Assembly (NCBI RefSeq): GCF_003173355.1
Contig: NZ_QGMY01000007.1
Coordinates: 124,001-188,000, forward strand
Direction: 5' to 3'
DNA: 64,000 bases
Source: Methanospirillum lacunae
GTDB taxonomy: Archaea > Halobacteriota > Methanomicrobia > Methanomicrobiales > Methanospirillaceae
Each line of letters begins with the position of its first letter. Positions within the stretch are counted from its first letter, which is position 1. The notes beneath the pieces are model-generated. The model saw only the letters and a list, made by a program, of their open reading frames with translations. It did no database searches and was not told where the DNA came from. Of this stretch, positions 1-64,000 are shown one piece after another. The translations under genes were made by a program, and so were the position numbers.

Positions 1-410
1 CCAGTAGAGATGGTGATATACACAACATGCTGATACTCTCTACCTCCACCGACAAACACCTCACCGAGCACGGCGGCACGACAGTCATTTAAGAGGGTAA
101 CAGGGAGCCCAAAAACTTTTTTGAGAGGAGAGATGATTGGAACCTGATCAAATGGCATATTAGGAGGGGTCACGATGCAACCTGTTTTTATATCAACCGG
201 ACCTGCAACCGAGACACCGATTCCACATAATCCAGAGGGTGATATGCCTGCAAGACATGAAAGGGAGGCACCGACCCGTGCAGAAACTTCATCAGGATCA
301 GTTCCAGCCGGGGTTTTAAACCGTTCCATCGATAGGATCAGCCCATCCTCCCTGACCAGAGCCACCCTGGTGTTCGTACCCCCGATGTCTGCGACTCCTG
401 CCACCCTCAT
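1..410 (-). CDS. ROK-family sugar kinase (glucokinase-like), partial
   Basis: The N-terminal 136 residues are present and the gene runs off the left edge of the window. ATG at 410 opens a frame with no stop to position 1. It reads DIGGTNTR at residues 8-15, the phosphate-binding loop of ROK/actin-fold sugar kinases, then GIGVSVAGPVD, LNDCRAAVLGE and ITIST(G), all typical ROK positions. The family phosphorylates sugars such as glucose or N-acetylmannosamine with ATP, and some members are repressors, but no N-terminal HTH is present here, so an enzyme is more likely. The substrate cannot be decided because the zinc-binding and sugar-specificity region is outside the window. It is divergent from the antiporter gene to the right. 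Confidence 0.85.
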   Translation of the reverse strand, partial: MRVAGVADIGGTNTRVALVREDGLILSMERFKTPAGTDPDEVSARVGASLSCLAGISPSGLCGIGVSVAGPVDIKTGCIVTPPNMPFDQVPIISPLKKVFGLPVTLLNDCRAAVLGEVFVGGGREYQHVVYITIST

Positions 411-473
411 TTGTATAACAGCCTCAGTGCTGCAGGAATAAAAGCGTCTCTAAAACCCCGACACAGGGAAATA

Positions 474-484
474 ACCTATATTAT
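474..484 (+). promoter_or_regulatory. Candidate TATA box for the Kef-type antiporter
   Basis: The AT-rich stretch CCTATATTATG lies about 25 bases before a plausible start site near 505 and 40 bases before the antiporter start. It is in the short divergent gap between the ROK kinase and the antiporter. Sequence-pattern evidence only. Confidence 0.35.
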
Positions 485-518
485 GAACCACAAACACTGA
501 ACTGTTTTTCAGGAGGAT

Positions 519-2516
519 ATGATGGAAGGCATATATACGTCATTCTTCACTGACATCGTGGTTATCTTTATCCTCTCGGTATTTCTGCTGCTCGTCCTGT
601 ACCGAATCAGAATCCCCTCAGTTGTCGGTTTTCTCCTCACGGGTATCATTGTCGGCCCTTCTGGCCTAGGCCTTATCCATAACCAGGATTCAATAGAGTT
701 CTTCGCCGAGTTTGGAGTGATCTTTCTCCTCTTTACCATCGGGCTAGAATTCTCGATAAGTCATATCCTCAGGAGTAGGCAGTTTGTCCTGATCGGTGGA
801 ACAGTCCAGGTCTTCTCAACAATCCTGCTCGCAACAGCACTCATGAAACTTGCTGGGATGGGCTTGAACCACGCCATTTTTGTCGGAATGCTTGTTTCCC
901 TCTCGTCCACTGCAATTGTGATGAAGGTCCTTGCCGACAGGCAGGAGGTTGGCAGCCCACATGGTAAGGCTGCACTTGGTATCCTCATCTTTCAGGATCT
1001 GATCGTCATACCGATGATGATGATCACACCGATTCTTGGAGGTGATACAACAGACAGTCCATCTGTCCTAAAACTTCTCAGTGGCGGGATCCTGATCATC
1101 GCAGTTGTGTATATCTCATCAAGGTATGTAATCCCTTACCTGCTCCATTATGCTGCCCGGCTGCGCAACAGGGAGATGTTTCTCTTTATTGTTATAGGCA
1201 CCTGTCTTCTAATCGCGTACCTGACCTCGGAGATCGGGCTCTCGATGGCTCTTGGTGCATTCCTTGCTGGACTTATCATATCAGAGTCAGAATACTCGAT
1301 GCATGCCATGTACAACATGGTTCCTTTCAGGGACATCTTTGCAGCGTTCTTTTTCATCTCCATAGGGATGATTTTTGATCTTTCGTACCTCCTTGTCCAT
1401 CCGGTATTAGTGGCTGTACTGGTTGCCATTATCATAATAGTAAAATATGGAACCGGAACCATTGCAGCAATCGCTTCAGGCCTTCCGGCCCGCTCATCTG
1501 TGCTCACCGGGATCTCACTCAGCCAAATCGGAGAGTTTTCGTTCATCCTCGCAACAACAGGTGTTTCAGCAGGAATTCTGGCTTCAGACCAGTACCAACT
1601 TTTTCTAGATGTGTCAGTTGTTACAATGGGCCTTGCTCCCCTTCTTATCTCCCTTTCTACCCGTGTATCTCCAAAACTCGCTGCACCACTTACGAGGATT
1701 GTTCCTGATCATGCAACAACCCCTGACAAGGAGACAGCCAGGGAGATGAAGGATCATATCATCATTGTGGGGTTCGGACTGAACGGGATGAACGTTGCCA
1801 AGTCAGCAAAGGCTGCCGGCGTACCATACCGGATCATCGAGATGAACCCTGATACGGTTAGGAAAGAGCGGAAAAAGGGTGAGTCGATCCTGTATGGTGA
1901 TGCTGCACAACCCGGGATTCTTATGAAGGCAGGCATAGATCAGGCTCGTGTCCTGGTAGTGGTGGTCAATGATCCCTTTGCCACCCAACAGACAGTTCGG
2001 ATCGCCAGGGAATTGAATCCTGGGTTGTACATCATTGCAAGAACCAGATTTATGGGAGAGGTATCTACTCTTGTTGATCTCGGGGCTGATGATGTTATCC
2101 CAGAGGAATTTGAAACTTCTATCGAGATTTTTACCCGAATACTCAATAAATACCTGATTCCAGAAGATGAGATAGAACGTCTAGTGCGGGATATTCGGGC
2201 GGGAGGATACCAGATGCTCAGAAGTGTTTCTACGACACCTGCCACATTTGACGACCTTATGGGCCTTGTTCCTGACATCGACATGAGAACAATCCGTATC
2301 CCTAACTCGTCTCCATGGGTTGGAAAAAACCTGGCAGAAAGCCAGCTGCGAAACAGGTTCCATGTTTCAGTTGTGGCGATCAGGAGGGGGAACAGGATGA
2401 TCATCAGCCCTGGGGGAGATGATGTAATAAGTGGATCAGACATCCTGATGATCATCGGTAAGTCAAATGACATCAGGAGGGCATTTCACCAATGTGAGGC
2501 TGAACAACAGGTCTAG
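519..2516 (+). CDS. Kef-type cation:proton antiporter (CPA2) with TrkA-N and TrkA-C domains
   Basis: Integral membrane antiporter that likely exchanges K+ or Na+ for protons. The first ~385 residues are about twelve hydrophobic segments in the CPA2/KefB pattern (for example LLFTIGLEFS and ALGAFLAGLIISESEY). A cytoplasmic regulatory part follows: a TrkA-N (RCK) nucleotide-binding Rossmann fold from ~410 (IIIVGFGLNG) and a TrkA-C domain over the last ~90 residues, so gating by NAD(H) or another small ligand is expected from the family. Length (665) is usual for KefB-like proteins. AGGAGG at 511-516 lies 2 bases before ATG 519 and 5 before ATG 522; the second ATG is the better spaced start. No KefF/KefG-type accessory gene is adjacent. 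Confidence 0.9.
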   Translation: MMEGIYTSFFTDIVVIFILSVFLLLVLYRIRIPSVVGFLLTGIIVGPSGLGLIHNQDSIEFFAEFGVIFLLFTIGLEFSISHILRSRQFVLIGGTVQVFSTILLATALMKLAGMGLNHAIFVGMLVSLSSTAIVMKVLADRQEVGSPHGKAALGILIFQDLIVIPMMMITPILGGDTTDSPSVLKLLSGGILIIAVVYISSRYVIPYLLHYAARLRNREMFLFIVIGTCLLIAYLTSEIGLSMALGAFLAGLIISESEYSMHAMYNMVPFRDIFAAFFFISIGMIFDLSYLLVHPVLVAVLVAIIIIVKYGTGTIAAIASGLPARSSVLTGISLSQIGEFSFILATTGVSAGILASDQYQLFLDVSVVTMGLAPLLISLSTRVSPKLAAPLTRIVPDHATTPDKETAREMKDHIIIVGFGLNGMNVAKSAKAAGVPYRIIEMNPDTVRKERKKGESILYGDAAQPGILMKAGIDQARVLVVVVNDPFATQQTVRIARELNPGLYIIARTRFMGEVSTLVDLGADDVIPEEFETSIEIFTRILNKYLIPEDEIERLVRDIRAGGYQMLRSVSTTPATFDDLMGLVPDIDMRTIRIPNSSPWVGKNLAESQLRNRFHVSVVAIRRGNRMIISPGGDDVISGSDILMIIGKSNDIRRAFHQCEAEQQV

Positions 2517-2544
2517 CGAACCTGCATCAGATTAAATCATGCAT

Positions 2545-2552
2545 CTTATATC
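2545..2552 (+). promoter_or_regulatory. Candidate TATA box for the chemoreceptor gene
   Basis: CTTATATC in the 110-base gap after the antiporter would place transcription start near 2574, upstream of both possible start codons of the chemoreceptor. Pattern evidence only. Confidence 0.3.
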
Positions 2553-2626
2553 CTTGTGATACAGAGATTCCACAATCAGAACTCCCATATGATGATCTAG
2601 TGTTCATCAGGGAAGTGGTATGTATC

Positions 2627-5140
2627 ATGAATCGTCAGAAATGGTCTGATTTCAGATCCATCAAACAGAAGATCCTCCTTTTTGGCGGGATTGCCTTACT
2701 CCTTGTGGCAGTTGGGATCATCACATATGCAGCCTTTTCCCTTCATGGTGCTGCAGTCAAAAGTGCTACAGAAGGGCTGAACAGTATTGCCGAGCAGCAG
2801 GCAGGAAAGGTAGACACGATTCTTGAAGAGCCATTCAATACTGCTTCAGGAGTTGCTGCCCTTCTATCAGGACTGCGAAGTGAAAACGCAAATTTCCCCA
2901 GAACTGATGTGGTGCCGATGATAGAAGGGGTGCTTGATGCACGTCCTCAGTATAACGGAGTATATACCATCTGGGAACCGGACTTTTTTGACGGACGTGA
3001 TACTGAATACAGTCTGAAAGATGGGTACGACAAATCCGGACGTCTGCGTATATACTGGTACCGCGATGCGAACGGAACGCTTGTGAGAAAGATCTATGAT
3101 GCCCGGGCCCGCGATCCGACAGACTATTACGAGATACCTAAAAAGACCCTGAAAGGAGCAATAACTGAACCATACATTGAGACCCTCCAGGGCTCACCGA
3201 TTCTGTTAACATCCATAGCAGCACCGGTCCTTTCAGGTGGAAAGTTCAGCGGAATAGTAGGGATCGATGTGACATTGAGTGAACTTGATACCCTTGCTGA
3301 TAAAATGGACATCTACGGAGGAAAGGGAAAAGTCCTGATTGTAAGCAATCAGGGTATGGTAGCAGGAGTAACGGGTGATATCGATGCAGCCGGAAAGCCG
3401 ATCAGCGAGATAGCACCACTCCTTCACCTTGACCCTGCAATGATAACAGGAGCCCTTTCCAAGGGAGTGATCACATCCTTTGACAGCGGTGGATACATTG
3501 GGACGTTTGTACCTGTGCAGGTCGGCAACGCAGAGACACCATGGGGGGTTATTGCATTTGCACCTCGGGATGTGGTCACTGCAGAGGCAACCTCACAGAC
3601 CATTGCCCTCATAATCATCGGGATCCTGATATCCCTTCTCGGGCTTGGCCTTCTCTATCTCGTCGCACGATCGATTGCACAACCCATCGAGGATATTACT
3701 GTCGTGGCATTGCAGGTTGCGGGAGGAGATCTGGCAACAGAGGTTTCAATCAGACAGCGGGACGAAGTGGGGAGACTTGCAGATGCATTCAGAACAATGA
3801 CATCAACCCTATTAGAAAAGGCAGATGCAGCCAAGAATATTGCTGGAGGAAATCTTACATTCAGAGTCCCTAAAATCGGAGAGAAGGATCATCTTGGCGA
3901 ATCGATGATTCAGATGAAGACTGAACTCATCGCGATGACTGATGCAATGTCACGTCTGGCAGAAGAAGCAGCAGCCGGAAATCTCATGTATCGTGGTGAC
4001 GCAGACCGATTCTCAGGTGAATATAGAAAGATCATTTCCGGAGTCAACCAGACTCTTGATCATGTAATCGGACCGGTCCATGAAGGAATTCGTCTTGCCA
4101 ATGAATTTTCACAGAACAATTTTTCAGCCCGGTTTAACCCTGATATCAAAGTATCTGGTGATTTTGTCCAGTTAAAGGAATCCCTTGATTCAATCGGTAT
4201 TCAGGTATCTGCAACGATTCAGGTTATTATAAACAAAATGACCGACCTTGCAGGTGGAGCTGAAGAAGCTCAGGCTTCAATTGACGAGGTTGCAAACGGG
4301 GCGAGTGAGGTGGCATCCAATGCTGAAGCAGTCTCGCATCATGCTGATCAGGGGAGTAACGGGGTCAACCAGGTACTTAAAGAGATGGAAGACTTGTCAG
4401 TTACAGTGTCAGGAATCTCATGCAGAACTGAACAAGCCTCCCGGTTGGCAGATGAGGGAAACGCACTCAGCGCTCAAGGACAGAAACTAGCACATGTAGC
4501 AGAAGAAGGTATGGAAGGGATTAGGAATGCCACCGCTGACTTGAACACGATGATTTTGGCAATTAGGGAGCAGATGGAGCAGATAAATAAGGTGGTAGGT
4601 ATTATAACAGCAATATCTGATGAAACCAACCTTCTGGCCCTGAATGCCGCGATCGAGGCTGCAAGAGCAGGTGAAGCAGGACGGGGTTTTTCAGTAGTCG
4701 CTGATGAGGTTAAGGAACTCGCAACAGAGAGTCGTGAGAGTGCTGAAAAGATTGAGCAGATGATCAGAGGATTGCAGGACGAGTCAGCCAGAGCAGATCA
4801 CCTGATGACAAGGGCAAATGACCAGGTCAAATCCGGATATGAAGCTGTTAGCAGTACACTTGGGATATTCAACAAGATAGTGGATAAACTGGTTCAGATC
4901 GCACAGAACACGACAGAAGTCGCAGCGTCATCACAGGAGCAGACTGCCTCGGTTGAGGAGATCACCTCAAGTGTCCATGAGGTCTCAAAAATGATTAGGC
5001 AGACTGCAGAAAATGCAGTCTCAAGTGCAGCAATTAGTGAAGAGTCATCGGCTGCGGTTGACCAGATTCGACAGGTTCTTGAAGATGTGAATGCAGTCAT
5101 CTCTGATCTCCAATGCGAGATTGGAAAGTTCAGAATCTAA
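2627..5140 (+). CDS. Methyl-accepting chemotaxis protein with Cache sensor and HAMP domains
   Basis: Transmembrane chemoreceptor that would signal to CheA/CheW. A membrane helix lies at about residues 18-38, followed by an extracytoplasmic double-Cache-like sensor to ~325 (including the WYRD and DPTDYYEIPKKT region common in dCache domains). A second membrane helix follows at ~330-350, then HAMP and HAMP-like linkers (SIAQPIEDIT onward) and a methyl-accepting coiled coil with the conserved tip DETNLLALNAAIEAARAGE. The open frame reaches back to GTG 2600, but ATG 2627 gives a normal start (MNRQKW) and has a purine-rich GGAAGTGG ahead of it, so I chose it. No other chemotaxis gene is in the window, so it must couple to a pathway encoded elsewhere. 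The ligand is unknown. Confidence 0.9.
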   Translation: MNRQKWSDFRSIKQKILLFGGIALLLVAVGIITYAAFSLHGAAVKSATEGLNSIAEQQAGKVDTILEEPFNTASGVAALLSGLRSENANFPRTDVVPMIEGVLDARPQYNGVYTIWEPDFFDGRDTEYSLKDGYDKSGRLRIYWYRDANGTLVRKIYDARARDPTDYYEIPKKTLKGAITEPYIETLQGSPILLTSIAAPVLSGGKFSGIVGIDVTLSELDTLADKMDIYGGKGKVLIVSNQGMVAGVTGDIDAAGKPISEIAPLLHLDPAMITGALSKGVITSFDSGGYIGTFVPVQVGNAETPWGVIAFAPRDVVTAEATSQTIALIIIGILISLLGLGLLYLVARSIAQPIEDITVVALQVAGGDLATEVSIRQRDEVGRLADAFRTMTSTLLEKADAAKNIAGGNLTFRVPKIGEKDHLGESMIQMKTELIAMTDAMSRLAEEAAAGNLMYRGDADRFSGEYRKIISGVNQTLDHVIGPVHEGIRLANEFSQNNFSARFNPDIKVSGDFVQLKESLDSIGIQVSATIQVIINKMTDLAGGAEEAQASIDEVANGASEVASNAEAVSHHADQGSNGVNQVLKEMEDLSVTVSGISCRTEQASRLADEGNALSAQGQKLAHVAEEGMEGIRNATADLNTMILAIREQMEQINKVVGIITAISDETNLLALNAAIEAARAGEAGRGFSVVADEVKELATESRESAEKIEQMIRGLQDESARADHLMTRANDQVKSGYEAVSSTLGIFNKIVDKLVQIAQNTTEVAASSQEQTASVEEITSSVHEVSKMIRQTAENAVSSAAISEESSAAVDQIRQVLEDVNAVISDLQCEIGKFRI

Positions 5141-5163
5141 ACCGAAATTGATTCAGATTTCTG

Positions 5164-5574
5164 CTACCCTTCATTTTCAATAAATTTCTTTGCATCACTC
5201 CAGGATGACAGACCTTTGAACCTCGCAATTTCAATTATATCATCTTCTATTAGGATACACGGTTCACCTGCTTTTACTATGAAGGTGAGTTTGAAGATAC
5301 CAACATCACCCATTGGCACACCCCTTAAAAGTTCACCTGCTGAATGAAAAACTAGGAACTCAACCTGTTCATCACCAGGATATGTCTGGAAGTAGTACCA
5401 GAAGACCTGCCATGCATTGAGAAGATCAGATGAGAGAATATCATTCCTAGTCCCTGGTTCAAGGGCGTTCAGGGCATCGGCAATGCATGCTGGATCGTCA
5501 TCACAGCGATCAAGAATTCCTTCCACCAGATCAGCAAGATCCGCATACCGTCCTCCGTCATCTCCAATAATCAT
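5164..5574 (-). CDS. Conserved hypothetical protein, 136 aa
   Basis: I do not recognise the family. The product is acidic, soluble-looking, and lacks a signal peptide or membrane segment. It starts at ATG 5574 with an Asp-rich N-terminus (IIGDDGGRYADL, DRCDDDPAC) and ends ...WSDAKKFIENEG. It lies 61 bases downstream of the REC-kinase-REC gene on the same strand, so it may share that transcript and could be an accessory protein of that signalling system. It is convergent with the chemoreceptor gene, with 23 bases between the stops. The uninterrupted 136 codons and helical composition suggest a real gene. Confidence 0.65.
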   Translation of the reverse strand: MIIGDDGGRYADLADLVEGILDRCDDDPACIADALNALEPGTRNDILSSDLLNAWQVFWYYFQTYPGDEQVEFLVFHSAGELLRGVPMGDVGIFKLTFIVKAGEPCILIEDDIIEIARFKGLSSWSDAKKFIENEG

Positions 5575-5635
5575 GGATATCCATAATCACTTCAGATATA
5601 ACCGCCCTTCGATCAGTGAATCCCTAATGAGATGG

Positions 5636-7543
5636 TTACTGGGACTTTTTACTACAGTAATGTTCATCTAGCAGAGAAAAGAGGAGTGAAATCATATCCT
5701 TTGGGTGATAGGGTTTTGGAAGAGATGCATCAAATCCGTAATCCTGAAACCGGGAACTTATCGGATCGTCTGAGTATCCGCTCGAGACGATAGAAAGGAC
5801 TGAAGGCGATATCTTTCTAATCTCCTGTATTGCTTCCTTTCCCCCCATTCCTCCCGGGACAATCAGGTCCAGGACTACTACCTGGTATGGGTTTAGTTCG
5901 TCATATGCCTGAGCCACTGCGACTATCGCATCTTCTCCTTTTCCCACCACATCAACCTGAAAACCTTCACGTTTCAGGATGAGTTGAAGCACCTCCCTGA
6001 TCCCTGGCTCATCGTCCATCACCAGAATTCTGACTCCGGATGAAACCCCTTTCTGCAATTCAGTACAAGACCCGGTAACTGAAGATAGGCCTGAGACAGA
6101 TGGGAGAAGAATTCGAACACAGGTCCCATCCAGTAAAGATGAAGAGAGATTGATGGAACCACCATGACGCTCGATGATTGAGCGGGCTGAAGTCAGCCCA
6201 AGACCAAGATGCCCTTCCTTGGTAGTGAAGAAAGGATCAAACACCTTTGATTGATCCTGTGTTCTTATGCCAGGACCCTCATCTCTGACCTCAACGCTGA
6301 CAAACGACCCTTTATTCTGATCTCGGTCCTGATATTCTCCGGAATTGGCAGCGATGATATCAATCGGGAGATCAGGAGACGCCTCCACTGCATTCATGAC
6401 GATTGCACGAAGTGCAGTCCTCATCAGGTCAGGATCAACCTTAAGCATATCGAGATCAGGAGGTATTTTGAGGGTTATTCTGGCATCATTCTGATGATGA
6501 AGCGAGAGGACTTCTGTCATAAGATCCTGCAGTGAGATTGTGGTTATCAGCGGATACCCTCCGTCCGCATAGGTGAGAAGACGCGAGGCTACATCCCTGC
6601 CCTGTTGGATTGCACGTTCTGCCCGATCAAAACATGAAATCTGCAGATCACTCTCCCGGGAAGCGAGTTCTTTTACAAGCGAGAGATCACAGAGAAGGGA
6701 AGTGAAAACATTATTCATCTCATGGGCTATCCCGGCTGCAAGAACTGGAAGAGAATCGGGTGTTGCCTCTTCCTGTACAGGGTGAGAAGTCAGGTCAAAT
6801 CCTGAATCAAAAAAGAAGATAAATTGCCTCATGGAGGTATTTTTTTCTGATCCCGTTATTGTAGAGTAAAGTGGAACAACCCTCCCATCAGGGAGACTCA
6901 TGTTATGTATGAGTATCTCTCCTGTTTCATATCGTGCCCTATTGATCTGGTCAACAGGGATGCCATGATTCTTACAGAGATCATCCCAGAACTCTGCCTT
7001 CTCTGCTGAGGTTTTGACAAACTCACCATAAGGAGGGAGTCCGAAATGAGAGGCGAAACAGGAGTTAAAAAAGAGTGGTTCGCCGGTGAGGTAGTCCCTG
7101 ACAAAGACACCGACAGGGGAAGACTCAGTTGAGTACCTACACATACTGCCGATAAGCCGTTCACGAGAAGTATCTATTCGTGCCCTGATGATATTCTCTA
7201 GATGACCAGGGAGAGCTGCCAGATATTCACGTGATGGATCTTTCACAATATAATCAGAGGCACCATTCTTGATCGCCCGAACAGCAGTCTCTACATCTGA
7301 CACCCCGGTAAGGATGATGATAGCAAGACCTGAGTTCCCAACCTGACTGAGCAGATCCAAAGCAGAACCATCCGGGAGTCTCAGATCGGCAATGATGATA
7401 TCAAAATTTCCTGATTTTATCTGATTCAACCCTTCTGTTAGGGTTTCGGCACAGGTATACTGGATAGGTAGGTAACTCTTCCTGACCACACGTTCGAATG
7501 CCATGCGATCAAGAGAACTATCTTCAATATACAGAACCTGCAT
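5636..7543 (-). CDS. Hybrid histidine kinase: REC-PAS-HisKA-HATPase-REC
   Basis: Soluble two-component hybrid protein. An N-terminal receiver holds the phosphorylatable Asp53 (IIADLRLPDG). A PAS-like segment is at ~130-260. The dimerisation/phosphoacceptor helix carries His274 in AGIAHEMNN, of the NtrB-like type. The ATPase domain has N, G1 and G2 boxes (MNAVEAS, DEGPGI, GLGLTSAR). A second receiver holds Asp559 in VVLDLIVPGGMGG. Because it receives and emits phosphate it can act inside a relay. The start is ATG 7543 (TTG 7546 is open but less likely). No Shine-Dalgarno is visible and a TATA box lies about 28 bases upstream, so the mRNA is probably leaderless. No membrane segment is seen, so the input is cytoplasmic. 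Confidence 0.88.
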   Translation of the reverse strand: MQVLYIEDSSLDRMAFERVVRKSYLPIQYTCAETLTEGLNQIKSGNFDIIIADLRLPDGSALDLLSQVGNSGLAIIILTGVSDVETAVRAIKNGASDYIVKDPSREYLAALPGHLENIIRARIDTSRERLIGSMCRYSTESSPVGVFVRDYLTGEPLFFNSCFASHFGLPPYGEFVKTSAEKAEFWDDLCKNHGIPVDQINRARYETGEILIHNMSLPDGRVVPLYSTITGSEKNTSMRQFIFFFDSGFDLTSHPVQEEATPDSLPVLAAGIAHEMNNVFTSLLCDLSLVKELASRESDLQISCFDRAERAIQQGRDVASRLLTYADGGYPLITTISLQDLMTEVLSLHHQNDARITLKIPPDLDMLKVDPDLMRTALRAIVMNAVEASPDLPIDIIAANSGEYQDRDQNKGSFVSVEVRDEGPGIRTQDQSKVFDPFFTTKEGHLGLGLTSARSIIERHGGSINLSSSLLDGTCVRILLPSVSGLSSVTGSCTELQKGVSSGVRILVMDDEPGIREVLQLILKREGFQVDVVGKGEDAIVAVAQAYDELNPYQVVVLDLIVPGGMGGKEAIQEIRKISPSVLSIVSSGYSDDPISSRFQDYGFDASLPKPYHPKDMISLLFSLLDEHYCSKKSQ

Positions 7544-7566
7544 CAATGAATAATTCTCGTATAGAG

Positions 7567-7574
7567 TATATAAT
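7567..7574 (-). promoter_or_regulatory. TATA box placing a near-leaderless start for the hybrid kinase
   Basis: ATTATATA on the minus strand is centred near 7571. The usual archaeal spacing of about 25 bases puts +1 near 7546, within 3 bases of ATG 7543. This agrees with the absence of a ribosome binding site for that gene. Confidence 0.45.
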
Positions 7575-7658
7575 GAAGTCGATTATTTAGTTCCTTGTGA
7601 TTTCCAGTGGAGAGTGACTTTGCGGGTTCTGGGCAGACAGAATTAATTATTGTTCTTT

Positions 7659-9275
7659 TCAGTCCCACATAGGCTGGTTGGACCTTACGGAACGATCCGG
7701 GAGGGAGACACAAAACCGGGTACCCATGCCTAGACCGTCGCTCTTTACCGTTATATGGCCGTTATTGAGAAGAACAAGTTTCCTGACTACTGAGAGGCCG
7801 AGCCCGTGAGACAGAAGGTCACTCCGTGATGCATCAGCCTTGTAAAAATCGTCAAAGATCCGGGATGAATCCTCATGTGTCAGACCGATTCCCGTATCTG
7901 ATACACAAAACCAGGTATATTCGCGATCTTTTCCACCATGAAGGGTAATAGTTCCTCCAGGTTCAGTAAATTGCAATGCATTATTGATCAATTTCTCAAG
8001 AATGAGATGGAGATGAATGTACTTGATCCGAATCATCATCCCGGGCTTGATGTCATTCCTGATAGAAAGCCCTTTAGAACTTATGACCGGAAGTGAAGCT
8101 TCGATAATCTCATCTGCCATACTACCAAGATCACAAGGCCTCGTATCCCGCTGACTAAATGCGGATTTCTCAACTCCCAGGTTTTCCGTCATCAGGATCT
8201 CTTCCACCAGGGACCTTATCATCATCGTACTCTCGCAGAGAACTCTCAGAGTATTCTTCTTCTCGCCATCGGTCTCGTTATGTTGAAGATATGGAAGCAG
8301 GGCTACAAGCGGGGTGAGAGGAGTGCGAAGGTCGTGTCCAATATTTACGATCAGATCACGCTGTTTTTTCATCAGATCCTCAAGTTGTTGTGTCCGCTCC
8401 TGAACCCGCTGATCTAGAGATGCATTCAGATGCTCAAGCCTGCGGGAGTAATCATTTACCGCCTCGTGTGCCTGGCTCAGGGCAGTATTATCTTCAAATA
8501 TACTCACATAACAAGGAGGATCCCCAGGTTCTATAGGGATCCGGTCTGTGTAATAGCGTATCGTTTTTGAATTCCGAACTCTAACTTCTCCCGATCTGGC
8601 AATTCCTGAAATTCCATCTTCACCCAAGGGGAACATAGGAAGGTCATCACCCTCGTATTTGAGCAGGGTTTTAATCTGTCTGGAAATTAAATCGTGAGTC
8701 AACAGTGACTCCGATGTCTCAGTATCAAAGTCCCAGATTGAGAAAAATGCATTATTTGCATACATCACGGACCCTGTTATGGGTTCATACAGATACACCC
8801 CAAACGGAATCGCCCCCCCCACAGAAAATAAGAGCGAGGAGAGCCGTTTTCTGTCGCGTTCATTCCGCTGCTGTTTAAGCAGGTTTTCAATCTGGATTGG
8901 AAGGAGATTTAAATACTCACGTTCAGGATCTTTTACCAGGTAATCCTTTGCCCCAAGCTTTAGTGCAGTGACTGCATTGTTCAAATCTGCCTGCCCGGTC
9001 ACAACAATTACCGGGGTCCGGGTATCAAATGTGGGGAGAAGATCAAGGATGGTCCCGTCAGATAGGAAAAAGTCGCAGATTACCAGATCATACATCTGGT
9101 TTCGGGACCGAGCCTCGGCTAGGGACGACGAGAGATCTATCTGATATGGTAAGGACTTTTTCTGAGCCACCCGGGTTAGTGCTTGCTGGTCAATCAGGTT
9201 GTCTTCAATATAGTGAATCCTGATTACCGGCTTATCTGCCGTAAATATCGGCATCATGCAACAACCCCTATCCAT
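7659..9275 (-). CDS. REC-PAS-histidine kinase
   Basis: Soluble sensor kinase with an N-terminal receiver (Asp68 in VICDFFLSDG; signature Lys in YLVKDPEREYL), a PAS-like segment about residues 150-270, a short coiled coil, a HisKA domain with His314 in NIGHDLRTPL, and a HATPase domain (NNALQFTEPGG, DTGIGL, HGLGLSVVR). The receiver resembles that of the neighbouring hybrid kinase, including the VKDP-x-REYL stretch, so the two look like duplicates. The start ATG at 9275 overlaps the stop of the upstream membrane kinase by 8 bases; ATGATG at 9257/9254 is an alternative. The overlap implies coupled translation, and the receiver is a plausible phosphate acceptor from the upstream kinase. Confidence 0.88.
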   Translation of the reverse strand: MDRGCCMMPIFTADKPVIRIHYIEDNLIDQQALTRVAQKKSLPYQIDLSSSLAEARSRNQMYDLVICDFFLSDGTILDLLPTFDTRTPVIVVTGQADLNNAVTALKLGAKDYLVKDPEREYLNLLPIQIENLLKQQRNERDRKRLSSLLFSVGGAIPFGVYLYEPITGSVMYANNAFFSIWDFDTETSESLLTHDLISRQIKTLLKYEGDDLPMFPLGEDGISGIARSGEVRVRNSKTIRYYTDRIPIEPGDPPCYVSIFEDNTALSQAHEAVNDYSRRLEHLNASLDQRVQERTQQLEDLMKKQRDLIVNIGHDLRTPLTPLVALLPYLQHNETDGEKKNTLRVLCESTMMIRSLVEEILMTENLGVEKSAFSQRDTRPCDLGSMADEIIEASLPVISSKGLSIRNDIKPGMMIRIKYIHLHLILEKLINNALQFTEPGGTITLHGGKDREYTWFCVSDTGIGLTHEDSSRIFDDFYKADASRSDLLSHGLGLSVVRKLVLLNNGHITVKSDGLGMGTRFCVSLPDRSVRSNQPMWD

Positions 9276-12200
9276 TTTTTAATGTAAAACAGAATGTAGC
9301 CCCACCACCAGGAACTGATTTAACCCATATTGATCCGCCTGACGTTTCAACAATCCGTTTGACAATGGAGAGACCGATACCAGAACTCTTCTTAGCATTC
9401 CCGGAAGGGTATGATCTGAAGATCTCAAAGATAGACTCATGAAGAGCAGGATTTATACCAGGGCCGTTGTCTGTGATCTCAAATGTCCAGAAACCAGGAC
9501 TCTTGCCTGTGTTATCAGAGTCCGGTTCAACAGGAGTGCCATCCTTATCAGAAGAAGGATACGCACTGATTTGTATCTCTCCATCTTCCCGGTTCAGGCA
9601 GGAGAGGGAATTGCTGATGAGGTTCTGAAAAACCTGCTGAATCTTTGTCCGCTCGGCTGTTAGGACAGGCAGACCTGTTTCAATTACTATGTTCACAGAT
9701 GGAGGAGGAGAGAGAATCTGCAGGGTTTCGTTTATAATATCCCTGATATTAACCGGGACACGGTCTTCTCTGACTATGCCAGCCTGTGAGTAGGCAAGAA
9801 TTCCATCGATCAATTGATACATCCGTTGGATCTGGTCAGTTATCATGCCAACATATCGCTGGCCATCCGGTCCTATCTGTTCAAAATAATCCTCGCCTAT
9901 CCAGGATGCCAGTGAATAAATACCTCTGAGGGGATCTTTGAGATCATGGGCAACGATATGGGCAAAATCCTGGAGCCCCTTGTTTGAAGCTGAAAGTTCT
10001 TTCAGGAGATCCTGTACCTTCTGTTCAGCCCGTATCCGTTCTGTGATATCAGCGATAGAAAAGAGGACGCAGGGATCGGTATCTATCTCGATAAGAGCAC
10101 CATAAAGTGAGCCATGCCGTATCTCCCCGCTTTTAGTCTTTAGTGGGAGTTCAAGCCCGCGAATTGAACCTTCGGTAAGGATGGTTTCTTTGATATGCAG
10201 GAACTGATCAGGATCGATGATCCCGTACCCTGACCAGTGAGTTGATTTCAGGATCTCTTTTGCACTGTAACCGGTGGTCTCAAAAAATGTTTCGTTGGCA
10301 TCAATCAGACGTTCTTCACGTAAATTCCAAATAGCGTGGAGAACCTGGCTTGACCTGAACGCTGTTGCAAACTTGTGCTCAGAACGCTTGAGATGAGATA
10401 TATCTTTACAGATACAGAACACTGCCTGACTTTCATTCCATATACCTGATAGATATCTAATCTCTACCGGGATCTCCTTTCCTTCAATTGTCAGAAGAAA
10501 TGCAGTCCGCTCCTGCGCAGACATTCTGTTTTCGTCAGGCGACAGGGGGGTGTTCATCCATCGTGAGGTGAAGAGACCTGAAAGGCGCATCCCTCTCATA
10601 TCTGAAGCCCTGATACCGGTCTCCAACTGTGCAAAGAGATTTGCCGTTATAATCCTACCATCAGAATCCAGAATAAAGACAAAATCATTCAGATGATCAA
10701 AAAACTGCTGAAAGTTCTCATCTCTCTTCTTTTGTTCCTCATCTGAATCGATCCGTACCAGTGCAGCCATAAGCATGTTGGTGGCAATGCGGAGAGCATC
10801 AAGTTCTGATGCATGCCATGAACGATCACGGACCCGATCTACAAGTACCAGCACCCCCCGTGTTTCTCTTCTTGCAATAAATGGAATCAGGGCGATGGAC
10901 CTGATGCCCTGACATGTCAGGAACTCCTGCTCTTTTCGAAATTTTTCTGCAGGACCTGCCACCGGACTCTGCATCTCAAAAATGACGGATTTGAGAGGAC
11001 TTTCAAGGATCTCATCCCAGGTCAGTTGATCTTCAGAGAAGTCTGCGGTTTCTTGCACCCATACATAATCATGGGCCAAAACCGGGTCTCCTGAAGAATC
11101 CATATGCCAGGCAAAATAATGAGCTTCGCTGATCCCCATCTTTTTGACGATCTTATGAAGGATCTCGATGATCGAGGAGTCGCTTAGATCACCGATTACC
11201 TGCGCAGCTGAATATCCGATGGCTTCAAGAAGAAGATCTCGCCGATTCAATGCAGCTTTTGTTCTTCTCCGGTTCTCTTCACCGCTCAGTGTATGAACAA
11301 TCAGATCCAGCATGATCTGGTTTACCTCACTCTCATGTTCGTTGCCTGATAGCAGGAGAGAGAGATCGCCAACCTGTTTCCCGGAAACACTAATGGCTCT
11401 TGAAACAACTATCCGTGCTCCCGGATATACTGTTTGTACGAGATTTCTCCCTTCTTCAGGTAAATCATCAATTGAGAGTACATATTCCCCACCAAAAGAA
11501 AATGAGGAACTCGGATGATCCGGCTGTGATAAGAAAAATTCGGCCAGCCATTTATGGACATTAGTATCCCTTTCAGGCCAGGAACTGACGAGTGAGTACC
11601 CCTCATCTTCAAACCGGGTGTAGAAGGTAGCTTCGGTCTTAAGCATCCCTGAAACACCTTTCGTTACCAGAGGGATATTCTGGTCACTTTCAAGACCGGC
11701 ATACAGGTACTGGTCGAGGACCTGGTGAAATTTGTCAAGAATTTCACGACGCTCTTTCAATGCTGCCAGTTCTACGTTTTGTGCAATGATTTGGGATCGG
11801 ACCTGATCATGCCTGCGGAAGAGAAGAAAGATAATGAGAATCCCGAGAGGTATTGCTATGAGACAGAAAATTACGGAATGGAGAAAGGAAGTTGATACAT
11901 ATATTCTTCCATGCGGTAACAGGTGCTTATCTCCAGATAAGGTAATCTGGATCTCTGAAGATGAGAAGGGATCAGTATACGATAATGTTCCTGACTTCCA
12001 TGTCTCGTTCTGCTCCCCTAGGGTTGCAACAGGTTCTATTGAGAGATTAAAGGCAGGGACTGAAGTCAAATGAGGTATTGAGGATACCACACTTACTTTC
12101 GTGTCATTCAGCATGAGATCGTGAGCTTTTTTGTTTATTTTTGGCTGAATCGGAGAACCAAAAGTGAGTACTCCTGCTGGAGAAAGATTATCATATGAGT

Positions 12201-12759
12201 TGCTGATCCCTGCCTGTGAAACCACCAAAAAACTGCCATTTGTGCATACGAGTGATGTCCGGGTATTTCCAGGATTATCTTCAGATGATGTCAACATACC
12301 AGGAAGAAAAACCGGAGTTATTTCAGCATATGTATCAGGATCATACTGTTTAAGATACAGAGTCTTTCCATCTGCATCAGTAATAGAGACATAAGTGATT
12401 CCAAGGTTTTTCAACGATCTGACCTGCAGATTCTCCTGGAGATAGCGGTCATCCGGCTCCCTTATAAAATCATAAGTTTCATCCCACTTTGCATAATCAA
12501 GGGTTATTCTCTCAAATGTTTCGGCATATGATGTTATCACGCTGCCAACACCCATGAGAGCAAATCGGGTGCTTGCATCTTCTGCTTCAGCATACGAGTT
12601 CAGTATCATCTCCGAGTTATGGAGAATCAGAAGAATGGCTAAAATCAATATAAGAAACAGGATTGGCAGAACCAGTTTCCTTCTTATCAGGAACGGTCCG
12701 GTCCGGTCACCTGGTTTGTAATCAGGAAAAAGAAATGAAATCAGTGAATGTATCAACAA
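9268..12759 (-). CDS. Membrane histidine kinase: CHASE4-GAF-GAF-PAS-PAS-HisKA-HATPase
   Basis: Large sensor kinase. Two membrane helices (residues ~28-48 and ~290-312) flank an extracytoplasmic CHASE4-like domain (ERITLDYAKWDETYDF motif region). Two GAF-like segments (~335-490 and ~500-665) and two PAS domains (~670-790, ~795-920) precede the HisKA helix with His938 in IVAHDLKDPLRG and a HATPase (DNGPGI, SSGIGLSIVKR). The only start codons that keep the first membrane helix are TTG at 12759 and 12756: an in-frame TGA lies just upstream and the next ATG falls after the helix. A TTG start is therefore likely. The stop overlaps the next gene, a receiver-bearing kinase, suggesting a cascade. The ligand is unknown. 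Confidence 0.85.
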   Translation of the reverse strand: MLIHSLISFLFPDYKPGDRTGPFLIRRKLVLPILFLILILAILLILHNSEMILNSYAEAEDASTRFALMGVGSVITSYAETFERITLDYAKWDETYDFIREPDDRYLQENLQVRSLKNLGITYVSITDADGKTLYLKQYDPDTYAEITPVFLPGMLTSSEDNPGNTRTSLVCTNGSFLVVSQAGISNSYDNLSPAGVLTFGSPIQPKINKKAHDLMLNDTKVSVVSSIPHLTSVPAFNLSIEPVATLGEQNETWKSGTLSYTDPFSSSEIQITLSGDKHLLPHGRIYVSTSFLHSVIFCLIAIPLGILIIFLLFRRHDQVRSQIIAQNVELAALKERREILDKFHQVLDQYLYAGLESDQNIPLVTKGVSGMLKTEATFYTRFEDEGYSLVSSWPERDTNVHKWLAEFFLSQPDHPSSSFSFGGEYVLSIDDLPEEGRNLVQTVYPGARIVVSRAISVSGKQVGDLSLLLSGNEHESEVNQIMLDLIVHTLSGEENRRRTKAALNRRDLLLEAIGYSAAQVIGDLSDSSIIEILHKIVKKMGISEAHYFAWHMDSSGDPVLAHDYVWVQETADFSEDQLTWDEILESPLKSVIFEMQSPVAGPAEKFRKEQEFLTCQGIRSIALIPFIARRETRGVLVLVDRVRDRSWHASELDALRIATNMLMAALVRIDSDEEQKKRDENFQQFFDHLNDFVFILDSDGRIITANLFAQLETGIRASDMRGMRLSGLFTSRWMNTPLSPDENRMSAQERTAFLLTIEGKEIPVEIRYLSGIWNESQAVFCICKDISHLKRSEHKFATAFRSSQVLHAIWNLREERLIDANETFFETTGYSAKEILKSTHWSGYGIIDPDQFLHIKETILTEGSIRGLELPLKTKSGEIRHGSLYGALIEIDTDPCVLFSIADITERIRAEQKVQDLLKELSASNKGLQDFAHIVAHDLKDPLRGIYSLASWIGEDYFEQIGPDGQRYVGMITDQIQRMYQLIDGILAYSQAGIVREDRVPVNIRDIINETLQILSPPPSVNIVIETGLPVLTAERTKIQQVFQNLISNSLSCLNREDGEIQISAYPSSDKDGTPVEPDSDNTGKSPGFWTFEITDNGPGINPALHESIFEIFRSYPSGNAKKSSGIGLSIVKRIVETSGGSIWVKSVPGGGATFCFTLKNG

Positions 12760-12808
12760 AAACCCTGGAAGTGATTTGTAGTCGATATCAATTAACTTAT
12801 CTCCGGTT

Positions 12809-13255
12809 TTATCTCATCGAACTGCTCTTGTTACCATATTGTGACTCATAAGACCTCAGGGCAGGCATGGTACCCTGGACCTTTTCCGGGTCAACAATGA
12901 TATCACCGGGATTGATATGGAGATAGGCAAAAGTCTCATTTATCAGAGGAATATCTAAAAACCCTTCGCTTTTTCCGGAAGACAGGTCAGTGATGACCCT
13001 GGTCAGGGATTCATCAACCATTGAAAAAATAGTCCCTCCATCTTCCCCATATGAGAGATCAATACCCACATCTTTCAGAAAACCAAGGAGTGTCTGGATT
13101 AACCCGTTGTCATCTCCTATAATTCCACTAGTACCTGACACATTTCTTCCCTGATCTTGTGCATACACAGCACTACCTGCAACCACCAGGGAGAGAAGTC
13201 CGCCTAAAACAAGGAACCGGATGAAAACGGAAAGATGTCTCTTCATATTTATCAC
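12809..13255 (-). CDS. Exported hypothetical protein, 148 aa
   Basis: Unrecognised family. A clear signal peptide (basic KRH, then a hydrophobic stretch ending AGSAVYAQ) is followed by about 115 polar residues with no Cys. The mature part holds two helical segments (GLIQTLLGFLKDVGIDL and SMVDESLTRVITDL). ATG 13246 (MKRHLS) is an equally good start. It sits 49 bases before the membrane kinase on the same strand and could supply an extracytoplasmic partner, but that is inference from position only. Expected to be secreted or surface associated. Confidence 0.6.
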   Translation of the reverse strand: MINMKRHLSVFIRFLVLGGLLSLVVAGSAVYAQDQGRNVSGTSGIIGDDNGLIQTLLGFLKDVGIDLSYGEDGGTIFSMVDESLTRVITDLSSGKSEGFLDIPLINETFAYLHINPGDIIVDPEKVQGTMPALRSYESQYGNKSSSMR

Positions 13256-13365
13256 ATTTGTTTACAGGTACTCATGCCACTTTGAGCGGGCTGATATCAA
13301 TGAATCTCCTTTCCTCCTATAAAACCAGACAGTATTCACAAGGGTCTAGGACAGGAGAAAAGGTT

Positions 13366-13372
13366 AAAAAAA
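13366..13372 (-). terminator. Oligo-T terminator after the SIMPL gene
   Basis: Seven consecutive T on the minus strand about 25 bases past the stop of the SIMPL-domain gene, in the form archaeal transcripts use to end. No hairpin is needed in archaea. Confidence 0.35.
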
Positions 13373-13395
13373 GATTAAATTTTTGATAATCTCAA

Positions 13396-14139
13396 TCAGG
13401 CAATCTCGTATGTTACTGAAACCCGTGCGCTGACATCCACACTACCGGGCTCTATTGGAGTTGAAGGAGCTGCTGCAGCCAGTTTTTCAGTTCTGAAGTC
13501 CTGATTGTAGTACACAGGGGGATTATAACTGTCCTCAACTGTCACCTCATGCACCGCCCCGACACCGGTTCCAAGGGCAGACGTAGTGGCATCGGCGTCA
13601 GAACGTGCTTTTTCTACAGCGATCTTAAGAGCTTCACTGCGCAATTCGGCAGTTTTCTGCTTGCTCAGGGTAAATTTCAGAGAACTGATACTATTTGCAC
13701 CGTTTGCAACCGCCATATCGATAAGATCCCCTACTGAATCGAGTTGTGAGGTCTCAACTGATATGGTATTCGAGACCTCGTATATGGTCACATTATCCCC
13801 GAATTTCGCCTTGAGTGCGTCATCAGGGCTGTATACTTCTGATATAGAATATGAACTTGTACTGATTTCTGCTGGGGTAAGATTCCCTTTCGCAGGATCT
13901 TTGAGAACGGACATCAAACCATCCATCTTGCGGGCATTCTCCTTCTGTGCAGCTTTAACATCAGGATTCTTTGTTACAACCGAGAAAGATATCTCACACC
14001 GATCCGGAGTGGTTTTGATGGTTCCACTGCCAGACACATGGATCTGATTTGTCTTTGTCTCTTTGGTATCATCTGCATATGAAATACCAGCGAGAAAAAG
14101 GACCAGTACCAGCACAACACATACGCGTAAGAACTGCAT
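13396..14139 (-). CDS. SIMPL domain (DUF541) exported protein
   Basis: Exported 247-residue protein with a signal peptide (VCVVLVLVLFLAGISYA) and one SIMPL/DUF541 domain. Family marks are IHVSGSGTIKTTPDRCEISFSV near residue 35, NARKMDGLMSVL, the region ISTSSYSISEVY, and the C-terminal VDVSARVSVTYEI. Bacterial members include YggE, linked to oxidative stress defence, and OMP26-like periplasmic oligomers; the molecular function is not established and archaeal members are little studied. It is preceded by a divergent gap of about 220 bases before the HTH-aTrm56 operon. Confidence 0.8.
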   Translation of the reverse strand: MQFLRVCVVLVLVLFLAGISYADDTKETKTNQIHVSGSGTIKTTPDRCEISFSVVTKNPDVKAAQKENARKMDGLMSVLKDPAKGNLTPAEISTSSYSISEVYSPDDALKAKFGDNVTIYEVSNTISVETSQLDSVGDLIDMAVANGANSISSLKFTLSKQKTAELRSEALKIAVEKARSDADATTSALGTGVGAVHEVTVEDSYNPPVYYNQDFRTEKLAAAAPSTPIEPGSVDVSARVSVTYEIA

Positions 14140-14325
14140 GCTCTGATCTCACAGTGTAGGTACATACCCTTTCTGTTATCCTGAACATTAGTGACGATCA
14201 CATCATCAAAGCCCAATCTTGTTCAATTGTTCTCCGGGCGATCACGGCCCTCAACCACGATGGATCCTCTCGAGATCACAAAGGAACGGAGTAATTCATG
14301 ATTTTTCTCCAGCCTCCTGCATTCA

Positions 14326-14333
14326 CTATAATA
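14326..14333 (+). promoter_or_regulatory. TATA box of the HTH-aTrm56-TFE operon
   Basis: CTATAATA is centred near 14330. Standard spacing puts +1 near 14355, five bases before the GTG chosen as start of the HTH gene. This supports the short form of that protein and a near-leaderless mRNA. Confidence 0.4.
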
Positions 14334-14359
14334 GTCATTCATACCAATCTTTTCCAAGC

Positions 14360-14680
14360 GTGAGAGCAGAAGAGTACGACTGGATAATCTACCACGTCAT
14401 ATGCGAAGAGAAAAACAACACTGCAGATGAGATCTGCGAGAAGAGCGGTTTTTCGCAGGAACAGGTTTCAGAGTCACTGGAACGACTTAAGAAAACCCGC
14501 CTCGTGGAATGCCGTGGTGATCGATATCGCGTCTGCTCTCTTGAAGAGTTCATTTTTTCGAGCCAGATAAACCAGGATCCTTTTTCAGATATTTTCATCG
14601 AAAATGGAGTTATAAAAGTGAAAACCGCGGCTAAGCAACCAGAAGATAAGAATCAGGATGATTCGGGGAACCAGGGATGA
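14360..14680 (+). CDS. Winged-helix (HTH) domain protein
   Basis: Small 106-residue protein, mostly one winged-helix DNA-binding fold: [40 protein letters not shown] matches helix 1, helix 2 and recognition helix of MarR/ArsR-like domains (given here as a region, residues ~4-45), and [10 protein letters not shown] forms the wing. The C-terminal third is polar. The open frame extends to ATG 14219, but that part has no domain sense; GTG 14360 (MRAEEYDW) fits a TATA box at 14326-14333. Its stop overlaps the aTrm56 start by 4 bases (ATGA), so the two are co-translated. It may regulate its own operon or bind RNA; the target is unknown. Confidence 0.72.
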
Positions 14681-15213
14681 AAGAGGTTGCAATTTTAAGG
14701 CTTGGTCACCGCCCGCAGCGGGATCAGCGTGTCACAACTCATGTTGGATTGACAGCCCGGGCTCTCGGTGCAACCGGAATGTATCTGTCATCCAATGACA
14801 CCGGGATTGTAAAGAGTATCCTTGATGTTGGTGAACGCTGGGGTGGCAAATTCTTTGTTGAGAACGATGTAGGCTGGCATTCGTGTATCCGCCGCTGGAA
14901 AGAGGCAGGTGGAACGGTAGTGCATCTCACCATGTTTGGACTAAACCTGCCCGATGTCGAGGAGGAGATCCTTTCCCGTGATAAGATTCTCGTAGTCGTT
15001 GGTGCTGAGAAAGTACCTGGAGAGGTGTATCATCTGGCAGATTTCAATGTCGCGGTCAGTAACCAGCCACACTCAGAAATCTCGAGTATGGCTATCTTCC
15101 TTGACCACCTGATGGGAAAAGATGCCCTTGTCCAGAAATTCCCAAATGCACAGGTGAGAGTTGTTCCCTGCAAGGAAGGCAAGCTGGTCGAGGAGATCAA
15201 ACCTGAAGAATGA
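14677..15213 (+). CDS. trm56: tRNA (cytidine(56)-2'-O)-methyltransferase (aTrm56)
   Basis: SPOUT-class methyltransferase that 2'-O-methylates C56 in the T-loop of archaeal tRNAs using S-adenosylmethionine. The 178-residue length and the characteristic start [15 protein letters not shown], then [36 protein letters not shown] and [16 protein letters not shown], match the family, including the deep-knot cofactor site in the C-terminal half. This gene is an archaeal marker because most archaea methylate C56 with it. It overlaps the HTH gene by 4 bases and the following ATP-grasp gene by 4 bases, so translation of the three should be linked. Confidence 0.93.
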
Positions 15214-16298
15214 CCAGAGCAACTCAGAGAATCCTGGTTGCCGGATTCTCAACCAGGCATGTAGTCTCTTCAGCGGTCAGGGCAGGACTTGAAGTCTGTG
15301 CTATCGATAATTTTTGTGACCAGGATCTGAGGCGTCTTGTATTCGCATACAAACGGTTTGAAGAGCTTGCAGAACTTCCTGATCTGATCCGTTCCTTTTG
15401 TCGAGAACAAAAGGTAGACGCGGTTATCACAACATCCGGTGCTGAAGATCTTCAGGATCTTCCAGTTCCAATACTGGGAACAGACCCAGGTACGGCAGCA
15501 AAATTCCTGGACAAATCTTTAACACAACAGTTCTTCGAGGAGCACGGGTTTCCTGTTCCTGCCAGGGTTTTGCCGGGAGTTTTTCCTGCGATGCTCAAAC
15601 CATGTCGGGGATCAGGGGGCTGGAGAAACGCTCTTGTTACAAGTGAAGAGGATATCAGGGCATGGGAGAGTCTCTTTCCAGATGAACCATACCTTCTTCA
15701 GGAACTGATGCCAGGTATCCCGGCTTCGGTCTGCTGCGTTGCAAACGGGCATAAGGCTGTGGCAGTTGCCGCGAACCTCCAGATTTTACGGGGGAGTGAG
15801 GAAGCCAGATTTGGATTCTGCGGATCAGTCACGCCATTTTGCCATCCCCTGGCAGAGCAGATGTGCATAATGGCTGAGAAGATTGCATCTGCATCCGGGT
15901 GTTGTGGAGTTCTGGGTATCGACTTTCTTGTAACAGACACCAAAATCACCGCGATAGAAGTCAATCCCAGGTTTGTTGCAACCCTTGATACCATCGAACG
16001 GGCGACCGGTTGCAACCTTGTAAAAATGCATATCGATGCCTGTAACGGTGTTCTCCCGGATACGATTCCAAAAGCAGAAAAAACCAGCATCAGGCAGATC
16101 CTCTTTGCACCCCGTGACCTGACCATCAGGATAGATCTATCAGCTCTTATCCCCGACGTTGCAGATATCCCGGTTCCTCCGGCATCGTTTGAACAAGGAG
16201 ATGCTGTAATCAGTGTGTACGGTGAAGGAGAAGACGAGGCATCAGCCCGACTCACACTGGATAATACTATCAGAAGAGTAACCCAATATATAGGGTAA
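15210..16298 (+). CDS. ATP-grasp superfamily ligase, substrate unknown
   Basis: Soluble 362-residue enzyme. The N-terminal ~95 residues form a preATP-grasp/Rossmann-like part ([19 protein letters not shown]). The ATP-grasp fold follows: [16 protein letters not shown] is the glycine-rich lysine loop, YLLQELMPG the hinge, GVLGIDFLV and AIEVNPRF the metal-binding strands with Glu and Asn. It resembles COG2232-type predicted carboligases of methanogens, which make amide or peptide-like bonds via acyl phosphates, but the substrate cannot be read from sequence. Coupling to aTrm56 (4-base overlap) and TFE (1-base overlap) hints at a role in tRNA, protein or cofactor modification; that is inference. 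Confidence 0.75.
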
Positions 16299-16819
16299 TG
16301 GTCACCGTAGAAGAGCTGCTCAAGGAGCCGGCGATCGTGGCGTACCTGCACCGGATGATCGGTGATGAGGGGATGGACCTTGTCCGCCGGTTCCCTGAGG
16401 GGAAAGAGTACAGCGACGAAGAACTGGCCGAACTGACCGAGATTAACCTGAACTCAGTCAGGAACACGCTCTATACCCTGTATGAGCACCGGCTTGCACG
16501 ATACCGGAGGATTAAGAATAACGAGACAGGCTGGCTGACCTATCTGTGGCAACTACAGCTCTCCAATATCTATGACGCAGTTGCAAAGGACATGGACGTG
16601 ATCCTTACAAAACTGAAGAAGCGTCACTTTTACGAGGAGCAGAACGACTTTTACATCTGCAAGGAATGTGGATGCGTATCCACGTTCTATGATGCAATGG
16701 ATAGCCAGTTCGCATGCCCTGCATGTGAAAAGCAGATGTCCCACTTTGATAATGATCCTCTTGTAGATGCACTGGCACGTCGGATTGCCAGGATGAAGGA
16801 AACCCTCGGGTATGCCTGA
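16298..16819 (+). CDS. tfe: Transcription initiation factor TFE, alpha subunit
   Basis: General transcription factor that helps TBP/TFB and RNA polymerase open promoters. Residues 1-~95 form the winged helix typical of TFE (VEELLKEPAIVAYLHRMIGDEGMDLV is the region of the family signature). Residues ~115-145 form a zinc ribbon with two CxxC pairs (CKECGC and CPACEK). Length 173 is usual for archaeal TFE. The start overlaps the ATP-grasp stop by one base, and its end overlaps the HD-domain gene by 8 bases. Placement in one operon with aTrm56 links transcription and tRNA maturation. Confidence 0.95.
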   Translation: MVTVEELLKEPAIVAYLHRMIGDEGMDLVRRFPEGKEYSDEELAELTEINLNSVRNTLYTLYEHRLARYRRIKNNETGWLTYLWQLQLSNIYDAVAKDMDVILTKLKKRHFYEEQNDFYICKECGCVSTFYDAMDSQFACPACEKQMSHFDNDPLVDALARRIARMKETLGYA

Positions 16820-17336
16820 TCCCGGGGACAAGTATATCAGATATCTCAAAGAAGCAGGCTGTGATCCCCAGGTAATCTCACATTGCATCACGGTGCGTGA
16901 GGTTGCGGTAAGGATAACAGACCTGATCCTTTCTGCCGGTACAGCAAAAGTTGATCGCGATCTCGTTGCTGCCGGTGCTATTCTTCATGATATCGGCAGA
17001 TCAGAGACACATGGCATGGATCATGCCGATGCGGGAGGGAGGATCTGCAGAGAAACCGGGTTTTCACAGGAGATATGCCGGATCGTTGAGCGACATATCG
17101 GTGCTGGCCTGAACCGAAGTGATCGAAAAGGATTCGGGCTTTCAGAAGAGGATCGAATTCCTGAAACGATTGAGGAGAAGATCGTAGCACATGCTGATAA
17201 TCTGGTGAAAGGATCAGGGATCATCACGAGAAGCGATCTTGATGTATCCATCCAGAAGTTTCCACATGATGTTCAGGCAAGATTTACAGCGCTTGCTGAT
17301 GAACTCGAAGCACTCGCGGGCAGCAGACTTCCCTGA
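16812..17336 (+). CDS. HD-domain phosphohydrolase (TIGR00295-like)
   Basis: Metal-dependent phosphohydrolase, 174 residues. Metal ligands visible are His24 (ISHC), His59-Asp60 in AILHDIGR, His in GMDHADAGG, His in VERHIGAG and Asp in VAHADNLV, the usual HD order. The family resembles archaeal TIGR00295 proteins near tRNA and nucleotide genes, acting on nucleotides or RNA ends, but the substrate is not known here. The start overlaps the TFE stop by 8 bases, and it is the last gene of the operon. A run of six T follows the stop at 17339-17344 and may end transcription. Confidence 0.82.
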   Translation: MPDPGDKYIRYLKEAGCDPQVISHCITVREVAVRITDLILSAGTAKVDRDLVAAGAILHDIGRSETHGMDHADAGGRICRETGFSQEICRIVERHIGAGLNRSDRKGFGLSEEDRIPETIEEKIVAHADNLVKGSGIITRSDLDVSIQKFPHDVQARFTALADELEALAGSRLP

Positions 17337-17355
17337 ACTTTTTTGTTTCCCCAAA

Positions 17356-17853
17356 TTAGAGGATAAGCCGTCTGACCACCGGCAGTGCTCTGAGATCTTC
17401 GATAACCTGAGCAGGAATTACACTCTCTGTTATAATGACCAGCCGTGGATCTTCGGAGAGATGGGGATCAGTGACAAAGAGTTGTCTTATCCCAATCCCA
17501 TGAGAGGAGAGGACGTGAATGCAGGCATCAACGATTCCGGTCCTGGTGGCGTCATCAGGAAGGATCGTAATAACCGAGAGTGAGAGTTTGTCAGCAATGA
17601 GGGTCACATCGGGGGTCGCCCTCATTGATAGGAAAATATCTCTGTATTGGGAATCAAGGATGCGCTTTGCAGTTGTGTCCACCACCCTGCGATCAACACC
17701 CACCCGCTGGCCAATCTGTGTTGATGCGATAGGGATAGAGTTACAGCAGATCCTTCCCTCCTCATTCACCCCGAATCCGTTCTCTAGGAGAAACCTGACA
17801 ACCCTTCCCTGGGACGGAGAATCTGAAAAACCGGAGAGAATAGCCGACCACAT
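17356..17853 (-). CDS. ACT-domain predicted regulator of amino acid metabolism (COG2150-like)
   Basis: About 165 residues. The N-terminal part is helical with an HTH-like stretch (ASTQIGQRVGVDRRVVDTT, residues ~40-60). The C-terminal ~85 residues form an ACT-like fold for small ligands (VTLIADKLSLSVITIL, DACIHVLSSHGIGIRQLF, RLVIITESVIPAQVIEDLRAL). This layout matches archaeal COG2150 proteins thought to regulate amino acid metabolism. The frame extends to 17982, but ATG 17853 gives family length and lies about 32 bases past a TATA-like element (17881-17889). It is convergent with the HD gene, with 19 bases between the stops. Confidence 0.72.
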   Translation of the reverse strand: MWSAILSGFSDSPSQGRVVRFLLENGFGVNEEGRICCNSIPIASTQIGQRVGVDRRVVDTTAKRILDSQYRDIFLSMRATPDVTLIADKLSLSVITILPDDATRTGIVDACIHVLSSHGIGIRQLFVTDPHLSEDPRLVIITESVIPAQVIEDLRALPVVRRLIL

Positions 17854-17880
17854 ATGATGCAGAGTTTTGATCTGGCAAAG

Positions 17881-17889
17881 ATAAATAAC
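17881..17889 (-). promoter_or_regulatory. Candidate TATA box for the ACT-domain gene
   Basis: GTTATTTAT on the minus strand would start transcription near 17860, seven bases before ATG 17853. It supports the shorter start and would make the longer reading impossible on this transcript. Confidence 0.35.
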
Positions 17890-18065
17890 GGGCCTCTCTG
17901 GATCGGAAGAGAAGAGATCATGGAGACTCAAGTCAATAAGTATAAGTGCTGGTGCGTCCACCTTATTCAGGCACGCAGTCAAAGGGACCCGTCAGAAATC
18001 TGAGTGATTCGGGGTGTTCTTTGCTTGTGATGACTGAAGAAATTCAGTGTCATCTTCTATTCTGC

Positions 18066-18150
18066 GTGGGAGTATCCGAGCCAGGTCAAAGGAGCAGGGT
18101 TGAGGGCCCTGTCGCGAAGGCGTTCGAGGGTTCAAATCCCTTCTCCCACA
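18066..18150 (+). tRNA. tRNA-Leu (anticodon GAG)
   Basis: Full cloverleaf of 85 bases with the long variable arm of class II tRNAs. The acceptor GTGGGAG (18066-18072) pairs with CTCCCAC (18143-18149), discriminator A 18150. D-arm TCC/GGA. Anticodon stem CAGGG/CCCTG with loop TTGAGGG, so anticodon GAG reads CUC and CUU leucine codons. The variable arm has a CGC/GCG stem. T-arm GAGGG, loop TTCAAAT, CCCTT. CCA is not encoded. No intron is seen. It stands alone between the ACT-domain gene and the AddB-like gene. Confidence 0.95.
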
Positions 18151-18253
18151 TTATTCTTACATATTCAGAGAGCAGGAGCTGTCTTTTTTCACATTGATAC
18201 GTCGGTATCACATGATCAGCAGATAAACGGTACATCCAAGGTGATATCCTGCG

Positions 18254-21200
18254 ATGAGAACCGGCCCTGATGATCATACTGACTCACTGCTTTCAAACCT
18301 CACAGATTTTTCTCCTTCATCTGACAGGGATTTTCTGCTAGTTCCAACAACACATCTTGCCAGGGCGATCCAGGATGCATATATCAGCAGTAAAGTTCCG
18401 ATAATCCCTGATCAGATCACAACACTGCGTGAGTTCTGCAGGCGCTGTCATGAAAGTGCAGGCTCCCTGACCACACTGATCTCTGACGGTCAGTCACTCC
18501 AGATCCTGTCAGAGACACTTGAAGCCATTCGGAATGATATCCCATTCTTTTTTTCACGGCACAATCCCGCTCCCACAACCCTGAAGGATCTCCTCGCACT
18601 CAGGGACATCATATCTCAGCGGAGAATCGATTTTTTTAAACCGGTCCTGATACAGAATTCAGAAAAATGCCAGCAGATACACCGGGCACTGGAGGCGTAT
18701 GAGGCTACCCTTCTTGAGAAAAACCTGCTTGACGCAACCGGACTTATCGACTGGACCATCTCTGAGATTGATGATGGGTCATCTTTCAGTTTTGGAACTG
18801 TGATATTCCGGGGATTTCACCGGCCCCTCCTCCGTGAAAAAGAACTCATCCTAGCAATCAGGGATCATGCCAAACTCTGCAGGTATGATTATCCAACCGG
18901 GAAAGACAGCAAAATTTTTGATCTCCCGGACTGGTTTGGAGACGGAATTTCTCCGCTGGATGAACCATCTTTGTCTGGCCTTTTTACCGGTGAGGAATGC
19001 CATAACCACAACGAAATCAGGATCGGGATCTTCCAGAGTCCGCATGAGGAGTTCGAATCCATTGCAGAAGAGATCTGCACCCTCAACAACAGCGGCGTGG
19101 CACTTGATGATATCACAGTAGCATTGCCGGACATATCTTCCCATTCCCTGATCACCGGAATCTTTCAGGACTTCAATCTCCCCTGCCGTGTTTTAACCGG
19201 TGAAGCCCTGAACAGGGAACCACTAGTTGGTTTTTTTTCCCTCTTTCCCTCGCTGGTTGTGAATAATTTTCCACGTGAAGATCTGATCAGCCTTATTTCG
19301 AGCCCGTTCTTTAAAACAGAACAGTTAGATATCAGACTGCCAGAAGTCGGGGTAATAGATACAATACTCAGAAAAGCACGAATCATGGACGGGACTTCCT
19401 GGGACCATGACCTTGAAGCACTGGCTGGAGATAGCAACTGCGAAGCCGGTGATGAGAGAGGAGAACCTGTTGATCCAGATGCCTTGAATGCGGTGAGAAC
19501 GTTTATCGTTACATTCCAGACCTCCCTTCTCACTCTAAAAATGGAGCAGACTCTGGCAGATCATGTAACTGCTTTGCGCCTGATCCTTAAGCACTGGGTA
19601 AAACCAGAGTTCATCGGAAACCCGGACATAAACAGAGTATCAGAACGCGAGAGGAGGGCATGGGAGCGGTTTGATGCCTGTCTCACAAGGCTTTCTGTAA
19701 TGACTGACCCGGACAGGAAGATAGGAGCCGGATCATTCAACAGGTACCTGAATTACCTGCTTGAGGAACTGGTAACCATCGCCGAGGATCATGGTGGGGT
19801 CACTGTTATGAGGCTATCAGAGACTGCTCACCTGAACCTGCCGGTCCTTTTTCTTGCCGGGCTTGTTGAAGGAGATATCCCAAGGCCCTCTACCAGGCTC
19901 CCGCTCCTTACATCTGCAGAGTCAGAGGTGCTTGGAGGCAGAAACTTGGCCGAAGTGATCAGCGGGGAACAATACTCCTTTATCAGTGCCATCTCTGCCG
20001 GCAGGCAGGCATACCTTTCAGCACCCCGGACCAGGAGCGAGAAGACCCTGCTGACCTCACCGTTCCTGGAAGAGGTGAGGCAGAGGTTGAACTACCTGGA
20101 ATGGAACCCTAAAATCACCAGGTCAAAGAGAAACGCCTCTATCTCTGCCGGGAGTGTTATAACGAAAGGGACTGGTTGTGCAGATGATATCCTTGATCTT
20201 CTTCCTGTAAACCAGACGTATGGCTCTGTTGCAGAGAGAATCCTGATGGAAGACTGGTACCGGACCGGTGCCCCGGACTCACCATATGACGGGATTGTGT
20301 CTGATGATCCGGATATTGCTGCCTGGCTTTCTAAAAAATTCGGCCCTGAAAAAGTATGGGCACCAACCAGACTTGAGACCTATGCCACCTGTCCGTTTCG
20401 TTTCTTTCTTGAGCGTGTGCTCAATCTCTTTCCGCTTGTGGAAGTTGACCCATCTCTCACTCCGGCACAGCGGGGTACCTTCATCCATGAGACCATATGC
20501 GATTTCTTCAGGCAGTGGTCACAGGACGGTCCAAAGCATATCACCAGGCAAACTCTCCCAGAAGCTGCAAGACTTCTCAAAGAGATCGGGAAAGAGAAAA
20601 GTGGAAGATATCATTTCACAAGTTCAGCATGGCATGCAGCACTTCTCTCTCTCTTTGGGACCCCGGATACCTCTGGACTGTTTGACCGGTTTCTCATGCG
20701 GGAAGCTGCACGGGAAGACTCATCACTCCTCCCCAGGTTCTTTGAACTTGAGATAAGAGAACGCCAGGATAAAAACTCTGATGAAAAAGAGGATGATGCA
20801 ACACGAGAGGCAGCTGATGACCATCGGGTTCTTCTGGACCAGGGTGAAGGAGAACCAATCCTGATATCGGGGAGGATCGACAGGGTTGATATCTCCAGTG
20901 ACGGGTTTTTTGCAATCATCGATTATAAGACCGGAGGTTCGTACCCGAGTGCCAAAGGGATCAAGGAGGGAACCGCCCTTCAGCTTCCTCTTTACCTGCT
21001 GGCTCTTGAGAAGATGCATGAAAGTGATGAGATCCCTCTTACCGGTATTGCGGGTTCATACTGTGAGATCAGCAGAAGGGTAAAACAGACATGGCCGTTA
21101 CTGAGCCCTGATCAGAAAAATCTCATCTCAGCAGGTACCAGCAGGGCAACCAGTGGTTTTCGCGAGGTGATCTTAAGTTCGCTTGAAGCGGCCCGGGATT

Positions 21201-21322
21201 GCATCAATCAGATAAGATCGGGAAGATTCCCCCTACCAGACACCTGCCAGGTCCCGTACTGTGAATTCTCCGGGATATGCAGGTTTGATCGTTACAGGAT
21301 ATCCAGCGGGGATGAGTCATGA
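18254..21322 (+). CDS. AddB-like nuclease/inactivated helicase subunit with iron-sulfur cysteines
   Basis: Large 1022-residue protein resembling AddB of the AddAB double-strand-break resection complex. The N-terminal ~700 residues have helicase-like features without a clear Walker A (LLVPTTHLARAI near the start; VLFLAGLVEGDIPRP as a late helicase-like motif). The C-terminal PD-(D/E)XK nuclease of the RecB type has GTFIHE, GRIDRVD, DYKTGG with Asp890 and Lys892, and the Q-containing LQLPLYLLA. Four cysteines, Cys713 (TCPFRFF) and Cys998, Cys1003, Cys1009 near the end, match the AddB 4Fe-4S staple, although the first C-terminal gap is four residues rather than the usual two. It overlaps the AddA-like gene by 4 bases, so the two should form one complex. 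Confidence 0.83.
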   Translation: MRTGPDDHTDSLLSNLTDFSPSSDRDFLLVPTTHLARAIQDAYISSKVPIIPDQITTLREFCRRCHESAGSLTTLISDGQSLQILSETLEAIRNDIPFFFSRHNPAPTTLKDLLALRDIISQRRIDFFKPVLIQNSEKCQQIHRALEAYEATLLEKNLLDATGLIDWTISEIDDGSSFSFGTVIFRGFHRPLLREKELILAIRDHAKLCRYDYPTGKDSKIFDLPDWFGDGISPLDEPSLSGLFTGEECHNHNEIRIGIFQSPHEEFESIAEEICTLNNSGVALDDITVALPDISSHSLITGIFQDFNLPCRVLTGEALNREPLVGFFSLFPSLVVNNFPREDLISLISSPFFKTEQLDIRLPEVGVIDTILRKARIMDGTSWDHDLEALAGDSNCEAGDERGEPVDPDALNAVRTFIVTFQTSLLTLKMEQTLADHVTALRLILKHWVKPEFIGNPDINRVSERERRAWERFDACLTRLSVMTDPDRKIGAGSFNRYLNYLLEELVTIAEDHGGVTVMRLSETAHLNLPVLFLAGLVEGDIPRPSTRLPLLTSAESEVLGGRNLAEVISGEQYSFISAISAGRQAYLSAPRTRSEKTLLTSPFLEEVRQRLNYLEWNPKITRSKRNASISAGSVITKGTGCADDILDLLPVNQTYGSVAERILMEDWYRTGAPDSPYDGIVSDDPDIAAWLSKKFGPEKVWAPTRLETYATCPFRFFLERVLNLFPLVEVDPSLTPAQRGTFIHETICDFFRQWSQDGPKHITRQTLPEAARLLKEIGKEKSGRYHFTSSAWHAALLSLFGTPDTSGLFDRFLMREAAREDSSLLPRFFELEIRERQDKNSDEKEDDATREAADDHRVLLDQGEGEPILISGRIDRVDISSDGFFAIIDYKTGGSYPSAKGIKEGTALQLPLYLLALEKMHESDEIPLTGIAGSYCEISRRVKQTWPLLSPDQKNLISAGTSRATSGFREVILSSLEAARDCINQIRSGRFPLPDTCQVPYCEFSGICRFDRYRISSGDES

Positions 21323-24300
21323 ACGGAACACCGCGTCAGATTGAAGCGATTACTACCCATGACCGCTCTCTGGTAGTCACCGCTGGAGCAGGAACCGGGA
21401 AAACCCATGTTCTGGTCAACAAATACCTGAACCTTCTTGAAACATTTGGGGATGGAAAGAAGCGATACGAAGACCCGATATCAGTCAGGAACATCCTCGC
21501 TCTCACCTTTACCGACAAAGCAGCAGCTGAGATGAAGGAACGTATCAGAAAGAGTCTTGTTGAGAAGAAGGGAGAATTCTGGGAGAAGACACGGGCAGAA
21601 TTTTTGATAGCCCCGGTCCAGACATTTCATTCATTTTGTGCCCAGGTACTCCGGGAGTTTGCATTTGAAGCACAGATCGAACCATCATTTGTTGTCCTGG
21701 ATGAACAGGAAGCATCCCGGATCCTCACAAGTTGTTATCAGGATCTGATCCATGCCCCGTCAGAAGAAGGCGATGTCGTGTATGCCCTTGCAACTGTGGG
21801 AGCCTTTAACCTTGAGCAGATGATCAGAACGCTGTACTCCCGCAGGGATGAGGCTGAAAGATTCTTTGAGAGTATTAGAGCAGATCAGGATACAGTGATC
21901 TCATTCTGGCAGGACGAGATCAGGGCACACCGGGAAACAGAAGCAGAAAAGATCAGGGAAAGTTACAGGTTCAGAGAGACGGTGAGATCACTCATCGCTT
22001 TTTCACGGATGGATGTTTCACCTGAAGACAAGGCGATGATATATCTCCAGAAGGTCAGGCCGTTTCTTGAGGTCATGGACAGTGACGGGGCAGTGGACGA
22101 ATTCCTTGATGCTGCTACCCGGTATCAGAAAGTGAAACTAGGAGCCGGCGGCTCTAAGAAACTCTGGACTGAAGAGATACTCTCTGAACTAAGAGAGACA
22201 TACAAACAACTCAACGAGATGCTTGACAGAGCACCGGCTGTCGCAGCGATGAGATTTAATCCCGGTGATCAGTTCAGTATCCGCACAATCAGATTCCTGA
22301 ATGCTCTGGGAATTTCATTTGCCCGGTTTTGTGAACTGGTGGAAGAAGAGAAGGCTGCTGCAGGAGGCATCGATTTTGCAGACCTGATACGAAGTTGCAG
22401 AAGGCTCTTTCGGGATCACCAGGGCCTGGTAGCAGAGCATTACAAAAGACAGTTCAGATACATCCTGGTTGATGAGTTCCAGGATACTGATCCTGCCCAG
22501 TTTGAGATTGTAACCGCAATTGCCGGCAGACCAGACCCTGGCATGCAGAGTCTTTTCATCGTCGGTGACCCCAAGCAGTCTATCTACCTCTTCAGGGAGG
22601 CAGATGTGACGAGGTTCCGTGATGCTTCCTCTCTGATAACTGACAAATGCAGTGGAAAGGAGATCCCGCTTGATGTCTGTTTCAGAAGTTCACCTGCCGT
22701 CATTACCTTTGTAAACATCCTCTTCGCGGGTCTTTTCCACAGCGTAGAAAAGCCGTGGGAGTTTCCGTACGAGCCAGCCCTGGTCTCTGATGAACGGGCT
22801 GGACATTCAGGAACCGTCAGCCTGCTCCTTACACACAAAAACGGAGAGGTATCAGAACCTGAAGCAGTGGCAGATGAGATTCTGTCAATTGTCAGAGATT
22901 ATCTTGAGGTCTATGAAGAGGGAGATAGGGACGGAGATGGACTGCGGACGTTTACTACAAGACCGGCAGCGTGGAGAGACATTGCCATTCTGCTTGAAAG
23001 ACGGACAAAACTAGGTGAGTTTCTTCACGCCCTGAGGAGAAGAAACATCCCGTACTATGTTCACAAAGGCTCCGGCTTTTACCAGCGTCAGGAGATCCTG
23101 GATCTCATTAACCTTCTCACATTCCTGCAAAAACCATACGACGATATATCCCTTGTCGGGCTGCTCAGGTCCCCGTATATCGGGATGAAGGATACCGATA
23201 TCGCTCATATCCAGAGATCCGGGAGAGGAACATTCTTTAAGAGGCTCCAAAAGCGAGGAGAGAGCTTCGAACCGGCTGCCCGGGCATACGACCTTTTGGC
23301 TACCTGGAGAAGCAGGGCAGGAAGATGGCGTGTTTCAGATCTGATCCAGTCGGTACTTGATGAGTCTGGAATTTTTGCTGTGTATGGCGGACTCGCCGAG
23401 GGGCAGCAGATCCTCTCAAACATCAGAAAACTCCAGGAGATGGTCAGGGCACAGGAAGAGAAAGGGAGATACCAACTCCCAGATCTCGTCGCGGATCTTT
23501 CTGAAGCGGTAAAAACCGGGGATCAGGAAGGAGAGGCGATGGTTGATGACCCTGGACTTGATGCTGTGAGAATTATGACCATTCACGGAGCCAAAGGACT
23601 TGAGTTCCCGGTGGTCATTGTCCCTGAAATGGGCCAGCGATCAAACCGGGTCCAGCCTCCGATTCTCATGGAAGGACCCGGACCACTCATGGGAGTGAGA
23701 ATACCTGATCCTGAAGATGACTTTGAGACTGTAGAGACTCCGGTTTATTCTCTCCTTAAAAGCAGGCAGGAAGAAAAACTGCTTGCAGAGAAGAAACGGC
23801 TTTTATATGTTGCACTAACACGGGCAGCAGATCACCTGATCATGAGTGGTGAGATTGGAGATGAACTTCCGGATGGAAGCAAAGATACACGGCTTGACTG
23901 GATCTGGAAAGAACTGGGTATTACCGGTAATGCAATAGAGGACGGTGAAATCCATCTTGTATCACCGGACGGAATGGATCTTTCAATGCGGATTGTTCAG
24001 CCTGATAAAAGACTCATTCAGGAACAACAGATCTCACCTCCGTTTACTATCCCTGATGAATTACGTGATGAGCCAGGACGATTTGTGTTACCACAGATCA
24101 CTGGAAAAAAACCAATAGCACCCCTGCTGGTAACAGAGATTGCAAGCACAATTGACGAGCCTGCCGGGCAGCAACATGAAGGCTATGGAGCAGCCTTTGG
24201 AACTGCAATCCACGAAGTGCTCAGAGGAAAAGATCCGGATAGAGTAATCAGAGAATGGGAAATAACTGACCCGGTTCTTCAGCAGGAGCTCAAAGAGGCA

Positions 24301-24684
24301 TTACAACGGTTTGAGTCGCTTCCTGAACTCAAACAGCGAGTACAGATCAAACGTGAACTTCCTTTCACTATAACAATCGGCCAAGCGGCTGTGACCGGGC
24401 GGATCGATTGTATCGTTCAGAATCAGGATGGATCGTGGCTCGTGATCGACTACAAGAGCGATATCCTTTCAAAGTCAGAACTTTGCGAAAAGAAAGCCTA
24501 CCGAATCCAGACCGAGATCTACAGGCAGGCAGCAGAAATTCTGGGTATGAAACCAGCCACCGCTGCATTATATGGAGTTTTTGAAAGAGAACTCATGTAT
24601 ATGAATTCAGGTGAGAAAGAGGCTGCTATCAAGATTATACATGAGGTCTGGAGTGACCAACAAAACAAAATCGTAAATACATAA
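21319..24684 (+). CDS. AddA-like UvrD-family helicase-nuclease
   Basis: Superfamily 1A helicase of 1121 residues. Q motif (TPRQIEAI), Walker A AGAGTGKT (residues ~22-29), motif Ia (LTFTDKAAAEMKER), Walker B DEFQDT at 385-390, motif III GDPKQSIYLFR, motif V MTIHGAKGLEF (~752-762) and motif VI LLYVALTRA are all present. The C-terminal ~200 residues form a RecB-type PD-(D/E)XK nuclease with GTAIHE, GRIDCIV and DYKSD (Asp1044, Lys1046). With the overlapping AddB-like gene it should unwind and degrade broken DNA ends before recombination. AddAB is mainly bacterial, so this pair may be a lineage-specific archaeal acquisition; Chi-like regulation cannot be judged. Confidence 0.9.
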   Translation: MNGTPRQIEAITTHDRSLVVTAGAGTGKTHVLVNKYLNLLETFGDGKKRYEDPISVRNILALTFTDKAAAEMKERIRKSLVEKKGEFWEKTRAEFLIAPVQTFHSFCAQVLREFAFEAQIEPSFVVLDEQEASRILTSCYQDLIHAPSEEGDVVYALATVGAFNLEQMIRTLYSRRDEAERFFESIRADQDTVISFWQDEIRAHRETEAEKIRESYRFRETVRSLIAFSRMDVSPEDKAMIYLQKVRPFLEVMDSDGAVDEFLDAATRYQKVKLGAGGSKKLWTEEILSELRETYKQLNEMLDRAPAVAAMRFNPGDQFSIRTIRFLNALGISFARFCELVEEEKAAAGGIDFADLIRSCRRLFRDHQGLVAEHYKRQFRYILVDEFQDTDPAQFEIVTAIAGRPDPGMQSLFIVGDPKQSIYLFREADVTRFRDASSLITDKCSGKEIPLDVCFRSSPAVITFVNILFAGLFHSVEKPWEFPYEPALVSDERAGHSGTVSLLLTHKNGEVSEPEAVADEILSIVRDYLEVYEEGDRDGDGLRTFTTRPAAWRDIAILLERRTKLGEFLHALRRRNIPYYVHKGSGFYQRQEILDLINLLTFLQKPYDDISLVGLLRSPYIGMKDTDIAHIQRSGRGTFFKRLQKRGESFEPAARAYDLLATWRSRAGRWRVSDLIQSVLDESGIFAVYGGLAEGQQILSNIRKLQEMVRAQEEKGRYQLPDLVADLSEAVKTGDQEGEAMVDDPGLDAVRIMTIHGAKGLEFPVVIVPEMGQRSNRVQPPILMEGPGPLMGVRIPDPEDDFETVETPVYSLLKSRQEEKLLAEKKRLLYVALTRAADHLIMSGEIGDELPDGSKDTRLDWIWKELGITGNAIEDGEIHLVSPDGMDLSMRIVQPDKRLIQEQQISPPFTIPDELRDEPGRFVLPQITGKKPIAPLLVTEIASTIDEPAGQQHEGYGAAFGTAIHEVLRGKDPDRVIREWEITDPVLQQELKEALQRFESLPELKQRVQIKRELPFTITIGQAAVTGRIDCIVQNQDGSWLVIDYKSDILSKSELCEKKAYRIQTEIYRQAAEILGMKPATAALYGVFERELMYMNSGEKEAAIKIIHEVWSDQQNKIVNT

Positions 24685-24787
24685 TAGTTAGCAGACAGAG
24701 GAATAACGCGAATTAAGCAGGTTTTAATCTGGTATTAGAAACAGCAGAACAGTGCCAGATCTGCACAATAAAACAGAGGAGCGATAA

Positions 24788-27031
24788 ATGAATCAGGTGT
24801 CTCATCCTGCTAAGCCTATTTCAGTGCTGTATGTAGATGACGAGCCTGATCTCCTCTCCCTTGCCAAAAAAAATCTTGAAGCAACAGGCAGATTCAGAGT
24901 AGATACTGCAATATCAGTACCCGGCGCTCAGGAAATGATGTTGTCAGGGACTTATGATGCCATCCTCTCTGATTACCAGATGCCCGGAATGAACGGCATA
25001 GATCTCCTCAAATATGTCAGAACAAATTATGGCTACATTCCGTTCATTCTGTTCACAGGAAAGGGAAATGAAGAGACAGTAATTCAGGCATTTGAGAGTG
25101 GTGTTGATTTTTACATAAAGAAGGGAGAGGATCCCTGCAAGCAGTTTACTGAACTCCAAATCAAGATAGAAAAGGCAGTATCAGATAAAAAAATTGACTT
25201 TCAAAGAGAAAAGTCAGAGTTACAGATATCTGACATCATAAACTCCCTTCCTGATGCATCGTTTGCAATCGATCGAAAAGGAACAGTGATTGCCTGGAAC
25301 AAGGTGTTAGAGGAGATGACCGGGGTTTTGGCAGAAGCGATGATGGGAAGATCCGGTTTTGAATATGCAATCCCATTTTATGACTCACATCGCAAGACTC
25401 TGGTAGATCTGGTTCTTTTTCCAGATCAGGAGACTGAATCAGCATACTCTTCCTTCATCAGAGATCAGGACAACGTGATTATCGCTGAAGCGATTATTCA
25501 GAGACCACCTGGTAAATGTCAATGGCTTTGGATTAAGGCAAGCCCGCTGCGAGACAAACACAAGAATATCATCGGGGCTGTAGAAACAATCAGAGACGTA
25601 TCTGACTGGAAACAGACAGAAGAAAGCCTGCTTGAAAGCAGGAATTTTTTAAACCAGATCTTCTCATCAGTGAAAGAGGGGATCCTCATCGTTGATGCGA
25701 ACACCCATGCAATCATGGACCTCAATCCTTCTGCCGCTGCCTTGATTGGAGCAGAAAAAGAAGATATTGTTGGCAAAGTATGTCATAAATTCATCTGCCC
25801 TGCCGAAATTGGTGAGTGCCCGATTACTGATCTCAACCTGATCATCGATAATAAAGAACGAATTTTACTGACCGCAGACGGCAGAAAGATTCCAATTATA
25901 AAAAACGGGTACCCATTCCAGTTCCAGGGGAGGGAGATGCTGCTGGAAACATTTTTTGACAATACCCAGCGGATTGCAGATCTTGAAGCATTACGCCAGA
26001 GCGAAGAAAAATTCAGATCCTTTGTTGAAAATGCCAACGATATTGTATATGACCTGACTCCTGATGGTATCTTCACCTATGTTTCTCCAAACTGGACAGC
26101 CATCCTGGGCCACCCAGTTGATGATGTCATTGGGAAACATTTTTGCCAGTTTGTACATCCCGATGAATTTTCCCTGTGTGATGAACATGTCAGAACCATC
26201 CTTTCTACCGGAACAGGGCGGACCGGTATCAAGTACAGGATTCTTCACCATGATGGAACATGGAGATGGCATGTCTCAAACAATGCACCGAACCGCGACG
26301 ATCAGGGAGAGATAAAATCAATCATCGGCATCGGGCGTGATGTTACTGAACAGAAAAGGATGGAGGACGAATTAAAACAGGCTTACCGGCAGTTAAACCT
26401 CCTTTCCGGGATTACCAGGCATGATATCCTGAATAAGATCTCTGTTATCACCGGGCTTCTGGTTCTTGTCAGGGAGATGACAAACAATCAGGAGGCAGAA
26501 GAGTATATCAGCAAAATTAATGAGTCTATCAGGATCATCAGGGCACAGATTGAGTTTACCAGGGTGTATGAGGATCTCGGTTCTCATGAACCACAGTGGC
26601 AATCACTTGATCAGATCATCGATTCCATCTGGGTGCCTGATTCTGTCGCCATCTCATCAGATACGAAAAATATCTCTGTCCTTGCTGATCCGATGTTTGA
26701 GAAGGTGTTCTTTAATTTATTAGACGATTCGATCACTCACGGAGCAAATGTACATTCTATCAGAGTAACTACTGAACCAGAGGAGGATACACTCACTATC
26801 ATCTGGGAGGATGACGGTGGTGGGATCTCAACTGAGGAAAAATCAAAGATTTTCAATAGAGGGTACGGAGCTCATACCGGACTAGGTCTCTTTTTATCAC
26901 GTGAGATCCTCAGAATAACAGGTATCACGATAGAAGAGAATGGTGTTCCGGGAGAAGGTGCACGCTTTGAGATCACAGTCCCAAAAGGAATGTGGCGAAT
27001 TGAAACCCGAAGAGCAGGAGAGCAGAACTGA
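24788..27031 (+). CDS. REC-PAS-PAS-PAS histidine kinase
   Basis: Soluble kinase of 747 residues with an N-terminal receiver (VDDEPDLLSLA, Asp62 in AILSDYQMPG). Three PAS domains follow (~145-275, ~290-395, ~405-520; the third ends GIGRDVTEQKRMEDELKQ). The phosphoacceptor helix has His545 in LSGITRHDILNK, a form common in methanogen kinases. A compact HATPase domain follows (LLDDSITHG, WEDDGGGI, GLGLFLSREIL). GAGGAG lies 6 bases before the ATG. It ends 11 bases before the SpoIIE-type phosphatase gene, so the two should be co-transcribed and may act in the same pathway. The stimulus is unknown. Confidence 0.88.
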   Translation: MNQVSHPAKPISVLYVDDEPDLLSLAKKNLEATGRFRVDTAISVPGAQEMMLSGTYDAILSDYQMPGMNGIDLLKYVRTNYGYIPFILFTGKGNEETVIQAFESGVDFYIKKGEDPCKQFTELQIKIEKAVSDKKIDFQREKSELQISDIINSLPDASFAIDRKGTVIAWNKVLEEMTGVLAEAMMGRSGFEYAIPFYDSHRKTLVDLVLFPDQETESAYSSFIRDQDNVIIAEAIIQRPPGKCQWLWIKASPLRDKHKNIIGAVETIRDVSDWKQTEESLLESRNFLNQIFSSVKEGILIVDANTHAIMDLNPSAAALIGAEKEDIVGKVCHKFICPAEIGECPITDLNLIIDNKERILLTADGRKIPIIKNGYPFQFQGREMLLETFFDNTQRIADLEALRQSEEKFRSFVENANDIVYDLTPDGIFTYVSPNWTAILGHPVDDVIGKHFCQFVHPDEFSLCDEHVRTILSTGTGRTGIKYRILHHDGTWRWHVSNNAPNRDDQGEIKSIIGIGRDVTEQKRMEDELKQAYRQLNLLSGITRHDILNKISVITGLLVLVREMTNNQEAEEYISKINESIRIIRAQIEFTRVYEDLGSHEPQWQSLDQIIDSIWVPDSVAISSDTKNISVLADPMFEKVFFNLLDDSITHGANVHSIRVTTEPEEDTLTIIWEDDGGGISTEEKSKIFNRGYGAHTGLGLFLSREILRITGITIEENGVPGEGARFEITVPKGMWRIETRRAGEQN

Positions 27032-27041
27032 ATGATCACCG

Positions 27042-28388
27042 ATGTCCATGCTTATTGAACCCCTTGTAATAGGAGATCTGCTTGAGAAATTGTCAACCGT
27101 CTGCTTTGCAGCATACCTGCTCACAAGGCTTAAGGGCGTAGACAAATACACGGGAAAGGAGCAATCATGGCGATATATCGCCATAATGGCGGTGATTTTT
27201 GGGATACTCTATGCATTCGGGTATTATGCAGGGAGCGGTACAGAAACCGATTTCTTAAGCATCAAGAAGATTGGGCCCAATATGGCAGGGCTCATCGCAG
27301 GGCCATTTGCCGGAGTCGGAGCAGCAGCTTTTGGTCTTTTTCTTCAGGGAGCCGGAACTGGCGGGATACCGATAGATACCCTACTCACGGAACTCATGAA
27401 CGGACTTGTGTGTGGGATCGTGTTTCTGCTGAACGGCAGGAGGCTGATCAAAGTCTGGCATGCAGTCCTGCTTGGTGCAGTCCTTACCACTGCTGATTCT
27501 ATCATAACTCTCTTCTTTTATCAGGGGATTGACCTCTCGAGACTCCTTCTCTTCAACATTGCTTCAATAGAAATTCTGGTGATCGCAACCGGCATGGGCC
27601 TCTTCACTCTGCTGATGCATAACGTTGCCAGGGAACGGGAGATAAGCAGCACTGCCTCACGGCTTGAAGGACAGGTTCTTGCAGCTCGGGAGATTCAACT
27701 GGGGTACCTGCCTGCAAAGATTCCCTCAATGAAAGGGATCAGGGTTGCTGCAAAGCTGATCCCTATGCATGAAGTGGGTGGGGACTTTTACGATTTTCAA
27801 CAGATTACACCAACCAGGTGTTTTTTTTGTATCGGTGATGTTGCAGGAAAAGGAGTCTCTGCAGCATTTGTGATGGCTTCATCCCTGACCCTGCTTCGCA
27901 ATGCACTCATCTACTCGCAAAGCCCGGCTGAGATCCTCTCACAGGTGAACCAGGGGCTTATCAGGAGTAGTAATGACAGTCTTTTTGTAACCCTTCTTGT
28001 GGGAATAATGGATATTGAAACCGGTCTGATAACTTACGCTAACGCTGGTCACAATCTCCCATTTCTCATGAGTAAAAACACTGCTACTCTGATCCACATG
28101 GAGCCTGACATCCCGGTGGGAACATTTGATGATTACCAATACCAGCAGAATGAATTCAGACTCGAGAGCGGTGAACAACTCGTCCTGTACACCGATGGCG
28201 TAACCGAGTGTGAGAATAAAACTGGGATGCTCGGGGTTGAGCCGGTAATAAGAGCACTTTCAGATCTGCAGGGACCAGACCCCGATACCACGGTTCATAC
28301 TATCACAGAACTTGTGTTTACATATGCTGGAAGCGGGATTCCCAGCGATGATGTGACCGTTCTTGTGATCGGAAGACAGGATTCTTAA
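27042..28388 (+). CDS. Membrane SpoIIE/RsbU-type serine phosphatase with 5TMR-LYT sensor
   Basis: The first ~195 residues hold about six hydrophobic segments with the LytS-like pattern (NMAGLIAGPFAGVGAAAFGL, GGIPIDTLLTELMNGLVCGI). A short linker coil leads to a PPM-type SpoIIE phosphatase: REIQLGYLP, EVGGDFYDF (metal-binding Asp), CIGDVAGKGVSAAFVMA, TYANAGHNLPF, LYTDGVTE and PSDDVTVLV. In bacteria such enzymes act on anti-sigma antagonists, which archaea lack, so the substrate must differ. It follows the REC-PAS kinase by 11 bases. The stop overlaps the convergent OsmC gene by 4 bases (28385-28388). Confidence 0.87.
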   Translation: MSMLIEPLVIGDLLEKLSTVCFAAYLLTRLKGVDKYTGKEQSWRYIAIMAVIFGILYAFGYYAGSGTETDFLSIKKIGPNMAGLIAGPFAGVGAAAFGLFLQGAGTGGIPIDTLLTELMNGLVCGIVFLLNGRRLIKVWHAVLLGAVLTTADSIITLFFYQGIDLSRLLLFNIASIEILVIATGMGLFTLLMHNVAREREISSTASRLEGQVLAAREIQLGYLPAKIPSMKGIRVAAKLIPMHEVGGDFYDFQQITPTRCFFCIGDVAGKGVSAAFVMASSLTLLRNALIYSQSPAEILSQVNQGLIRSSNDSLFVTLLVGIMDIETGLITYANAGHNLPFLMSKNTATLIHMEPDIPVGTFDDYQYQQNEFRLESGEQLVLYTDGVTECENKTGMLGVEPVIRALSDLQGPDPDTTVHTITELVFTYAGSGIPSDDVTVLVIGRQDS

Positions 28389-28864
28389 GAGTTCTTTTCA
28401 GGTAGGATATGATGCTCAAATGTGACTTTGCCAACATCGGCAAACATCGCAGCAATCGGGCAGAGATGCGTCATGGTTCTGGTCATGATTTCTGAGATCT
28501 GGTCGCTTCCAATCAGACCGGAAAGTGTGACAACCAGATGTACCCGTTCAAACACAGCGGGGAGTTCCTGCCTTCTCTCTGCCTGAATCCTGATAGTTAG
28601 CAGATCAGGAGTGATCCCTTGATCGCTCAGTGATAGTAGGATCTTGATGCCGACGCAACCCCCTAGCGAGGCGATGAGGTACTCGATGGGGTTTGGAATC
28701 TTACCTCCTCCACCGAGATGAACATGTGCATCAATCGGAATTGCCAGACCTGAAGAGGTTTCAGCAGTGAATTTCATGCCGCCCGTATGAGAGACGATCA
28801 TAGAGACCGGTTGAAACTCCATCCGTGACTGATCCCAGGTTATATCAGATTTCATGGTACTCAT
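28385..28864 (-). CDS. OsmC family protein
   Basis: Predicted thiol peroxidase-like protein of 159 residues. The two conserved cysteines of the OsmC/Ohr fold are present: Cys70 in ASLGGCVGIKI and Cys135 in HLCPIAAMF. The first is on the long central helix and the second precedes the last segment. The family reduces organic hydroperoxides in bacteria; some archaeal members may carry other thiol functions. It is tail-to-tail with the SpoIIE phosphatase (4-base overlap) and 61 bases from the end of the PP2C gene on the same strand, so it may be on the PP2C transcript. Confidence 0.85.
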   Translation of the reverse strand: MSTMKSDITWDQSRMEFQPVSMIVSHTGGMKFTAETSSGLAIPIDAHVHLGGGGKIPNPIEYLIASLGGCVGIKILLSLSDQGITPDLLTIRIQAERRQELPAVFERVHLVVTLSGLIGSDQISEIMTRTMTHLCPIAAMFADVGKVTFEHHILPEKNS

Positions 28865-28925
28865 ACAGAGTTAGCAAACCTAAACTTTTTGCAGATTAAA
28901 AGTGGTCTCTTAAACCACCATGGAA

Positions 28926-29687
28926 TCAGCCAACAAGAACGATACTGATATTATCAGGACCTCCACCATCAAGACATGCCTTCAGCAGGGCATCAGTGGC
29001 TGACTGAAGATCACTTCCCATACCGAGGGTGAAGATGATGTCATCCCTGACAACCTCCCAGACTCCGTCAGTGCAGATCAGAAATCGTCCGGTGCCGGAC
29101 CATGGAACCAGGTTTACTAATACCGTAGGAGCAGCCCTGCTGGGATCACCTGATATTGAAGCTGTTATAATGTTACGGTACTGGTGTGTATACATCTGGT
29201 CGCTTGTTATGGCCCCGCTGTCACAAAGTTCCTGAACAAGCGAGTGATCATGGGAGAGTCGTTCTGCCTTTCCATTATCGATGAGATACACCCGGGAGTC
29301 CCCACAGTTGAAGATGAGTGCATGATCAGAAAAGAGGACTAACCCTGCAACTGTTGTCCCAAAACCGGTATATGAGGGATCAGCACGGACAATCCTGTCA
29401 AGAGTCTCTTTTGCCCCTTGGATCATCGCCATGACTGCTGTAGGGGACTTAGGAACCTGAACCAGTGAGCAGTACTCCAGAACAGTACGGCTGGCTACCT
29501 CACCGTGAACTGCGCCACCTATTCCATCTGCGACCATGAAGAGAGCAGGCAGGTCAGGAATATCTGCAATCTCAGCCTGGTCCATGCTGGCAGTATTGAT
29601 CACCTTTCCCGGAACCAGGATGCTGTCCTCGTTACCTGACCGGAGGTATCCACGATGGGTGAGGTAAGAACAGCGTGGTGACATCAT
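28926..29687 (-). CDS. PP2C-type serine/threonine phosphatase
   Basis: Soluble PPM phosphatase of about 253 residues. Motifs in order: SYLTHRGYLRSGNED (N-terminal motif with metal Asp), FMVADGIGGAVHGEVAS, GFGTTVAGLV, NCGDSRVYLI, LSHDHSLVQEL, FLICTDGVWE and GGPDNISIVLV. These include the metal-binding aspartates of an active enzyme. The frame reaches TTG 29738 but ATGATG at 29687/29684 starts just before the catalytic domain and is preferred. No Ser/Thr kinase or FHA gene is in the window, so its partner is elsewhere. It is the second phosphatase of the PPM superfamily within 2 kb. Confidence 0.85.
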   Translation of the reverse strand: MMSPRCSYLTHRGYLRSGNEDSILVPGKVINTASMDQAEIADIPDLPALFMVADGIGGAVHGEVASRTVLEYCSLVQVPKSPTAVMAMIQGAKETLDRIVRADPSYTGFGTTVAGLVLFSDHALIFNCGDSRVYLIDNGKAERLSHDHSLVQELCDSGAITSDQMYTHQYRNIITASISGDPSRAAPTVLVNLVPWSGTGRFLICTDGVWEVVRDDIIFTLGMGSDLQSATDALLKACLDGGGPDNISIVLVG

Positions 29688-29808
29688 GAGATCTACTGTA
29701 CCTAATACCCGGATCCAGAAGAGTATTCTGATCCACAAAATACACCTTTACCAAGATTTCAGAGATGACCGTGCATCTTTAAGGTTCACCGATAAACCGT
29801 AACTAAAA

Positions 29809-29813
29809 GGAGG
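29809..29813 (+). promoter_or_regulatory. Strong Shine-Dalgarno that decides the AtpC start
   Basis: AAGGAGG (29807-29813) ends 6 bases before CTG 29820. No ATG, GTG or TTG follows at usable distance. The nearest ordinary start in frame (TTG 29871) is 57 bases away and would cut off conserved N-terminal residues. The site therefore argues for initiation at CTG. Confidence 0.6.
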
Positions 29814-29819
29814 AGAAGA

Positions 29820-30935
29820 CTGCACCATTTTCCGATCACCCCAACTGCATATATCTATATCTGTACCAGATTGACCGTCAGGAAGGCACGACTCATTAAA
29901 AAAGACCAGTATATGCGGCTTTTAAACATGGATCTCAACCAGATTAGCAGATTTATTGGTGAGACCGAATACCAGAACGAGGTGAACGAACTTGCCGGTA
30001 GTCTCTCTGGAATCGCTTTGATTGAAGGAGCCCTTACCAGAAACCTTGCTGAAACTTACCAGAGTGTGGTTGCAATAACTCCCGGAACCCTTCATGAACT
30101 CACCGTACGGTACCTTGCCAGATGGGATATCTGGAACGTGATGCTTGTGCTCCGGAGCAGACAGTTCAATATCCCTGCCGACCAGATACGGCAGGTACTG
30201 ATCCCAGCAGGAGGGATATCTCCTGGACAGATAGAGGCGCTGCTCTCACAGCGTACAATAAATGATATTATCGAGGGGCTTGAGAAGTGGGAACTGTATC
30301 CAATTCTAAAAGACGGTTTTGCCACAGGATATCGGAAAGGGCTGTTTGCAGAGGTTGAAAACTCCCTCTACATGTCATTTTACAAGAATTATTACAAGGA
30401 TGCAAAATCTGGTATCAGAGGTGGTGATGCTATCCTTCCGTACATGCGGTTTGAGATAGACATTGTCAATATCAGAAACCTCTTCAGGCTCAGGGCCGGA
30501 AGCAGGGTGACCGACATCAAACCATACATAATACCGGGAGGAAACCTGAGGCCTGAATATTTCCAGCAGATGTATCCTGTAGAAGATAAACAGCAATTTG
30601 TTGCAGGAATGCAACAGGCGAAGATCCTGCCGATTCTGATGGAGGCACTGCAGGATGTGAGATGCAATGAGTCAGTCTGCGAGGCTGATGCTGCAGATCT
30701 CATCTGGAAACTCTGGGCTGAACGAAAGACACCCCTCTTTGCGATGATGATGGCAGTCACGAGACTTCGTCTTCATCGTCTCGAACAGATTTCAAGGAGA
30801 TACCCTTTCTCGGTTTTGCCTATTCTTTCGTACCTTGAACACAAGAGGCATGAGGTTGCGAACCTCCGGGCTATTGCAAGGGGAAAACAGTTCGGCCTTG
30901 ATGCTGACCATATCAGGCGATACTTGGTTATGTAG
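29820..30935 (+). CDS. atpC: A/V-type ATP synthase subunit C
   Basis: Central-stalk socket subunit that joins the rotor ring to subunits D and F. The sequence has the family start ...AYIYICTRLTVRKARLIKK, then RFIGETEYQNEV, RNLAETYQ and repeated three-helix bundles (RFEIDIVNIRNLFRLRAG, PILSYLEHKRHEVANLRAIARG). Total length from CTG 29820 is 371 residues, close to the usual ~350-360. The conserved YxYxxxR segment lies upstream of TTG 29871, so I place the start at CTG 29820, which has a perfectly spaced AGGAGG. Subunit D follows 8 bases downstream. Subunits H, I, K, E, F, A and B are missing from this locus. Confidence 0.85.
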   Translation: MHHFPITPTAYIYICTRLTVRKARLIKKDQYMRLLNMDLNQISRFIGETEYQNEVNELAGSLSGIALIEGALTRNLAETYQSVVAITPGTLHELTVRYLARWDIWNVMLVLRSRQFNIPADQIRQVLIPAGGISPGQIEALLSQRTINDIIEGLEKWELYPILKDGFATGYRKGLFAEVENSLYMSFYKNYYKDAKSGIRGGDAILPYMRFEIDIVNIRNLFRLRAGSRVTDIKPYIIPGGNLRPEYFQQMYPVEDKQQFVAGMQQAKILPILMEALQDVRCNESVCEADAADLIWKLWAERKTPLFAMMMAVTRLRLHRLEQISRRYPFSVLPILSYLEHKRHEVANLRAIARGKQFGLDADHIRRYLVM

Positions 30936-30943
30936 AGGGAGTC

Positions 30944-31621
30944 ATGGCCTATCAGACTGATGTGAAACCAACCCGTGCCGGCCTTCTTGCACTTAAAAAC
31001 AGACTCAGGATGGCTCGGAAGGCATACAATATCTTGAGTATGAAATTAGACGGGTTGATCCTTGAGGTGACACGTCTTGCTCCTCAGGTAAAAAAGGAGC
31101 ACGAACTCTTGATCAAACGCTACAACCGGACCCGGTTTCTGATTGCCGCAGCGTATATGATAGAAGGAACAGTAGGTGTGACCGTCGCTGCCTACTCGGT
31201 TGAGGTAAAGCCAGAAATCGACCTCTCACAGCGCAATGTCTTTGGAGTCAAAGTTCCGGTGATCACCGGAAAAAACGTTAAGACAGACGTGATTGAACGA
31301 GGGTACGGACTGCTTGGAACAACCCTTGTCATTGACGATCTCGCTGACTCATACGAAGAACTCCTCGATGCCATTATCGTATACGCAGGAAATGAAGCAA
31401 CACTTAAGCGTCTTTTGGCAGAGATTGAGCGGATCAGCAGAAGAGTCAAGGCACTTGAACACATGGTTATCCCAACTCTTGAGGAGACTGAACTGTATAT
31501 CTCCCGGATGCGTGATGAGATGGAACGTGAGGATACGAGCAGGCTCTTTCATGTAAAAAGAAGAAAAGAGGAAGCAGCTGAAAAGACTGATCAGGAGAGG
31601 AAAAACAAAGCCCTGGAATGA
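30944..31621 (+). CDS. atpD: A/V-type ATP synthase subunit D
   Basis: Central rotor-shaft subunit, 225 residues, built of two long antiparallel helices. The N-terminal VKPTRAGLLALKNRL and the region LLKxKRD-like KKEHELLIKRYN, plus the C-terminal helix RVKALEHMVIPTLEETELYI with a charged tail (RKEEAAEKTDQERK), are family hallmarks. The charged tail is long. A GAGGGAG site precedes ATG 30944. In most methanogens D comes after F, A and B; here it directly follows C, so this is either a split operon or a second partial set. It is convergent with the marker 8 gene, 7 bases apart. Confidence 0.9.
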   Translation: MAYQTDVKPTRAGLLALKNRLRMARKAYNILSMKLDGLILEVTRLAPQVKKEHELLIKRYNRTRFLIAAAYMIEGTVGVTVAAYSVEVKPEIDLSQRNVFGVKVPVITGKNVKTDVIERGYGLLGTTLVIDDLADSYEELLDAIIVYAGNEATLKRLLAEIERISRRVKALEHMVIPTLEETELYISRMRDEMEREDTSRLFHVKRRKEEAAEKTDQERKNKALE

Positions 31622-31627
31622 GTTGGA

Positions 31628-32479
31628 TCAGACCAGTGGGCCGGGTGTCTTTTCTCCAATTACCGGAAGAGCTGTGTGGCTGACCAGAATCTGATTTGGT
31701 ATTACAGCAAGCCGTGCCAGAAGCAGTTCCTTGCCTCTCCTGGTGAGGATAAAGATAGGAACTACAGTTCCTGCCTGCATGAGAGCCTTTTTTCCGCATA
31801 CTTCCCTGATATGACGGGATGCACAGCCGGTTGAAATGTCAGCAACTTCTGAGATTCTTACTGCATCCTCACGTGAGGTCCCGGTGACATGAACAGCCAT
31901 GATAATAGCAGAAGGATCTGCGTTTCTCACGGCTTCTGCCGCATCTGCACCTGCAACGGTTACAAGCAGACGGGAATATCCAGCCTTGTGTGCAGCAGCA
32001 ATTCCGGCTAGTGGATCTATGGATGCATACACTGGATCAGGAACGATTCCTCCACCGGCTTCTATCCGTTCAATGACAGACCTGATTGGAGAGGTTGAGA
32101 CAAGGCCCGACATCCGGCCTCCAATCCCCTGGGCCATTGCTGGATCAGTCACTACAACTGTTCCCGCACCATCACATGCCAGAACTGCTGCATCAATGAT
32201 CCCTGAGGCGAGACCCGTGCGGGTGAGCTCAGACGCACCGAATCCGACAAAATCATCATCAGAAATGAGTGAACGTTCAGGAGTACACATCCCAAATGCT
32301 TCAATCCGGTTCTCAATATTTTTCTTTACCGCTTCTGGTGTGAACTCTTCGACCGGGCATGCAAATCTTTTTGCAAGAGGGCAATCGGTGATAACTGCTT
32401 CGCCGACCTCCACAACTTTTCCATCCCGAACAACTATTCTGGATCGTCCAATCGCTTCAATGATGTGTTCATCAGTCAT
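31628..32479 (-). CDS. DUF2099 family protein, methanogenesis marker 8
   Basis: Soluble 283-residue protein of the DUF2099 family, described as methanogenesis marker 8 because it is found across methanogens; its biochemical role is unknown. Visible family segments: EAIGRSRIVVRDGKVVEVGE, NRIEAFGMCTPER, DDFVGFGASE, AAVLACDGAGTVVVTDPA, GIGGRMSGLVSTSPI and late DISTGCASRHIREVCG. Conserved cysteines (ITDCPLAKRFAC, MCTPE, TGCAS) could bind metal. AGAGGT lies 5 bases before ATG 32479. The start overlaps the stop of the upstream secreted-protein gene (ATGA), so both are translated from one mRNA. Confidence 0.8.
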   Translation of the reverse strand: MTDEHIIEAIGRSRIVVRDGKVVEVGEAVITDCPLAKRFACPVEEFTPEAVKKNIENRIEAFGMCTPERSLISDDDFVGFGASELTRTGLASGIIDAAVLACDGAGTVVVTDPAMAQGIGGRMSGLVSTSPIRSVIERIEAGGGIVPDPVYASIDPLAGIAAAHKAGYSRLLVTVAGADAAEAVRNADPSAIIMAVHVTGTSREDAVRISEVADISTGCASRHIREVCGKKALMQAGTVVPIFILTRRGKELLLARLAVIPNQILVSHTALPVIGEKTPGPLV

Positions 32480-33450
32480 GGATACCTCTTAAGAGCGAGA
32501 ATGGCCCCTCCTGCAAGAGCAGGGAAAAGGATTAGAAAGCCAGAACCAGATTGCTGTGTCTGGGTTGGCGTCGGAGTTGGTGGGAGAGGGAAGGGAGTGC
32601 GGGTAGGGCCTGGAGTGAAGACCGGAGTAGGTTCATCAGTTTGTCTGGCTGTTGTCGTCGTACTGACCGGAGCAGGAGTTACATCAGCAGTCTCCTCTGC
32701 TGTGGTTACTGCGGCACTTACTCCTGCCTGCGATGTGGGAAGAGTGAGTTTAATATTGTCAATATAGCCTTCAGCCTGGGGCCCTGATGTTCCATCACCA
32801 ATCGAAGTGAGATATAATTGTGTCAAATCCTCCATCTTCCCAGATACTGGAGCCGAGGCAGTGAAAATGACATCAGGAGAGCCCTGCTCCTGTACAACAA
32901 TGGATGCACGGCTATCTGCTGCGTAGTATGTCAGTTTTACATGGTAGGTTGTGTTGTCCTCAAACCTTACCGTTGAACCAGAACTACCAGTCGAGGGACT
33001 TGATCCAATAAGGTTAAGAGAATTCTCCTTTGAAACCGTTTTAAGATAAAAAAGTCTGCCATCTTTCTTGTTAGCCAGTTCCACCATTAAAAGAGGCCCT
33101 CTCTGGCTATCTTTCTTGTCTGTACCGATTCCGAATCTAAAGGTTGATCCGTCATCGGTTTTTTCCGGAGTCACATCAAACTCAAGAATAAACTGACCGT
33201 TCACCTTTTGAGGAAGAGCGTAGGCAGAATACCCGCCGGTGCCTCCTTCGAGAAGATAATGATATCTTCCGGTCTCAACTTCAGGGTAAAACCGGTCTTT
33301 GCTATTGGTGATCCAACCATCTCCATTTGTAAAGTCTGTTGAATAGACGACCGAACCGTCATCAGCAGGGGCAGCGGAGCAGGGGAAGGCTGCTGCTGCC
33401 AGGCAGAAGAACAGAATTACAAAGAACATGTGGGGGGTATACAGATGCAT
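32476..33450 (-). CDS. Exported LamG-like protein with C-terminal membrane anchor
   Basis: About 325 residues. A signal peptide (FFVILFFCLAAAAFPCSAA) is followed by a beta-rich domain of ~200 residues resembling concanavalin/LamG carbohydrate-binding folds (STDFTNGDGW, GQFILEFDVTPEK, YHVKLTYYA, GYIDNIKLTL). A Thr/Pro-rich linker (TPTPTQTQQS) and a final hydrophobic helix (FLILFPALAGGAILAL) with KRYP form an archaeal surface-anchor arrangement. ATG 33450 (MHLYTP) starts just before the signal peptide; ATG 33501 is a longer choice. The stop overlaps the marker 8 start by 4 bases. Ligand unknown; likely faces the cell exterior. Confidence 0.68.
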   Translation of the reverse strand: MHLYTPHMFFVILFFCLAAAAFPCSAAPADDGSVVYSTDFTNGDGWITNSKDRFYPEVETGRYHYLLEGGTGGYSAYALPQKVNGQFILEFDVTPEKTDDGSTFRFGIGTDKKDSQRGPLLMVELANKKDGRLFYLKTVSKENSLNLIGSSPSTGSSGSTVRFEDNTTYHVKLTYYAADSRASIVVQEQGSPDVIFTASAPVSGKMEDLTQLYLTSIGDGTSGPQAEGYIDNIKLTLPTSQAGVSAAVTTAEETADVTPAPVSTTTTARQTDEPTPVFTPGPTRTPFPLPPTPTPTQTQQSGSGFLILFPALAGGAILALKRYP

Positions 33451-33538
33451 GATACTCAGATCTATTCTGACTGAAAGGATGAATATCTGCTCGTCAGGCA
33501 AGAATTTCTAATGCACTGACTGGTGAAAAAAGATGGTG

Positions 33539-35083
33539 TTATCCCCGCTGGAACTCTGAAATTCCACCCTGGAAGTTCATCGCCCGGCTTGACTTCTGGT
33601 AGAAGAACTTCTGATCGCTTCCTGGTCCAAGGCCGACAAACCTGAGCTTCGGGGTCTTGACATATTTGTACTCTTCTTGGTCGATGTAGAGTTTGTCATA
33701 CACATCTCCTGCCGGTATTGTAAGGTTCAGAGTGGATGAGAAACTATCATATCCACCAACCTTGAAGTCGTTCACCGGACCACGGGCTATGATCTCCTCG
33801 TTCTTTACCAGTGTCACATCATTGAAATTAAACGCTACGAATTGATTTTTATCAGATGATATCGTTCCATCTGATGAGCCTCCACCATAAATGAGTTGGA
33901 TGATGTCTCCGGGAGTGAATTGGTAGATCTTGCCTGCTATCTTGATAGAACTGACCGGATCAGTAATCCTCATTCTAATGTATCCGTCAGGTTCAAGGTT
34001 TCCGGCTACACTGTTTGTCATATAGACATCCATCTTGGTCGGAGCGGTTACGTTGATCCCAACAGGAGGAGAGAATTTGTTAGTCCCATACGCATTTGTG
34101 ACTGTCAGGGTGACATTGTAATCCCCGCCATTTTGGAAGATGTGAACCGGGTTCTTATCTGTTGACTGGGTACCGTCTCCAAATGACCATTCATACTGTT
34201 TCGGACTTCCGGTTGATAGGTCAGTGAACTGCACGGTAAGCGGGGATTGTCCACTCTTTGGTTCTGCAAGATAGTTTGCCATCGGTGGCGAACCTATGAT
34301 AACATAGTTTTCAGCAGTCTTTCGGTTTGATCCATACGAATTGGACACCAACAGGCTGACAGTATAGGAGTTTGGCACAAAGTATGTGTGAACCGGGTTC
34401 TGTAGTGTTGAGGTAGTACCATCACCAAAACTCCAGAGCCAGTTCCCGATCTTTCCATAACTCATATCGCGGAATGAGACGGTCAGTGGTGGATCTCCGA
34501 CCAGTGGATCAGCAGTGAAATCAGCAGCTGGTGGCTGGTATGGATCAGCATCCTTGAATTGTACAGGAATGATAGTCGCTGCCGGTGCCGGTGTTGAGGT
34601 TGCCACAATCTCGACCGGAATTGGAGTTGCGCTTACCTTTGGTGGAGGGTCTATTCGTGCCTTGTCGATGAGAACGCTCTCACCCTTGTCAGTCATGTAA
34701 TAGATCTCAACAACCCTGGGAGATTCTGGTGCCGGGTAGAAAAGTTGGACATTCTCTCCTTCAGACCAGGGCCAGGCTCCGTTCATGAAGTTGAGATTCT
34801 GATTGTTTACCACATCACCGTTGACCCTGACAACAAGACGGTCTGACGGAAGCGGATCTCCGCTTATGTGATGCATCACAATCGAATCACCTTCTCCCTC
34901 GATTGAGATGGACGCTTTCGGTATCTTCTCAGTGATCGGGTTCCATAAGACAAGAGAGAGCCCGAGACCAAAGAGGACAATCATGACCACCGCCAGTACG
35001 ATGATCGTCTGCATTTGAGACATCGCCTGATCATATCGCATTATTGAATCACCCATCCGAATAATTTGAGGTTGCTGCCCCAT
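33539..35083 (-). CDS. Membrane-anchored double-PKD surface protein with novel C-terminal domain
   Basis: 514 residues. An N-terminal membrane helix (TIIVLAVVMIVLFGLGLSLVLW) with no cleavable signal resembles pilin-like anchors. A small beta domain follows (DSIVMHHISGDPLPSDRLVVRVNG), the same GD-PL signature seen in the pilin-like proteins at 39-48 kb. Two PKD domains (WLWSFGDGTTS, YEWSFGDGTQS) follow, then a C-terminal ~160-residue domain (IKIAGKIYQFTPGDIIQLI, FNFNDVTLV, MNFQGGISEF) that recurs in the neighbouring PKD protein and in the last gene of the pilin operon. ATG 35083 has GAAGGTTG ahead of it; TTG 35092 is less likely. Probably a cell-surface or fibre protein. Confidence 0.72.
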   Translation of the reverse strand: MGQQPQIIRMGDSIMRYDQAMSQMQTIIVLAVVMIVLFGLGLSLVLWNPITEKIPKASISIEGEGDSIVMHHISGDPLPSDRLVVRVNGDVVNNQNLNFMNGAWPWSEGENVQLFYPAPESPRVVEIYYMTDKGESVLIDKARIDPPPKVSATPIPVEIVATSTPAPAATIIPVQFKDADPYQPPAADFTADPLVGDPPLTVSFRDMSYGKIGNWLWSFGDGTTSTLQNPVHTYFVPNSYTVSLLVSNSYGSNRKTAENYVIIGSPPMANYLAEPKSGQSPLTVQFTDLSTGSPKQYEWSFGDGTQSTDKNPVHIFQNGGDYNVTLTVTNAYGTNKFSPPVGINVTAPTKMDVYMTNSVAGNLEPDGYIRMRITDPVSSIKIAGKIYQFTPGDIIQLIYGGGSSDGTISSDKNQFVAFNFNDVTLVKNEEIIARGPVNDFKVGGYDSFSSTLNLTIPAGDVYDKLYIDQEEYKYVKTPKLRFVGLGPGSDQKFFYQKSSRAMNFQGGISEFQRG

Positions 35084-35150
35084 TTTCAGCAACCTTCAGA
35101 ATCGTTTTGTTAATGTTGAACCTGCTTCTATTTGTTTGATAGTAAAATCA

Positions 35151-36692
35151 TTACATTGATAAAGTGGAGACTTCATACGACCCCACACCGCCTCTAAAGG
35201 TGAATCCTGCCGCATCCTGCACACTGAAGAGAAGTTTACCGTATGAATCAAGGCCCACGTTACTGAAGATGATCTGCTGGCCTGGTGCTGCATTTACCAC
35301 CGGCTGGCCTCCAACGAGGCCCTTCGCACCATCTCTGCCTGCTATTGCTTTGATGGTGAGATCTGCTGTTTCAAACTGGAGGTACTGATCGATATTGATG
35401 ACTGATACAGTTCCCGTCTCAACTTCTTCTCCATTTACAACCATGGTAACATTTCCATAATTACAGTTAAGGACGGCATTTGATACAACCGTCAGATCTC
35501 CATTTCCTCCGCTACCAAGAATTAGTTCAACATGATCTCCAGCATTAAGATAATGATCACGTCCTGCGATCCTAATGTTGGTTCCCGGGCCCTTTACTGT
35601 GAAGAAGAGCTTCGCATCAGCACTAATCTGTGCCTTACCGGTTCCCTGGATAATAGTGTCCTGCCTAAGTGATGGAGCAACAGTCACCTGTCTGGTCTGA
35701 GGAACTGAATCATCCTCTGGATCACAGAATCTGACATCAAGAGAGATATTGTATGCGCCCGGGAATGGGTAGACATGAGTCGGACTCCGTTTCATTGTAG
35801 TTGTGCCGTCGCCAAAGTTCCAGACCCGGTTTCTGATACAGCCGGTTGAGAGATCATTACACTGAACAGTTAGCGGTGCAGCTCCAGATACAGGCTGAAC
35901 ATCCATACTTACTCCTCCCATTGTAACAGGTGCTACAATTGGGACCTGCGTCTGGGCTGGTGTCTGTGGCACAGGCTGCAACGGCACTTCAGGTGAAGCT
36001 GGCTGCTGGCTTGCCGGCGGGGGAGTTACAGGTGAAGTATTCTGAGGAGGAGCCTGCTGATCCGGAGTTATCATCGGCAGTGGTGTTGGAGTCGAAACTG
36101 GTTGGACCGTTGTTGTATAAACGGTATACTCGGTTGACTTTGGTTTATAGAGCAGAGTTACAACTGCCGGCTTGGTATATCCTGATGTGTCTACTCTGAG
36201 CACTGTCCCTGACGACCAGGGCCATGATCCCCCACCCATGAGCATATATTTATCAGATGATGCAGCTGCCCCGTTGACCTGAACTGTAAGGAATTCCTCG
36301 CTTAGTGGTGCCCCTCCGGCATGGTAGAGGAAGAGATCCTCTCCGGTCTGACTTGGATTAATAATTACATCAGGAGCTTTATCGGAGAATGCCGGGAGTA
36401 CAAAGAGGATAGCTGCAACAAGTATTGCTGCTATGGCTACCGCAGCGACGATGAGATACCTGATATCTATTTCAAGTCCCTCTTTTTCTTTTGCCGGTTC
36501 AGGCTCTTTTACCTGTTCCTGCACATTTTTATCGATTGCTGGTTCTTCTTCTGTATCATCCAGTTCCAACTCATCATCAAATGAGTCGTCTGTTGACTCT
36601 TCGGTATGCTTTTGTGCCTGATCCTGGGCCGATTCTGCAATCAGCTCCTCATCATCAAGCAGTTCAAGCATATCATCTTCTTCTTCATTCAT
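35151..36692 (-). CDS. Membrane-anchored PKD surface protein with acidic N-terminus
   Basis: 513 residues. The first ~70 are strongly acidic and likely cytoplasmic (EEEDDMLELLDDEEL). A membrane helix follows (IRYLIVAAVAIAAILVAAILFVL), then the small beta domain with LFLYHAGGAPLSEEFLTVQVNG, a Pro/Gln/Thr-rich linker, one PKD domain (RVWNFGDGTTTMKRSPTHVY) and the shared C-terminal domain (IRIAGRDHYLNAGDHVELI, FTFRGGVGSYEV). Paralogous to the gene at 33539. GGAG lies 8 bases before ATG 36692. The unusual acidic cytoplasmic tail could dock a cytoplasmic partner. Confidence 0.72.
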   Translation of the reverse strand: MNEEEDDMLELLDDEELIAESAQDQAQKHTEESTDDSFDDELELDDTEEEPAIDKNVQEQVKEPEPAKEKEGLEIDIRYLIVAAVAIAAILVAAILFVLPAFSDKAPDVIINPSQTGEDLFLYHAGGAPLSEEFLTVQVNGAAASSDKYMLMGGGSWPWSSGTVLRVDTSGYTKPAVVTLLYKPKSTEYTVYTTTVQPVSTPTPLPMITPDQQAPPQNTSPVTPPPASQQPASPEVPLQPVPQTPAQTQVPIVAPVTMGGVSMDVQPVSGAAPLTVQCNDLSTGCIRNRVWNFGDGTTTMKRSPTHVYPFPGAYNISLDVRFCDPEDDSVPQTRQVTVAPSLRQDTIIQGTGKAQISADAKLFFTVKGPGTNIRIAGRDHYLNAGDHVELILGSGGNGDLTVVSNAVLNCNYGNVTMVVNGEEVETGTVSVINIDQYLQFETADLTIKAIAGRDGAKGLVGGQPVVNAAPGQQIIFSNVGLDSYGKLLFSVQDAAGFTFRGGVGSYEVSTLSM

Positions 36693-36767
36693 GGAATAAC
36701 TCCAGACTATCCCGGGGCGGCAGGCAGATAAACAGGGTAGATATCTGTATGATACCTATATTAAAGA

Positions 36768-36777
36768 TCTTATATAA
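36768..36777 (-). promoter_or_regulatory. Candidate TATA box for the PKD protein pair
   Basis: A TTATATAAGA element on the minus strand, about 80 bases before ATG 36692, would give a leader of roughly 55 bases that includes the GGAG site. Pattern evidence only. Confidence 0.35.
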
Positions 36778-36780
36778 AAT

Positions 36781-36927
36781 ATGGCACGTAAAAGAAAAGG
36801 TAATAGTGTATTATTTCCGGCCGTTTACGCCATAACCCCTTATACGATGAAGTGCGTCATTTACCGTCAGTACTTTCTGTTCGTTTTTATTGATCCGATT
36901 ATCGCCTTATTTTACAAAAATGCGTAG
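36781..36927 (+). CDS. Possible 48-aa small protein
   Basis: An open frame of 48 codons from ATG 36781 encodes a basic start (MARKRKG) followed by an aromatic, hydrophobic stretch (AVYAITPYTM, YRQYFLFVFIDPIIALFY). It would be a small membrane protein. No Shine-Dalgarno is visible and the TATA-like sequence just before it is too close to serve this strand. A chance open frame of this length is not rare, so I keep confidence low. It lies in the 270-base gap between the PKD pair and the TPR gene; nothing else is seen there. Confidence 0.2.
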   Translation: MARKRKGNSVLFPAVYAITPYTMKCVIYRQYFLFVFIDPIIALFYKNA

Positions 36928-36966
36928 CATATTCACGAAAATATGAGCACCAAAAAAACCAGAGTG

Positions 36967-37596
36967 TTAGGACACGAGTCCTACCTTGTGGGGAAGATCC
37001 GGATCTATCTCACTCGCTTTTCTCAGGTTCATGGCGTACCCTCCATAATCCCCTGTGGATTTCTGTACCACAGCAAGATTGTACCAGGCCCATTGGTTAG
37101 TAGGATCTAATGCAATTGCATCGCTGAATGCCTGTTCTGCTTCCGGGTAATGAGCAAGAGCCTGCTCTGCTGTTCCAAGATGATACCAGGCCCAGGCATT
37201 CTTTTGATCTGACTTTATTGCATTCTGGTACATTGTTATCGCCTGAGGGATCTGGTTTCGCTCTTGTAGGAAATTTCCCCTGAATATCCAGGCCCAGGTA
37301 TTATTTGCGTCAGTGGTGGTCGCATTTTTAAAGGCATCATATGACGGAGTGAACCAGTTCATCCCCTGCATTGCCTTTCCCAGGTTGAGCCAGGCCCAGG
37401 TATTATTAGGATCGAGTTCGGTTGCGTTTCTAAACGCTGCTGCCGCATCCGGATATTTACTCTGGTTTAACAGTTCCACCCCCTTGTCATACCAGGCAGT
37501 GGAATCTTCTGCAAAGCAGCACTGGGCAATGAGTACTAGAGAGAGGAGGGTAAAGAAAAACACAAGGGATCGCATAGAGGATGAGTAGGATATCAT
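36967..37596 (-). CDS. Exported TPR-repeat protein
   Basis: 209 residues with a signal peptide (SLVFFFTLLSLVLIAQCCFA) and five tetratricopeptide repeats of 34 residues. Each repeat carries an unusual aromatic pair (NTWAWLNLG, NTWAWIFRG, NAWAWYHLG, NQWAWYNLA), so the repeats are recent duplicates. TPR superhelices bind peptides or proteins; an exported one beside surface-fibre genes could assist assembly outside the membrane, which is inference. The start is ATG 37596 or ATG 37575. No downstream domain is present. Confidence 0.75.
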   Translation of the reverse strand: MISYSSSMRSLVFFFTLLSLVLIAQCCFAEDSTAWYDKGVELLNQSKYPDAAAAFRNATELDPNNTWAWLNLGKAMQGMNWFTPSYDAFKNATTTDANNTWAWIFRGNFLQERNQIPQAITMYQNAIKSDQKNAWAWYHLGTAEQALAHYPEAEQAFSDAIALDPTNQWAWYNLAVVQKSTGDYGGYAMNLRKASEIDPDLPHKVGLVS

Positions 37597-37816
37597 CCCT
37601 CATCATACCTTCCCTGATGGGAAAAGTGGGAACTGGTAACAGTACAGAATTGAGATTTTCACGTTGATATTTCAAACCAGATGTATCAACGTTTGATAAG
37701 GGTCAATCACTCATTGAAAAATTTCATACAGGACAATCAGTTTTAAGAAGAGATATCATCGTATCTGAATATTAAACCGGGTTTATGCTAATAAAAAATA
37801 AGTTGTATTTAGCAAC

Positions 37817-38581
37817 CTATCCCTGTTTGGCAACAACCAGGTAAACCTGTTCCTGATTTGTCTGATCAGAGCGGCCTGCCTGCGGGTTATTACTCTGGAA
37901 CCGGTGATGTGACGATGGGTTATCATTTCGATCAAATCCCTGGTTGTGTTTTTCACCTGGGAGAGCCTGATCTCCTGATGTTCCTTGAGTAATCTTCTCC
38001 TTGTTCGGACATTGATTATACATTTTTCTACCTGATTCAGGAGAATTTCCCGACATTTTTTCCTGGTTATCCCCGTTACGTGGCCCAGTGAACCGGTCAA
38101 TTTCACCAGGTTCCATACTAGAGTCCCTCATGCAGGGACAGGTATCATCACGGGAACCCATCTCATGGTCTTCCCGTCCCTGTTTCATCATGCCGGGACA
38201 CCCCTGATTCGGTCTTGAATGATCGGGGGAATTTTCTGATAACTTTGAATCATGATCGCCCTCGTTGTGAGGACCTGCATCATCAGGTTTCATCATTTTC
38301 ATCTGACCGTGATGTGCCATCCTACAGCCGTGCTCGCCACCAACATTTTCCGGTGATGATGAACCAGACTCTCCAGAACCAGGCCAACCACTGGATCTGT
38401 GCATCTGATCACCATTATTTCCCTGGCCAGGGGCTTTCATCTTTTCGTTATTCTTCGGGAAGGAATCTGTCGGGTTGTGACCGGAGGTTCCTTTGTACAT
38501 GAGGAGGAATCCGGTTCCTGCAAATAACAGGACCGCAATGACTACCAAAGATGCACAAATGAGCAATGTTCTGTCTACCAA
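37817..38581 (-). CDS. Membrane-anchored Met/His/Cys-rich low-complexity protein
   Basis: 254 residues of unrecognised family. One N-terminal membrane helix (LLICASLVVIAVLLFAGTGFLLM) is followed by about 220 hydrophilic, disordered-looking residues rich in Gly, Asn, Asp, Ser, Met, His and Cys (EHGCRMAHHGQMKMMKPDD, CPGMMKQ, DDTCPCMRD, QCPNKEK). The Met, His and Cys clusters recall extracellular copper- or other metal-binding tails. A structural role in the cell envelope is an alternative. It is divergent from the pilin operon with a 490-base gap between. Confidence 0.6.
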   Translation of the reverse strand: MVDRTLLICASLVVIAVLLFAGTGFLLMYKGTSGHNPTDSFPKNNEKMKAPGQGNNGDQMHRSSGWPGSGESGSSSPENVGGEHGCRMAHHGQMKMMKPDDAGPHNEGDHDSKLSENSPDHSRPNQGCPGMMKQGREDHEMGSRDDTCPCMRDSSMEPGEIDRFTGPRNGDNQEKMSGNSPESGRKMYNQCPNKEKITQGTSGDQALPGEKHNQGFDRNDNPSSHHRFQSNNPQAGRSDQTNQEQVYLVVAKQG

Positions 38582-38874
38582 TATATCACCATCATTGTTC
38601 TTGATGTGAGAGAGATTTCAGTCCCCGCAAATACAGAATTACAAAGTCTCGATGGGGATAATAAGAATATTATACTGGCAGTTAGGGATGACGAACCTCA
38701 AGGTTGTGTGGCCCTAGCGATCAGATGCGGGATGCGTCTCAAATGTGAGAAGGCCTACAGAAGGCTGCTATTGAGGTTTTGGCACGCTGTTTGATATAAA
38801 CATCAGAGGGAGACCAACAGGGGATATGGGGGGCCTGATAAAACGATTAAATCGGGAGAATCAGGTATTTGAGC

Positions 38875-38884
38875 CTATATTTAA
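38875..38884 (+). promoter_or_regulatory. Candidate TATA box ahead of the 11-codon frame
   Basis: CTATATTTAA would start transcription near 38904, just before the GGGAGG site at 38907-38912 that precedes the tiny frame. This forms a complete set of expression signals upstream of the pilin operon. Confidence 0.35.
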
Positions 38885-38918
38885 GGTAAATTTTAGTAGG
38901 AATTTTGGGAGGATCAAA

Positions 38919-38954
38919 ATGAGGTTAATTTTGGAAAACAAGGCTACAGTTTAG
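38919..38954 (+). CDS. Possible 11-aa leader or small peptide
   Basis: ATG 38919 opens an 11-codon frame (MRLILENKATV, then TAG). GGGAGG ends exactly 6 bases before the ATG, the best-placed ribosome binding site in this region, and a TATA box lies 40 bases upstream. It may be a leader peptide for the pilin operon that begins 117 bases later, or a chance match. Too short for similarity-based support. Confidence 0.25.
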   Translation: MRLILENKATV

Positions 38955-39031
38955 GATATTTTTAGAGAGATCTAATTATTATGTAAACAGATCTGAAAGA
39001 CGTGCCTAAATCATTCAAGTACTATTTGAAA

Positions 39032-39040
39032 AATATATAT
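39032..39040 (+). promoter_or_regulatory. TATA box proximal to the pilin-like operon
   Basis: AATATATAT, with standard spacing, places +1 near 39061, about 10 bases before ATG 39071. The four following genes overlap or nearly abut, so this could drive the whole 9 kb operon. Confidence 0.45.
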
Positions 39041-39070
39041 CCTGAATAGTCAATACTGGTATAATTGGTC

Positions 39071-40759
39071 ATGGTGGATACGCAGAGAGAGTCCGGATTA
39101 TCAGAAGTGATTGGGTTTATCTTAATAATTGCAATTCTCGTTGTCGTCGCTTCATTGTATGTTACCTATGTGGTCCCTGCTCACGGAAGAGAGGCAGAGA
39201 TCGCCCATATGACATATATAAAAAACCAGTTCGTAGATTTTAAGATGTCAATGGATTCGTTATGGATAAACAGTCAGGTGAATACTTCGTTAGCTCAGAA
39301 TATTGAGATGGGGACATTAGGGCAGAAAACGGAGGGCCAATTTGTCTTTCTTCCCTTAACCCAGCCAATAGGATCAGACGGAGAGATGAAGGTCGATACA
39401 GGATCAGGGAACGGGTTGATAAAGATTGAAATCAAAGGGTTGTTTAAGGATACATCTGATGGAGTCACTTCACTTTTCACATCTAAATCAGATTTATCCA
39501 ATCTGATATCTGTAAATCCAGATTTGTACCGACAACTGCTTTATTACCAATCACTGTATCCATCAAAGTTCACCAACATGATCAGGATACCGGTTCCTGT
39601 TCATCCAATAATTACAAGTCGAATTCCAGATTCGCCAAACGATTTTTCATCAAACCAGTCAATTACATATCATCTTTGCGATATTTATCCTAATTCTACG
39701 AATAGTGGAACATATCAGACCACATCAAACTGGACAGCATCAATTGATCTCCTGCGAGTTCCTGCATTTTCTGTTCCTGAAACAAATGCTACAGCATATA
39801 ATTTAGCCAAAAGTCCCTATCAGATGAAAGTGGATTACCGGTATGACCTAATAATGAGTTTAACAAAGTTGAATCAATCTACAAATACAAGATACCCTGT
39901 TTTTCAAAATTTCACCCTGAATAGTTCACCCACAAGACCTTTAGAATATTGGATAAACATTCAGGATCCTGCATATGGGCTGGATACACTCGGCCCCATG
40001 GACGTAAAGTGGTTCAATGGAACATTATTGCAACAATACAATGGCACAGCAGATATTACTAAAAACTGGGATGTAAACGTTAACAAATCTGTAGATACTT
40101 CAACTGCAATAAACACAACAGATCTCGATTCAGCAATACGATCCTCTTACATAAATATTCCAGTTACAACTGGACCAACATCAATGGGAAAATTCTCCTA
40201 CACCGGGAGGAACTACTACTGGGTACCACAAGAGTATTATTACCAATTCGGCGGAGTATTCTTAAAACAGAATGGAAGTGTATCCAAATTACTTCCACTT
40301 GTCTCACTAGGAGTTGCAAAAAATCTTTCAAATAGTGACATCCCATCGGTGAGCATTACTAAACTAATCATTACAGGAGAGGATAACCAGGATATTTCCG
40401 GAACAACACCAGTACAGGTTTCATCCAGGGTTTCACGAATTTGGAGAGGAGTGGTGACAGACCAGATATCTCAAAGACAGTATTACCTCGCACCAGTTAC
40501 ACAGAATGCTGATGATGTCATCATTACCATCTCTAATCTACCAGACAATACGAGAGAAGCATGGAGAAGTGCATTTAGTTCAATTATCCATGCTGCAAAC
40601 ACATCTTCAGGATTTCAAACAGATTGGGCTTATTTATCTTCTGCCGGAACGGCGGGAAACCTTACCTTTCAAGTAAAGAGTTCTGGAGGAGTATATTTGG
40701 ATTATTCTGAGGTAGATGTAAATATTATCCTTCAGCCAGTGGGATGGCAGGGGTCATAA
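39071..40759 (+). CDS. Large type IV pilin-like surface protein
   Basis: 562 residues from ATG 39071 (TTG 39065 is open but less likely). The N-terminus RESGLSEVIGFILIIAILVV matches the archaeal pilin N-terminal pattern (Pilin_N/DUF1628; a charged residue, small residue, then S-E/P-VIG and a hydrophobic helix), so it should be processed by a prepilin peptidase and inserted in a filament or membrane. The remaining ~520 residues are Ser/Thr/Asn-rich, beta-like and contain many N-x-S/T sites, with no domain I recognise (segment DYRYDLIMSLTKLNQS near the middle). First gene of the operon; its stop overlaps the next start. Confidence 0.72.
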   Translation: MVDTQRESGLSEVIGFILIIAILVVVASLYVTYVVPAHGREAEIAHMTYIKNQFVDFKMSMDSLWINSQVNTSLAQNIEMGTLGQKTEGQFVFLPLTQPIGSDGEMKVDTGSGNGLIKIEIKGLFKDTSDGVTSLFTSKSDLSNLISVNPDLYRQLLYYQSLYPSKFTNMIRIPVPVHPIITSRIPDSPNDFSSNQSITYHLCDIYPNSTNSGTYQTTSNWTASIDLLRVPAFSVPETNATAYNLAKSPYQMKVDYRYDLIMSLTKLNQSTNTRYPVFQNFTLNSSPTRPLEYWINIQDPAYGLDTLGPMDVKWFNGTLLQQYNGTADITKNWDVNVNKSVDTSTAINTTDLDSAIRSSYINIPVTTGPTSMGKFSYTGRNYYWVPQEYYYQFGGVFLKQNGSVSKLLPLVSLGVAKNLSNSDIPSVSITKLIITGEDNQDISGTTPVQVSSRVSRIWRGVVTDQISQRQYYLAPVTQNADDVIITISNLPDNTREAWRSAFSSIIHAANTSSGFQTDWAYLSSAGTAGNLTFQVKSSGGVYLDYSEVDVNIILQPVGWQGS

Positions 40760-42729
40760 TGATAAAAGAACCTGGATTATCAGAGTTAATATCCGCTCTT
40801 CTTTTAATTGTGATTTTGGTCTCTGCTGCTTCTGTTGTTCTTGTTGTTTTAACCTCTCAGTATCCTCCAAAAATTATCCCTGATCCTCGTCTTGAAATAT
40901 GGAATGAAACCACCATTAACGAAAATGTAACAAACAATACAATTTATATTCAGTCAAGAGGAGGAGATCCTGTTGATGAAAATGAATACCTATTCAGGGC
41001 AATTCCAATCTCCGGGCCTCCCTACACGTTTTACTCAGACTCACCAACAATAAGCAACACAGCAGGAACAAACAACTTAGTAACAGGGAATACCATCAAT
41101 TTCTCTGTAAATATGACACCAATTATCTCTTCAGTTCAAGTTATCTACAGAAATAACGGCAATGGGCATGATAGTGGATTATATGAGGTATTGATGTATG
41201 AAAAGAAGTTCCTTAAAACTTTACCAAATTCATCACCCACATCAACGAATGCTCCAACCGATTATTATTTTGTCCGATTATTAACATCGGGGAGCGGAAC
41301 GGTTGTACCTAGCGGGGGAACAACAACTACATTAGATGGTTTTACAGTAGTAAAAGTCCCGGTTGGAACCCAGATTTCATTGACTGGTACAGCAACATCC
41401 GGGATTATCAATCTTGCAACCAACAGGACTGAGTTCTGGACACAAGACCACATGAATAGCACCGAAGCAGATTCCATTCCTAATGCAATCGGAAAAACCA
41501 CAACCACATTCTCTCCACTAATAAATACAAATCAGACCGTTTATTTTAGTTTTGGACTACCCGAGTCCCATATTACCATTTTCAACCTGGGTGCAGGGGG
41601 AATAGTAAGTAATGGTTCTGTATCAATTTCAGATGGAGGGAGTTACACATTTACGGTTACCTCCGGTGATCCATTTAGTGCCCTATTCTCTGCTACAGGT
41701 TCAGGAACGATCAGTACCCTTCGATGGATTTCTGGAACAGCAACTGATGGTAACTCGGTAATATCAGGAGGGGAAAATGTCAAAAATGCTGCAAACAACA
41801 CAACGTTTACCTATCTAAACTCATCCGTGACACAGGATATATCCCTTGCAGTAATATTTTCGCCATCATACTCAATTAAAGCTACAACCGGACTCGGAGG
41901 AACGATCTCCCCACTTGGAGTAACCAACTATTCGGCTGGTTCCACACCGACATACACAATAACTGCATCAGGTGAAAACAGATCTTATGAGATCCTTGTT
42001 GATGGAGTTGCATGGACAGATATTAATCCTGCTCATAAAACACAAACATACACATTCAGTCCATTGACTGGATCCCACACAATCCATTCACGATTTGCAA
42101 TTCAGGGAGTTTGGGGAAACTATTGGGGAAGTGCAACGGTTAATGGAAGTTATAATGATCCAGATAACCGCAGGGCTGTTGGAGTTCGAAACAGTTATCC
42201 ATGGCAATATATTGAATCAACCACTGCATGGAATAAACAACTGCATCATCACATTCAGTTCGCTGACTCTTTGGCCATGTCAATTCCAGCGACTCCAGCA
42301 TATTCAACACTTGAAGCTGCATGGCCAAACGGGCCTAATAGAGTACCGATCAGTACAACAAATGCAGTAGGATCCAATACCGATAAAGATTATTTCTATG
42401 TTAATTGGAGTGGATTAATGTTTATCGAAAATCCTGGATCCTACCGATTCTGGATAAGGGCCGATGACGGTATCAAACTGTTTATTGATGGAGTTATGCA
42501 GTCAATCGACGCACGAGCCTGGATTAAACCATATCCACCAGATGCAGCAGACTGGTATCCATGTACAACAGATCCTTCCGTTGTAATCCCAGGATGGCAT
42601 ACATACACGATCTGGTATTATGAAAATGCAGGAAAGGCTGCAGCTGAACTTCGGTACCAGTTACCTGGAACAACATCAAACGCCTATAATGCGAATTTCT
42701 TTACAGACCTGTATTATCTTGTTGATTAG
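40759..42729 (+). CDS. Pilin-like protein with InlB-like repeat and C-terminal PA14 domain
   Basis: 656 residues from ATG 40759, which overlaps the previous stop by one base. The N-terminus KEPGLSELISALLLIVILVS is pilin-like. A short beta domain follows (IYIQSRGGDPVDENEYLF). A divergent InlB B-repeat-like module comes mid-protein (ATTGLGGTISPLG). The last ~170 residues resemble a PA14 domain, a carbohydrate-binding beta barrel found in adhesins (VNWSGLMFIENPGSYRFW, ADDGIKLFIDG, GWHTYTIWYYENAGKAAAEL). An adhesive, glycan-binding surface role is the natural reading. Confidence is high for the coding region and moderate for the domain calls. Confidence 0.75.
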   Translation: MIKEPGLSELISALLLIVILVSAASVVLVVLTSQYPPKIIPDPRLEIWNETTINENVTNNTIYIQSRGGDPVDENEYLFRAIPISGPPYTFYSDSPTISNTAGTNNLVTGNTINFSVNMTPIISSVQVIYRNNGNGHDSGLYEVLMYEKKFLKTLPNSSPTSTNAPTDYYFVRLLTSGSGTVVPSGGTTTTLDGFTVVKVPVGTQISLTGTATSGIINLATNRTEFWTQDHMNSTEADSIPNAIGKTTTTFSPLINTNQTVYFSFGLPESHITIFNLGAGGIVSNGSVSISDGGSYTFTVTSGDPFSALFSATGSGTISTLRWISGTATDGNSVISGGENVKNAANNTTFTYLNSSVTQDISLAVIFSPSYSIKATTGLGGTISPLGVTNYSAGSTPTYTITASGENRSYEILVDGVAWTDINPAHKTQTYTFSPLTGSHTIHSRFAIQGVWGNYWGSATVNGSYNDPDNRRAVGVRNSYPWQYIESTTAWNKQLHHHIQFADSLAMSIPATPAYSTLEAAWPNGPNRVPISTTNAVGSNTDKDYFYVNWSGLMFIENPGSYRFWIRADDGIKLFIDGVMQSIDARAWIKPYPPDAADWYPCTTDPSVVIPGWHTYTIWYYENAGKAAAELRYQLPGTTSNAYNANFFTDLYYLVD

Positions 42730-42730
42730 A

Positions 42731-44725
42731 ATGAAAAAGAGAGAAGGTGCAGTATCTGAGGTGATAGGTGGATTATTACTATTGGTGATGGTAATAGCCG
42801 GTTTAACCATCATTATGACGATGATACTAGGCCAAATTCATACCGATACCATTCCATCAACCGATCTTATCCCAATTGATGAAACAAATACATCCACCGG
42901 CTATCATACTGTAAAAATTGTTCATAATGGAGGCGATGCACTTTCTGATGATGAGATCGAGGTATTTATAGACGGAGTCGATTCAACCTGCGACTCATAT
43001 TTTACCAAAAATAAACGAGCATTCTGTATTCAGGGAGAAATTTTTAAACCGGGAGATACACTAGCATTTAAGCCTAAAAAGTCGCCAATCCATAGTCTCA
43101 CCATATATTACCAGCCCCATGGATCGAATGCATCCAGTCAGGTATTGTTCCAGACATTAAAATTCACCAAAGTTAATATTTCAGAGTCCATCAATGGAAT
43201 TCCATCAAATTGGTCAACATATACCGAACCACCGGTCATATCATCGATAACCATTTCACCAACAACACCACTCAAGGCAGGCTCAACAGCAACAGTATCG
43301 TGGACAGTAACAAATCAAATTCCGGTTTATGGTGCAGAAGTCAGATTAACAGGGCCTGGTGTGAATACAGTTGTCTCATCATCCACATATGACTCACTCT
43401 CCTTTACAGTACCAACAGTATCAGGTTCAGGTTATTCTCTTGTCATCACCGTTCGTGACATGAACGGGAATGTTGGAACCGGCACCAGTAATCCTTTTTC
43501 TATACAGGATGTACCTGTTGTTATGCTTCAATCTCCAAATGGTGGAGAATCATGGACTGAAAAGAGTACGCATTCAATAGTCTGGAGTTCATCAAGTCTT
43601 ACTGGCATTAGTCAGACATCTCTATCTTTTTCAAAGGATGGGGGATCTACGTGGTCAACAATCTCTTCATCCCCGGGATCAAGCTCATATTCTTGGATTA
43701 TTCCCACCGGCTCGAAAACAGATTTGGGAAAAATAAATGTAACCGCATGCAATTTTGCCGGAGATTGTAGTTCAGACATCAGTGACGGGGTTTTTCAGAT
43801 CTCCACCTCCTCGTCATCAGGAACCATTACAGTGACATCACCAGTATCTGGTGCCGCACTCAATGGAGCAGGAAAATATCCAATTACCTGGAGTATCACA
43901 TCCTCATTTAATGTTATCTCCATTGACCTAAAATACACAGACGGATCTTCCTGGATCCCTATCCAAACCGGCCTTTCCGGAGTTGGTTCATATGACTGGA
44001 CAACTCCAGACACTCCCGGGACTAGATATCAGGTTTCTGTTACAGCCCATATGAGTGACGGATCAACTATATCGGGACTCAGTGGAGTATTTACTATACA
44101 ACAGGTAGCCCCGACTGTTGTTGTTGAATCACCAAATGGTGGAGAGATATGGTCTATCGGATCTACTCAACAGATCAAATGGAATGCTACATCTGGATCA
44201 GGGATTTCTTCAGTAAATCTGTTGTACTCTATATCAGACAGTCCAGTTACAACAGCAATAGCATCAGGGATATCTAATACAGGGACATTCTCATGGACTG
44301 TCCCTGCAGTACCATCACAAAAGGTAAGAATAATTGTCAAGGCATTTGGTTCTAATGGGCTCACTGGTACTGATAAAAGTGATAATTATTTCCAGATTAA
44401 AGACACCACGGCACCTACAATCTCTATCACAACACCAAGGGGAGGAGAAATCTGGCAGCAAAATCCAAGCAGCAACCCACAACAGATTGTATGGATTGCA
44501 TCAGATAACGTAAACGTTGATCATGTTAAACTAGAGTACTCTACAAATTCAGGGGGTTCTTACACTCAAATCACTTATGCCGAAACTCTGAATAATATTG
44601 GGTATTTCTATTGGTACGTCCCAAACACTCCCTCAACAACGTGTACAATACGGGGTACTGCATACGATTTTGCTGGAAATTCAGCAACTGCAGTGAGTAA
44701 TGGATTATTCACGATCAAGAGTTGA
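42731..44725 (+). CDS. Pilin-like protein with Kre9/KNH-type repeats
   Basis: 664 residues from ATG 42731, one base after the previous stop; the longer open frame upstream lies inside the preceding gene and is rejected. The N-terminus KREGAVSEVIGGLLLLVMVI is the clearest archaeal pilin signature of the set. The beta domain VKIVHNGGDALSDDEIEVFIDG follows. The rest is a series of about five ~95-residue beta repeats of Ser/Thr-rich Kre9/KNH type, with marks SPNGGESWTEKS, SPNGGEIWSIGS and TPRGGEIWQQNP and IxW at strand ends. Such repeats form extended stalks. It overlaps the next gene start by one base. Confidence 0.75.
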   Translation: MKKREGAVSEVIGGLLLLVMVIAGLTIIMTMILGQIHTDTIPSTDLIPIDETNTSTGYHTVKIVHNGGDALSDDEIEVFIDGVDSTCDSYFTKNKRAFCIQGEIFKPGDTLAFKPKKSPIHSLTIYYQPHGSNASSQVLFQTLKFTKVNISESINGIPSNWSTYTEPPVISSITISPTTPLKAGSTATVSWTVTNQIPVYGAEVRLTGPGVNTVVSSSTYDSLSFTVPTVSGSGYSLVITVRDMNGNVGTGTSNPFSIQDVPVVMLQSPNGGESWTEKSTHSIVWSSSSLTGISQTSLSFSKDGGSTWSTISSSPGSSSYSWIIPTGSKTDLGKINVTACNFAGDCSSDISDGVFQISTSSSSGTITVTSPVSGAALNGAGKYPITWSITSSFNVISIDLKYTDGSSWIPIQTGLSGVGSYDWTTPDTPGTRYQVSVTAHMSDGSTISGLSGVFTIQQVAPTVVVESPNGGEIWSIGSTQQIKWNATSGSGISSVNLLYSISDSPVTTAIASGISNTGTFSWTVPAVPSQKVRIIVKAFGSNGLTGTDKSDNYFQIKDTTAPTISITTPRGGEIWQQNPSSNPQQIVWIASDNVNVDHVKLEYSTNSGGSYTQITYAETLNNIGYFYWYVPNTPSTTCTIRGTAYDFAGNSATAVSNGLFTIKS

Positions 44726-47700
44726 TGATGACGGATAAGGCGATTTCAGATATCATTGCAGCGATTTTGCTTATTAGTATCGTTACTGCATCCATGGGGA
44801 TCGTGGGAGTTATGGTTACCAGAGACATTGTGCCTACAAAAATCCCACATATGAACTTTGAGGCCTGTATCAAAGGTGGAACGATTTACTTATACCACAC
44901 AGGAGGAGACTCACTCAACCCAAAAGAATCTGATGCGGATTTCTATATTAATCTTCTTGATTTAAACAAACAGATCATTAAAACTATCAAACTGATGCCC
45001 TGGTCGGGCGATCTATGGACAGTAGGTCAGGTGAGGAATGTATCAACCGAGATGCATCCAACAATGGATCCATCTATAAAATATGTTCAGATCATTGCCA
45101 AACCTGTTGGAGGTGGAGAAAACCTCATTCAGTGGACACAAACTGGTAACTGTAATGGAACTCCATTTTCACCAGGACCAGGGTGTCTTGCCAGAGCATT
45201 TGCAGATTACTCATATATCCCGGATTCACCTGATTCATTAAAAATATCATTTATTGATAAATCCAAATATGACGATCCATCATACCCGATAACTGCATGG
45301 GAGTGGAATTTTGGGGATGGGTCTGTAGGTAATACTCCCAACCCAACCCATACATACTCCAAATCTGGAAATTATACCGTGCGACTACGAGTACATAATG
45401 CCTGTGGTAATGATGAATTTTCACATTTGATTCAGGTTGGAACCTGTTTGTCAAGTGTGACTGCATCCATTAAAACTGATCCAAACCCCCCCGAATCACT
45501 CACCGGAACACCCTTGGCGGTTACTTTCTGGGATAATAGTTCCATTTCTTCTGGTTCTACAATATCAAATTATGAATGGGACTTTGGAGATGGAACGACA
45601 GCCACAGGACCAGGACCACATACGAGGACATATTCTTATGGAATCTATTACGTCCGGCTTGTTGTAACTGATGAATGTGGAAACATTGGCACAGACTCAA
45701 AACAGGTCACAGTTACTTCAGAGAGTGACTGTACGGTATCAGCGGCTATCAGTCCTGAACCATCATCAGGGAGAACCCCCCTTCAGGTTACGTTCTACGA
45801 CAATTCAACTACAACAAGAGGATGGATCAATAGTTGGGTATGGACATTTGAAGATGGTTCTACCAGTTCTGGTCAAGGCCCATATACTAGAACGTATACA
45901 AACCCGGGTCCGGGAGATAAGACATATACAATCGTTTTAAAGGTCGGAAACACCTGTGGAGCAACTGGAACAGCCAGCACAACTGTTACAGTTCATCCAC
46001 CCTGTGAAGAGGTAATTACTGACTTCTTATACACAGTCAATTCTTATAATCCCCTTAACATTACATTTATAGACAATTCAACGACAGCAAAAGACATCAA
46101 AATTACAAATTACCTCTGGGATTTTGGTGATGGAACTACCTCTACAGAAAAAGATCCAACACACATTTACTCTGATGTAAAAGGGTATACAGTCTCTCTC
46201 ACAGTAACAAACGAGTGCGAATCTAAAGATACGGAAACAAAAACACTTGCATACAATTGTTATCACACCATCACACCAACCGCTGGAACCGGGGGCTCAA
46301 TATCTCCATCATCACCAACATCCGTTATTTGCGGCGCGAATCAGACATTTACAATAGCCTCCAGTGCCTGTAATAACATCAGTGATATAATAATCAATAA
46401 TACATTACATCTAGGCCAGGTAAAAAGCCCATATATCTACAATTTCACCAAAGTTCTTTCAGATCAGAGTATAAACGCTCAGTTCACTCCAATAACCTAT
46501 TACATAAATGCAACTGCAGGAGATAACGGCACTATTTCACCTTTAGGAACTGTTATACCGGTAACATGTGGAACAAGTAAAACATTCACAATAGCAGCAA
46601 ATTCCTGTTACAGAATCCAATCCATCACTATCGATAATACCACATTCAATATCACAACAGGTACAAATACCACAACCTTTGACTCTATTGATAAAAATCA
46701 CACAATTAGAGCTGAGTTTACCGGAAAAACATCCAATATCAATACGGTGGTATACCCAAGTGGTACCGGGAGTATTACTCCTGCAGGCCCTCTCACAATG
46801 GCATGCGGAAGCTCCAAGACATTTACAATAGAACCCGTAGGTTGCTACAATATTACAGAAGTAAAGGTAAACGGGACTGTAAAATGTTCAGGATCACAGT
46901 GTACGAATCCCTATTACTTGACGTTATCAGACATTAGATACGACCAGAATATTCAGGCTAATTTTTCGATGAATGGACCATATTATATCAATGGAACTGC
47001 ATTCAGAGCGTATACCAACGACGATATAATTGATATTTATGAGCCACTCAACCAGGGGATAAGCCCATTAGGTCTAATTCCAGTAAATTGCGGTAATAAT
47101 CAATACTTTTCCATGAGTTATCCCGGATATATACTTACTGATGTAATTATTGACGGGACATCAGTTGGCCAGATAAACCCATCGAATCCATACTTTACAT
47201 CAGTTACATCTAATCATTCCATATCAGCAATTTATACAACAGAATGTGAGAAGGTAGATGGGTATGTTATCAACCAGACAACTGGTTCTCCGGTACCAAA
47301 CATTAGAATTACGCTGACCAACAGTGACGGAACCAATCCACGATATCGATACACTAGAAATGATGGATATTTCATATTTCCAGTTACCATAAATTCGGGT
47401 AAGCATATGAATATCTATTGTTACAATTCTCCGGTATGGACCTCTGTTTACTGGAGGTACTGTTATAAGAATAATATATGTACAGATATGGGACCTAGGG
47501 ATAGACCCTGGGTTGTTAATGATTTTGTGATCAATAAGGGGGCAAAATGTGGACCAACATTCTGGTTTGAGGGTATATTAAAAACCATTACCCCAGCTGA
47601 TTTCATACTCAACGCTGCCCAAAAAACGGCGTATATCCCAAGTGGAGGAGAACTCTCATTCACAGTTCAAAATCCAATTAATTCAAATTGTTATATTACA

Positions 47701-48117
47701 GTGGCAGGTGTTCGATTTGATTTTAATGCAGGAGATTCAATCCGGATAGTTTCCAAGTCTAAACAGAGTTCGGGATATAATTTATACATGTCCAAGTCTG
47801 GCAATAATCAGCAATTAACTACATGTAATTTTGACATGGTTGAACTGTATCTTAATAATGCATTAATTGCAGAAGGACCAAGTGGTCCAGTAAATATTCC
47901 CAATTTAACAAACTTTTATTCCTCTCTCACCCTAGTGATGCCGGAAAATCAAAACATTTGGACTTCCTTCACATGGGGAGGAACCTCTATTATCAATGGG
48001 GTAGATCAAAACGGATTGACAATTTTTAATTTATCACCAAATACGAACGGAGTGCTTAATGTAAACTTAAATAGTTTATATGTTCAAGGACATGGATCGA
48101 AATATTCATCACCATAA
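44725..48117 (+). CDS. Giant pilin-like multidomain adhesin: 4 PKD, InlB-like repeats, shared C-terminal domain
   Basis: 1130 residues from ATG 44725. Pilin-like N-terminus TDKAISDIIAAILLISIVTA, then YLYHTGGDSLNPKESD. Four PKD domains near residues 193, 282, 370 and 462 (WNFGDG, WDFGDG, WTFEDG, WDFGDG). Repeats of divergent InlB B type at about 510-770 (GTGGSISPSS, GDNGTISPLG, SGTGSITPAG), each with a Cys pair. A carboxypeptidase-regulatory-like module is at ~840-920 (VDGYVINQTTGSPVPNIRI). The C-terminal ~165 residues (ITVAGVRFDFNAGDSIRIV, CNFDMVELYLNNALIAEGP) resemble the ends of the two minus-strand PKD proteins. Last gene of the operon; likely a long surface adhesin. Confidence 0.78.
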   Translation: MMTDKAISDIIAAILLISIVTASMGIVGVMVTRDIVPTKIPHMNFEACIKGGTIYLYHTGGDSLNPKESDADFYINLLDLNKQIIKTIKLMPWSGDLWTVGQVRNVSTEMHPTMDPSIKYVQIIAKPVGGGENLIQWTQTGNCNGTPFSPGPGCLARAFADYSYIPDSPDSLKISFIDKSKYDDPSYPITAWEWNFGDGSVGNTPNPTHTYSKSGNYTVRLRVHNACGNDEFSHLIQVGTCLSSVTASIKTDPNPPESLTGTPLAVTFWDNSSISSGSTISNYEWDFGDGTTATGPGPHTRTYSYGIYYVRLVVTDECGNIGTDSKQVTVTSESDCTVSAAISPEPSSGRTPLQVTFYDNSTTTRGWINSWVWTFEDGSTSSGQGPYTRTYTNPGPGDKTYTIVLKVGNTCGATGTASTTVTVHPPCEEVITDFLYTVNSYNPLNITFIDNSTTAKDIKITNYLWDFGDGTTSTEKDPTHIYSDVKGYTVSLTVTNECESKDTETKTLAYNCYHTITPTAGTGGSISPSSPTSVICGANQTFTIASSACNNISDIIINNTLHLGQVKSPYIYNFTKVLSDQSINAQFTPITYYINATAGDNGTISPLGTVIPVTCGTSKTFTIAANSCYRIQSITIDNTTFNITTGTNTTTFDSIDKNHTIRAEFTGKTSNINTVVYPSGTGSITPAGPLTMACGSSKTFTIEPVGCYNITEVKVNGTVKCSGSQCTNPYYLTLSDIRYDQNIQANFSMNGPYYINGTAFRAYTNDDIIDIYEPLNQGISPLGLIPVNCGNNQYFSMSYPGYILTDVIIDGTSVGQINPSNPYFTSVTSNHSISAIYTTECEKVDGYVINQTTGSPVPNIRITLTNSDGTNPRYRYTRNDGYFIFPVTINSGKHMNIYCYNSPVWTSVYWRYCYKNNICTDMGPRDRPWVVNDFVINKGAKCGPTFWFEGILKTITPADFILNAAQKTAYIPSGGELSFTVQNPINSNCYITVAGVRFDFNAGDSIRIVSKSKQSSGYNLYMSKSGNNQQLTTCNFDMVELYLNNALIAEGPSGPVNIPNLTNFYSSLTLVMPENQNIWTSFTWGGTSIINGVDQNGLTIFNLSPNTNGVLNVNLNSLYVQGHGSKYSSP

Positions 48118-48323
48118 CATCCACAGAATTAAATTGAGACAATTATATTTTTGGAAAATTTGTCTATATTTACCTAAAAAGGGACTCAGAAAACAATGAT
48201 ATGACCTGTGTTAACTTCATTGAAGAATAAGAAGAACCATGATGAACCATTGGCATCTTCAGGCAGAGACTGATTCTCTAGATAGTATATTCAGGAGCAG
48301 TCTGTCACTTGAAGTACAATATC

Positions 48324-49829
48324 TTACCCTCCTCTGAGTTCTTTTGGAAGATACCACCACTTCTCTATTTTATAGGCTTCATATGGAATATCTGCCTGTA
48401 TTCTCCCATCAGTTATGGCCTGACACGTACGTTCCAGTCGATCCAGTTTATCACGGTACTGCCAGATTATCCCTCTGATAAACAGATCCCCATGTTCAAG
48501 CATATAGGTACGAAGATCCAGGAGTTCTTCGGCGTGATACCGCTGTTCAAACCGTTCGGCTAGAACAAGATCAAGATCTTCAGGCTTCCATTGCGCAAAG
48601 ACGGGGTATGACCTGAGCTGATAGTAGGCGTTACTCCCATAGATTGCATCGTCAAATGCTTCTTTCGGACTTTGTTGTGCAGCACGCTTGGATTTATACG
48701 TGTGATAGATCTCGTCGGCAATGTCCGGGATGACAATATTGTCCCGGTAGAACCGCATCTTCTTCTCAAGCTCCCGGTACAAGCCAAGCAGACCGTAGAT
48801 AGGACCGAATTCTGGGAGTGCAATCACGGATTCATACCCAAGACCTGCATCCACTGCAGTGATGTATGATTCAGCAATATCCATCACTCCCATCGTGTCC
48901 TCAATCTCCTTTCCAATGACATTTTCACCGGCTTCATCAACCAGCCTTCCCTGCCACCCCGGAATCTCTTTTGAAAAACTATCCCTGAACGACGTGATAT
49001 CCCGCATCATGTTATCCTTGAGAGCGTAGGTGATCCCCTGATCCCTGCCAAGTACACCAGATTCGTTGATAACCAGAGCTTTATACAGGACTTCATCAGG
49101 ATATTTTCCAAACTGACTTGGAAGATAATATCGCAGGGTCCAGATCAGTTCACCATAATCACGGGTTACCACCGGGGTACTGGTCGGAGTAGGCTTCATC
49201 GCATCCGGCCCGGGTGTGCCCTCATCCAGACGGTTCCAGGTCAGTTTAGCCAGACGAATTGCCTCATCCCGTGAAAATTTCTCCAGGCTGATTCCAGTAT
49301 AGGTATCGAGTTTATACTCTGCGTTAACGTCAACATTGCCGTATACTCCGGGCCTTTTCCACAGAAAGGCCTGGCTGTGTACAAAAAAGCCGTTTTTCTC
49401 ATCAGAGGTCCAGAACAGCCCGCCCGGAAGATCTGGTATCGGTTCTACCGGGCCGTGTTCTGACCAGATTTTCTCCTGGCTCTGGCGATAGGCATCAGGA
49501 GATGACATAAAGTCATAGAGTGATGCGATCTCCTCGTTATTCCAGTCAAGACAGACTGATACAACTGCTACCCGGTCATCTGGATCTTTTGCTGAATACC
49601 CGTGATAATAAACACAGGAGGAACCCTGTTTTGAGTCGATATCACAACCTCGTGATTCTTCTTTCCATATCAGTCCGGTATAGAGATCACCAGTTCCGGG
49701 AAGGGCACGGCATATCTCAGGTTCTGCACAGGTTGCCTCAGCCCAAAATCCAATAACAGATATCAGACTGATAAAAGCGATAATGACTACAGAAATCATG
49801 ATACCCGGATTATTCCTGTGCAGACCCAT
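48324..49829 (-). CDS. Large exported hypothetical protein
   Basis: 501 residues from ATG 49829 (the frame extends to 49871 without purpose). An N-terminal signal peptide or anchor (ISVVIIAFISLISVIGFWA) precedes a mature protein with Cys pairs near its start (CAEPEICRAL, GCDIDSKQGSSC). A first domain ends at a Pro/Thr linker (MKPTPTSTPVV), followed by a helical second half with no recognised motif (SITYALKDN region, EIEDTMGVMDIAESYI). I do not recognise the family. It lies convergent to the pilin operon with 206 bases between; that gap holds nothing clear. The surface location suggests an envelope role. Confidence 0.62.
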   Translation of the reverse strand: MGLHRNNPGIMISVVIIAFISLISVIGFWAEATCAEPEICRALPGTGDLYTGLIWKEESRGCDIDSKQGSSCVYYHGYSAKDPDDRVAVVSVCLDWNNEEIASLYDFMSSPDAYRQSQEKIWSEHGPVEPIPDLPGGLFWTSDEKNGFFVHSQAFLWKRPGVYGNVDVNAEYKLDTYTGISLEKFSRDEAIRLAKLTWNRLDEGTPGPDAMKPTPTSTPVVTRDYGELIWTLRYYLPSQFGKYPDEVLYKALVINESGVLGRDQGITYALKDNMMRDITSFRDSFSKEIPGWQGRLVDEAGENVIGKEIEDTMGVMDIAESYITAVDAGLGYESVIALPEFGPIYGLLGLYRELEKKMRFYRDNIVIPDIADEIYHTYKSKRAAQQSPKEAFDDAIYGSNAYYQLRSYPVFAQWKPEDLDLVLAERFEQRYHAEELLDLRTYMLEHGDLFIRGIIWQYRDKLDRLERTCQAITDGRIQADIPYEAYKIEKWWYLPKELRGG

Positions 49830-50000
49830 GATCACCACATCCCGAGAATTACAGTAATAGAAGATAAACATATCTGAGGATCAGTTTATCCGGTTATTGG
49901 TAGCAGGTCATGACTGACCTTTGTGAACTGATCATCCCGGTTCCCGATCTGTGATACCATTGGATATAGTGAGGGGAACAACACTATTTTGAGGAATCTG

Positions 50001-50234
50001 ATGAAGCATGAACAGCCCATACCCCTCTCGAAAGAGAGACGGAACACCATGATATCAGAGATTAAAAATTATTATTCCAATGAACGGGACGAAGTCATCG
50101 GGGAGCTTGCTGCTGGTATGCTTCTTGATTTTTTTATGGACCGGCTTGCCCCTGAAATTTACAACCAGGGGGTATACGATTCTCACAAATATATCGCAGA
50201 AGCTGCTGAAGACCTTCTCTCTATCCTGAAGTAA
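50001..50234 (+). CDS. DUF2164 family protein
   Basis: Small soluble protein of 77 residues. The sequence ISEIKNYYSNERDEVIGEL, AAGMLLDFFMDRLAPEIYNQ and GVYDSHKYIAEAAEDL follow the DUF2164 pattern (an IK-x-Y/F, dIG-like segment, then YNQG and D at fixed places). The function of the family is unknown. GAGGAATCTG before ATG 50001 is a good ribosome binding site, so the longer frame from TTG 49989 is rejected. Confidence 0.78.
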   Translation: MKHEQPIPLSKERRNTMISEIKNYYSNERDEVIGELAAGMLLDFFMDRLAPEIYNQGVYDSHKYIAEAAEDLLSILK

Positions 50235-50248
50235 TCTTTTCCCGGTCC

Positions 50249-50255
50249 TTTTTTT
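50249..50255 (+). terminator. Oligo-T terminator after the DUF2164 gene
   Basis: Seven T starting 15 bases after the stop codon, flanked by GGTCC and CGGTC. Archaeal-type T-tract. Confidence 0.4.
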
Positions 50256-50306
50256 CGGTCGGTAGTGCGGGAAAACGGGCACAGGATTTCCATCAGGTCT
50301 GGATCT

Positions 50307-50387
50307 CCCGACCTATGAAATATGGCGTATCTCAAAGAAATAGTAATTATAAGTACAATAAATTGGATTTGTTCATCATAGGTCGGG
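50307..50387. repeat. 12-bp perfect inverted repeat with third partial copy nearby
   Basis: CCCGACCTATGA (50307-50318) and TCATAGGTCGGG (50376-50387) are exact inverted copies separated by 57 AT-rich bases. CCCGACCT recurs at 50448-50455 as a direct partial copy. It may be a regulatory site, an RNA stem or the ends of a small decayed element. No target-site duplication was recognised. Confidence 0.55.
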
Positions 50388-50467
50388 GAAATAGGTGCGG
50401 GAGGTTTTGCGAGATCCGGGTGAGGGGGTGTATGTGAGTGTAGGAGTCCCGACCTCCCGAACGAAGG

Positions 50468-51167
50468 GTGATCGGAGAGTTGAGATATCCGGAATGGGAG
50501 TTTGAGCAGGATATCTCAGGTCTGATGCGAACAGACCTGAAAACAGATACCTCCGGTTTAAGTTGTGATTTTCCCAGGGGTTTGGTTGGGGTATTGAGAA
50601 TCCGGTTAGATGGGGTGCCGGGAGGGGCTGATCTTTTGCTATCGAATAAGGAAGGTCATCTCTTGCTTCTCAATCGGATGATGATATCAGCAGGGTTTTT
50701 TTGGGGGAAATTGAGGCTGAAGTATCATTCTATTTTTGATCCGGTGGCTTGAGGATCATCAAAGATTGAATCCACTACCGCTGCGGCACCTTCGTTCTTG
50801 AACTTCTCTATAGTCTGCTCGATAAGATCCTGGACTTGTTCAGGTGAGTATCCGGATGAGACTTGTTGGAATGTGGAGAGAACCGAATCGGTGCGTGGAT
50901 GGTTCACGGATTGGTACATGAGTGCTGAAAGACCAAGGAGTTGGAGGGCACCAATCGGATGATCTTATCGCGATGCTATTTCCCATAGGCAATGTGGTAA
51001 GAGATGAGGCGTATGTCACCCCTCCAGGGCTTAATCTGGACATTATCGATGTCTCAATGAATGCAAACCAGTTCAGAATATCTTCAATTTTCGCATTATT
51101 TTTTTTACTAATATTTTGCCAGAATCATGATTCAAAGTATTTGGACATATTCGGACATTCATTATAG
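50468..51167. other. Low-coding-potential stretch with short overlapping frames
   Basis: Three weak open frames occupy this stretch: 50468-50752 plus, 50725-50919 minus, and 50922-51167 plus. The minus frame (MYQSVNHPRTDS, then a helical EQVQDLIEQTIEKFKNEGAAA) reads like the end of a real protein; upstream in frame a stop interrupts a plausible continuation (HPIGALQLLGLSAL). I read this as possible remains of a gene, not as intact genes. None matches a family I recognise. Confidence 0.3.
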
Positions 51168-51504
51168 ACCTATCATGAGACTCGCTTCAGAACTCAAATC
51201 AGACATATCCTCTGAGACTGGTTCTGGTCAGTAGGCATATCAAATCCCCTTCAGTCCATCGAATCTATATCTTCTCTCATCATCAGGAAACGACCTGAGG
51301 ACATAAAAATACCCAAGGATCGAAGAGTAGTTGCTATACAAATAACATACACCTCGATTTTTTCCGGACATGACGAATGCAATCTTCATTATCACAAACC
51401 TCATTCCTCAGAAAGCAGTGTCATTGTTTGCTGGATACCTATCACTGCCCGAAACCGGGGAACTATTTCTTGCTAAAAAAGTTAGGTAAAAAGAGTTCTA
51501 CCGT
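51168..51504. other. Intergenic stretch before the first binding-protein gene
   Basis: About 340 bases with no gene that I can support. A 39-codon frame at 51370-51489 lacks a ribosome binding site. No hairpin or repeat stood out. Confidence 0.4.
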
Positions 51505-52572
51505 TTAATAGGTAGTCAATCCTGAGCCTTTAAGAATATCATCGACATCATTGTCTGATAAATCATAATGGTAGAATTTAGAGTAGAATTCTTTTGTTAC
51601 TGCCTTTAAATCGAGGTCTTTAAATTTATCTGGGTATAATACCTTTGCAGTCCATGGAATACCCATGATAATATTGATCCCTGGAGACCTATCATACCAG
51701 TTAAAGGGATCACTTGGAACCAGATATACCTGCTTATCCTGTACAGCCTTGACCTGTGACCAACTTGGATCCGAGTATATTTTATCGTAAAAACTCTTTT
51801 CAAAGGCAATAATAACATCTGGATTCCACTTTAGGATCTGTTCCATTGAAACAGGTGTTCTTCCAATGCCACCATTGAATTGAACATTAGCCACATTTAT
51901 ACTATTACTTACCTCAAGTGGCTGTGTATGTCCAACCCCTTGTGGATCTGTTAGCAGGCCTTCTGGACCTTCAGCATAATATACACGTTTCTTTTCAGAT
52001 TCAGGAATGGATGCCGATGTCTGATTTACTTTTTTGTAGATATTCTGATAAAATGAGATGAACTCCTCTGCTTTATCAGAATCCCCTAAAACCTTACCCA
52101 TAAACCGGACTGGTTCAGCAAAATTTGTGATGTCAGTAGTTGAACCGAGAGCCAAGACAGGAATCGGGTTCAATTGTCTTTGAGTATCAACCACATCTGC
52201 TTCAGATCCCTTGGTGTATGGCATAAACATGACGTCGGGATGCATAGACTGAAAACTTTCAGCATTTAATTTCGTTTTTCCTTGGGTCCCTCCGACATTT
52301 GGGAGATTTTTGTATTTATCAGGAATATATTTTGATTTACTATAGTCAGAGCTGAGCCCAATTAGTTTGTCAGGTGAAATGACATAAATCATCGTTGTTG
52401 CAGCCTGATTAGTACCAAGTACTGAATTAACAGATGTAGGAACAACGACTTCTCTTCCTGCCATGTCTGTTATCGTATGAGTGTCACTCGTGTCACACAT
52501 TACCGGACATGTCTGAGAAAATATCAGGATGGTCATCAAAAAGATGCCAATTACAATTCTCTTTACTTCCAT
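51505..52572 (-). CDS. ABC transporter substrate-binding protein (BtuF/FepB-like)
   Basis: 355-residue exported binding protein of the Peripla_BP_2 family, which binds siderophores, cobalamin or heme-type ligands for ABC importers. Family marks: TITDMAGREVVVPTSVNSV at the mature start, PDKLIGLSSDY, FQSMHPDVMFMPY, WNPDVIIAFEKSFYDKI and DPSWSQVKAVQDKQVYLVPSD. Signal peptide VIGIFLMTILIFSQTCPVMC. ATG 52572 is preferred over GTG 52581. No permease or ATPase gene is nearby. Related to the next gene at 52769, with similar C-terminal helices, so they look like duplicates. The ligand cannot be decided. Confidence 0.85.
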   Translation of the reverse strand: MEVKRIVIGIFLMTILIFSQTCPVMCDTSDTHTITDMAGREVVVPTSVNSVLGTNQAATTMIYVISPDKLIGLSSDYSKSKYIPDKYKNLPNVGGTQGKTKLNAESFQSMHPDVMFMPYTKGSEADVVDTQRQLNPIPVLALGSTTDITNFAEPVRFMGKVLGDSDKAEEFISFYQNIYKKVNQTSASIPESEKKRVYYAEGPEGLLTDPQGVGHTQPLEVSNSINVANVQFNGGIGRTPVSMEQILKWNPDVIIAFEKSFYDKIYSDPSWSQVKAVQDKQVYLVPSDPFNWYDRSPGINIIMGIPWTAKVLYPDKFKDLDLKAVTKEFYSKFYHYDLSDNDVDDILKGSGLTTY

Positions 52573-52586
52573 CACAATCACTTAAT

Positions 52587-52609
52587 GTATACAATAATCA
52601 ATTGTAAAC
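52587..52609 (-). promoter_or_regulatory. Imperfect inverted repeat just upstream of the first binding protein
   Basis: GTATACAAT and ATTGTAAAC (8 of 9 complementary positions) flank AATCA, 15 to 37 bases before ATG 52572. A TATA-like element lies upstream near 52641-52652. The placement fits an operator for a metal- or cofactor-responsive repressor. Confidence 0.35.
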
Positions 52610-52768
52610 AAATATTAGTTTAGATCTCATGCGGTTTATTTACATATAGTTTAATTCTATCTATTAGACCTCCCTAAATATTCGGGATATCGATTATATT
52701 TTTAATTAAGCGAAAAAAAGAGAGTTTGGATCCATCCAATAGATCCTGGAATAAGATGTAAAAAACAA

Positions 52769-53830
52769 TCACACCGTTGGATTTAATATATCATTTATTT
52801 CCGAATCACTCGGATCATACCCATAGAACTTCTTGCAGTAATCCCGGACAACCTGATTCATGTCAACATCAGCGAATAACTCTGGATGGAAGGTTTTCGC
52901 TGACCAGACTGGCATCAGAGATGCACAAGCACTTCTCACACACCAGGCATAGACATCTTTTGGACTCACATAGACCTTGCCATTTTTCACAGCATTGATC
53001 TCTTTCCACTGAGGATCTTCCATGATCTTGGGTTTTTGTGCAGCATCCCGGACAACAATGATGTCAGGATTCCATTTCACGACATCTTCCATAGAGATAT
53101 CTTTAAACGTTCCAGAGATTCCATTTTCAGCTGCCACATTCACTCCACCACCCAGCTCAATCCAGTTTGTCACAATTGAACCAATTCCTTCTGTATTGAG
53201 AGGATTGTTTGCCGTGTATAGCACCTTTGGCTTTTGATCTTTTGGAAGATCTGCAGTCTTGGAAGATACGAGTTTAATATTAGAATCATAGTAATCACTA
53301 AACTCTTTGGCCTTCAATTTAGCATCCGGGCCTAAAATGTCACCAACAATTGACACTGCCTGTTTTAATTGCTCAGGAGTGGAGACATTGAGTTCTACAA
53401 CCGGCATTCCAAGATCACGGATTTTTTTGGAAGTTGTTGTATTGGCACTTAATGCCATAATGACGACATCTGGATTATCTTTAACAAGTTCCTCCATGTT
53501 CACTTCAGTATTGAGTGACTGGGGAATACTCTTGATCTGGGGATACAATTTTATCAGCCAGGGCAGGGTATCAACGGTTGAAGACGTTGCAACAATCTTG
53601 TCAGCCCCGCCGAGCATGAAGATAACCTGGTTCATCGCAGGATAACTGACACCAATCCGGTTTACATCAACCGGAATAGTCGAGGTAGTACCTGCCATAT
53701 CAGTTATTGTTCTGGTATCAGACGATGTCGAAGCTGCTGAAGTACACCCAATCGTTGTAATAACAGCAAGAGCAATAACGGCAAATATAGTTATATATCG
53801 CAATATTTTTTCATCAATTCCAATTTTCAT
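52769..53830 (-). CDS. ABC transporter substrate-binding protein (BtuF/FepB-like), lipoprotein-like
   Basis: 353 residues from ATG 53830, preceded by GGTGACC. The N-terminus has a hydrophobic segment ending ITTIGCTSAAS, a lipobox-like Cys, so the protein may be membrane tethered. Peripla_BP_2 marks: TITDMAGTTSTIPVDVNRIG, LGGADKIVATSS, LVKDNPDVVIMAL, VVKWNPDIIVVRDA and DPQWKEINAVKNGKVYVSP. It is a paralog of the gene at 51505. No transporter partner is present here, so both must use an importer encoded elsewhere. The 187-base gap between the two genes suggests separate promoters. Confidence 0.85.
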   Translation of the reverse strand: MKIGIDEKILRYITIFAVIALAVITTIGCTSAASTSSDTRTITDMAGTTSTIPVDVNRIGVSYPAMNQVIFMLGGADKIVATSSTVDTLPWLIKLYPQIKSIPQSLNTEVNMEELVKDNPDVVIMALSANTTTSKKIRDLGMPVVELNVSTPEQLKQAVSIVGDILGPDAKLKAKEFSDYYDSNIKLVSSKTADLPKDQKPKVLYTANNPLNTEGIGSIVTNWIELGGGVNVAAENGISGTFKDISMEDVVKWNPDIIVVRDAAQKPKIMEDPQWKEINAVKNGKVYVSPKDVYAWCVRSACASLMPVWSAKTFHPELFADVDMNQVVRDYCKKFYGYDPSDSEINDILNPTV

Positions 53831-53990
53831 ACGGTCACCATCATGAATTTTACTAAACATCCAGTTTTTTCAAATATCCAAAGGATACTTCTAAAATGAA
53901 AATCTGCAAGGATATACGGGTAGTCACTTTTTTTATTCAATAACAAAGAAATCGTAGATTCTTGTATTGTAATGAAAATCCATGCATCAC

Positions 53991-54002
53991 TACCTGCAGG
54001 TA
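53991..54002 (-). promoter_or_regulatory. 12-bp palindrome at the predicted transcription start of the second binding protein
   Basis: TACCTGCAGGTA is a perfect palindrome. A TATA-like element (AAATATATAAATTC on the minus strand, 54017-54030) predicts +1 near 54000, inside the palindrome. This is the usual position of an archaeal repressor operator. It would leave a leader of about 165 bases, which is long for this genome. Confidence 0.4.
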
Positions 54003-54110
54003 CATATAGACGTATAGAATTTATATATTTACTTAAATAGGCAGAGAAGTTAATTTATTTTGGTAGACAGGGGAAGATACAGATCCCATACTACCATGGA
54101 TATCATATGA

Positions 54111-57100
54111 CTACAGACTTTTCCAGGAACCTTTTGGCACATTGATCTCAAAGCAGGACCCTTTGCCCGGGACGCCTCTCTCTTGTATGGTCATCCTGGT
54201 AATGCCTAATATTTCCCTAATCAAAAAAAGACCAAGACCACTATTCTTACCGTACCCACGCTCAAAAATTTTATCTTTTTCTGAATTGGCAATGCCAATA
54301 CCATTATCTCCACAGGCAATCACCAGGAAATCTCCCATGACCTTGGTAGATATTACTATTCGGGTCATGGCAGGACCTCCATAATGCAGGGCATTATCAA
54401 TTAAATTGAAAAAAACCTTTGAAAACATTGGATCTGCATATACCATGATCACATCAGACACTGAAACAGATACCTGAACATGGGATATATCAAGATCAAG
54501 GATAGCATTTTGAATCGATTCTCCAAGATTCTGCCATCTTGGTTGTTGCTTTTTCAAATCCTGATAAATATTTGTGAACTCAATCTGATGGCGAATGGTA
54601 TCAACAATATCTGAAGTTTTTTCAAGGTACATCTGAGCCTCATCAGGCAATGCCACCTCAGTCTTCAATATCTCCAGATACCCATAAAGTGCAGTCATCT
54701 GATTCTTAATATCGTGATGAGTAATATTTGTCAGAAGGTTGAGTTTTTTATTCGCTTCCTGGAACGTTTCCTCCATCTGTTTTCGATCTGTGATATCCAT
54801 ACCTACAGACTGATACTCAATTACATTCCCGGAATTGTTGAAAATTGCACGATCACTCCAGTGTTGCCACCGCATACTCCCATCAGGCATTATCACCCTG
54901 TTATCAATAGTTGCAATCGGACGTGCCGGAGTGATCCTGGAAAAGGCCTCCTTCATAAGAACTAAATCTTCAGGAGGGATTAATACCGAATGAGGCTTCC
55001 CAATACAAGTCACACTATCAAGCCCGAAGTACCTGCAATAAGCACCATTCACAAAAGTAAGTCGCCCATCAGGAGAAAAACGGCATATTAATTCGGTTTG
55101 ATCTTCGACCACGTTGCGGTACTGACTCTCACTATCACAAAGAGCTTTCTCGATATCTTTTCTCTGCGTAATAAACCGTGCCTGCTGAACATTCTGATAT
55201 GCAATTGATGATAACTGAGTAGCCAAAGTATAGAGGAATTCTGCAATTTTACAAAACCTTTCACGAGACATCACCGGAACCTCGCGAAATGCTTCTACCA
55301 TTACCTGTTCATCTGCTCCGATTTCACGAGCATATGTACGCATTTGTTCTTCGGTCTGTGTCTCATCACGAATCTGACCAGCCAGCCAACAGGCGATAGG
55401 TTTTCCACCAACCGATATGACGGCACCTGCATCCCATAACCCACAACTTGAGCATGTCTTGATAACAGGACCATTTGAGAGAACCTGACATATTGCTGAA
55501 TCTGAGCGAATACAGTTTTCAAATCCAATTTTTGTTTTCTGAATAATATCATGGCATAACCTGCAGAATCCACTCGCATGGGTTATTGGAGTTCCATCGA
55601 TATGAGTAATAATAGATGCAACCCCGGTAGCTGCGACAAACTCATCCTGAAGACGTTGAATATCTGCGAGGTTGAAGAGGCTTTGAAAACTGATACCAGA
55701 CTCCGACGTCATGGGCTGGGTTAAAGCTACAATTCTCTTTTCCAGCGCTTCCTCTGCCCGCTTTCGATCAGTAATATCCTGATTCGCACCCTGAATCCGG
55801 TACACATTTCCATTCGAATCTAGTTTCGTCGAGTATCGGACAATGACATATCTGATTTCCCCATCACGCCTAATGATTCGATGTTCCAGTTCTGTACAAA
55901 AATCCGGTTCTTTCGCTGCGAGTGCTTTTGGAATTTCTTCCAGAACCCGATGAACATCAGAAGGATGAACAAACATCCGGAGGTATTCTTCAAAAGAAAT
56001 GTTATATCCCCCTTCCTGTTCTACAGTTGTTCCGTACAGAGAATAGAACCTGTCATCGAAGGTGAACATCTTTGATGACACAGTATAGTCCCATGTTGCC
56101 ATATGGGCAAGGTCAAGGGCATTGTCAAGTTTTCGATGGTTTTCCAGGAGAGTGCGTTCCATCTGAATTCGTTCAATTTCAGATGATACTTTTACTGCAA
56201 TAATGTCAAGGGTTTCATGGAGAGCAGGCAGTGGTAGCAGTGGAGTGCGGGAAAGGATGCAAAGAATCCCGATTGTTTCTCCTTTTGAATTTTTTAGCGC
56301 TATTCCCACATATCCCCTGATATTGAGATCTTGTAATTTTTTGCTTTCAGGGAATTTTTTTGCCGCATTATCATGGATGACATAAAACCCTTTTTCAATT
56401 ACACGTTTACATGGTTTGCCTTTCAACGAGTAGGTAACCCCGGATATCTCCCTGTTATCTTGAAGCATGTAAACAATCTGAATAGTTTCCTTATCTGCAC
56501 CAATCTCCCCGATTATCACACAATCTGTATGTATCCACGAGATTATCGTCTCAGAAACAATTTTGAGAGCATTAAAACCGGTTGTCCCCACCATGCTCCT
56601 TACAAGCATCTGATGTGTAGCATCTATCTCCTCTTGTTCTGTGATATCTTGAAAACTGACTAAAATGAATGGCTTTCCATTCATATTCAGAAGATTTGAA
56701 TGAAGCCTGCAGGTAGCAGTCTCCCCGTTTTTTCTTCTGCAATGTACGACTAATTCTTCAAAAAAATCATCTTCATGAACATTTGATATGTAATTTATAA
56801 AATCATCAAGATTTAGAAACAGACATAACTCATCAGCAGTCTTGCCTAGTATATCCTCTCTTGGATACCCAGAATATTTTACTAACGCAGAATTAATATC
56901 AACAAAAATCCCGGTTTGCGCTGATATTAATGCAAGTGCTACCGGATTCTTATGAAAAACTGTTGAGAATTTTTTATTTGATTCCCGGAGAGATATTTCA
57001 GCATGGTGCTGAAGAGTGACATCCCTTACTGAAACCAGTATGGCTGGCTGGTCGAGAAAAGTAATCTGTTTACTTATGCAATCAATCCACTTTTCTTCAA

Positions 57101-58151
57101 AATCGAGGTTATGTATCTGGTACCGGGAAACATCTCTTTCGATCTCATCTCCAGCCTGAATAGAATGTTCAAGAAAATCTGCCCTTGAAGAGGGAATAAT
57201 GATCTCAAAAAAATTCTTTGTTCCTATAATATCATCAATTGTATCAGCACCAATGATATGATGTGCAGCATTGTTGATAAAGAGAATAATACCGGTGATA
57301 TCTAAAATAAGGATTCCATCAAAGGATTGCTCAACAAGCATCCGGAATTTTTCTTCACTCTCCCGAAGTGCTGATGTTATCTTCCGTTCTTCAGTGATAT
57401 CAGTCCCAATACTGATCATACCGGTGATCGTTCCGTCAGCGTCAAACAAAGGCTTATTCCACCAGTTGATCCATACTCTCTTGCCACTTTTCGTGATATT
57501 TTCATTCTGGTTGTGTGTATATTTTTCAGGATTATGCACGATATTATCTATCAACTGCACCAAATATCGCCCGGAATCAGCCTCTTCTTCAGGAACAATT
57601 GTTCCAACCATGTACCTACCGAGGATCTCATCACTTGCATATCCAAAAAATTGCTGTGCATACTCGTTGAAAAAAGTAATTTTTCCGTCTTTGTCACTTT
57701 TCAAAATGATTGTCGTGGCATTTTCAACAAGTTCGCGGTATTTCTCTTCGTTTGTCCTGACTGCTTCAAGTGCCTTTCTTCGTTCTATTGCATGCTTGAT
57801 CTTATGCGAGAGTTCAGCAAATTGAAATTTGGGGTCTCCACCTTTCTGAAGGTAAAAATCAGCCCCATGATTAATTGCTTCAATAACAACTTCCTCCCTG
57901 CCACGTCCGGTAAAGAGAATAAACGGGATATTGCCATATTGTTCCCGGATAATCTGCAAAAAAGCAATTCCATCCATACCAGGCATCTGGTAATCTGAAA
58001 TAATTGCATCAAAACTTAATGTACGTATTAATTCAAGGGCTTCCTGTGCTGACGGTGAGGTTTCAACAGAGTATTCGCCTCCTTTCTCAAGAAAGAGTTT
58101 TCCAATATCCAATAGACTTTCTTCATCATCAACATAGAGGAGCCTTGCCAT
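54111..58151 (-). CDS. Giant sensor kinase: REC, multiple PAS, GAF, PocR, PAS, histidine kinase
   Basis: 1346 residues, soluble. Order: receiver (Asp53 in AIISDYQMPG); PAS at ~140-260, ~270-380 and ~395-505; GAF-like ~510-680; PAS ~690-810; PocR ~820-985 (LFNLADIQRLQDEF, FCRLCHDIIQ, CSSCGLWDAGAVISVGG, PIACWLAGQI); PAS ~1000-1120; phosphoacceptor helix with His1146 in NITHHDIKNQ; HATPase (LIDNALHYGG, DNGIGI, GLGLFLIREIL). PocR domains bind small organic ligands in bacterial regulators, and here carry several cysteines. The kinase core matches that of the gene at 24788. No output regulator is adjacent. The large sensor set implies integration of several signals. Confidence 0.88.
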   Translation of the reverse strand: MARLLYVDDEESLLDIGKLFLEKGGEYSVETSPSAQEALELIRTLSFDAIISDYQMPGMDGIAFLQIIREQYGNIPFILFTGRGREEVVIEAINHGADFYLQKGGDPKFQFAELSHKIKHAIERRKALEAVRTNEEKYRELVENATTIILKSDKDGKITFFNEYAQQFFGYASDEILGRYMVGTIVPEEEADSGRYLVQLIDNIVHNPEKYTHNQNENITKSGKRVWINWWNKPLFDADGTITGMISIGTDITEERKITSALRESEEKFRMLVEQSFDGILILDITGIILFINNAAHHIIGADTIDDIIGTKNFFEIIIPSSRADFLEHSIQAGDEIERDVSRYQIHNLDFEEKWIDCISKQITFLDQPAILVSVRDVTLQHHAEISLRESNKKFSTVFHKNPVALALISAQTGIFVDINSALVKYSGYPREDILGKTADELCLFLNLDDFINYISNVHEDDFFEELVVHCRRKNGETATCRLHSNLLNMNGKPFILVSFQDITEQEEIDATHQMLVRSMVGTTGFNALKIVSETIISWIHTDCVIIGEIGADKETIQIVYMLQDNREISGVTYSLKGKPCKRVIEKGFYVIHDNAAKKFPESKKLQDLNIRGYVGIALKNSKGETIGILCILSRTPLLPLPALHETLDIIAVKVSSEIERIQMERTLLENHRKLDNALDLAHMATWDYTVSSKMFTFDDRFYSLYGTTVEQEGGYNISFEEYLRMFVHPSDVHRVLEEIPKALAAKEPDFCTELEHRIIRRDGEIRYVIVRYSTKLDSNGNVYRIQGANQDITDRKRAEEALEKRIVALTQPMTSESGISFQSLFNLADIQRLQDEFVAATGVASIITHIDGTPITHASGFCRLCHDIIQKTKIGFENCIRSDSAICQVLSNGPVIKTCSSCGLWDAGAVISVGGKPIACWLAGQIRDETQTEEQMRTYAREIGADEQVMVEAFREVPVMSRERFCKIAEFLYTLATQLSSIAYQNVQQARFITQRKDIEKALCDSESQYRNVVEDQTELICRFSPDGRLTFVNGAYCRYFGLDSVTCIGKPHSVLIPPEDLVLMKEAFSRITPARPIATIDNRVIMPDGSMRWQHWSDRAIFNNSGNVIEYQSVGMDITDRKQMEETFQEANKKLNLLTNITHHDIKNQMTALYGYLEILKTEVALPDEAQMYLEKTSDIVDTIRHQIEFTNIYQDLKKQQPRWQNLGESIQNAILDLDISHVQVSVSVSDVIMVYADPMFSKVFFNLIDNALHYGGPAMTRIVISTKVMGDFLVIACGDNGIGIANSEKDKIFERGYGKNSGLGLFLIREILGITRMTIQERGVPGKGSCFEINVPKGSWKSL

Positions 58152-58473
58152 ATTCTTTCCTTCAAAGATGTGCCAGGATTATTATATTTAATTGTTTTGT
58201 ACGTATTTATTCCATTAACCATCCTAATTAAAAATTTTGGCGAAAAATATCAGCAAATTAAGGGATTGAAGTAATTATTCTATCATATATGAGTCTTAAT
58301 AAACTAGACATTCTCAAACATTTAGGCAATACAATAAAAATGTCTTGTAGCAAATACTTATCCAACAAGTATTGCAGATAGGATTAATATCGAATTTATT
58401 TTTCCCTCTGAAAACCAAGGTACAAGAACTACAATATTTACCTCAATATAATTGGTTTTATTTTGGAGACATT
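58152..58473. other. Divergent intergenic region, PocR kinase and antiporter
   Basis: 320 AT-rich bases. It holds a hairpin at 58350-58375 and a GGAGA site before ATG 58474. No gene is seen in it. Confidence 0.45.
58350..58375 (+). promoter_or_regulatory. Hairpin upstream of the NapA-type antiporter
   Basis: GCAAATACTT and AAGTATTGC pair with one bulged base around a 7-base loop, about 100 bases upstream of the antiporter start. It could be an operator or an RNA element in the leader. Confidence 0.35.
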
Positions 58474-59667
58474 ATGGAAGAATTATTTATTTCACCTGAA
58501 TTTCAGATGAGTCTGCTTTTGTTTGTCGCCCTTGCGGGATACGTAATAGCCTCGCAAATTAATCAGTCAGCAGTGATTGGTCTCATCTTTATTGGAATAG
58601 TAGTTGGCCCAAGTGTATTAGGATGGATTCAGTACACTGATTTCGTAAGTAGTCTCGCTCATCTGGGTGCAGTCATTCTGCTCTTTGTAATTGGACTTGA
58701 ATTTAAACTTCATGAGATTATGAAGATAAAAAACGGGATAATAGCTCTTATAGGCGTGATAATACCCTGGATTGGAGGATATGGAATATCATTACTCTTT
58801 GGGTACTCAAGTTCAAGTGCGATCTTTATTGGAACCGCACTTACTGCAACAAGTATTGCAATTACGGCCAATGTTCTTCAGGAATTAGACCAGCTTCAGA
58901 CTGATGCAGCAAAAGCCATCATCGGGGCTGCTGTAATAGACGACATCTTAAGTCTGCTTGCCCTTGCCATCTGCAATGAAGCTGCAACCGGGACCGTATC
59001 TGCTTTTTCGATTGGTTTGATGACAGTCAAAGCAATAGCATTCGTCATCATCGGAGCGGCAGCAGGTGTTCTGGTCATCTCCCGGTTTATTGAATATGTA
59101 GATGAAACAGCGTTTGCAGGAAAATACCCCGAGTTCACCTTCATTTTCGCGATGATGATGGCATATATGTATGGAATTCTCGCAGAAATGGTGGGATTAT
59201 CAGCCATTGTGGGTGCATTTATCGCTGGTGTTTCATTCAACGAGATTAAACTGAAACAGGGCCATGATTTAAAGGAAGGAGCTGGGTATCTGCAGATAAT
59301 ATTTGCATCAATATTCTTCGTATCACTCGGAGTTATGGTTGATCTCAAAGCAGTGACCCCTGAGATCATTGTATTCCTTGTGGCATTAACCGTGATTGCA
59401 GTATTAACCAAACTAATCGGTTGTGGGATACCGGCTTACCTGAGTGGAATGGGTTGGAAAGAATCCCTTATTGTCGGATTTGGGATGGCTCCACGGGGAG
59501 AAGTTGCAATGATTGTTGCATTAATAGGGCTTCAGGAGGGAGTAATAGATCAGGGCATTTACGTTACAATCATTATCATGAGTCTGATTACAACCATCAT
59601 GACCCCGCTAATATATCGGAATTGTTTCTTTAGAGAATGCAAAGAAATTGCGTCTAGTTCGCCCTGA
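58474..59667 (+). CDS. Na+/H+ antiporter, CPA2 (NapA-like), no TrkA domain
   Basis: 397 residues from ATG 58474 with GGAGA 6-7 bases upstream; the frame extends to 58372 but that part is not membrane-like. About twelve hydrophobic helices follow the CPA2 pattern: LLFVIGLEFKLHEI, TALTATSIAITANVL and GAAVIDDILSLLAL, where the paired Asp residues form the ion site of NapA-type exchangers, then VGAFIAGVSFNE and MAPRGEVAMIVALIGL. Likely exchanges Na+ for protons across the membrane, important for a methanogen that couples energy to sodium. It differs from the first antiporter by lacking the cytoplasmic TrkA domains. Confidence 0.9.
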   Translation: MEELFISPEFQMSLLLFVALAGYVIASQINQSAVIGLIFIGIVVGPSVLGWIQYTDFVSSLAHLGAVILLFVIGLEFKLHEIMKIKNGIIALIGVIIPWIGGYGISLLFGYSSSSAIFIGTALTATSIAITANVLQELDQLQTDAAKAIIGAAVIDDILSLLALAICNEAATGTVSAFSIGLMTVKAIAFVIIGAAAGVLVISRFIEYVDETAFAGKYPEFTFIFAMMMAYMYGILAEMVGLSAIVGAFIAGVSFNEIKLKQGHDLKEGAGYLQIIFASIFFVSLGVMVDLKAVTPEIIVFLVALTVIAVLTKLIGCGIPAYLSGMGWKESLIVGFGMAPRGEVAMIVALIGLQEGVIDQGIYVTIIIMSLITTIMTPLIYRNCFFRECKEIASSSP

Positions 59668-59749
59668 TATCAGGCCCCTATTTTTAGAGGTGTTAAGAAA
59701 TACCAGCGAACAAATTTTAAAAATTAGGTTTTTTTAAGCACTTGAAAGA

Positions 59750-60445
59750 TCACTTGATAATTAACTCAGCATATTGCATATCTCTCTGGTTTGCTGCATC
59801 CCAAAGGTTAATTCTCCCGGTGCTTGGGTATATCTTCTGATGAACGATATCCCATCCATTGGGCATTAAATTATCATCATTCTTTTTCTGGTTTGTTGCA
59901 TCCCAGATATTTACGTGATAGGTTCCAGGACTGAGTGGTTTTTTATCATCAGTCTTATCAATCATCACACTCCAGGTCTTGTCCTTCTGTCCATTCTTCA
60001 CGACGGCTCCGGTTGCAAGTACATGATCTTTCGGGATGTCCATATTCTGTTGTGATTGAGTCCTGTCTGCATTGAATCGTACAAGATTGATACCAGTAGG
60101 ATGGATATTTTCTGACGTTATTGCAACAGGATTAAAAACTACCTTTCCAGTACTATCCCCTTTTGCATATGCTCCTATTTCATCCCAATACTTTTTAGGG
60201 ATAATTTCTACACCAATCTGTTTGCAGCTGTCAATTGAAGTTGTTCCCGTGATATTGATCTTCTCTCCGCTGGTGTGCTCCCCAATCGGGTTTACAGTAA
60301 TGGTTTGATTGGCATCTGCCAAAGAGGACGTTACACAGATTACGGTGATGAATATCAACCCGAGAGCGGCAATACAAAATCGAACTGCTGCTTGATGGTT
60401 CTGTTGTGCTATATCACATAAAATTGAATGTAATGAATTATCCAT
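59750..60445 (-). CDS. Exported hypothetical protein with WDAxNQ repeats
   Basis: 231 residues. A membrane or signal segment (FCIAALGLIFITVICVTSSLA) lies at ~23-43, leaving an N-terminal tail of ~20 residues. The mature part begins TITVNPIGEHTSGEKINITGTTSI, a beta-sandwich-like start common in methanogen surface proteins. Two similar segments near the end (NIWDATNQKK and NLWDAANQRD) suggest an internal duplication. No catalytic motif or known family is recognised. Start ATG 60445. Divergent to the thioredoxin-CcdA gene. Confidence 0.62.
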   Translation of the reverse strand: MDNSLHSILCDIAQQNHQAAVRFCIAALGLIFITVICVTSSLADANQTITVNPIGEHTSGEKINITGTTSIDSCKQIGVEIIPKKYWDEIGAYAKGDSTGKVVFNPVAITSENIHPTGINLVRFNADRTQSQQNMDIPKDHVLATGAVVKNGQKDKTWSVMIDKTDDKKPLSPGTYHVNIWDATNQKKNDDNLMPNGWDIVHQKIYPSTGRINLWDAANQRDMQYAELIIK

Positions 60446-60848
60446 TAATCAATTCGCCTCATTTCCCACCCGAGATGGGTGATTTTAAAGACTTACAAAC
60501 GAAGCGGTATGATATTTTTTTAATTCTTTAACAGACTTCTTCTTACACGAGTGTATCAAATTCCTGGAATCTATCAGGATCAGACCTGATACCTTACTGA
60601 AAACAGCAATTACGAAGTACAAACGTAACGTAAAATTCAGATACAGAATGTTCAGGCTTTCATGATTAATACTGATTCATCTTGTACCTCCCAGGCAAAC
60701 CAAGATTATCATCAGAATTAATCCACCCTCATATGACAACCTCATAAATGCAGCTTCTGAAACGACCCGAAAGATGCAATATGTAGCTGATCATCGGGGA
60801 ACGCTTAAAACAGTACCACAACAAAGGATCTTGATACAGTTGATACGT
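60446..60848. other. Divergent intergenic region with two inverted repeats
   Basis: 400 bases between the exported protein and the thioredoxin fusion. It contains TACAC-GA-GTGTA (60544-60555) and the perfect stem at 60572-60591. ATG 60774 opens the thioredoxin frame early, but the region up to 60849 does not look like a protein end. No gene is seen. Confidence 0.45.
60572..60591. promoter_or_regulatory. Perfect 7-bp inverted repeat in a divergent promoter region
   Basis: TATCAGG and CCTGATA flank ATCAGA. It lies centrally between two divergent genes, so it could act as a shared operator or as an RNA hairpin. A second imperfect dyad stands 17 bases to the left. Confidence 0.4.
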
Positions 60849-62012
60849 ATGAATCCCCACTATATGCCCCGCTATATAGCAGCACTGTTCCTGATACTTT
60901 TGAGTATAGCGATCATCTGCTCTCCTGCAGCTGCAGCGGAGGGAAAGGATGCATCATCAAATCCTCTCGGATCAATACCCTTTATCGGAGGGTTTGGTTC
61001 CTTATCTGATCCGGTGATTATACACTTCTTTTTCAACCCCGGTTGCGGGGCTTGTGAGAAGATCCACCCTGTGATGGAGGCCTACGCAGCTAACCATTCA
61101 GATGTAAAAGTTGAATTCTACAGTCTTGCAGGAAACCAGACCAATATTGATCTCTTCAATACCTACCAGAAGGCCTATAATATCTCCCATGCCCATGTTC
61201 CAATCCTCTTCCTTGGAAACACAAACCTGATGGGAGAAGAAGAGATCACTGAAAAACTTGATACAACCGTTGCAGAGGTAAAAAAAGGGAGTAACAAGGC
61301 AGGCCTTCTCTCAAATCTCTCTTCTGGCAACGGTAATGTATCAGCGTCTTCCATTAATCCCGGGTTTCTCATCGTAGCAGGAATCGGTGAAGGACTTAAT
61401 CCATGCGGATTGCTCGTTCTCGCCCTTCTCCTCGTGTCACTCATGGCTTCGCAGTCACGAAGAACTGTTCTGGCCATTGGACTTGCATATATCGTCGCCT
61501 TCTTTGCAGTCAGGCTCCTCTCCGGGTTTGCAATATTCTCTGTTATACAGCTCCCCGGACTCTCACAGACCTTCACCCTGATAGCAGCAGCAGTGGCAAT
61601 CATAGCCGGTATCATACAGGTCAAAGATGGTCTCTCTAAGAAACAACATCCGCTTCTCTCAATTCCTGATTCCAAAAAGAGTCTCATCTCATCATACATG
61701 AAGAAGGCAAGCGTCCCTGCTGGCCTTGTTGTCGGAGCTCTCGTAGGTGTGTACGGAATGGCCTGCACTGCAGGAATTTACATCAGCATCCTTGGTATGC
61801 TGTACAAAGAGCCTGCTATCGGACTTGTCTACCTGGTGCTCTACAACATCCTTGTAGTAATCCCATTACTTGCCATCCTGCTTCTGGTATTCTTTGGAAT
61901 TCCACCAGAAAAAGTCAGTGCATGGCGTGATGACCAGAAGAGCATGCTCAGGCTGATGATCGGTATCGTGATGATCATCATGGGAATCGTTATTCTTATC
62001 CCAATGCTTTAA
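60849..62012 (+). CDS. Thioredoxin-like/CcdA (DsbD-like) fusion protein
   Basis: 387 residues from ATG 60849 (starts at 60774 and 60864 are possible). A signal segment (AALFLILLSIAIICSPAAAA) is followed by an extracytoplasmic thioredoxin-like domain with CxxC at Cys66/Cys69 in FNPGCGACEKI. From ~175, six hydrophobic helices of CcdA/DsbD type carry Cys186 (GLNPCGLLVL) and Cys306 (YGMACTAGI), the pair that moves electrons across the membrane. It probably passes reducing power from the cytoplasm to exported disulfides. The arrangement, thioredoxin before the membrane part, differs from classic bacterial DsbD. A rubredoxin gene follows convergently. Confidence 0.85.
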   Translation: MNPHYMPRYIAALFLILLSIAIICSPAAAAEGKDASSNPLGSIPFIGGFGSLSDPVIIHFFFNPGCGACEKIHPVMEAYAANHSDVKVEFYSLAGNQTNIDLFNTYQKAYNISHAHVPILFLGNTNLMGEEEITEKLDTTVAEVKKGSNKAGLLSNLSSGNGNVSASSINPGFLIVAGIGEGLNPCGLLVLALLLVSLMASQSRRTVLAIGLAYIVAFFAVRLLSGFAIFSVIQLPGLSQTFTLIAAAVAIIAGIIQVKDGLSKKQHPLLSIPDSKKSLISSYMKKASVPAGLVVGALVGVYGMACTAGIYISILGMLYKEPAIGLVYLVLYNILVVIPLLAILLLVFFGIPPEKVSAWRDDQKSMLRLMIGIVMIIMGIVILIPML

Positions 62013-62013
62013 C

Positions 62014-62020
62014 TTTTTTT
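62014..62020 (+). terminator. Oligo-T terminator after the thioredoxin-CcdA gene
   Basis: Seven T begin 2 bases after the stop codon of the fusion protein gene. Confidence 0.4.
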
Positions 62021-62136
62021 CCAGATTCCGTTTCCTTAAGCATACAAACATCATCTCATCGTTTTCGGTTAATATCCACCTGAATCACGATTCAGGATAA
62101 TGTTATCATTTACGCAAAAAAGAGGATTGAAGAACG

Positions 62137-62298
62137 CTATGATGTTGGCTCGAACTGATCCTTGCCAACTCCGCAAACCGGGCAGACCCAGTCACCTGGC
62201 AGGTCTTCAAACGCAGTGCCAGCAGGAATATCGGCACCCTCATCACCAAGTTCAGGATCATACACATAACCACACGGAATGCACTCGAACTTCTCCAT
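62137..62298 (-). CDS. Rubredoxin
   Basis: A complete 53-residue rubredoxin. The iron is held by two CxxC pairs, Cys6/Cys9 ([13 protein letters not shown]) and Cys39/Cys42 ([13 protein letters not shown]), with the usual [20 protein letters not shown] between them. It transfers single electrons in the cytoplasm, often to oxygen- and peroxide-reducing enzymes of anaerobes. GGGGAGGG stands 4-5 bases before ATG 62298, a strong ribosome binding site. It is convergent with the thioredoxin-CcdA gene and divergent from the MFS exporter. No partner oxidoreductase is in the window. Confidence 0.95.
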
Positions 62299-62469
62299 TG
62301 GACCCTCCCCAGAAAAAACCGGAATATGCAGATCTCAACCTGCAAGAGAGATAAAGATAGGGCTTGCTCGTAGCAGTTTTTCCGCATACCCTAAAAGCCA
62401 ATAGCAGCATATCTCTCATAAAGCATGCAACACTATATTTCACAAAAAGGGCCAGGAAAAGAGCACAAT

Positions 62470-63879
62470 ATGGATAGTTCTTCACCTGTAACCAATTGTG
62501 GTCCTGATAAAACACTAAAACGGATCGTTCTCTTCATCGCAATCCTTGCAGGATTTTTAACTCCCTTTGATGGTTCAGCAGTGAATATCGCTCTGCCAAC
62601 CATCGGAGCAGAATTCAGCATGGATGCCATCTCGCTCTCGTGGATAGCTACTGCATATCTTCTGGCTTCAGCCCTCTTCCTCGTACCATTCGGAAGACTT
62701 GCCGATATATATGGAAGAAAGAAGATATTTGAAAGTGGAATTGCCATATTTGCCATTTCCTCTTTATTAATGACCCTGGTCCCAACTACAGGGTCATTAA
62801 TTGCTATCCGGGTTCTTCAGGGACTTGGTGGTGCCATGATCTATGGAACAAGTATGGCGATCCTGACCGGAGTCTTTCCTCCGGGAGAACGTGGGCGTGC
62901 AATCGGTCTCTATGTCTCGTTTGTTTACTTTGGCCTCTCACTGGGGCCGTTTCTTGGTGGCATTCTTACTTCGTATCTTGGTTGGAGGAGCATCTTTCTT
63001 GTTAATGTTCCAATAGGCCTTCTGGCTGTCATCCTTATCCGGTTAAAACTGAAAGGCGAATGGACAGAAAGCAAAGGAGAACCATTTGATATAATTGGAT
63101 CAGTATTATACAGCCTTTCGCTTGTTGCAGTGATGTATGGATTCTCCACACTTCCGCACGAAGGAGCCATGACACTGGTCATTGCCGGATTAATTCTTGT
63201 TACTATCTTTGCATGGTATGAAAGCAGGGCGTCATATCCAGTCCTCAACGCCCGGTTATTCTCCGGGAACCGGGTATTTCTGTTCTCGAATGTTGCAGCA
63301 TTGATCAACTATAGTGCGACCTTTGCTGTGACATTCCTGCTCAGTCTTGATCTTCAGTATACCAAGGGGTTCTCACCTGAACATGCCGGACTGATTCTTA
63401 TTGCACAGCCAGCAGTGATGGCACTTGTATCAACCCTTTCGGGAAGACTTTCAGATCAGATAGAGCCAGGGAAAGTTGCATCAGCAGGAATGGCTATCAC
63501 AACACTCGGGCTTTTCCTGCTCGTCTTTCTCACTGAATCGACACCGCTCTGGTACATCATCATGAGTTTGTTGATCCTTGGAACCGGCTTTGGCTTCTTT
63601 ACATCACCAAACACAAATGCAATAATGAGTTCAGTGCAAAAACACGATTACGGAGTCGCTTCTGGAACCACATCCACCATGAGACTTCTTGGACAGATGC
63701 TCTCAATGGGTTTTACAACTATGCTCTTTGCCATCTATATAGGTCCGGTCGAGATCACTCAGGAGTATTATCCGGCTTTTATATCCTGCCTTCAAACCGG
63801 ATTTACTTTTTTCACAATCCTCTGTGGAGCGGGCATATTCTTCTCACTCATCAGAGGCCACATGAGGGAGAATGTTTAA
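62470..63879 (+). CDS. MFS exporter, DHA2 (EmrB/QacA-like) family
   Basis: 469 residues with fourteen predicted membrane helices. Motif A of the family is present as GRLADIYGRKKIFESG, and motif C-like GLSLGPFLGGILTSYLGWR. The first helix has LTPFDGSAVNIALPTIG, typical of DHA2 proteins. It likely exports drugs or other small hydrophobic molecules in exchange for protons. ATG 62470 has AGGAAAAGAG before it and is favoured over ATG 62425. No accessory membrane fusion protein is nearby. The gene at 63943 follows in the same direction. Confidence 0.88.
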   Translation: MDSSSPVTNCGPDKTLKRIVLFIAILAGFLTPFDGSAVNIALPTIGAEFSMDAISLSWIATAYLLASALFLVPFGRLADIYGRKKIFESGIAIFAISSLLMTLVPTTGSLIAIRVLQGLGGAMIYGTSMAILTGVFPPGERGRAIGLYVSFVYFGLSLGPFLGGILTSYLGWRSIFLVNVPIGLLAVILIRLKLKGEWTESKGEPFDIIGSVLYSLSLVAVMYGFSTLPHEGAMTLVIAGLILVTIFAWYESRASYPVLNARLFSGNRVFLFSNVAALINYSATFAVTFLLSLDLQYTKGFSPEHAGLILIAQPAVMALVSTLSGRLSDQIEPGKVASAGMAITTLGLFLLVFLTESTPLWYIIMSLLILGTGFGFFTSPNTNAIMSSVQKHDYGVASGTTSTMRLLGQMLSMGFTTMLFAIYIGPVEITQEYYPAFISCLQTGFTFFTILCGAGIFFSLIRGHMRENV

Positions 63880-63905
63880 CCTCAAAATTCCATAATCGCA
63901 GACAC

Positions 63906-63913
63906 ATATATAT
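63906..63913 (+). promoter_or_regulatory. Candidate TATA box for the last gene
   Basis: ATATATAT would start transcription near 63935, eight bases before ATG 63943. A T7 run (63926-63932) between could also end the MFS transcript. Confidence 0.35.
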
Positions 63914-63942
63914 CTAAACAGGCCCTTTTTTTACTTTATCAG

Positions 63943-64000
63943 ATGATACAATCTATTTCCAGAATATTATATGTCGATGATGAGCCCGGATTTCTTGATC
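63943..64000 (+). CDS. Response regulator receiver protein, partial
   Basis: Only the first 19 residues are in the window: ISRILYVDDEPGFLD. VDDEP is the acidic metal-binding pocket at the start of receiver domains, as in the kinases at 24788 and 54111. The downstream domains, and so the full function, are outside the window. By analogy it is probably another REC-PAS protein. Confidence 0.75.
   Translation, partial: MIQSISRILYVDDEPGFLD

Follow-up and report, generated by a model that had tools for sequence, protein, structure and literature searches.

Initiation at CUG is very rare in prokaryotes, and a lone example can readily be put down to error. In the close-relative triplets of Belinky et al. 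2017, 2 of 61,358 ancestral AUG starts were reported to have changed to CUG, and a stronger Shine-Dalgarno (SD) sequence to accompany the weaker GUG and UUG starts (PMC5622118). Cryo-EM of E. coli initiation complexes containing a variant initiator tRNA revealed a CUG codon that pairs normally at positions 2 and 3 and weakly at position 1, and the initiator tRNA was described as inefficient on CUG in this bacterial system (PMC11497404), a point that counts against the reading put forward below. Leaderless mRNAs of haloarchaea are reported as strictly AUG-dependent while leadered ones tolerate GUG and UUG (PMC3986360, PMC4574771), with a weak use of GUG on very short leaders (PMC4574771). The SD motifs at the 5'-UTRs of Haloferax volcanii are reported as unused and methanogens are cited as predicted to carry leaders (PMC3986360), and therefore the haloarchaeal rule can serve here only as a guide. 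A described archaeal CUG start was not found in a literature search, which is no proof of its absence.

The locus described here resembles the prokaryotic CUG starts of Belinky et al. 2017 in that an ancestral AUG appears to have been replaced by CUG, but it differs from those triplets in that the CUG persists in four archaeal species near synonymous saturation (PMC5622118). By analogy with the bacterial CUG complexes, an initiator tRNA with a first-position mismatch, and thus the same physical mechanism, is likely; those complexes were formed in vitro with E. coli ribosomes and a variant tRNA, whereas a natural archaeal gene and archaeal initiation factors would be at work here (PMC11497404). 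The presence of CTG in four species beside relatives with ATG constitutes a natural test of the acceptance of CUG by the archaeal ribosome, and the same case tests whether a strong SD compensates for CUG. Gene callers restricted to ATG, GTG and TTG would truncate or mis-start such a gene. The locus also brings to attention an unexplained extra pair of C and D subunits in the Methanomicrobiales.

A second pair of C and D subunit genes

The window analysed (64,000 nucleotides, positions 124001-188000 of contig C7) belongs to a Methanospirillum genome of 3.74 Mb that is 99.94% complete (G000). The features around the gene start are as follows.

28926..29738, minus strand: PP2C-type phosphatase, divergent neighbour (Pfam PF13672/PF00481); the true start is probably inside the frame
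29771..29781, plus strand: GTGCATCTTTA, promoter-like (BRE/TATA-like) element common to the four CTG species, found by alignment of upstream regions; putative promoter role
29793..29795, plus strand: in-frame stop TAA that shuts the subunit C frame upstream of the CTG
29807..29813, plus strand: Shine-Dalgarno sequence AAGGAGG; AGGAGG and a 6-nt spacer are invariant in four species and the 16S rRNA 3' end of the same genome matches
29820..29822, plus strand: CTG, very probable start codon (alignment of orthologues, codon comparison, tree)
29820..30935, plus strand: A-type ATP synthase subunit C, second copy, 371 codons plus stop (Pfam PF01992, PDB matches, structure model)
29871..29873, plus strand: TTG, codon 18, first canonical start of the frame, rejected as start
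30944..31621, plus strand: A-type ATP synthase subunit D, second copy (Pfam PF01813), partner of the CTG gene

The CTG-led protein matches PF01992 along residues 14-368 (1.3e-70; 238.9 bits against a cut-off of 29), and its predicted structure has a mean pLDDT of 89.8, with values of ~95 in residues 11-20. Among PDB structures this model best matches V/A-ATPase subunits C and d. With a profile score above the cut-off, a full-length family match and the family fold, the protein resembles the PF01992 subunits C and V-ATPase subunits d (Thermus 1r5z, 1v9m, 6ly9). Unlike the usual members of the family, it starts with CTG and its gene does not belong to the ATP synthase operon, subunit D being the only other subunit gene beside it.

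The search of ATP synthase families in this genome covered A/B, C, D, F and I. The A/B family occurs at two places only, both on contig C3, where F (once) and I are also placed, while subunits C and D each occur twice; therefore the C-D pair of the window is an extra pair beside the normal ATP synthase operon. The separate subunit C (C3:68651-69679) has an ATG start. The first-pass annotation had taken the CTG gene for that of an essential enzyme, a view that is not supported, given that the A/B, F and I genes were found solely in the company of this ATG-start copy and that an orthologue of the CTG gene was not seen in two of 12 Methanospirillum genomes.

Subunit D lies downstream of C in each of the 17 loci compared (10 from Methanospirillum, 7 from other genera). 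In 8 of the 10 Methanospirillum loci the pair has a divergent PP2C phosphatase upstream, even where this is only ~35% identical. The phosphatase was not seen at the G005 locus, and the G010 locus is spanned by 630 bases only. A regulatory link between the phosphatase and the C-D pair is possible, and our guess is that the ATP synthase can use the pair as an alternative central stalk. Three full Aha clusters are described in the JF1 genome, with no mention of an extra C-D pair found in the accessible part of that paper (PMC4704411). A literature search for an orphan C-D pair returned no paper.

The codon aligned to position 29820

Direct reading of the sequence bears out the initial observation that AAGGAGG ends 6 bases before an in-frame CTG at 29820, the spacer being AGAAGA (29814-29819), and that ATG, GTG and TTG are absent ahead of TTG 29871, since none is present in frame back to the stop at 29793, including the 8 codons between this TAA and the CTG. 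Between GTGCATCTTTA (29771-29781) and the CTG the same three codons are absent from every frame of this sequence.

Orthologues were searched in 12 Methanospirillum genomes (the present one and 11 others) and found in 10; in G009 (99% complete) and G011 (75% complete) only other subunit C copies were found. The codon aligned to 29820 is CTG in four of the ten orthologues (the present genome, G007, G004 and G002) and ATG in another four (G003, G008, G001 and G010), as it is in G020, from another genus. The alignment with relatives that had been proposed as a check of the CTG thus returned ATG in 4 of the 6 other genus orthologues. The G005 orthologue begins at an ATG six codons upstream of the aligned position and that of G006 has TTG at the aligned codon. 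Two further loci with start sequences identical to those of G004 and G002 were not counted again.

The proteins of G007, G004 and G002 are 87%, 85% and 81% identical to that of the window, and the four CTG proteins are mutually 77-87% identical, and ATG stands at the aligned codon in relatives at 56-57% identity. A maximum-likelihood tree was built from 22 proteins, that of G006 being represented by residues 1-200; in it the four CTG genes group together (support 96/95) as a single clade nested in the orthologue group (support 100/99), with the ATG rows outside the CTG clade. The simplest history is a single ATG-to-CTG change, the TTG of G006 having arisen on its own. At the G006 locus (L075, G006:C103) the start is apparently TTG, with GGAGG 7 nt upstream; an ATG two codons above has GGAGG just 1 nt before it, too close to the SD, and the subunit C frame is broken near residue 200.

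The retention of the triplet was compared with that of the 33 other invariant leucine columns of the four CTG genes. None of these is CTG in all four genes, and the same leucine codon is shared by all four at 2 columns; a third-base G common to all four is seen at 1 column and a first-base C at 25. Because C is so commonly kept at leucines, a retained C alone is weak evidence and it is the third-base G that is informative; the lack of any all-CTG column therefore indicates that the start triplet is kept as a start and not as a leucine. Protein-level conservation follows the same boundary. Codons 2-17 contain 7 columns with synonymous-only changes against 3 with nonsynonymous ones, and codons 11-17 contain 4 against 0, whereas at codons -8 to -5 the amino acids vary freely and codons -4 and -3 correspond to the SD. 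Judged from these patterns, coding constraint begins at the CTG.

The in-frame CTG has no canonical start back to the stop in the present genome and in G007, a ribosome binding site stands at the right spacing in all four CTG species, and the codon is aligned with the ATG starts of orthologues and conserved as a triplet. We therefore hold, with high confidence for a claim drawn from comparison of sequences, that CTG 29820 is the true start of a paralogous subunit C gene, inherited in a four-species clade from an ancestor with an ATG start. The non-AUG initiation first suggested for this codon is strongly supported by the conserved triplet, the SD, its spacing and the ATG of relatives. As far as these data indicate, the CTG start is ordinary in mechanism, yet rare and unusually well conserved.

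Alternative readings of the gene start

Initiation farther downstream, at TTG 29871 or at the ATG codons 32 and 37 that follow it in the subunit C frame, with the upstream codons untranslated, is very improbable. TTG 29871 is the earliest canonical start in the frame and both ATG codons are common to the four CTG species, but the TTG gives way to CTT in two of the others and to CTG in the third, and no SD was found in a scan before either the TTG, in line with the earlier remark that it lacks a ribosome site, or the two ATG codons. In an alignment of 14 subunits C, Y13, T16 and R17 do not vary and Y11 and C15 hardly do, which substantiates the YxYxxxR-like segment expected near the N-terminus; all five residues would be lost with a start at the TTG. 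Such a start would also cut away half of predicted helix 1 (residues 9-23 of the model) and the first residues aligned to the Thermus subunit, whose alignment begins at residue 11. The synonymous-only changes of codons 11-17 are contrary to an untranslated leader.

Initiation upstream of the CTG, by an in-frame ATG in some species, by another codon or through a frameshift, is just as hard to sustain. In-frame ATG codons are present 13 codons before the CTG in G004 and 10 codons before it in G002, and in G007 an in-frame ATT is placed 24 codons upstream. However, the two ATG codons, which may still serve as starts in G004 and G002, lie inside or just past the promoter-like element, among unconserved codons, with no counterpart in the present genome or in G007. 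The frame of the present gene is stopped 9 codons above the CTG, the leaders of this genome and G007 are devoid of ATG, GTG and TTG, and the codons above the CTG, SD excepted, are not conserved as protein.

A still smaller chance is given to a CTG-led gene that is decaying and barely translated. The gene is an extra copy, none is seen in G009 and G011, and the frame of the G006 relative is broken; against this, the four CTG genes are intact frames of 371 codons, codons 18-371 show 176 columns with synonymous-only changes against 111 with nonsynonymous ones, the level of protein identity (77-87%) is held despite near-saturated 4-fold sites, and a D partner adjoins each gene. The G006 genome is fragmented and 64% complete, and its frame break may be an assembly fault.

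That the CTG is an error of sequencing or assembly, or an ATG mutated only recently, as had also been proposed, can practically be discarded: a single base separates the CTG from the ATG of the 56-57% identical relatives, but four different genomes, including a single-contig one, carry the CTG, and between pairs their genes share only 36.5-50% of third bases at 4-fold sites, near saturation. What stands of that proposal is an old ATG-to-CTG change, the likely origin of the CTG start.

Leader region and mode of initiation

The upstream regions of the four CTG species share the element GTGCATCTWTA between -51 and -37, and the distance from AGGAGG to the CTG is exactly 6 nt in all of them, despite 2-nt indels farther upstream. 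The 3' end of the 16S rRNA of the present genome is GGATCACCTCCT, in which the anti-SD is present. If GTGCATCTWTA is a promoter, transcription would start ~25 nt downstream, at about -20 to -13, and leave a leader of ~15-20 nt. No Rfam match to an RNA element was found at the gene start, and the predicted fold is no better than that of shuffled sequences (z 0.57).

The SD was scored in 17 loci (10 of Methanospirillum and 7 others, G060 left out). GGAGG is placed 6-7 nt upstream of the start in 5/5 non-ATG orthologues and in 0/12 of the ATG-start loci, where any 4-base core (AGGA, GGAG or GAGG) is found in 1/12; the loci are related and this contrast amounts to about two events, not 17. In G060, with an ATG start, GGAG ends 3 nt upstream and GAGGAG ~17 nt upstream, a possible exception to the pattern. 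The subunit C copies of the operon often have both an SD and an ATG, and therefore the contrast is limited to the extra copies. Several of the ATG-start genes (G003, G008, G050 and G055) are preceded by TATA-like sites at ~-37 to -22, which suggests that their leaders would be very short or absent.

With CTG 29820 as the initiation codon, the gene would have moved from leaderless or near-leaderless AUG initiation to an SD-led mode, which may have eased the requirement for AUG so that CUG was tolerated. The strong AGGAGG 6 nt upstream would set the initiator tRNA-Met on CUG, pairing at positions 2 and 3 only, probably with low efficiency. The protein would begin with methionine, the expected N-terminus being (M)HHFPITPTAYIYICTR. 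One tentative and rather unlikely extension of this mechanism is that the CTG, far from being an inert relic, is a deliberately weak, SD-dependent start under selection to restrain or regulate C2-D2 as an alternative central-stalk pair of the ATP synthase; were the weak start true, the leaderless-to-SD switch would trace a path by which a CUG start can evolve.

A widespread use of CTG starts in the genus was considered and, on a sample of 400 kb from G007 (roughly one tenth of the genome), rejected. An SD-like motif stands there before 33 of 1500 CTG codons, compared with 1608 of 55,223 codons other than ATG, GTG and TTG, in a scan blunt enough that SDs are weakly recovered even for ATG (63/1413). 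Of the 97 open frames in the window, 44 have a partner at 55% identity or more in the G007 stretch compared, and homology extends more than 5 codons above the first canonical start in both species in 14 of these 44, the CTG gene included. Judged by coordinates, the other CTG-like starts comprise seven shadows inside longer genes, two overlaps with the 3' end of the preceding gene and one extension of 6 codons; the three remaining candidates have a plausible ATG or TTG on inspection, that at 9268-12813 being less settled. This last frame (minus strand) has no canonical start before the TTG codons at 19-20, and weak homology to G007 extends above them. Near base 4593 of L097 in G007 (284593 of the joined 400 kb), CTG and then GTG follow AAGGAGG ahead of IPSTNIGVVGHVDH, the product of which presumably resembles aIF2 gamma; at this site GTG is the likelier start.
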